DNA from: Acidobacteriota bacterium
Lineage (GTDB): Bacteria > Acidobacteriota > Vicinamibacteria > Fen-336
Direction: 5' to 3'
DNA: 33,993 nucleotides
Assembly: GCA_022340545.1 (NCBI GenBank)
Contig: JAJDNV010000141.1
Coordinates: 1-33,993 of the forward strand
The notes beneath the pieces are model-generated. The model did not search any database, had not been told where the DNA came from, and was given only the letters and a program-made list of their open reading frames with translations. Shown in pieces: positions 1 to 33,993 of the stretch (the stretch's first letter is position 1; each line of letters starts with the position of its first letter). A program made the position numbers and the translations under genes.

Positions 1-96
1 TACGGCGTTGTAGACACACATGATCGAGTGGGCCCCGCCCTCCACGACGGTGGCGGGCGGAACTCCACCGAAGTCTCCAGGCGATGTGCGTCGAGG
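1..96 (-). pseudogene. Fragment of a second GH3 glycoside hydrolase (runs off left edge, apparently frameshifted)
   Basis: The reverse strand of 1-54 reads ATVVEGGAHSIMCVYNAV. This matches the GH3 catalytic-domain segment AAVVEGRVKSVMCVYNAV inside the neighbouring full GH3. The homologous-looking upstream part (DAHRLETSVEFR) is in a different frame. Confidence 0.6.
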
Positions 97-2754
97 TCAG
101 CGGGGCAGGGTCTGCTCACCCTTGATGTCGAACGCCCCCGCGATGGCCGGCGCGCCGGTGTCCGGCTGTCCACCGCCCACGCTGATTCCGTATCGGCCGG
201 TACGCACGACGTGGACGCCGTCGACGCTCACGTGACTCAGGTCGCGGTCGCTCAGCTTGAAGTCCACCATCCGGCGCTCGCCGGGCTTCAGGTGGACGCG
301 AGTGAAGCCCCGGAGGGCCCGCAGGGGCGCGCCGGGAAGCTCCGGGAACGTGAGGTAGACCTGGACGACCTCGTCGCCCTCGCGGTTGCCGGTGTTCTCC
401 ACCGCGGCCTGCACGAGGAGAGGCTCGCCGGCGTCCACCTCGGCAGGCATCTGGAGGTCCGAGTAGGCGAAGGTCGTGTAGCTGAGGCCGTGCCCGAAGG
501 GGAAGAGGGGCTCGCCCTCGAAGTAGCGATACGTCCGGCCCGCCATCGAGTAGTCGGTGAACTCCGGCAGCTGGTCAATGCCCTCGTAGACGGTGACGGG
601 CAGCCGTCCCGACGGGTTGTTGGTGCCGTCCAGCGTCTGGGCGATCGCCGTGCCGCCCTCTTCGCCCGGATACCACGCCTGCAGGATGGCGTTGGCGTTC
701 TCCTTCGCCCAGTTGAGGGCGATGGCGCTGCCGCTCATCACCACCACCACGAGGGGCTTGCCCGCACTGCCGACAGCCTCGAGGAGACGCTGCTCCTCCC
801 GGGGCAGGCCGAGCCGCGTTCGATCGCCCCCTTTGAAACCTTCCTGGTCCACCCCGGACTCCTCGCCCTCGAGGTCGGACGTGATGCCGACGACGGCCAC
901 CACGACGTCGGCGTCGCGAGACGCGGCGACCGCTCGGGCCTCGATGTCCGGCTGCGGTGGTAGCCAGACCAGCCGCGTCGACGCAAATCGACCGGGAACG
1001 GAGTCGACGCGGATGGCATACCGGCGGTCCTTCTCGAGGGTGACCTCGGCGATGCCGGGTGTCCGCGGGCCCCTGCTCGTGGTATCGACCAGCGGCTCGT
1101 CGTCGAGGAACAGCCGGTTCCGGAACCCCTCGACGCCGAGGCGGTAGGTGCCGCTCTCCGGCGGCGTCAGGTAGCCGGTCCACCGCGTGGGACGCGGAGG
1201 TGGGGGCAGCTGGTCGAAGTCCGGCCGCGGCCCTTCGCCCCGGCGGCGCCCCACGAGGACCTGGGGATCCGTCCGCGTCTCCACGGGCGCACCGCTGAAC
1301 TCGGGGGTCTCGAACACCTCGGCCTTGAGGCCCGGGGCGCCCGTGTCGGTGGACAGCGCCGTCGCCGGGACCGGAACGTCGGGCCTGATAAACGTGGTGC
1401 CCGGCTCGAACACGACGCGCGCCTTCGGGAACTGTGCCCGGATGCCCTCCAGGGCCGTCGTCGAGCGCGAGGGGAAGCCGTTGTAGTTGCCCAGGAGCAC
1501 ACGACTGTTGTCGGCCAGCGGCCCCACCACGGCGATTCGGCCTGGCGCCTTCGCGAAAGGCAGGACGCCGTCGTTCTTCAGCAGGACCATCGACTCCCTG
1601 GCGAGCTGCAGGGCCAGCTCCCGGTGGGCGGGGCTGTCAAGCTCGGAGTCCGGCACCTGGGCGGCCTTCACCTGGTCGGGAGGGTCGAAGAGCCCGAGCT
1701 CGAATCGCGTGCGCAGCATCCGCTTGAGGGCCACGTCGATCTCGGCCTCGGTCAGCAGCCCCTCGTTCACGGCGTCGATGTAGCGTTGGTAGTCGGGCGG
1801 CCCCCCACGGCCGAACAGGACGCTCGTCGTGCAGTCGTTGTCGAGCCCGGCTTTGACCGCGAAGGCCCCCGCCTCGGCGGCGGACCGGGCGTACTCGTGG
1901 CCCGTCTCGATGTCCCTGACGGCGTCGCAGTCGCCCGTCACGAAGCCCGTGAACTGCCAATCCTCCCGCAGCGTGCGGTCGAGAAGGTACTCGCTGGCGC
2001 AGCCGGGAACGCCGTTGACGGCGTTGTACACGCACATGACGGACTTCACCCTGCCCTCGACGACCGCCGCGCGAAACGCGGGCAGATAGGTGTCCTCGAT
2101 GTCGTGGGCGGAGGCCCTGGCGTCGAAGCCGTGTCGAAGGGGCTCCGGGCCCGAGTGGACGGCGTAGTGCTTCGCCGTGGCCGTCACGACGGGGTGGCCG
2201 GGGTCGTCACCCTGCATGCCCGTGATGAAGGCGACGGCCAGCCGGGCGGTGAGGAAGGGGTCCTCACCGTAGGTCTCCTGCCCGCGGCCCCACCGCGGAT
2301 CCCGGAAGATGTTGATGTTCGGCGAGAAGAAGGTCAGGCCGCCCATCATGCGCCCGGCGCGCCCGGCCCGGGCGGCCTGGTTGTACTTGACGCGGGCTTC
2401 CCGGGCGGTGGCCTCCGCCATCTTGTGCAGCGTCGGCACGTCGAAGGTGGCGGCCAGGCCTATGGCCTGCGGGAACACCGTGGCGTAGCCGCGGCCGGCC
2501 ACGCCGTGCAATGCCTCGGACCAGAGGTTGTACTCGGGAACGTTCAGCCGCGGGATCGCTCGGGTGGTGTTGACGAGCTGGGAGGCCTTCTCCTCGATCG
2601 TCATGCGCGCCACGAGATCGTCGACACGCTGGTCCACCGGCACCGCCGGATCCTGGAACGGGAAGGCGCTCTCCCGGGCGTGGAGCACGGGCCCCGCACA
2701 CACGAAAGCGCCCGTGAGGATGGCGAACAGGAGAGAAGCTCGTAGCGAAGGCAT
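97..2754 (-). CDS. Glycoside hydrolase family 3 beta-glucosidase/beta-xylosidase, secreted, with PA14-like insert and C-terminal FnIII-like domain
   Basis: The 956-aa ORF track entry is trimmed to MPSLRASLLFAILTGAFVCAGP (signal peptide). GH3 motifs: NIFRDPRWGRGQETYGEDPFLT, TAKHYAVHSG, VMCVYNAVNGVP, GFVTGDCDAV, ESMVLLKNDGVLPF, LFPFGHGLSYTTF. PA14-like region: GLKAEVFETPEFSG...TRWTGYLTPPESGTYRLGVEG. Confidence 0.93.
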   Translation of the reverse strand: MPSLRASLLFAILTGAFVCAGPVLHARESAFPFQDPAVPVDQRVDDLVARMTIEEKASQLVNTTRAIPRLNVPEYNLWSEALHGVAGRGYATVFPQAIGLAATFDVPTLHKMAEATAREARVKYNQAARAGRAGRMMGGLTFFSPNINIFRDPRWGRGQETYGEDPFLTARLAVAFITGMQGDDPGHPVVTATAKHYAVHSGPEPLRHGFDARASAHDIEDTYLPAFRAAVVEGRVKSVMCVYNAVNGVPGCASEYLLDRTLREDWQFTGFVTGDCDAVRDIETGHEYARSAAEAGAFAVKAGLDNDCTTSVLFGRGGPPDYQRYIDAVNEGLLTEAEIDVALKRMLRTRFELGLFDPPDQVKAAQVPDSELDSPAHRELALQLARESMVLLKNDGVLPFAKAPGRIAVVGPLADNSRVLLGNYNGFPSRSTTALEGIRAQFPKARVVFEPGTTFIRPDVPVPATALSTDTGAPGLKAEVFETPEFSGAPVETRTDPQVLVGRRRGEGPRPDFDQLPPPPRPTRWTGYLTPPESGTYRLGVEGFRNRLFLDDEPLVDTTSRGPRTPGIAEVTLEKDRRYAIRVDSVPGRFASTRLVWLPPQPDIEARAVAASRDADVVVAVVGITSDLEGEESGVDQEGFKGGDRTRLGLPREEQRLLEAVGSAGKPLVVVVMSGSAIALNWAKENANAILQAWYPGEEGGTAIAQTLDGTNNPSGRLPVTVYEGIDQLPEFTDYSMAGRTYRYFEGEPLFPFGHGLSYTTFAYSDLQMPAEVDAGEPLLVQAAVENTGNREGDEVVQVYLTFPELPGAPLRALRGFTRVHLKPGERRMVDFKLSDRDLSHVSVDGVHVVRTGRYGISVGGGQPDTGAPAIAGAFDIKGEQTLPR

Positions 2755-2954
2755 GATAACGCTCCTCAAGGCTGGGCTGGAGTATAACGCTCGGCACAAG
2801 CGGGCCACCTCGTCGGAGCCCTTCGGGATGCTAGACTTCGGCTCGCGGTGACTCGCTTGCGGGTGACCTCCGCAGGACGTTGTGGGGCGGCGGCGCCTCC
2901 AACGTCTGCCGAGGCTTGCCAGATCCGAGGCCATCTCCTTTGAGAGGTGAAGAA

Positions 2955-4571
2955 ATGGGTCATTCACGCGCGCGCACGTTGGGACGGGTCTACGGTCGCT
3001 GCCTCCTGGCTCTCGGCCTCACCATGATGGCCGTGCTGCTCGCCCCGACGAGAGGGGCCGCCGAGACGGTGGCATTGTCCATCGATACGTCCGCCGCGGG
3101 CGCGAAGATCGACCGCAACCTCTTCGGCCAGTTTGCCGAGCACCTCGGCCACGGCATCTACGAGGGCGTCTGGGTCGGTCCCGATTCCTCGATCCCCAAC
3201 ACCCGTGGCATCCGCAACGACGTCGTGGCCGCCCTCAAGGCGCTCAAGGTTCCGAATGTGCGGTGGCCGGGCGGGTGCTTCGCCGACGAGTACCACTGGC
3301 GCAATGGCGTCAGTCCGCGCGCGGTGACCCTCAACCCCAACTGGGGCGGCGTCACCGAGCCGAACAGGTTCGGGACGCACGAGTTCATGGACTTCCTCGA
3401 GCAGATCGGCAGCCAGGCGTTCGTGTCCATCAACGTCGGCTCGGGCACTCCGCAGGAGGCGGCGGAGTGGCTGGAGTACATGACCACCGCCCAGCCGACG
3501 GCCCTGGCCGCGGAGCGCGCCGCCAACGGCCGCCCGGATCCCTGGTCGGTCCCCTTCCTGGGCATCGGGAACGAGAGCTGGGACTGCGGCGGCAACATGA
3601 CGCCCGACTACTACCTGAGCCAGCTGAAGATCTACAGCCGCTTCGTCAGGAACTTCAATCCGGCGCAGCAGGAGGGCGCACGCCGAATGCTGAAGGTCGC
3701 GGTGGGACCGGGTGGCGACGGGCCACGCTGGACGGAGTGGACCGAGACCATCATGAAGGCGTGGCAGGGTCACACATGGAGCTGGGACATCGACGGCCTG
3801 TCGCTGCACAACTACACGGTGGTGAGGTGGCCGCCGGCGTACGAGTCCACGCGGTTCGGCGAGAAGGAGTACGCCGAGATACTCCAGTCGACCCTGCAGA
3901 TGGACAGCATCATCAAGACCCACTCGGCGATCATGGACAAGTACGACCCGGAGAAGAAGGTCGCACTGATCGTCGACGAGTGGGGCGCCTGGTACGCTCC
4001 CCTGCCCGGCAGCCACCCGGGCTTTCTCGTCCAGCAGAACAGCCTGCGGGATGCCGTCCTGGCCGCCCTCAACCTGAACATCTTCGCGCGCCATGCCGAC
4101 CGCGTCCGCGGAGCGAACATCGCCCAGATGGTCAACGTCCTTCAGGCGATGATCATGACGGACGAGGAGAAGATGATCCTCACGCCGACCTACCACGTCT
4201 TCAGGATGTACGTCCCGTTCCAGGACGCCACCTTCGTGCCCGTCCGCTTCGACGCGGGCACCTACGCCCACGGCGAGATCACCCTCCCGCGGCTGGATTC
4301 GATCGCCGCGAAGGACGCGGCGGGGAGGGTCTGGCTGGCCCTGACGAACCTCGATCCCGCCCGGCCGGTGACCGTGGAGGCGAGGCTCCCGGGCCTCGTC
4401 CCCCGCTCCGCCGCCGGCGAGACGCTGACGGCCGCCCGGGTCGACAGCATCAATACGTTCGAAGCGCCCGAAACCGTCGCTCCGAAGCCGATCGCGGCAG
4501 AGGTCGAAGGCCCCGTGCTGACCCTGGCGCTGGAGCCGAAGTCGGTGACCGTGATCTCGGTGGAGCCATGA
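2955..4571 (+). CDS. GH51 alpha-L-arabinofuranosidase with N-terminal signal peptide
   Basis: FGQFAEHLGHGIYEGVWVG, VRWPGGCFADEYHWRNG, FLGIGNESWDCGGNMTPDYY (acid/base NE) and ALIVDEWGAWY (nucleophile E) are GH51 motifs. The ATG start is followed by a hydrophobic leader. Confidence 0.95.
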   Translation: MGHSRARTLGRVYGRCLLALGLTMMAVLLAPTRGAAETVALSIDTSAAGAKIDRNLFGQFAEHLGHGIYEGVWVGPDSSIPNTRGIRNDVVAALKALKVPNVRWPGGCFADEYHWRNGVSPRAVTLNPNWGGVTEPNRFGTHEFMDFLEQIGSQAFVSINVGSGTPQEAAEWLEYMTTAQPTALAAERAANGRPDPWSVPFLGIGNESWDCGGNMTPDYYLSQLKIYSRFVRNFNPAQQEGARRMLKVAVGPGGDGPRWTEWTETIMKAWQGHTWSWDIDGLSLHNYTVVRWPPAYESTRFGEKEYAEILQSTLQMDSIIKTHSAIMDKYDPEKKVALIVDEWGAWYAPLPGSHPGFLVQQNSLRDAVLAALNLNIFARHADRVRGANIAQMVNVLQAMIMTDEEKMILTPTYHVFRMYVPFQDATFVPVRFDAGTYAHGEITLPRLDSIAAKDAAGRVWLALTNLDPARPVTVEARLPGLVPRSAAGETLTAARVDSINTFEAPETVAPKPIAAEVEGPVLTLALEPKSVTVISVEP

Positions 4572-4632
4572 CGGGAGCCGGAGCGATCCGCCCTCGCGGG
4601 TCGGGCTCGTGGGAACGCGCGAGGGGATTTGA

Positions 4633-5838
<1,206 letters not shown>

Positions 5839-5855
5839 GTGAACAGGAGCGACAC

Positions 5856-8390
5856 ATGAGGATGCTCTGGTTCGTTGCCCTCGCCGCGTGCGCGGCCTCG
5901 TGGCCGGAGACGGCGACCGCTGCGCCCGTCAAGGTGGAAGGCGGTCTCGTCCGGGGAGTCGCCGAGGGCGACCTGACCGTGTACAAGGGCGTTCCCTTCG
6001 CCGCGCCGCCCGTCGGCGATCTCCGGTGGCGGGCGCCGCAGCCGGCCGCGGAGTGGCCGGGCGTGCTCGAGGCCGACCAGTTCGCGCCCGGATGCGTGCC
6101 GTCGAGAGGCGATCCGCCTCCGAGTGGCGCGAGCGAGGACTGCCTGTACCTGAACGTGTGGACTCCGGCGACGTCTCCCGGGGACGGCCTGCCGGTCCTG
6201 GTCTGGATCTACGGCGGCGGCTTCAACGGGGGCGCCACCTCGGTCCCGGTGCACGACGGGGCGAAGCTGGCCCGACGCGGGGTGGTTCTCGTGACCATCG
6301 CCTACCGCGTGGGCGTCCTGGGGTTCCACGCGCAGCCGGAGCTGAGCGCGGAGTCGCCCCACCACGTCTCCGGCAACTACGGCCTGCTGGACATGATCGC
6401 GGCCCTGGAGTGGATCCAGCGCAACATCGACGCGTTCGGGGGCGACGGTGAGCGGGTCACCATCTTCGGTGAGTCCGCCGGCGGCATCGCGGTGAGCATG
6501 CTGTGCGCGTCTCCTCTCGCGAAGGGCCTGTTCCACGGCGCGATCTCGCAGAGCGGCGGCTCGTTCGGGCCGAGCAGCCGGTCTCCGGTGCCCGGCGAGA
6601 ACATGCGCCTGCTGGCGGACGCCGAAGCGTCCGGCGACGGGCTGGCCGAGGCCGCCGGCGTGCGATCGCTGAAGGAGCTGCGGGCCCTGCCGGCCGAGAA
6701 GGTGGTCGAGGCCCGCGGTCGCCTGCCCGGCATGGCCTGGCCGATCGTCGACGGCTGGGTGATTCCCGGCGACCAGCACGAGCTCTACGAGGCCGGCCGG
6801 TTCAACGACACGCCGATCCTGGTGGGCTACAACTCGGACGAGGGCCTCAGCTTCACCCGGGTCCGCACACCCGAGGATTACATCGCCGGCGTGCGCGAGC
6901 GCTACGGGCCGTTCGCCGATCGCCTGCTCGAGGCCTATCCCACGGCCGCCGACGCCATCCCCAAGACCGCTCGCGACCTGGCGCGCGATTCGGCCTTCGG
7001 GTGGCACACCTGGGTGTGGGCGCGCCTCCAGTCCGCGCACGGCCAGGGGAAGGCCTTCTACTACTACTTCGACCAGCACCCCGAGCGCCCGGTGGGCTCA
7101 CCTGAGGCCGACCACGGCGCGCCGCACGGCGTGGACGTTCCTTACGTGTTCGAGAACCTGGAGGGCCGGGACCAACCCGTCACGCCCGAGGATCGGCGGA
7201 TCTCCGACGCGATGGCGGCATACTGGACGAACTTCGCGAAGCGTGGAGACCCCAACGGCGACGGGCTGCCGGCGTGGCCGGCCTTCAGCGATGATGATTC
7301 CGTGGTGATGTACTTCGCCGGCACGCCGCACACCGGCCCCGTGCCCAGCGAGGGCTCGCTGCGGGTCCTGGACCGCTACTTCGCGTGGAGGCGCAGCCCG
7401 GAAGGATTGGCCGACACCGGCATCCGGGAGAAGAAGCCGGTCTTTGGCGGCGCGTGCCGTGTGTGCCCCTGGGGGGCAATGGCCGAGGTCGTCCAGGCCG
7501 CCATGAGGCCGTACGGGTACGACGTGCAGATCTGCTACAACTGCAACCGTGCCGACGCCCCGCGGATCGTCAGCGAGGCTCGCGTGCCGCCGCCCTACGA
7601 GCCTGATCCCGTGGTTCCCGAGATCCTCGCGCCGCGGAATGCCCCCGGACTCGGACCCGTCGACTTCGGCGCGGTCGCGATCCAGTTCCTGCGCGACGCG
7701 TACCGCGGGAGGGGTTTCTACGCGGGCGAGAAGCCGAGGACGAACCTGCGCCTGATCGCCAACATCCAGCACCCCACCTACGTCCTGGTCGCGGCCCGAG
7801 CGGAGACGGGCATCACCGACCTGTCGCAGATCCGGCAGAAACGCTGGCCGGTCCGGATCCTGGAGGCGGGAGTCGGCGCCGACTCCTCGCGCATCCTGGC
7901 CTACTACGGTCTCTCGAAGGACGTCGTCGAGGCCGCTGGCGGCCGCGTGGGCCGCTCGCAGGAGGACCGGGAGGACTTCGACGTCGTCATCGGAGGCGGC
8001 GGCGACATGACGACGGCTCCGGAGTGGAGCATCTGGACCGAGATCAGCCAGAGGTACGACCTCAACTTCATCGAGCTGCCGGACGACCTGCTGGTCGCGC
8101 TAGCCCGGGAAGGCGAGCAGGAGCGAGGCACGATCCCGGCGGGCCTCTACCCGGGCGTCGATCGCCCGATCCCGACCGTGGTGCGGACGGGAACCGTGGT
8201 CTACGGCCGGGACGACATGCCAGACGACTTCGCCTACGACGTGGCGAGGGCGCTGGACGAGCAGCAGCACCTGCTACAGTGGAGGCACCTGAGCTTCTCG
8301 TACAACGTCCACACCGTGTGGAAGGGGTACGAGGTGCCGCTTCATCCAGGAGCGGCCCGCTACTACAGGGAGCAGGGCTACATGGAGTAG
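5856..8390 (+). CDS. Fusion protein: type-B carboxylesterase (N-terminal) plus TAXI-family TRAP solute-binding-like domain (C-terminal, about 7435-8387)
   Basis: N-terminal half: GVPFAAPPVGDLRWRAPQP, SEDCLYLNVWTP, VWIYGGGF, VTIFGESAGGIAVSML, GAPHGVDVPYVF. C-terminal half: NLRLIANIQHPTYVLVAARAETGITDLSQI, GTIPAGLYPGVDRPIPTVVRTGTVVYGRDDMPDDFAYDVARAL, PLHPGAARYYREQGY (TAXI hallmarks). No stop in between. ATG at 5856 with RBS aggagc. Confidence 0.87.
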   Translation: MRMLWFVALAACAASWPETATAAPVKVEGGLVRGVAEGDLTVYKGVPFAAPPVGDLRWRAPQPAAEWPGVLEADQFAPGCVPSRGDPPPSGASEDCLYLNVWTPATSPGDGLPVLVWIYGGGFNGGATSVPVHDGAKLARRGVVLVTIAYRVGVLGFHAQPELSAESPHHVSGNYGLLDMIAALEWIQRNIDAFGGDGERVTIFGESAGGIAVSMLCASPLAKGLFHGAISQSGGSFGPSSRSPVPGENMRLLADAEASGDGLAEAAGVRSLKELRALPAEKVVEARGRLPGMAWPIVDGWVIPGDQHELYEAGRFNDTPILVGYNSDEGLSFTRVRTPEDYIAGVRERYGPFADRLLEAYPTAADAIPKTARDLARDSAFGWHTWVWARLQSAHGQGKAFYYYFDQHPERPVGSPEADHGAPHGVDVPYVFENLEGRDQPVTPEDRRISDAMAAYWTNFAKRGDPNGDGLPAWPAFSDDDSVVMYFAGTPHTGPVPSEGSLRVLDRYFAWRRSPEGLADTGIREKKPVFGGACRVCPWGAMAEVVQAAMRPYGYDVQICYNCNRADAPRIVSEARVPPPYEPDPVVPEILAPRNAPGLGPVDFGAVAIQFLRDAYRGRGFYAGEKPRTNLRLIANIQHPTYVLVAARAETGITDLSQIRQKRWPVRILEAGVGADSSRILAYYGLSKDVVEAAGGRVGRSQEDREDFDVVIGGGGDMTTAPEWSIWTEISQRYDLNFIELPDDLLVALAREGEQERGTIPAGLYPGVDRPIPTVVRTGTVVYGRDDMPDDFAYDVARALDEQQHLLQWRHLSFSYNVHTVWKGYEVPLHPGAARYYREQGYME

Positions 8391-8422
8391 GCGCGGGGGC
8401 GGATGCCTGCTTCACGTCCGAC
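8381..8422. repeat. Left copy of imperfect direct repeat flanking the kinase gene
   Basis: CATGGAGTAGGCGCGGGGGCGGATGCCTGCTTCACGTCCGAC matches 10192-10233 at 35 of 42 positions by manual alignment. Confidence 0.7.
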
Positions 8423-8512
8423 GAGGGTTGACGGGGTCGCGACCTGGCCGTAGTGTGTCCCCGTGCTCCCCGACGACGTCAGCCTCGCTCGGTTCGACGA
8501 CTGGGAGTGCAA

Positions 8513-10183
8513 GTGACCACCACGAGCAGCGGGCCGGGCGACGAGCAACGGGCCTTCCTGCAGCAGCGGGTAGCGCTGTTCGGGAAGGTGATGACCATCG
8601 TCAACGCCCTCGGCTGCGGGGCCTTCGTGGCGCTGTTTCCTTGGGAGTATCTCCTCAAGCCGTGGTTCGCCCTCTATCTCGTCAACGCCGGGTTGATCGT
8701 CGCGATGTGGCTGAGCTGCCGGACCGGGGTGCGATCGGTGCGCTTCTGTCGAACCATCGAGGCCACGGCCTTGATCGGATCGGCGCTGTCGAGCTCGGTG
8801 ATGAGCCGGTTCATGATTCCTTTCGGGCTGCCTCAGGCCCTCGGCGGCGTCGTGAGCCCCGCCGACCCCGCCTACGATCGCGTCGTCGGTCTGCACCAGG
8901 CCCACGCTGGGATGGGCATGGTCGTCGGTCTCGGCATCCTGGTCCTGGTCCGGGCCGCGATCGTGCCGTCGAAGACGCTGCGCACCGTGGTCCTGACGCT
9001 GCTGACCGGCGTGGTCGGGGGCACGATCATGACCGTGGGCGCCGTTCCCCTCGAGGGCCCGGAGCCGATCCTCCGCCACACCCCTCTCGACACCGCGGCC
9101 ATGACCGCCGCCAACTTCCTGGCCTGGTGGGCGCTGATCACCGTCGTCTGCGTGGCCATCACCCGGATCATCTACGGCCTGAGGCGCGACCTGGACCGGG
9201 CCCGCCAGCTCGGCCAGTACACCCTCGAGGAGAAGCTGGGCTCAGGCGGCATGGGCACGGTCTATCGCGCCCGCCACGCCATGATGCGTCGTCCCACCGC
9301 GGTCAAGCTGCTCCCACCCGGCAAGGCGGGGGAGGCCAACCTGGCCCGGTTCGAGCGCGAGGTCCAGCTGACCGCCCAGCTCACCCACCCCAACACCGTC
9401 ACCATCTTCGACTACGGGCGCACCCCCGACGGCATCTTCTACTACGCCATGGAGCTCCTCGACGGAGCTACCGTTGCCGACGTGGTGCGCTTCGACGGGG
9501 CCCAGCCCCCGGGGCGCGTGCTCAAGGTGCTGGCGGAGGTGGCGAGCGCCCTCGAGGAGGCCCACGGCATCGACTTCATCCACCGCGACATCAAGCCCGC
9601 CAACGTCATCCTGTGCTGGCAGGGCGGGAAGCCCGACGTCGCCAAGCTGGTCGACTTCGGCCTGGTCAAGGACCTGGCCGGCACCGACGGGGTCGAGCTC
9701 ACCAGCACCGCGACCCTCGCCGGCACCCCGCTCTATCTGTCACCGGAGGCGTTGACCGCTCCCGACAAGGTCGACGCTCGCGCCGACCTCTACTCTCTGG
9801 GCGCGGTGGGCTACTTCATGCTGACCGGCAGCCACGTCTTCGCCGGCCGGACCCTGGCCGAGGTTTGTGGCCACCATCTCCACACGACGCCCGAGCCCCC
9901 GTCGCACCGGCTCGGCCACCCCGTCCCCTCCGACCTCGAGGCGCTCATTCTCTCGTGCCTGGCCAAGGAGGCCTCCGAGCGGCCGCAGTCGGCGAGCGCG
10001 CTCCTGGGTCAGATCCTCTCCTGCTCCAGCTACGGCGAATGGAGCGACGACGCGGCCCGCGCCTGGTGGCAGGAGAAGGCCGAGGGGCTGCGGGACCTTC
10101 GCCGGGAAGAGATGGAGACCCCGCACTCGCTGAGCCTCGCCGTCGACCTGGACCGCTGCGACCACACCCTCACGAAGCCGTAG
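8513..10183 (+). CDS. Membrane-anchored serine/threonine protein kinase (N-terminal multi-TM region, C-terminal kinase domain)
   Basis: Kinase motifs YTLEEKLGSGGMGTVYRARH, TAVKLLPPG, FIHRDIKPANVIL, KLVDFGLVKD, GTPLYLSPEAL. About six hydrophobic segments precede the kinase. The likely start is GTG 8513 (RBS gggag), not ATG 8453. Confidence 0.9.
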   Translation: MTTTSSGPGDEQRAFLQQRVALFGKVMTIVNALGCGAFVALFPWEYLLKPWFALYLVNAGLIVAMWLSCRTGVRSVRFCRTIEATALIGSALSSSVMSRFMIPFGLPQALGGVVSPADPAYDRVVGLHQAHAGMGMVVGLGILVLVRAAIVPSKTLRTVVLTLLTGVVGGTIMTVGAVPLEGPEPILRHTPLDTAAMTAANFLAWWALITVVCVAITRIIYGLRRDLDRARQLGQYTLEEKLGSGGMGTVYRARHAMMRRPTAVKLLPPGKAGEANLARFEREVQLTAQLTHPNTVTIFDYGRTPDGIFYYAMELLDGATVADVVRFDGAQPPGRVLKVLAEVASALEEAHGIDFIHRDIKPANVILCWQGGKPDVAKLVDFGLVKDLAGTDGVELTSTATLAGTPLYLSPEALTAPDKVDARADLYSLGAVGYFMLTGSHVFAGRTLAEVCGHHLHTTPEPPSHRLGHPVPSDLEALILSCLAKEASERPQSASALLGQILSCSSYGEWSDDAARAWWQEKAEGLRDLRREEMETPHSLSLAVDLDRCDHTLTKP

Positions 10184-10191
10184 GGGCGGTC

Positions 10192-10233
10192 CATGGAGTC
10201 AGCGCGGGGGCGGATGGCTACTTCGCGTCGAAC
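10192..10233. repeat. Right copy of imperfect direct repeat flanking the kinase gene
   Basis: CATGGAGTCAGCGCGGGGGCGGATGGCTACTTCGCGTCGAAC. It overlaps the 3' end of the minus-strand GH51 (EFDAK-stop). Confidence 0.7.
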
Positions 10234-12359
10234 TCGTACACCGTCAGGCTGGCCGGGGGAAGCGTGATCCGGCTCGGTGCCTCCGGCAGCGAGCTCTCCG
10301 CCAGAGTCGCCGGCGGCCCGCTGAATCGGCCCCATCCCGGACCGCCAGGCGGTGGTGTCTCCCTGGCCGGCGCGGTCAGCTGGAAGACCTTCGTGGGCCC
10401 GCTGGCCTGGACGCCGGACAGATGGAGATCGCACTCCTGCGGCGTCTCGGTGGGATTCACCACGGAGATGACCATCTTCCCGCGGTCGGACCGGACCGCC
10501 GCGAACACGTCGAGCGGATAGGTCGGGCTTCCGGAAGGGCGCGCCGAGGCGTCGATGCCGACGACTCCCTTCGTGGGACGCTGCGGAGAGTCGCCGTCCA
10601 CGGCGACCGGCAGCGCGCCGGCGAAGTGGTCGTGCAGCACCTTCATCACGAGGCCTTCCCGGCGGAGCCCGATCGCGTCCCCGAAGGAGTCGTTCGCCAG
10701 CCCGCGCATGCCTCCGGTCGCGACGGCGAGCCCTACCATGTCCGAATGGCGGAAGAACTCGTGGTACACGAGGGCGTTGGTCAGGGAATAGAGCATCGGG
10801 TGGCTGACGGGCGGCGGCCCACCCCCCAGGCCCCGGTTCCGGGGAGACCACTCGTCGAACGCGAAGCGGATGTCCTTGTCCTTCAGGTGGGGGAACCTCT
10901 TCAGGTACTCCTCCCACGCCTCGAACTTGAACTGCACCCGGTTCGACAGCCGCCGGACCTTGAGGGCGAGGGGCTCGTCGGACGCCACGAACTGCTCCCG
11001 GGCGGGGTCGATCACCAGGTTGGGGTAGCCGTAGAAGTGCTCGCCGAGGAAGTCGATGAAGTCGGCCGACGTCGCAAGCAGCGCCCCCGTCCAATCCTGG
11101 CTCGAGCCGAAGGCGAACGGCAGCGGCTCGCTCACCTCCTCGCGCTCGCTGAAGGTGCCCAGCTGCCGGTTCTCGATGTAGCACCAGGACGCCTCCTCGG
11201 GCGTAGCGCCCGAGGCGATCACCTTGACGGTCGGGTCGACCTCCCGCATGGCCCGGACGATCAGGTTGTGCTTCTCCGGGTACTGCCGGATGGACATGTG
11301 GCCCCACTGCCAGGGGCCGTACATCTCGTTGCCGACTCCCCAGATCTTCACACCGTAGGGCGCGGGATGACCGTTCGCCGCGCGCAGGCTGCCGAGCCGC
11401 GTCGTCGCGGCGCCGTTCACGTACTCGACCTCCTCGGCCGCCGAGTGGGCGTCGCCGAGGCCGGAGTTCACGGCCAGATAGGGCACGGCGCCGACGAGGC
11501 GGCAGAAGACCATGAAGTCGTCGATGCCCATGTCGTTCGATTCGAGACCGTGCCAGGCCAGCTCGCGCCGCGGCGGGCGCGTGTCGCGGTCACCGATCCC
11601 ATCCCGCCAGTCGTAGGCGGAGACGAAGTTGCCGCCGGGCCAGCGCGCGATCTCGATTCCCAGCTCCTTCAGCCAGTGGATCGTCGCGGCCTTGAAGCCC
11701 GAGACGTTGTCGGCCGGCATCAGGGAGGCGACCCCGACGTGGAACGAGCCGGTGCCGGTCCCGACGATCTCCAAGCGGCCGTCGCTGGTGTCGGCCCGGG
11801 CCACGAACTCCAGCGGGAACCTGGTGTATTCGGCGGCGAGCGTGGGGACGTCGATCGTCTGCCGGTCGCCCGGGCTCGGCCCCCAGACCAGGCTAACGCT
11901 CACCCGGGCCCCGGGGCTGCCGGCCAGCGCCACCCGCCCGGTGTAGGCCCGGCCGCCGCGCAGCGCGAGGCCCGACTGGCTCACGCCATGCGGCGTCGCC
12001 GCCTCGAGCCGGACGAGCGGGCTCCACTCGCCCACGTAGGCGTTCTCCCTGTCCATGATTACGAACGCGTCGGGGCCGACCGGCATCCATCGCCGTTGCG
12101 AGCGCCTTCGGCCAAAGCCGCCGGTCACGGCGGCGGGATCCGCCTGCGAGGTGACCCGATTGAAGAACTTCCGGTCGGACAGCATCTCGGCCCAGACACC
12201 GGTCGTGGCCGGCTCCATGAAGCCGCCGAACACCAGCGGCGTGACGGGCGGCCCCGTGCGATTGGCGTCGATGGTGGCCGCCACCGGCTCCGCCGCCGCC
12301 GTTGCCGCGAGGAGGGCCATCAGGGCGAACGACGCGATCCACTTTCCAGGGCGATGCAT
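10218..12359 (-). CDS. Divergent GH51-like alpha-L-arabinofuranosidase with N-terminal CBM4-like/beta-rich region, secreted
   Basis: Signal peptide MHRPGKWIASFALMALLAATAAA. Motifs PLVFGGFMEPATTGVWAEMLSDRKFFN, IARWPGGNFVSAYDWRDGIG, KIWGVGNEMYGPWQWGH and IRFAFDEWSPRNRGLGG. The ORF-track start at 12365 is a GTG; ATG at 12359 is preferred. Confidence 0.88.
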   Translation of the reverse strand: MHRPGKWIASFALMALLAATAAAEPVAATIDANRTGPPVTPLVFGGFMEPATTGVWAEMLSDRKFFNRVTSQADPAAVTGGFGRRRSQRRWMPVGPDAFVIMDRENAYVGEWSPLVRLEAATPHGVSQSGLALRGGRAYTGRVALAGSPGARVSVSLVWGPSPGDRQTIDVPTLAAEYTRFPLEFVARADTSDGRLEIVGTGTGSFHVGVASLMPADNVSGFKAATIHWLKELGIEIARWPGGNFVSAYDWRDGIGDRDTRPPRRELAWHGLESNDMGIDDFMVFCRLVGAVPYLAVNSGLGDAHSAAEEVEYVNGAATTRLGSLRAANGHPAPYGVKIWGVGNEMYGPWQWGHMSIRQYPEKHNLIVRAMREVDPTVKVIASGATPEEASWCYIENRQLGTFSEREEVSEPLPFAFGSSQDWTGALLATSADFIDFLGEHFYGYPNLVIDPAREQFVASDEPLALKVRRLSNRVQFKFEAWEEYLKRFPHLKDKDIRFAFDEWSPRNRGLGGGPPPVSHPMLYSLTNALVYHEFFRHSDMVGLAVATGGMRGLANDSFGDAIGLRREGLVMKVLHDHFAGALPVAVDGDSPQRPTKGVVGIDASARPSGSPTYPLDVFAAVRSDRGKMVISVVNPTETPQECDLHLSGVQASGPTKVFQLTAPARETPPPGGPGWGRFSGPPATLAESSLPEAPSRITLPPASLTVYEFDAK

Positions 12360-12405
12360 GTGCACTCTCCGTTTCAGCGAAATCCCTGCACGCGGGGTGG
12401 CACGG

Positions 12406-14973
12406 CTATTCGCCGAGCAGCTCCTGCGCGGCGTTCGCGAGGAAGATGTAGTCCGCCCCGATGCCGATCACATACTCGTTCTCGCCCCACAGGAAGGGCC
12501 AGTCGTCCATGTTCTCCGGGTAGTCGGGCTTCAGCACCAGCACCCCTGGAACGACGCCGCCCGCGATGAAGGAGAAGTCCGCGCGGTTGTTGCCGTAGGC
12601 CACATGCTTGGACCGGTTGCCGACGGCGGAGACGAACGAGTAGTTGTGCGCCGGGTGCGTTCCGAAGATGTAGTCCAGGCCGCGGGTGACGAGATCAACG
12701 CCCACGAGGTCCGGAAACGCCTTGTGCAGATGATAGTTCGTCGTCGCCCAGCGGATGACCTGCGAGTTGCCGGCCCAGCCGCCCGTGGTGATCGGCACGC
12801 CGTAGGGGTTCTCCTCGAGCATGCCGTCGAGCTCGACCCTGTACGTCTCGACGTAGGGCCGCAGCTTCGCCGCGTAGGCCGAATCCATGAGGGGAATCGC
12901 CCGCAGGGCGAGCGGGAGCACCCGGCCGGCGCTCCGCTCGAGGGCGGGCCAGACCAGCTCCTGGAACCGGTCGACGTACTCCTGCTCAGTGGTCGCGATC
13001 ATCAGCTGCATCACGGCCGTCAGCTCCGCGACCGGGCCGAACCTCGCCGCGAAGCCCGTTGGCGGCGGCGCGGGGCGGGCGCGCTCCTCGGCGTACGCCT
13101 TTGTCGCGAGGGCGAGGCAGTCGCTGGCCAGCGCGTCGTTGAAGCCACGCAGTGCCCGGCTGGCCGCGGCCAGTGCGCCGATCCCCGAGTAGTTCGAGAA
13201 CGGCGAATCGTTCGTGTAGACCCACCGGTCGTCGGGCGTGCCGCTCCTTCCTCCCTCGGACTCGTACGGCTTCAGCGACGGGTCGTAGATCAGGTTGTCG
13301 GTCTGCGTCGAGGCGTCGCCGAGGTGGTGGTACCGGTGCAGCTCGCCGTCGACGATGCCCCGCACCAGACGTCCGATCGAGCGGTACTGGGCCGCGATCT
13401 GCAGCGCGCCGTGCTCGATCTGCTGCAGCACGTCCGCCTTCCCGTCCGGCCGGTGGATGTCGACGAAGCGGAGGTCCTGGTCGACGAGGGTCTGGTCGCG
13501 CGCTGGCCGAAAGGTCTCCCAGATCGCCACCAGGCTCGAGACCGTCGCCGCGTGCGACCCGCCCTGGATATCGAAGTCACCGGCGTCGAACCAGCCGCCC
13601 ACCGCCAGGCCGGGGATCCGCTCGCCCGGCTCGTACGGGGTGTTGGTCGTGGCGCCCGTCCGGTAGCCGTCGAAGTGCTGCTCGTTGAGCGGCGCCTGCA
13701 CTGCGTCGTCCAGGTGCGGCGCGCCGTGCCAGACCCGGTAGGCCTCGTTCACGAACATGTGGTCCATCTGGACCGGGAAGAACACGTCGAGCGTCGGGTG
13801 CCAGACCCGGTCGTACACGTTCGTCGCGATCGGGAACGCGCCGGTCTTCTGTGTCCCGTACTGGATGAAGTACAGGCCCGGGTCCCTCACGGACGAGAAG
13901 TCGGCCACGGCGTAGTTGTAGCGGAGGTACTTGCCCCACGGGGTGACCTCAACCTCCTTCTTTTCGGCCTGCGTGCCGTCTGGGAGGATCTCGATCAGGG
14001 CGGCGGTGGCGAGCGGCGTGTCGTTCGCGTCCAGCTCGATGACCGCCCGCTTGGGCTGCGAGGGATGGTAGCCCACCTGGGAGAAGCCGATGACGGGCGT
14101 GCGCGTCCAGTTCGGGATCGTGTGCGGCTCGACGTGCCACTCGGCGGCCTTGCCGGCCGTCTTCGTCGCCAGGAGCGTGCGGACGATGAACCAGCCGTTC
14201 TGGGCGAGGTTGCGGCCGTCGAAAAGCTGCAGCTCACCCGACAGGGACCGGATCGCGACGGAACGCTCCGGGTCCTCGGGGGCCATGAGGATGGTGGTGC
14301 CGGTGGCGATCGGCTGCGCCTCGACATAGTCCTCGTGGCCGTGGAGATCGAACGTCGAGTGCCCCTCGAACTGCGGGATCTTCCTGCCGGAGGGAAGGGT
14401 CGTGGTCGGACCGGCCGGGTAGCGCGGGAAGATGCCGGGCGTGCCGTCGATCAGGTAGGTGCGCTCCCAGTAGCGCGACGGCCGGAACTCGAGGTTCAGT
14501 CCGGCCCGGCCTTCGAGCTGGGCGGGCAGGGGCTCGTCGAGGTAGACGGCGATCCGGAACCCGGCGCCGTCCGGGGTGACGACGAGGCGGGAGTCGAAGT
14601 CGAAGGCCTCGTAGCGCAGCGTCACCTCGATCGTGTTCGTCTGCGGATCGACCCTCCGATCCGCGACCTTCGGGATCTGGTCCCACTGCTCGGGCGTGGG
14701 GCTCAGGCGGACCGCTCCGCCGGTGGCGTTCCTCACTCCGTGGTGGATGATCTCGACGGCGGCCGTCTTCTCGTCGAAGAACATGCCGTTGTACTCGTTC
14801 GTGAAGACGAGAACGTTGAGGCCCCGCTTCTCGAAATACTGCTGGTCGTTGATCGTCAGCTGCTCCTGCTGGGCGAAGGCGCCCGCGGCGCACAAGGCGA
14901 GGACGATCGTGAGGGCTGAGACAGCCCAGGTGCTGGTCGGCAGTCCGCCGAAGTTGCTCTTGATCATCATCAT
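12406..14973 (-). CDS. Glycoside hydrolase family 9 (endoglucanase/exo-glucosaminidase-type) with N-terminal CelD_N/Ig-like domain, secreted
   Basis: VIGFSQVGYHPSQPKRAVIELD (CelD_N-like), GLAVGGWFDAGDFDIQGGSHAATVSSL (GH9 DAGD motif), HPAHNYSFVSAVGNRSKHVAYGNNRADFSFIAGGVVPGVLVLKPDYPENMDDWPFLWGENEYVIGI (GH9 C-terminal active-site region). Confidence 0.9.
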   Translation of the reverse strand: MMMIKSNFGGLPTSTWAVSALTIVLALCAAGAFAQQEQLTINDQQYFEKRGLNVLVFTNEYNGMFFDEKTAAVEIIHHGVRNATGGAVRLSPTPEQWDQIPKVADRRVDPQTNTIEVTLRYEAFDFDSRLVVTPDGAGFRIAVYLDEPLPAQLEGRAGLNLEFRPSRYWERTYLIDGTPGIFPRYPAGPTTTLPSGRKIPQFEGHSTFDLHGHEDYVEAQPIATGTTILMAPEDPERSVAIRSLSGELQLFDGRNLAQNGWFIVRTLLATKTAGKAAEWHVEPHTIPNWTRTPVIGFSQVGYHPSQPKRAVIELDANDTPLATAALIEILPDGTQAEKKEVEVTPWGKYLRYNYAVADFSSVRDPGLYFIQYGTQKTGAFPIATNVYDRVWHPTLDVFFPVQMDHMFVNEAYRVWHGAPHLDDAVQAPLNEQHFDGYRTGATTNTPYEPGERIPGLAVGGWFDAGDFDIQGGSHAATVSSLVAIWETFRPARDQTLVDQDLRFVDIHRPDGKADVLQQIEHGALQIAAQYRSIGRLVRGIVDGELHRYHHLGDASTQTDNLIYDPSLKPYESEGGRSGTPDDRWVYTNDSPFSNYSGIGALAAASRALRGFNDALASDCLALATKAYAEERARPAPPPTGFAARFGPVAELTAVMQLMIATTEQEYVDRFQELVWPALERSAGRVLPLALRAIPLMDSAYAAKLRPYVETYRVELDGMLEENPYGVPITTGGWAGNSQVIRWATTNYHLHKAFPDLVGVDLVTRGLDYIFGTHPAHNYSFVSAVGNRSKHVAYGNNRADFSFIAGGVVPGVLVLKPDYPENMDDWPFLWGENEYVIGIGADYIFLANAAQELLGE

Positions 14974-15028
14974 GTCCGTTCGTGAAAGAGTGTCGAACAC
15001 GGAATCCGGGGGTGGAGGCGAAGGCCCT

Positions 15029-15038
15029 CTCGCGCGAG
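15029..15038. promoter_or_regulatory. CTCGCGCGAG palindrome just downstream of the predicted GH9 promoter (operator-like)
   Basis: Perfect 10-bp palindrome nested in CCCTC-N6-GAGGG, between the -10-like element and the GH9 start. Confidence 0.3.
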
Positions 15039-15053
15039 GGCGATTCGACGTGG

Positions 15054-15059
15054 ATTATA
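15054..15059 (-). promoter_or_regulatory. Consensus -10 element TATAAT for the minus-strand GH9 gene
   Basis: The reverse complement of attata is TATAAT in the GH9/GH51 divergent intergenic region, about 80 nt upstream of the GH9 start. No good -35 was recognised. Confidence 0.4.
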
Positions 15060-15191
15060 GCCGCGTCGGAAGAAAGAGGGAGACGCAGGTGCGAGCCGGA
15101 CGCTTGAACAGGCCCTCTAGAGCGGGGTAGTCTCCAGCCGGCGTGGAGGGAACGACTGTCCTTTCGCCGAAGATCTAGAAGGGGGTCAGGA

Positions 15192-16793
15192 GTGTTCATT
15201 GTCTCCCGTGTTGGCAAGAAGGCGGTCATCGGCATCGGCGTCTGGGTGCTCGCGGTGACACCGGCCGTCGCCCAGGGCATCGACGCCCGCATCATCATCG
15301 ATGCCGATCAGCCCGGCCCGAGGATCAATCCGGATGTCTACGGCCAGTTCGTCGAACACCTGGGCCGAGGGGTGTACGAAGGCATCTGGGTGGGCGAGGA
15401 CTCTGCGATTCCAAACGTGCGCGGTATTCGCAGCGATGTCGTAGCCGCGCTGCGAAGGATTCGTGTGCCGGTGGTGCGCTGGCCCGGTGGCTGCTTTGCC
15501 GAGCGCTATCACTGGCGCGACGGCCTCGGGCCCCGCGACCGGAGGCCGCTCGGGGTGAACGCCGCGCGGGGCAATGAACCCGAGACCAATGCCTTCGGCT
15601 CGCACGAGTTCATGGACTTTCTCGAGCAGATCGGCGCGAAGGCGTTTCTATCCGTGAACGTCGCCAGCGGCTCACCGGGCGAAGCGCAGGCCTGGCTGCG
15701 ATATCTCACCGGACCCGCCACTTCCGGTCCTGGGCAGGAGCGCGCGCGCAACGGCCACCCGCAGCCCTACGAGATTGCCTTCGTCGGGATCGGCAACGAG
15801 ACCTGGGGCTGCGGTGGCAACATGACGGCCGAGTACTACTCGGACGTCTACCGTCGGTACGTCAGCGTGCTGGGGCGCTACGGGACACTCGTGGCCGCGG
15901 ACGCCAACTCCGACGACTACGCCTGGACCGAGACCCTGCTCAAGCGGGCACTCTACCGTCACGCCGTGGCGACACCGCTCGCCTACATCAGCCGACGCCC
16001 GCAGATCAGCATGATGGGTCTGCACTTCTACACCTTCGCGGGCAACGACTGGGGCAAGAAGAGCCGCGCCACCGGATTCAGCGAGACCGACTGGGCCCTC
16101 TCCCTCGAGCGCACCTCGAAGATGGACGAGCTCATCACGCGCCACGCCGCCATCCTCGACCGCTACGATCCGGAGGGGCGCATTGGCCTCTCCATCAACG
16201 AATGGGGCAGCTGGTGGGCCGCCGACGAGAACCGACCGTCCAATCTCTACCAGGTCGCCACCTTGCGCGACGCGGTGATCGCCGGGCTCACCCTCAACAT
16301 CTTCCAGAACCACGCCGAGCGCGTGCGCATGGCCAACATCGCACAGATGATCAACGTGCTGCAGGCGATGATCCTCACCCGTGGCGAGAAGATGATCGTG
16401 ACGCCGACCTATCACGTGTTCGACCTGTATCAGCCCCACCAGGGCGCCACACGGGTCCCCGCGCACGTGTCCGCGCCCGACTACTCCCATGGGGACGTGG
16501 AGCTGCCGTCGCTCAGCGCCTCCGCGTCGCGCCACGATCTCGGCACCCTCACGTTGTCGCTCGTGAATCTGGACCCCAACCGTGACGTGCGTGTCCGCGC
16601 CGACGTGCACGGGTTCGCCGCGCATGAGGCGGCCGGGCGCGTGGTCACCGCCGCCACCATGGACGCACACCCGGACTTCGACGCCCAGGACCCCCTGGTC
16701 CCGGTCGCTCTCGGCGGGGTCGTCGTCCAGGACGGTGCGGTGACGTTCACTGCGCCGGCGAAATCCGTCCTGGTGATCGAGCTCGGAGAGTAG
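15192..16793 (+). CDS. GH51 alpha-L-arabinofuranosidase, second classical paralogue, with signal peptide (GTG start)
   Basis: YGQFVEHLGRGVYEGIWVGEDSAIPNVRGIRSDVVAALRRIRVPVVRWPGGCFAERYHWRDGL is nearly collinear with the 2955-4571 product. FVGIGNETWGCGGNMTAEYY; LSINEWGSWW. Confidence 0.94.
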   Translation: MFIVSRVGKKAVIGIGVWVLAVTPAVAQGIDARIIIDADQPGPRINPDVYGQFVEHLGRGVYEGIWVGEDSAIPNVRGIRSDVVAALRRIRVPVVRWPGGCFAERYHWRDGLGPRDRRPLGVNAARGNEPETNAFGSHEFMDFLEQIGAKAFLSVNVASGSPGEAQAWLRYLTGPATSGPGQERARNGHPQPYEIAFVGIGNETWGCGGNMTAEYYSDVYRRYVSVLGRYGTLVAADANSDDYAWTETLLKRALYRHAVATPLAYISRRPQISMMGLHFYTFAGNDWGKKSRATGFSETDWALSLERTSKMDELITRHAAILDRYDPEGRIGLSINEWGSWWAADENRPSNLYQVATLRDAVIAGLTLNIFQNHAERVRMANIAQMINVLQAMILTRGEKMIVTPTYHVFDLYQPHQGATRVPAHVSAPDYSHGDVELPSLSASASRHDLGTLTLSLVNLDPNRDVRVRADVHGFAAHEAAGRVVTAATMDAHPDFDAQDPLVPVALGGVVVQDGAVTFTAPAKSVLVIELGE

Positions 16794-16813
16794 CCGGGCG
16801 AGTACAAGAAGCC

Positions 16814-19621
16814 ATGACCCGAAAGCGAGCACACGGCATTGAGCGACGTGATTTCCTGAAGCAGACGGGCCTTGCGGCGGGAGGCCTCCTCGGAGCGCCC
16901 GTCGCCAGAGCGGCGCGCCTCGGCGGGCCGAGGGCAGTGTCGATCGTCCTCGATACCACGCACGCGGTCGGTCCCACATCGCCCGCCCGCTGGGCCGCCG
17001 AGCACCTCGAGCAGAGCCTGCGGGCCCGAGGCATCGAGTCCCGACTCGTGCCTCACGTGGGAGACGCGCCCGCGCGAGACCTGGTGGTGCTCGCCGCCGA
17101 TCCCCTCCCGGCCGCCGGCGAGCCGGCGCCCGCCCCCGCCGACGAGTCGTTCACGATCGCGCAGGGCGACGTCGCCGGCCGCGACGCCGTCATCGTCCGG
17201 GCCCCGGACCCCCGCGGCCACGTGTACGCGCTGACCGAGCTGGCGGACCGCGTGGCCCTGTCGGACGACCCGGCCACGGCTCTGGCCAGCGTCGAGACGC
17301 GCGGCCGACCCGCGAACGCCATTCGCAGCTGCATGCGCCTGTTCTGCAGCGACGTCGAGGACAAGGCGTGGTTCCGCGACCGGGAGTTCTGGACCTCCTA
17401 TCTCTCGATGCTCGTCGCCCAGCGGTTCAATCGCTTCAATCTCTCATTCGGGCTCGGCTACGACTTCACGACGGGGATCCGGGACGCATACCTGCACTTC
17501 ACCTACCCCTTCCTGCTCGCGGTCCCGGGTTACGACGTGCGCGCGACGAACCTCCCCGACCGCGAGCGCGACGCCAACCTGGAGATGCTGCGTTTCATCA
17601 GCGACCAGGCGGCACGACGCGGCCTGCAGTTCCAGCTCGGGTTGTGGACGCACGCGTATGAGTGGACCGACAGCCCCGATGCCAACCACCGGATCGAAGG
17701 GCTCACGCCCGAAAGCCTGGGGCCGTACTGTCGTGACGCGCTGACGCTCCTCCTCGAAGAGTGCCCCAACATCGCCGGCCTGACGATCCGCACGCACGGC
17801 GAGAGCGGGATCGGCGAGGGCAGCTACGACCTGTGGCGGATGGTCTTCGAGGGCGCCCGGCGCTCGGGTCGACCGGTCGAGCTCGATCTGCACGCGAAGG
17901 GCATCGATCGGACGATGATCGACGTCGCGCTGCAGACGGGGCTGCCAGTGGTCATCTCCCCCAAGTTCTGGGCGGAGCACCTGGGCCTGCCCTATCACCA
18001 GGCCTGGATCCGTCCGACCGAGCTGCCGAAACGCGAACGAGGCGAGGGGCTCTTCGCCCGCAGCGCGGGGGCGCGCAGCTTCATGCGCTACGGCTACGGC
18101 GACCTGCTCGACGAGCAACGCCGCTACGGAATCCTCCACCGCATCTGGCCGGGCACTCAGCGAGTGCTGCTCTGGGGGGATCCCGAGCTCGCCGCCGCCT
18201 ACTCACGCAGCGCCGGCTTCTGCGGGACGCAGGGGGCGGAGCTCATGGAGCCGCTCTCGTTCAAGGGCCGCAAGGGTTCGGGGCGAGAAGGCCGGCGCAC
18301 CGGCTACGCGGAGGCGGGCCTGGTGACGCGACACGACTACGAGAAATACCTGTACACCTACCGGCTCTGGGGCCGGCTGCTCTACGACCCCGATGCCTAC
18401 GCCGAGTCCTGGCAGCGTCTCCTGCGTCGGCAGTACGGAGAGGCGGCGGCACCCGTAGAGGCGTCCCTCGCGGCCTCGAGCCGCATCCTTCCGCTGGTCA
18501 CGACCGCGCACACGCCCTCCGCCGCGAACAACCACTGGTGGCCGGAGATGGCCGTCCACATGTCGATCATCGACGCCTCGCATCCCGAGCCCTTCACGGA
18601 CACGCCCGTGCCGAAGAGGTTTGGGGCCGTGAGCCCACTCGACCCCCAGCTGTTCGCGTCGGTCGACGACTTTGCGCGCGAGCTCTCCGAGGGCGCTCCC
18701 AGCGGGCGCTACACGCCGGCCGAGGTGGCCGCCCGCCTCGACCGCCTCGCCGACGACGCGGCCTCTGGGCTGGGAGAGGCGCGCTCGCTGGCGGCCGATC
18801 CCGGCTCTCCGGAGCTGCGGCGCGTCTTCGTCGACGCGACGGCCCAGATCGAGCTGGGTCGCTTCTTCGCGGAGAAGCTGCGCGCGGCGTGCTTGTACGC
18901 CCTCTTCGAGCGGACACGAGATCAGCACCTGCTGGCGAGCGCGGTCGCGAGGTACTCCCGTGCGCGCGAGGTGTGGACGCGCATCGCAGACATCACGAGG
19001 GGTGTCTACGTCGACGACGTGACCTACGGCCCCGAGTGGTACCAGCGAGGCCACTGGGCCGACCGCCTGGATGCCCTCGAGCGCGACCGTGCCGCGATGG
19101 CATCGCTCCGGACGCCCGGGCCCCTCGCCGGCGCGGATGCGGAGCGCAGTCGGGCCTGGGAGAGGGCCGTGCTCGCCCCGGCCGAGCGACCCCGGCCGGC
19201 GGTCCGCCACGCGGTCCCAGAGGCGTTCGAGCGTGCCCGCCCGCTCGCCATCGAGCTGGAGGTGTCTGGCGCCGAAGCCGTCCGGCTTCGCTACCGACAC
19301 ACGAACCAGGCCGAGCCCTGGCCGACCGAGACGATGGTTCGCGAGGGTGGCGTCTGGCGAGCGACAATCCCGTCCGGCTACACGGATTCGGTGTTTCCGC
19401 TGCAGTACTACTTCGAGCTCGTCCTGGCCACGCCGGCCGCGGTCGTGCTCTGCCCCGGCTTCGACGCGAGCTGGGCGAACACACCCTACTGTGTCGTCCG
19501 TCAGCGCCCGCCGAGCGTCCGGTCGGTTGGGCCGGCGGACAACGGCCAGTCGGACAACGGCAGGCCGGGTGTCCGGGATCTCGCACTCACTCTATCCGCG
19601 CAGAAAGGACCTTCGCCATGA
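16814..19621 (+). CDS. Tat-exported putative glycosidase (alpha-glucuronidase/GH20-like N-domain plus TIM-barrel-like architecture), family uncertain
   Basis: 935 aa. Tat signal ERRDFLKQTGLAAGGLLGAPVARA. The N-terminal region resembles the small alpha/beta domain of GH20/GH67 enzymes (IVLDTTHAVGPTSPARWAAEHLEQSLRARG...GHVYALTELADRV). The central region contains EFWTSYLSMLVAQRFNRFNLSFG and IAGLTIRTHGESGIGEGSYDLWRMVF. Confidence 0.6.
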   Translation: MTRKRAHGIERRDFLKQTGLAAGGLLGAPVARAARLGGPRAVSIVLDTTHAVGPTSPARWAAEHLEQSLRARGIESRLVPHVGDAPARDLVVLAADPLPAAGEPAPAPADESFTIAQGDVAGRDAVIVRAPDPRGHVYALTELADRVALSDDPATALASVETRGRPANAIRSCMRLFCSDVEDKAWFRDREFWTSYLSMLVAQRFNRFNLSFGLGYDFTTGIRDAYLHFTYPFLLAVPGYDVRATNLPDRERDANLEMLRFISDQAARRGLQFQLGLWTHAYEWTDSPDANHRIEGLTPESLGPYCRDALTLLLEECPNIAGLTIRTHGESGIGEGSYDLWRMVFEGARRSGRPVELDLHAKGIDRTMIDVALQTGLPVVISPKFWAEHLGLPYHQAWIRPTELPKRERGEGLFARSAGARSFMRYGYGDLLDEQRRYGILHRIWPGTQRVLLWGDPELAAAYSRSAGFCGTQGAELMEPLSFKGRKGSGREGRRTGYAEAGLVTRHDYEKYLYTYRLWGRLLYDPDAYAESWQRLLRRQYGEAAAPVEASLAASSRILPLVTTAHTPSAANNHWWPEMAVHMSIIDASHPEPFTDTPVPKRFGAVSPLDPQLFASVDDFARELSEGAPSGRYTPAEVAARLDRLADDAASGLGEARSLAADPGSPELRRVFVDATAQIELGRFFAEKLRAACLYALFERTRDQHLLASAVARYSRAREVWTRIADITRGVYVDDVTYGPEWYQRGHWADRLDALERDRAAMASLRTPGPLAGADAERSRAWERAVLAPAERPRPAVRHAVPEAFERARPLAIELEVSGAEAVRLRYRHTNQAEPWPTETMVREGGVWRATIPSGYTDSVFPLQYYFELVLATPAAVVLCPGFDASWANTPYCVVRQRPPSVRSVGPADNGQSDNGRPGVRDLALTLSAQKGPSP

Positions 19622-21309
19622 GCAGACCATCTCAAGAGTTGAAAACCACGCCAAACAGAAGAGAGTTCTTCAAGACCATGGGCGCCGGCGCAGCCGGCCT
19701 CACGCTGGGGGCAGCAGCCACACGAAGGACCGCCTCCGCCGCTCCGGCCGAGGACGACCACGACAAGCAGGTCCTGTACATCGGCGACGACATCGCCCTC
19801 GCGGACACGCAGTACGGCAAGGTCAAGGGATATCAGCTCAGGGGTATCTACTACTTCCTCGGAATCCCCTACGGCGCGGATACTTCGGGCGCCAACCGTT
19901 TCATGCCCCCGCAGAAACCCAAACCCTGGACGGACGTCTTTCCCGCGGTGTGGTGGGGTAACACGGCCCCTCAGATCATGGACAACCGGTATGCCAACGC
20001 CTACGCGTCCTTTGCCGACCACTGGAACTACGACGACGTCAGCGAGGACTGCCTGCGCCTGAACGTGTTCACCCCAGCCGTGGACGACGGCAAGAAGCGG
20101 CCGGTTCTGGTGTGGCTCCATGGCGGCGGCTTCACCAATGGCAATGGCATCGAACAGGACGGCTACAACGGCGAGAACCTCAGCCGCTACGGCGACGTCG
20201 TGTTCTGTTCGGTCAACCACCGTCTGGGGCCGATAGGGTTCAGCGATTTCTCGGCAGTCGGAGGCGAGAAGTTCGCCCAATCGGGAAATGCGGGCATCCT
20301 GGACATCATCGCCGCGCTGCAATGGGTGCACGCCAACATCGCCAACTTCGGAGGGGACCCCGACAACGTCACCATCATGGGACAGTCCGGAGGCGGCGCC
20401 AAGGTCTGTACGGTGGTGGCCATGCCGGCAGCCAGGGGGCTGGTACACCGGGCTGTCGCTCTGAGCGGGAACATCACAGGAGCCGTGCCGAAGGAGTTCT
20501 CAGAGAAGCTGGGAGCATACATTCTGAGAGAGGCGGGGCTGACGGGCGGCCAGATGGACCAGCTTCAACAGTTGCCCTGGAGGGAATACATAGACATAGC
20601 CAACCGGGCCAGCGCCAAGATCATCAAGGACACCGGCGGAAGTGGGATGATGCGCGGCAGCTTCGGTCCGGTGGGCGACGGCATCGACGTTCCGAAGGGA
20701 ACCTTCTACTCCGATCCTTCAGCTCCGTCTGCGTCGATTCCCATGGTCTTCTCGAGCACGTTCAATGAGTTCTCTCCCGACCGCATTGACGGATCCCTGA
20801 GCCGCATCACCCTCGATGGGGTGAAGGAGAAGCTGAAAGAGAGGTTTGGGGACAAGACGGCCACGGTGGTCGATGCCTATGCTGCTGCGTTCCCGGAGTC
20901 CCGACCGGTGGAGTTGTGGTCGCTCATACTGAGCAACCGGAAGCTGGTCGTCGCTGCCGCTGACGCGAAGGCGAAGCAACGGAGCCCGGTGTTCATGGCC
21001 TGGTTCGGCTGGCAGCCGCCGCTGTTCGATGGGCGCATGAGAGCCTTTCACTGTCTGGACATATGCTTCTGGTTCTCCAACACGGATCTGATGCTCACGC
21101 ACACCGGTGGCGGCGCGCGGCCGAGGAAGCTCTCGAAGATCATGGCGGATACGCTGCTACGGTTCATGCGGACCGGGGATCCGAACGGGGAAGGGCTTCC
21201 GCCATGGCCGAGATACACGGCCGATAGTGGCGAGCTGATGGTCCTCAACGACACCTGCGAGGTGAAGAGCGATCCCGACCGGGAGGCAAGGTTGACGCTG
21301 CCTGCCTAG
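19618..21309 (+). CDS. Tat-exported type-B carboxylesterase
   Basis: MSRPSQELKTTPNRREFFKTMGAGAAGLTLGAAA Tat signal. SEDCLRLNVFTP, VLVWLHGGGFTNGNG, VTIMGQSGGGAKVCTVVAMP, GDPNGEGLPPWPRYT. The ATG overlaps the upstream TGA (ATGA); RBS aaagga. Confidence 0.9.
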   Translation: MSRPSQELKTTPNRREFFKTMGAGAAGLTLGAAATRRTASAAPAEDDHDKQVLYIGDDIALADTQYGKVKGYQLRGIYYFLGIPYGADTSGANRFMPPQKPKPWTDVFPAVWWGNTAPQIMDNRYANAYASFADHWNYDDVSEDCLRLNVFTPAVDDGKKRPVLVWLHGGGFTNGNGIEQDGYNGENLSRYGDVVFCSVNHRLGPIGFSDFSAVGGEKFAQSGNAGILDIIAALQWVHANIANFGGDPDNVTIMGQSGGGAKVCTVVAMPAARGLVHRAVALSGNITGAVPKEFSEKLGAYILREAGLTGGQMDQLQQLPWREYIDIANRASAKIIKDTGGSGMMRGSFGPVGDGIDVPKGTFYSDPSAPSASIPMVFSSTFNEFSPDRIDGSLSRITLDGVKEKLKERFGDKTATVVDAYAAAFPESRPVELWSLILSNRKLVVAAADAKAKQRSPVFMAWFGWQPPLFDGRMRAFHCLDICFWFSNTDLMLTHTGGGARPRKLSKIMADTLLRFMRTGDPNGEGLPPWPRYTADSGELMVLNDTCEVKSDPDREARLTLPA

Positions 21310-21325
21310 AGGGGCTCGCCCCTCT
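21308..21325. terminator. Candidate bidirectional hairpin between convergent genes
   Basis: AGAGGGG-CTCG-CCCCTCT: perfect 7-bp stem with 4-nt loop, spanning the stop of the plus-strand esterase and just before the end of the minus-strand tannase. No clear T-tract. Confidence 0.45.
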
Positions 21326-21340
21326 CACGCCCCTCCGGCC

Positions 21341-23056
21341 TCACTGGCAGCTGAAGCTGTCTGCCCTCTCCAGGTTGGCGCGGCCCGCCTTCGGGCGCGC
21401 CACCTCCGGGTAGGGACACAGGGGGCGGCTGCGGTCGGCCGACCAGCCGGAGGGCACGTCACGGTTCACGCCGACCGCGTTGCCGGCGCCGCGAGCGTAG
21501 GCGATGACGCTGTCCGGCGCCTGGCCCTTCTCGACCCAGTCGACGAGGGCACTCAGCATGTCGAACTGGTCGGTTGACGGGCCGCCGGCACAATGGGTCA
21601 TGCCAGGCACGCGGAAGAAGCGCGCGAAGTCCGAGGCGTCGCCGTCGTTCCTGGCTCGCAGCCCCTCGTACCAGGTCGTCGTGTCGTCCACGGAGAAGAT
21701 GGCATCGCTCACGCCGTGATAGACCATGACCTTGGCGCCGCGGCTCTTCAGCGCCTCGAGGTTCGTCGGCTCCACGGGGAGCATGAAGGAGAGGGCGGAC
21801 TCGGTGTAAGTGCTGTTCGTGGCCGCCACCGACGCCAGCATCGCGTCGGTGGGGGTCGAGAGTGCGTAGGCGGGGCCGTCGAAAGCCGCCGGATCCGCCG
21901 GCGGCACGCCCCAGATCATGGCCGTGGCTGCCGAATCCATGCGGAGCGGCGCCACGTACTCCCAGAACGCCCAGTTGCCGCTTTCGTGGCCGCTGTCGAA
22001 CGGGAAGCTCGCGTAGAACCTCTCGCCCTTGCCGTCGACCGCACCCGAGAAGATCGGCGCGATCGCCCGCTTCTGCGCGGCCGACAGGCAGCTGCCGTCG
22101 CGCTCTCCACTGCAGGAGGGCACGTCACGGTCGAAGTCGAAGGCGGCCTGGCACGCGGTGGTGTCCTGGACCATGCCGTCGGTGGCGCCATCCAGAGCGT
22201 CGCACCGGGCCAGCACCGCGGCGGAGAGGGTTGCCCGCTCCTCGGCGGTGAAGGCGGTGCCGAGATCGGAGGGGTTCGTCGCGACCGTCGCGTACCCTTT
22301 GGCCCCGAACTGGTTGGCGATGGCCGCCAGCGGCAGGCGGAAGCCCGGGGCCCCCGCCAGGTAGCCGTCGTACTCCTCGGGCATGCGCGTCATTGCGACG
22401 AAGGTGTGTCGGCCGCCGTTCGAGCAACCGCCGAAATACGAGCGATCGGGGGACTTGCCGTAGGCGGCGGCGATCAGGGCCTTGGCCATGGGCGTCAGCT
22501 TCCTGGCGGCCTGATACCCGTAGTCCAACCGCGCCTGGAAGTCGATTCCAAAGCTGGCATCGGTGGGTCCGGAGTGGCCGGCGTCGGAGCTGATGACGGC
22601 AAAGCCCAGCTGCAGGGCGGTGGTCGGCACGGCATTGCCACCGCCCAGGGCAGTGGCGACATGTCCGTCCAGCCCGCCGTTGGCCTGGTAGAAGAAGCGC
22701 CCATTCCAGGCGTTGGGCAGCCGCATCTCGAAGCCGATGGCGTAGCTCTTTCCGTCCTGAGGGCTGACGCGTCGATACATCTCGCCCTCGACCAGGCAGT
22801 GTGCACCGATGGCGGCACCACCCCAGGTCAGGGTGCCGGACGGGACCGGCTCGGCCGACGTGATCGTGGTGTGGGGAAAGCGGAACGTGGTCTCCAGTTC
22901 GGTGCACGAAGACAGGCTGGCGCCACTGGCGGCCGAGAGCTGCGGTCGTCGGTCGCCGCTGCAGCCAGCGGTGGCGACCGTGAGGGCACAGGCGATGACG
23001 CTCCAACGCAGGACGTGCGGGTGTCCGGCATTCGAGCGTTGATCGTTCTGGCGCAT
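21341..23056 (-). CDS. Tannase/feruloyl esterase family lipoprotein
   Basis: The ORF is trimmed to MRQNDQRSNAGHPHVLRWSVIACALTVATAGCSGD (lipobox-like TAGC). PDRSYFGGCSNGGRHTFVAMTRMPEEYDGYLAGAPG, MVYHGVSDAIFS, RVPGMTHCAGGPSTDQFDMLSALVDWVEKGQAP are typical of the tannase family. Confidence 0.92.
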   Translation of the reverse strand: MRQNDQRSNAGHPHVLRWSVIACALTVATAGCSGDRRPQLSAASGASLSSCTELETTFRFPHTTITSAEPVPSGTLTWGGAAIGAHCLVEGEMYRRVSPQDGKSYAIGFEMRLPNAWNGRFFYQANGGLDGHVATALGGGNAVPTTALQLGFAVISSDAGHSGPTDASFGIDFQARLDYGYQAARKLTPMAKALIAAAYGKSPDRSYFGGCSNGGRHTFVAMTRMPEEYDGYLAGAPGFRLPLAAIANQFGAKGYATVATNPSDLGTAFTAEERATLSAAVLARCDALDGATDGMVQDTTACQAAFDFDRDVPSCSGERDGSCLSAAQKRAIAPIFSGAVDGKGERFYASFPFDSGHESGNWAFWEYVAPLRMDSAATAMIWGVPPADPAAFDGPAYALSTPTDAMLASVAATNSTYTESALSFMLPVEPTNLEALKSRGAKVMVYHGVSDAIFSVDDTTTWYEGLRARNDGDASDFARFFRVPGMTHCAGGPSTDQFDMLSALVDWVEKGQAPDSVIAYARGAGNAVGVNRDVPSGWSADRSRPLCPYPEVARPKAGRANLERADSFSCQ

Positions 23057-23181
23057 GAGGTCGTCTCCTCGCCCGGGATTGGTGCCCAGACTGGATCGTC
23101 TTCCGACCTTGCAGTCTACTCGGCGGGCGAGCCTCGGGACGGTCGAGGAAGGGCGCCGAACCCGGATATAGTTGCCGGTAT

Positions 23182-24756
23182 ATGACCCGATCAAGGACGA
23201 TCCTCGAGTCGATCCTGGGACTGGCCGCGGTGGCTGGGGTGGCGGTCATCCCGGTCGTGCACTCGCAGGAGCCGGCGCGGTCGTCGCAGGTTGATCCAGT
23301 GGGAGAGGCTGGCGAGCACCCGACCGCCGCCGGTGGCGACGAGCGGGGCACAGTGGCGCCGCGGGGTCGGCCCAACCGCAGCGGTGGCGGTGCGCTGTAC
23401 GCGCAGTTCTGCGCCGGCTGTCACGGCCCCCACCTCGAGGGCGGATCGGCCACGAGCCTCATCGACGACGAATGGCTGTTCGGCGGCACCGAGGCGGACA
23501 TCCTCGAGACCATCACGGACGGACGGCCCGGCACACCCATGATGGCGTTCGGCGAGCTGTTGGACGAGCACCAGATCTGGCAGCTTCTCGTCTACATTCG
23601 TCAGCAGAAGGACCGCCCTGGCGACCGGCCCGCGACCATCGTCGATCCCGACGGCCACGAGGTCAAGTCGGAGAAGCAGGTCTTCCGCGTCGAGGTGGTC
23701 GCCCGTGACCTGAACACGCCGTGGGGTATTGCCTTCCTCCCGGACGGCAGGATGCTGGTCACCGAAAGGCCCGGGGCCATCCGGGTCGTGGAGGATGGCG
23801 TGCTGCAGCCCGATCCGGTGGCCGGGACGCCCACACCCTGGGCGGTCCAGGATGGAGGCTTCCTCGACATCGAGGTGCATCCCGACTACGCCCGAAACGG
23901 CTGGATCTACCTCTCGTACGCCCAGCCCGGGCCGGGAAACTGGTCCACGACGGAGCGAGGCGAGGGCAACACCTCCATGACCCGTGTCGTTCGCGGGAGG
24001 ATCCGGGACCACCGCTGGGTGGACGAGGAGGGCATCTTCGAGGGAGGTCCGGAGCTCTTCTCGTCCTCCAGCATTCACTACGGCTCCCGATTCATCTTCG
24101 ACCAGAAGGGAAAGCTCCTGTTCTCCATCGGCGACCGGGGCCGGATGGAGACCGCTCAGGACCTGACCAGCCCCCTCGGCAAGGTGCATCGGGTGAACGA
24201 TGACGGCACGATCCCCAACGACAACCCCTTCGTCGGCCGACCCGACGCCGTCCCGACGATCTGGAGCTACGGGCACCGCAACCCCCAGGGCTTCTCCATC
24301 GACCGGGTCACCGGGTTGATGTGGGAGGCTGAGCACGGGCCCATCGGTGGTGACGAGCTCAACATCATCGAGCCGGGGCTCAACTATGGGTGGGGCGTCA
24401 TCTCCCACGGGATCCAGCCGGGAATATCGCGCCGGACGGCAGAGGGGATGGAGAGCCCGATCGTGCACTGGACCCCGGCCATCGCCCCGAGCGCCATCCA
24501 CTTCTACGGCGGCACACGCTACCCGCGATGGAAGAACGACCTCTTCGTCACGGGGCTGGTCGGCACCGCCCTCCGGCGCCTGGAGGTCAGCGGGAGGCGC
24601 GTCACCCACCAGGAGGTCCTCTTCAACAGCTTCGGCCGGGTGCGCGACGTGGTCACGGGGCCCGACGGGCTGCTCTACGTGGCGCTGCAGCTGCCGGGGA
24701 GACGGCTGTCCTCGTCCACTCCCGGCGTGGTCGTCCGCCTGGTGCCGTTGGAATAG
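23182..24756 (+). CDS. Cytochrome c plus PQQ-dependent sugar (aldose) dehydrogenase fusion, secreted
   Basis: N-terminal YAQFCAGCHGPHLEGG heme-c motif (CAGCH) with GTPMMAFGELLDEHQIWQLLVYIR. C-terminal NTPWGIAFLPDGRMLVTERPGAIRVV, YGHRNPQGFSIDRVTGLMWEAEHGPIGGDELNIIEPGLNYGW (GSDH/YliI-type). Confidence 0.92.
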   Translation: MTRSRTILESILGLAAVAGVAVIPVVHSQEPARSSQVDPVGEAGEHPTAAGGDERGTVAPRGRPNRSGGGALYAQFCAGCHGPHLEGGSATSLIDDEWLFGGTEADILETITDGRPGTPMMAFGELLDEHQIWQLLVYIRQQKDRPGDRPATIVDPDGHEVKSEKQVFRVEVVARDLNTPWGIAFLPDGRMLVTERPGAIRVVEDGVLQPDPVAGTPTPWAVQDGGFLDIEVHPDYARNGWIYLSYAQPGPGNWSTTERGEGNTSMTRVVRGRIRDHRWVDEEGIFEGGPELFSSSSIHYGSRFIFDQKGKLLFSIGDRGRMETAQDLTSPLGKVHRVNDDGTIPNDNPFVGRPDAVPTIWSYGHRNPQGFSIDRVTGLMWEAEHGPIGGDELNIIEPGLNYGWGVISHGIQPGISRRTAEGMESPIVHWTPAIAPSAIHFYGGTRYPRWKNDLFVTGLVGTALRRLEVSGRRVTHQEVLFNSFGRVRDVVTGPDGLLYVALQLPGRRLSSSTPGVVVRLVPLE

Positions 24757-24786
24757 GGAGGGAATCGGACTGCGGGAACGTGCGGT

Positions 24787-24810
24787 CGGCACCGACCCGC
24801 CACGGTGCCG
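24787..24810. terminator. Candidate bidirectional hairpin between convergent genes
   Basis: CGGCACCG-ACCCGCCA-CGGTGCCG: perfect 8-bp stem with 8-nt loop, in the 77-bp gap between convergent stops at 24756 and 24834. Confidence 0.45.
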
Positions 24811-24833
24811 GAGACGGCCCCTCGTGCCCCACC

Positions 24834-26510
24834 CTACGGCGCAACGGCGCTGACGTGGGCCGAGCCGTACACCTGCGCGTCGACGGCGAGGCCGAAGTCT
24901 CCGCCCTCCTGTGTCACCTTGAAGAGGAGTCCGTGGCGGCCCTCCGCGAGCTCGACCAGCACCTCGTCCTGGCCCGGTCGGAGCGAGCGACGCACGTCGT
25001 TCGCGAAGACCCGGCTTCCGTCGACGAAGACGGCCAGCCCGTCGTCGCTTCCCATCGACAGGTGGAGCGCGCAGTCCGCGTCAGCCTCGACGTTGACGAG
25101 AGCGTACGCCACGACGTTCGAGGCCCCGGCGTACTGCGCTCCGAGATCGATCTCCCCCCCTTCGAAGGGAGCCTCCTTCCACTCGACAGAGCCAGGATCG
25201 GTCTCGGGTGGGTGGGCGCGATCGAACTCGGTGTCGAAGGGGTAGGTGGGCGAGAGGGCGAGACCCGTGATCGGGACCACCTCGCCCAGGGGGCAGATCA
25301 GCACGCGGTAGCTCCCGGGCTCGGCGAGGGCCTGCAGCCCGTGTCCCATGGCATCGGCGTGGGCCCGCTGCGCCGCCGCGAACGGGGCGAACGTGGGCAA
25401 CGTCGGCAGCATCGTGGGAGAAGGAGCGAGGGCCATCCTGCGCCACGCCTCGAAGTGCTTCTCCCAGCGGTACTGGGCCGCCTCCCACAGCCGCCGGCCG
25501 GCGACGGACCACGGCGCGTCGTCGAGCAGCGCCAGGTCCACCCCAGCGGCGAGCTCCGCGGGCACAAAGGTCCCCGCGGTCGCCCCGTCCACCGACACCA
25601 CCCACGTGTCGGCGCGGGCCGTCCCGACGTCGGCGCGCAGACGGAAGCGGTTCACCTCGTCCTGAAGCGGCACGAGCTCGAGAGCGGGCCGGGCCTCGGG
25701 TGGCACGTAGAAGGGGAGAAACTGCAGCCGCAGCGCCATCTCGGTCCCCCCGTATCGCGCCCGGACCTCGGACACCGAGGCGCCGCCCGTCGCCTCGACC
25801 CTGCCCTCCTCGACCGCGATCTCGCCGACGACTCTCGGGGCGTCGATGCGGCGCATGGCCAGGTACGCCATCACCAGGTGGCCCACCGGGTCGGGATGGA
25901 CCGAGTCGGGGATCATCGTGAACCCCGGCTTCTCCTCCTTGGCCCGGCGCTGGACCTCGAGCATCGGGTGGAAGAGGTCGATCACCCGAATCTCGCGCTC
26001 GGCGCCCATCTGGATCACGCCGTCCGCCATTCGCGCCAGCATCCCGTTGTAGGCGTCCCCGTCGGGGCGCTGGTCGGGATCGATGGGGGAGGTCGTGAAC
26101 AGCACCTCGCGGGCGCCGATCTCCTCGATCCTGGCCGCCAGCTCCTCCTGTGACGCGAGATAGGCGTCGTAGACGCTCTGCTGGAACGGCTTGTAGCCCC
26201 CATCGTTCATCCCGAAGTTGACGAACACCAGCGTCGGCTCGACCGGGGCCACGTCACGCTCGAACCGCTGGTTGCCGCCCCGCGCCGTGTCGCCGCTCCA
26301 GCCGAGGTTGAAGCTCGCGACCCGCTTGCTCGGGAAGCGGCTGGCGAAGAACGTCTCCAGGTAGGCGGGGTAGAGGTTCTGCTCGGTGATGCTGTCCCCG
26401 TAGATGACGATCGTCTCCTCGTCCCCCAGCGCCACTGGCGCCGGCGGGTCCGCCGCGCGCACACCCGCGCCACACAGCACCAGCAGGGTCCCGATGACCA
26501 GCTTCCGCAT
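24834..26510 (-). CDS. SGNH/GDSL hydrolase with C-terminal beta-rich (PA14/CBM-like) region, secreted
   Basis: Signal MRKLVIGTLLVLCGAGVRA. IVIYGDSITEQNLYPAYLETFF, FVNFGMNDGGYKP, PDSVHPDPVGHLVMAYL (SGNH blocks I, III, V). C-terminal CALHLSMGSDDGLAVFVDGSRVFANDVRRSLRPGQDEVLVELAEGRHGLLFKVTQEGGDFG resembles a carbohydrate-binding beta sandwich. Confidence 0.87.
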   Translation of the reverse strand: MRKLVIGTLLVLCGAGVRAADPPAPVALGDEETIVIYGDSITEQNLYPAYLETFFASRFPSKRVASFNLGWSGDTARGGNQRFERDVAPVEPTLVFVNFGMNDGGYKPFQQSVYDAYLASQEELAARIEEIGAREVLFTTSPIDPDQRPDGDAYNGMLARMADGVIQMGAEREIRVIDLFHPMLEVQRRAKEEKPGFTMIPDSVHPDPVGHLVMAYLAMRRIDAPRVVGEIAVEEGRVEATGGASVSEVRARYGGTEMALRLQFLPFYVPPEARPALELVPLQDEVNRFRLRADVGTARADTWVVSVDGATAGTFVPAELAAGVDLALLDDAPWSVAGRRLWEAAQYRWEKHFEAWRRMALAPSPTMLPTLPTFAPFAAAQRAHADAMGHGLQALAEPGSYRVLICPLGEVVPITGLALSPTYPFDTEFDRAHPPETDPGSVEWKEAPFEGGEIDLGAQYAGASNVVAYALVNVEADADCALHLSMGSDDGLAVFVDGSRVFANDVRRSLRPGQDEVLVELAEGRHGLLFKVTQEGGDFGLAVDAQVYGSAHVSAVAP

Positions 26511-26617
26511 CGTTCGCTCCCTTCGCCCGTCCACCTGGCTTCCGGGCTCGTCCCGCGTCGATCCTCTCGTCTTCCCCGGGTGCCCGGGGTGTATGTCCTC
26601 CCTTGCGGACCGCCGGG

Positions 26618-27796
26618 CTACTGGAACAGGAGCGGCGCGAACACGGCGAGGTAGTCCCGCCAGTTCTTCCAGGTGTGTCCGCCCTCCGACTCCTCGTAGC
26701 TGACCTCGAACCCGTGCTTTCGGAGCATGGCGACGGTGGCCCGGGAGGTCTCGACGACGAAGTCGTCCTTGCCGGTGGCGAACCAGACGAGCTCGAGCCC
26801 GGCCCGGGCCGCGGCGTCGTTCAACGCGTCCGCGTGCCGCTCCTCCCAGGGCTGCTCTCCGGGTCCGGCCCCGGGTCCCTGTCCGGTGATCCCGAACACC
26901 CCCGAGCTGAAGACGCCCAGGTATCCAAAGCTCTGGAGGTCTGCGATCGCCACGTTCAGGGTCTGGGCCCCACCCATCGAGAGCCCGGCCAGGGCCCGGT
27001 GTGCCCGATCGGTGTGCACACGGTAGTGGCTCTCGACATAGGGCATCACGTCACCGGTGAAGTCTGCCGCGAACGGATCGACCGCGGGACGAGGCGCCCC
27101 GAAGCGGAAGCGGCCGGTGTGGCCGGCCGGCATGGCCACGACCATCGGCTTCGCCTTCCCGGCGGCGATCAGGTTGTCGAGGATGAAGCCCGCCCGTCCG
27201 ACGGTGGTCCACGAGTCGTCGCAGTCGAAGGCGCCGTGGAGAAGGTAGAAGACCGGGAACTGCCCCTCCCCCGACTCGTAGCCCGGCGGCGTGTACACGT
27301 GCATCCGACGGAAGCGCTTCAATGCCTTGGAGTAGTAGGTGACCTCGGCCACCGCTCCCCGGGGCACGTCTTTCGTGTCCATGACGTCGGAGCCCGGGAC
27401 GTAGACGAGACTCCAAGAGTTCTCGTTCGACTCGCTGGTCGCCGGGTTGCGTGGGTCGACCACGCTCACATCGTCCACTCCGAAGACGTAGCGGTAGGCC
27501 CCCGGCTCCAGCGGCCCCAGCGTCAGCTCCCAGACCCCTTCCGACCCCTTCGTCATCGCCGTGCCCCGCTGGTTGTCGGGGATGTCGGTGCCCCGCAGGA
27601 GCACGGCCTCGGCCTTGGGGGCGAGGATCTTGAAGGTGACCCGCCCGTCCTCCTGGACCTCGGGTGAGCTCACCTGGGGTCCCTGCGGGGGCGTGAACCG
27701 GGGCCGTTCGCGGGCCTCCTGGGCCAGGACGCCCACTGCGAGCGCCGCGGCCGCGAGCGTGGCAAACGTGGTTCGGGAGACTCCTCTCATGTGCAT
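26618..27796 (-). CDS. Feruloyl-esterase-like alpha/beta hydrolase with N-terminal CBM48/E-set domain (paralogue of 4648-5838)
   Basis: [89 protein letters not shown]. The start could be the second ATG at 27790. Confidence 0.88.
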   Translation of the reverse strand: MHMRGVSRTTFATLAAAALAVGVLAQEARERPRFTPPQGPQVSSPEVQEDGRVTFKILAPKAEAVLLRGTDIPDNQRGTAMTKGSEGVWELTLGPLEPGAYRYVFGVDDVSVVDPRNPATSESNENSWSLVYVPGSDVMDTKDVPRGAVAEVTYYSKALKRFRRMHVYTPPGYESGEGQFPVFYLLHGAFDCDDSWTTVGRAGFILDNLIAAGKAKPMVVAMPAGHTGRFRFGAPRPAVDPFAADFTGDVMPYVESHYRVHTDRAHRALAGLSMGGAQTLNVAIADLQSFGYLGVFSSGVFGITGQGPGAGPGEQPWEERHADALNDAAARAGLELVWFATGKDDFVVETSRATVAMLRKHGFEVSYEESEGGHTWKNWRDYLAVFAPLLFQ

Positions 27797-27898
27797 CTCG
27801 GGTTCCTTTCTCGGCCTGGCCTTTCCTCTTCGGCGAACGCACTATCCTTTGGGGCGGACCGCGTGTCAAACCTGACGACCTGCGTCGCCGGCCATTCT

Positions 27899-33993: not shown

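Follow-up and report, generated by a model that had tools for sequence, protein, structure and literature searches.

A single reading frame in the window (the whole stretch of 33,993 nucleotides analysed here, from a soil acidobacterium) encodes a carboxylesterase that runs directly into a domain of the TAXI family, known from the ligand receptors of TRAP transporters. We favour the reading, at a probability of roughly one half, that the product is a secreted plant-ester esterase tethered to a transporter-independent, four-cysteine TAXI-fold binding or accessory module. On this reading, the secreted serine carboxylesterase would cleave an acetyl, feruloyl or related ester of hemicellulose, and the TAXI domain, residing in the same compartment, would bind what the esterase acts on, the acid that it releases or a metal that is needed. 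The module would concentrate, orient or regulate the esterase, with no handover of a ligand to a permease. The substrate of the esterase, the ligand of the TAXI domain and the coupling of the two halves are what we infer from the findings below, the coordinates of which are collected in Table 1.

Table 1 Coordinates of the fused gene, its parts and the adjoining esterase gene in the window
Feature	Position	Strand	Remarks
Fused gene: signal peptide, type-B carboxylesterase and four-cysteine TAXI-family domain	5856..8390	+	844 aa; Pfam and NCBIfam profiles
Likely Sec signal peptide	5856..5921	+	By eye; cleavage between ATA and AP
Carboxylesterase domain	5922..7403	+	PF00135; Ser207 nucleophile in GESAGG, Glu329, His424
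Junction, between ...WRRSPEG and LADTGIREKKP...	7404..7418	+	Esterase C-terminus abuts mature TAXI N-terminus, without linker
TAXI-family (NMT1_3) two-lobed domain	7410..8387	+	326 aa; profiles, Foldseek
Invariant cysteines C16-x2-C19PWG and C42-x2-C45 (domain numbering)	7455..7544	+	Codons at 7455, 7464, 7533 and 7542
CE1-like esterase (PF00756)	4648..5838	+	17 bp 5' of the fused gene; family recurs near some unfused four-cysteine TAXI genes

Two domains in one reading frame

The translated frame is free of internal stops, in agreement with an earlier note on this DNA, and its one product is matched over cut-off by both the COesterase and the NMT1_3 profiles. The N-terminal half is a type-B carboxylesterase predicted to hydrolyse esters, as that note had proposed: PF00135 (Pfam) aligns to residues 25–486 with 365.6 bits and an E-value of 6.6e-109, covering profile positions 5–495 of 515, the residues S207, E329 and H424 are invariant in the esterase alignment, and GESAGG is found in the alignment of orthologs. 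The TAXI homology claimed for the C-terminal half held up equally well. PF16868 matched residues 601–841 (105.8 bits against a cut-off of 27, E-value 4.3e-30; profile positions 52–289 only), and TRAP_TAXI (NCBIfam TIGR02122) scored 96.2 bits against a curated cut-off of 84.35 (profile positions 82–320 only). Structure prediction, which the note had suggested as a check, gave an AlphaFold2 model of the domain (pLDDT 74, pTM 0.71) with the TAXI fold, whose best PDB matches in Foldseek were TAXI receptors (E-values of 1e-15 to 1e-11, TM-scores of 0.56–0.69); the N-terminal part of the model is of low confidence, with a pLDDT of about 50–70. Plasmid-borne TAXI matches were all below 60% identity and none spanned 80% of the domain, the first ~76 residues being covered by none of the 8 best; no relatives were found on viral contigs.

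At this G+C content, a long open frame is by itself weak proof of a fusion. Standard TAXI genes lying in 'open frames' of 550–1066 aa resemble ordinary genes with internal starts, and the four of these that were examined as possible additional fusions were rejected, all having internal starts and signal-like leaders. In the window gene, the TAXI part is not an independent exported gene, since no signal peptide separates it from the esterase. GC3 is 0.85–0.97 over the entire frame without a dip at the junction, and both alternative reading frames are broken nearby; nothing thus points to a frameshift or a hidden stop at 7380–7440. An AGGAG-like ribosome site can be read upstream of the ATG at 5856. 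We infer that the fusion protein is exported, and it may be lipid-anchored via LAAC at residues 9–12, which resembles a very short lipobox. The fusion is known from one metagenome assembly (MAG) only.

Unfused orthologs and the position of the junction

A scan of genome contigs returned 13 close orthologs of the TAXI half (43–83% identity) and two weaker matches, from MAGs of Acidobacteriota, Verrucomicrobiota, Fibrobacterota, Gemmatimonadota and Pseudomonadota. In 13/13 close orthologs, a gene of its own encodes the TAXI protein, which carries its own hydrophobic leader right before QTGIxEKKPVFGGAC or an equivalent, and among the 18 TAXI orthologs in total all 17 outside the window are separate genes (fused, 0/17). 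One four-cysteine ortholog (L007:2950-3930) has an internal stop and could be a pseudogene or carry a sequencing error. The TAXI half is sparsely distributed within the phylum: matches to it occurred in 4 of 396 sampled genomes, including the source genome and one partial match, in a survey that used threshold matches and scored the five best candidates per genome.

An ortholog of the window esterase (~68% identity) is a separate gene directly 3' of the TAXI gene in two loci (L006 and L008). Unfused esterase orthologs end in WRRTPEGEAWAK followed by the stop, and unfused TAXI orthologs begin, after the signal, with QTGIxEKKP; set against these, the fusion consists of the esterase minus its last residues and stop and the TAXI protein minus its signal peptide. 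The junction thus sits at the natural ends of both orthologs, with only the second signal peptide and the last esterase residues dropped, and a random assembly join is unlikely to have hit the domain ends in frame.

Traces of the locus are present in a same-genus genome (G001). One of its contigs (L019, assigned by matching hits) matches window positions 4634–5853 at 87%, then continues with 128 bp of internal TAXI-domain sequence (window 7746–7873, 92%), the last bases and stop of the TAXI gene, and the window sequence from 10192 onward. The 128 bp (L019:5004-5131) form a decayed TAXI remnant at the syntenic place, which implies that the common ancestor had a TAXI sequence there and that it decayed in the relative. 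Since G001 keeps only TAXI remnants at this place, the fused gene is dispensable within the genus. A second pair of CE1-like and carboxylesterase genes in G001 (L022, 69% identity) runs off its contig.

A protein kinase gene of the window (8513–10183) lies between imperfect 39-bp direct repeats (8381–8419 and 10192–10230; by eye, 33/39 identical). L019 has a single copy of the repeat and no kinase at the syntenic place, which suggests that the kinase gene is an insertion or that it underwent repeat-mediated loss in the relative; its GC3 of 0.93 is similar to that of its neighbours and gives no sign of foreign origin. Elsewhere in the window, a frame on the + strand (29173–32583, 1136 aa) joins a molybdopterin oxidoreductase to a class-V aminotransferase (NifS-like cysteine desulfurase). 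These parts were only separate among 60 relatives, and a GTG near 31371 could start the aminotransferase part on its own. A glucose/sorbosone dehydrogenase domain is fused to a cytochrome c domain at 23182–24756 (+).

Four invariant cysteines and loss of alignable glutamate-site residues

The window's TAXI domain has no cysteines other than C16, C19, C42 and C45. They lie in the ~76-residue N-terminal part left uncovered by the best plasmid-borne matches, and the earlier note had not remarked on them. The spacing C-x2-C-x22-C-x2-C is exact in 18/18 orthologs, even at 43% identity, and PWG follows the second cysteine; these four are the sole cysteines of the domain in nearly all of them. Ordinary TAXI proteins of related genomes have a GGxYYPxGG loop at the position of the motif, without such cysteines. 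A haem c site was considered and rejected, as histidine follows neither CxxC.

The roles of Y45, S75, Q93 and E125 in the glutamate pocket of VcGluP are taken from PMC11574862, in whose alignment Y45 is present in 78% and Q93 in 54% of TAXIs. In the four-cysteine domains, Q93 aligns to Ala/Thr and E125 to Pro. The N-terminal part is aligned to standard TAXIs by MAFFT only, hhalign and HMMER leaving it unaligned; because these comparisons stop short, the cysteines are placed over the Y45 and S75 loops provisionally, with the first CxxC spanning the Y45 position and the second lying right before the S75 loop in the MAFFT alignment. Judged by its sequence, the four-cysteine domain is a distinct TAXI subfamily that has lost the alignable glutamate-binding residues.

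Transporter genes in the source genome and in other carriers

The window contains no TRAP membrane subunit, as the earlier note had remarked. The note's expectation of a usual TRAP ligand receptor fared less well: the genome-wide search that it had proposed for DctM-fused TRAP permeases returned none of TAXI type (TIGR02123) over cut-off in the source genome (G000, 93.65% complete), the same genome gave no match to the GltS symporter (PF03616), and key residues of the glutamate site are replaced. A permease may have been missed at this completeness. DctM-type genes do occur on two contigs; by eye, that on C299 accompanies a DctP-like receptor and that on C263 adjoins a glucuronate-isomerase-like gene, and, to go by these surroundings, the DctM relatives seem to work in a DctP-type system and in a uronate gene context. 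A permease match on C41 resembles, again by eye, a gluconate-type permease. The genome's other TAXI protein (L001, G000:C72:12113-12946) has apparent hydrophobic segments at both ends and may be anchored in the membrane; the short stretch read around it showed no TRAP permease.

Among the 14 other genomes that carry a four-cysteine TAXI gene, a TRAP_fused match is wholly absent in 8 and a TAXI-TRAP permease over cut-off in 11; the 3 that have one always carry it on a contig other than that of the TAXI gene. GltS is present in 5/14. A TAXI TRAP receptor is usually a stand-alone exported protein of about 300–350 aa. The free four-cysteine TAXI proteins have apparent signal peptides and stand alone, and the window version is fused. 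The four-cysteine TAXI domain is probably not a TRAP receptor.

Gene neighbourhoods

Separate four-cysteine TAXI genes recurrently neighbour esterase genes. A COesterase gene lies near them in 5 of 17 loci and near none of 20 standard TAXI genes in related genomes, and a COesterase or CE1-like gene in 6 of 17 as against 0 of 20 (Fisher p = 0.014 and 0.005, respectively, uncorrected for relatedness and host taxa). As taxa differ between the two sets, loci are not independent and stretches are of unequal length, we regard this enrichment as suggestive only; COesterase was absent from the stretches examined, some of them short, in 12 of the 17 loci. The TAXI gene precedes the esterase in L006 and L008 and follows it in L013 and L015, and the two are divergent in L087. 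This recurrent adjacency of separate genes, in either order, supports a functional link between the halves of the fusion.

GH10, GH43, GH95 and CE1-like esterase genes also stand beside some of the separate four-cysteine TAXI genes, a set of neighbours that resembles the glycosidase and esterase genes of the window. The latter comprise GH3, GH9, two genes with arabinofuranosidase C-terminal domains and a weak arabinofuranosidase-like gene, together with a second COesterase, a tannase/feruloyl esterase, a GDSL esterase and two CE1-like esterases, in line with the hemicellulose context that had been assigned to the region. The four-cysteine subfamily appears to have departed from TRAP transport, because its free members, apparently exported, mostly come from genomes without a TAXI permease over cut-off and show links to plant-wall-ester and xylan genes.

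Alternative explanations

As an ordinary, enzyme-tethered TAXI receptor, the domain would hand the released acid on to a TRAP permease encoded at another place in the genome. The TAXI profiles above cut-off and the DctM-type genes on C263 and C299 agree with this, but no TAXI-type fused permease exceeds the cut-off, the DctM genes lie in other contexts, 8 of the 14 other carriers lack any TRAP_fused match, and Q93 and E125 are replaced by Ala/Thr and Pro; already weakened by these results, the explanation strikes us as very improbable. That the fusion arose recently by accident, or only in assembly as a chimera, with functionally uncoupled halves, seems improbable to a lesser degree. The fusion has been seen in a single MAG and was met in none of the relatives or orthologs examined, and the same contig bears a second unusual fusion (29173–32583) not found in 60 relatives. 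Against this, the join is in frame exactly at the domain ends, the internal signal peptide is gone, GC3 is steady, and the same-genus genome has TAXI sequence at the syntenic place, after a CE1-like gene.

A stronger competitor, though still an unlikely one, is that the former ligand cleft houses a redox site or a metal site (Zn, Cu or the like) built from the four cysteines, which would make the domain a cofactor-dependent partner of the esterase and not a binder of small acids. The exact spacing in 18/18 orthologs with PWG, the near absence of other cysteines and the MAFFT placement in the Y45 and S75 loops point this way, as does Thi5, an enzyme with the same general fold, which appeared among the Foldseek matches at much weaker scores. 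Two disulfides in an exported protein would, however, give the same conservation, and domain 1 of VcGluP does contain a disulfide (PMC11574862); moreover, the site falls in the low-confidence N-terminal part of the model, which MAFFT alone aligns. The earlier note's alternative also has a place here, in that the TAXI domain may be a targeting or sensing module. Compared with these, we prefer the esterase tethered to a transporter-independent binding or accessory module.

Relation to known systems and implications

The window domain shares its HMM family, a modelled two-lobed fold and the conserved C-terminal PLHPGAxRYYxExG with the TAXI TRAP receptors (VcGluP, 8S4J; TtGluBP, 1US5). It differs from them in being fused to an enzyme in a genome where no TAXI-type permease was found, in having the four-cysteine motif in place of the Y45 and S75 loops, in the loss of Q93 and E125, and in an insertion of ~25 residues after the second CxxC. 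Elongated TAXI proteins of the BP0403 type and TAXI-GltS fusions are likewise multidomain and without a TRAP membrane component; BP0403 binds glutamate, and a pairing with GltS has been proposed (PMC12344293). Here, by contrast, the partner is an N-terminal hydrolase, and GltS was not found in the genome. With type-B carboxylesterases (PF00135) the window protein shares the full domain, the Ser-Glu-His residues and GESAGG, to which it adds the C-terminal TAXI domain. MltF-type lytic transglycosylases also fuse an exported solute-receptor-like domain to a polymer-cutting enzyme, with another receptor family, another enzyme and the reverse domain order. No account of an esterase-TAXI fusion or link turned up in a limited search of open-access full texts.

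Only tentatively, and with odds that we consider poor, could the four-cysteine TAXIs as a whole be taken for a class of exported proteins that have a receptor fold but no transporter, their pocket turned into a metal or thiol site, and that act as accessories of plant-polymer esterases in a partnership made visible by the fusion. Some bacteria encode solute receptors without a transporter, and for one such subfamily the fusion offers a concrete partner, an esterase. The conserved four-cysteine motif of this orphan-receptor subfamily is directly testable. If the coupling is true, transport receptors would have been reused as accessory domains in the extracellular degradation of plant esters.
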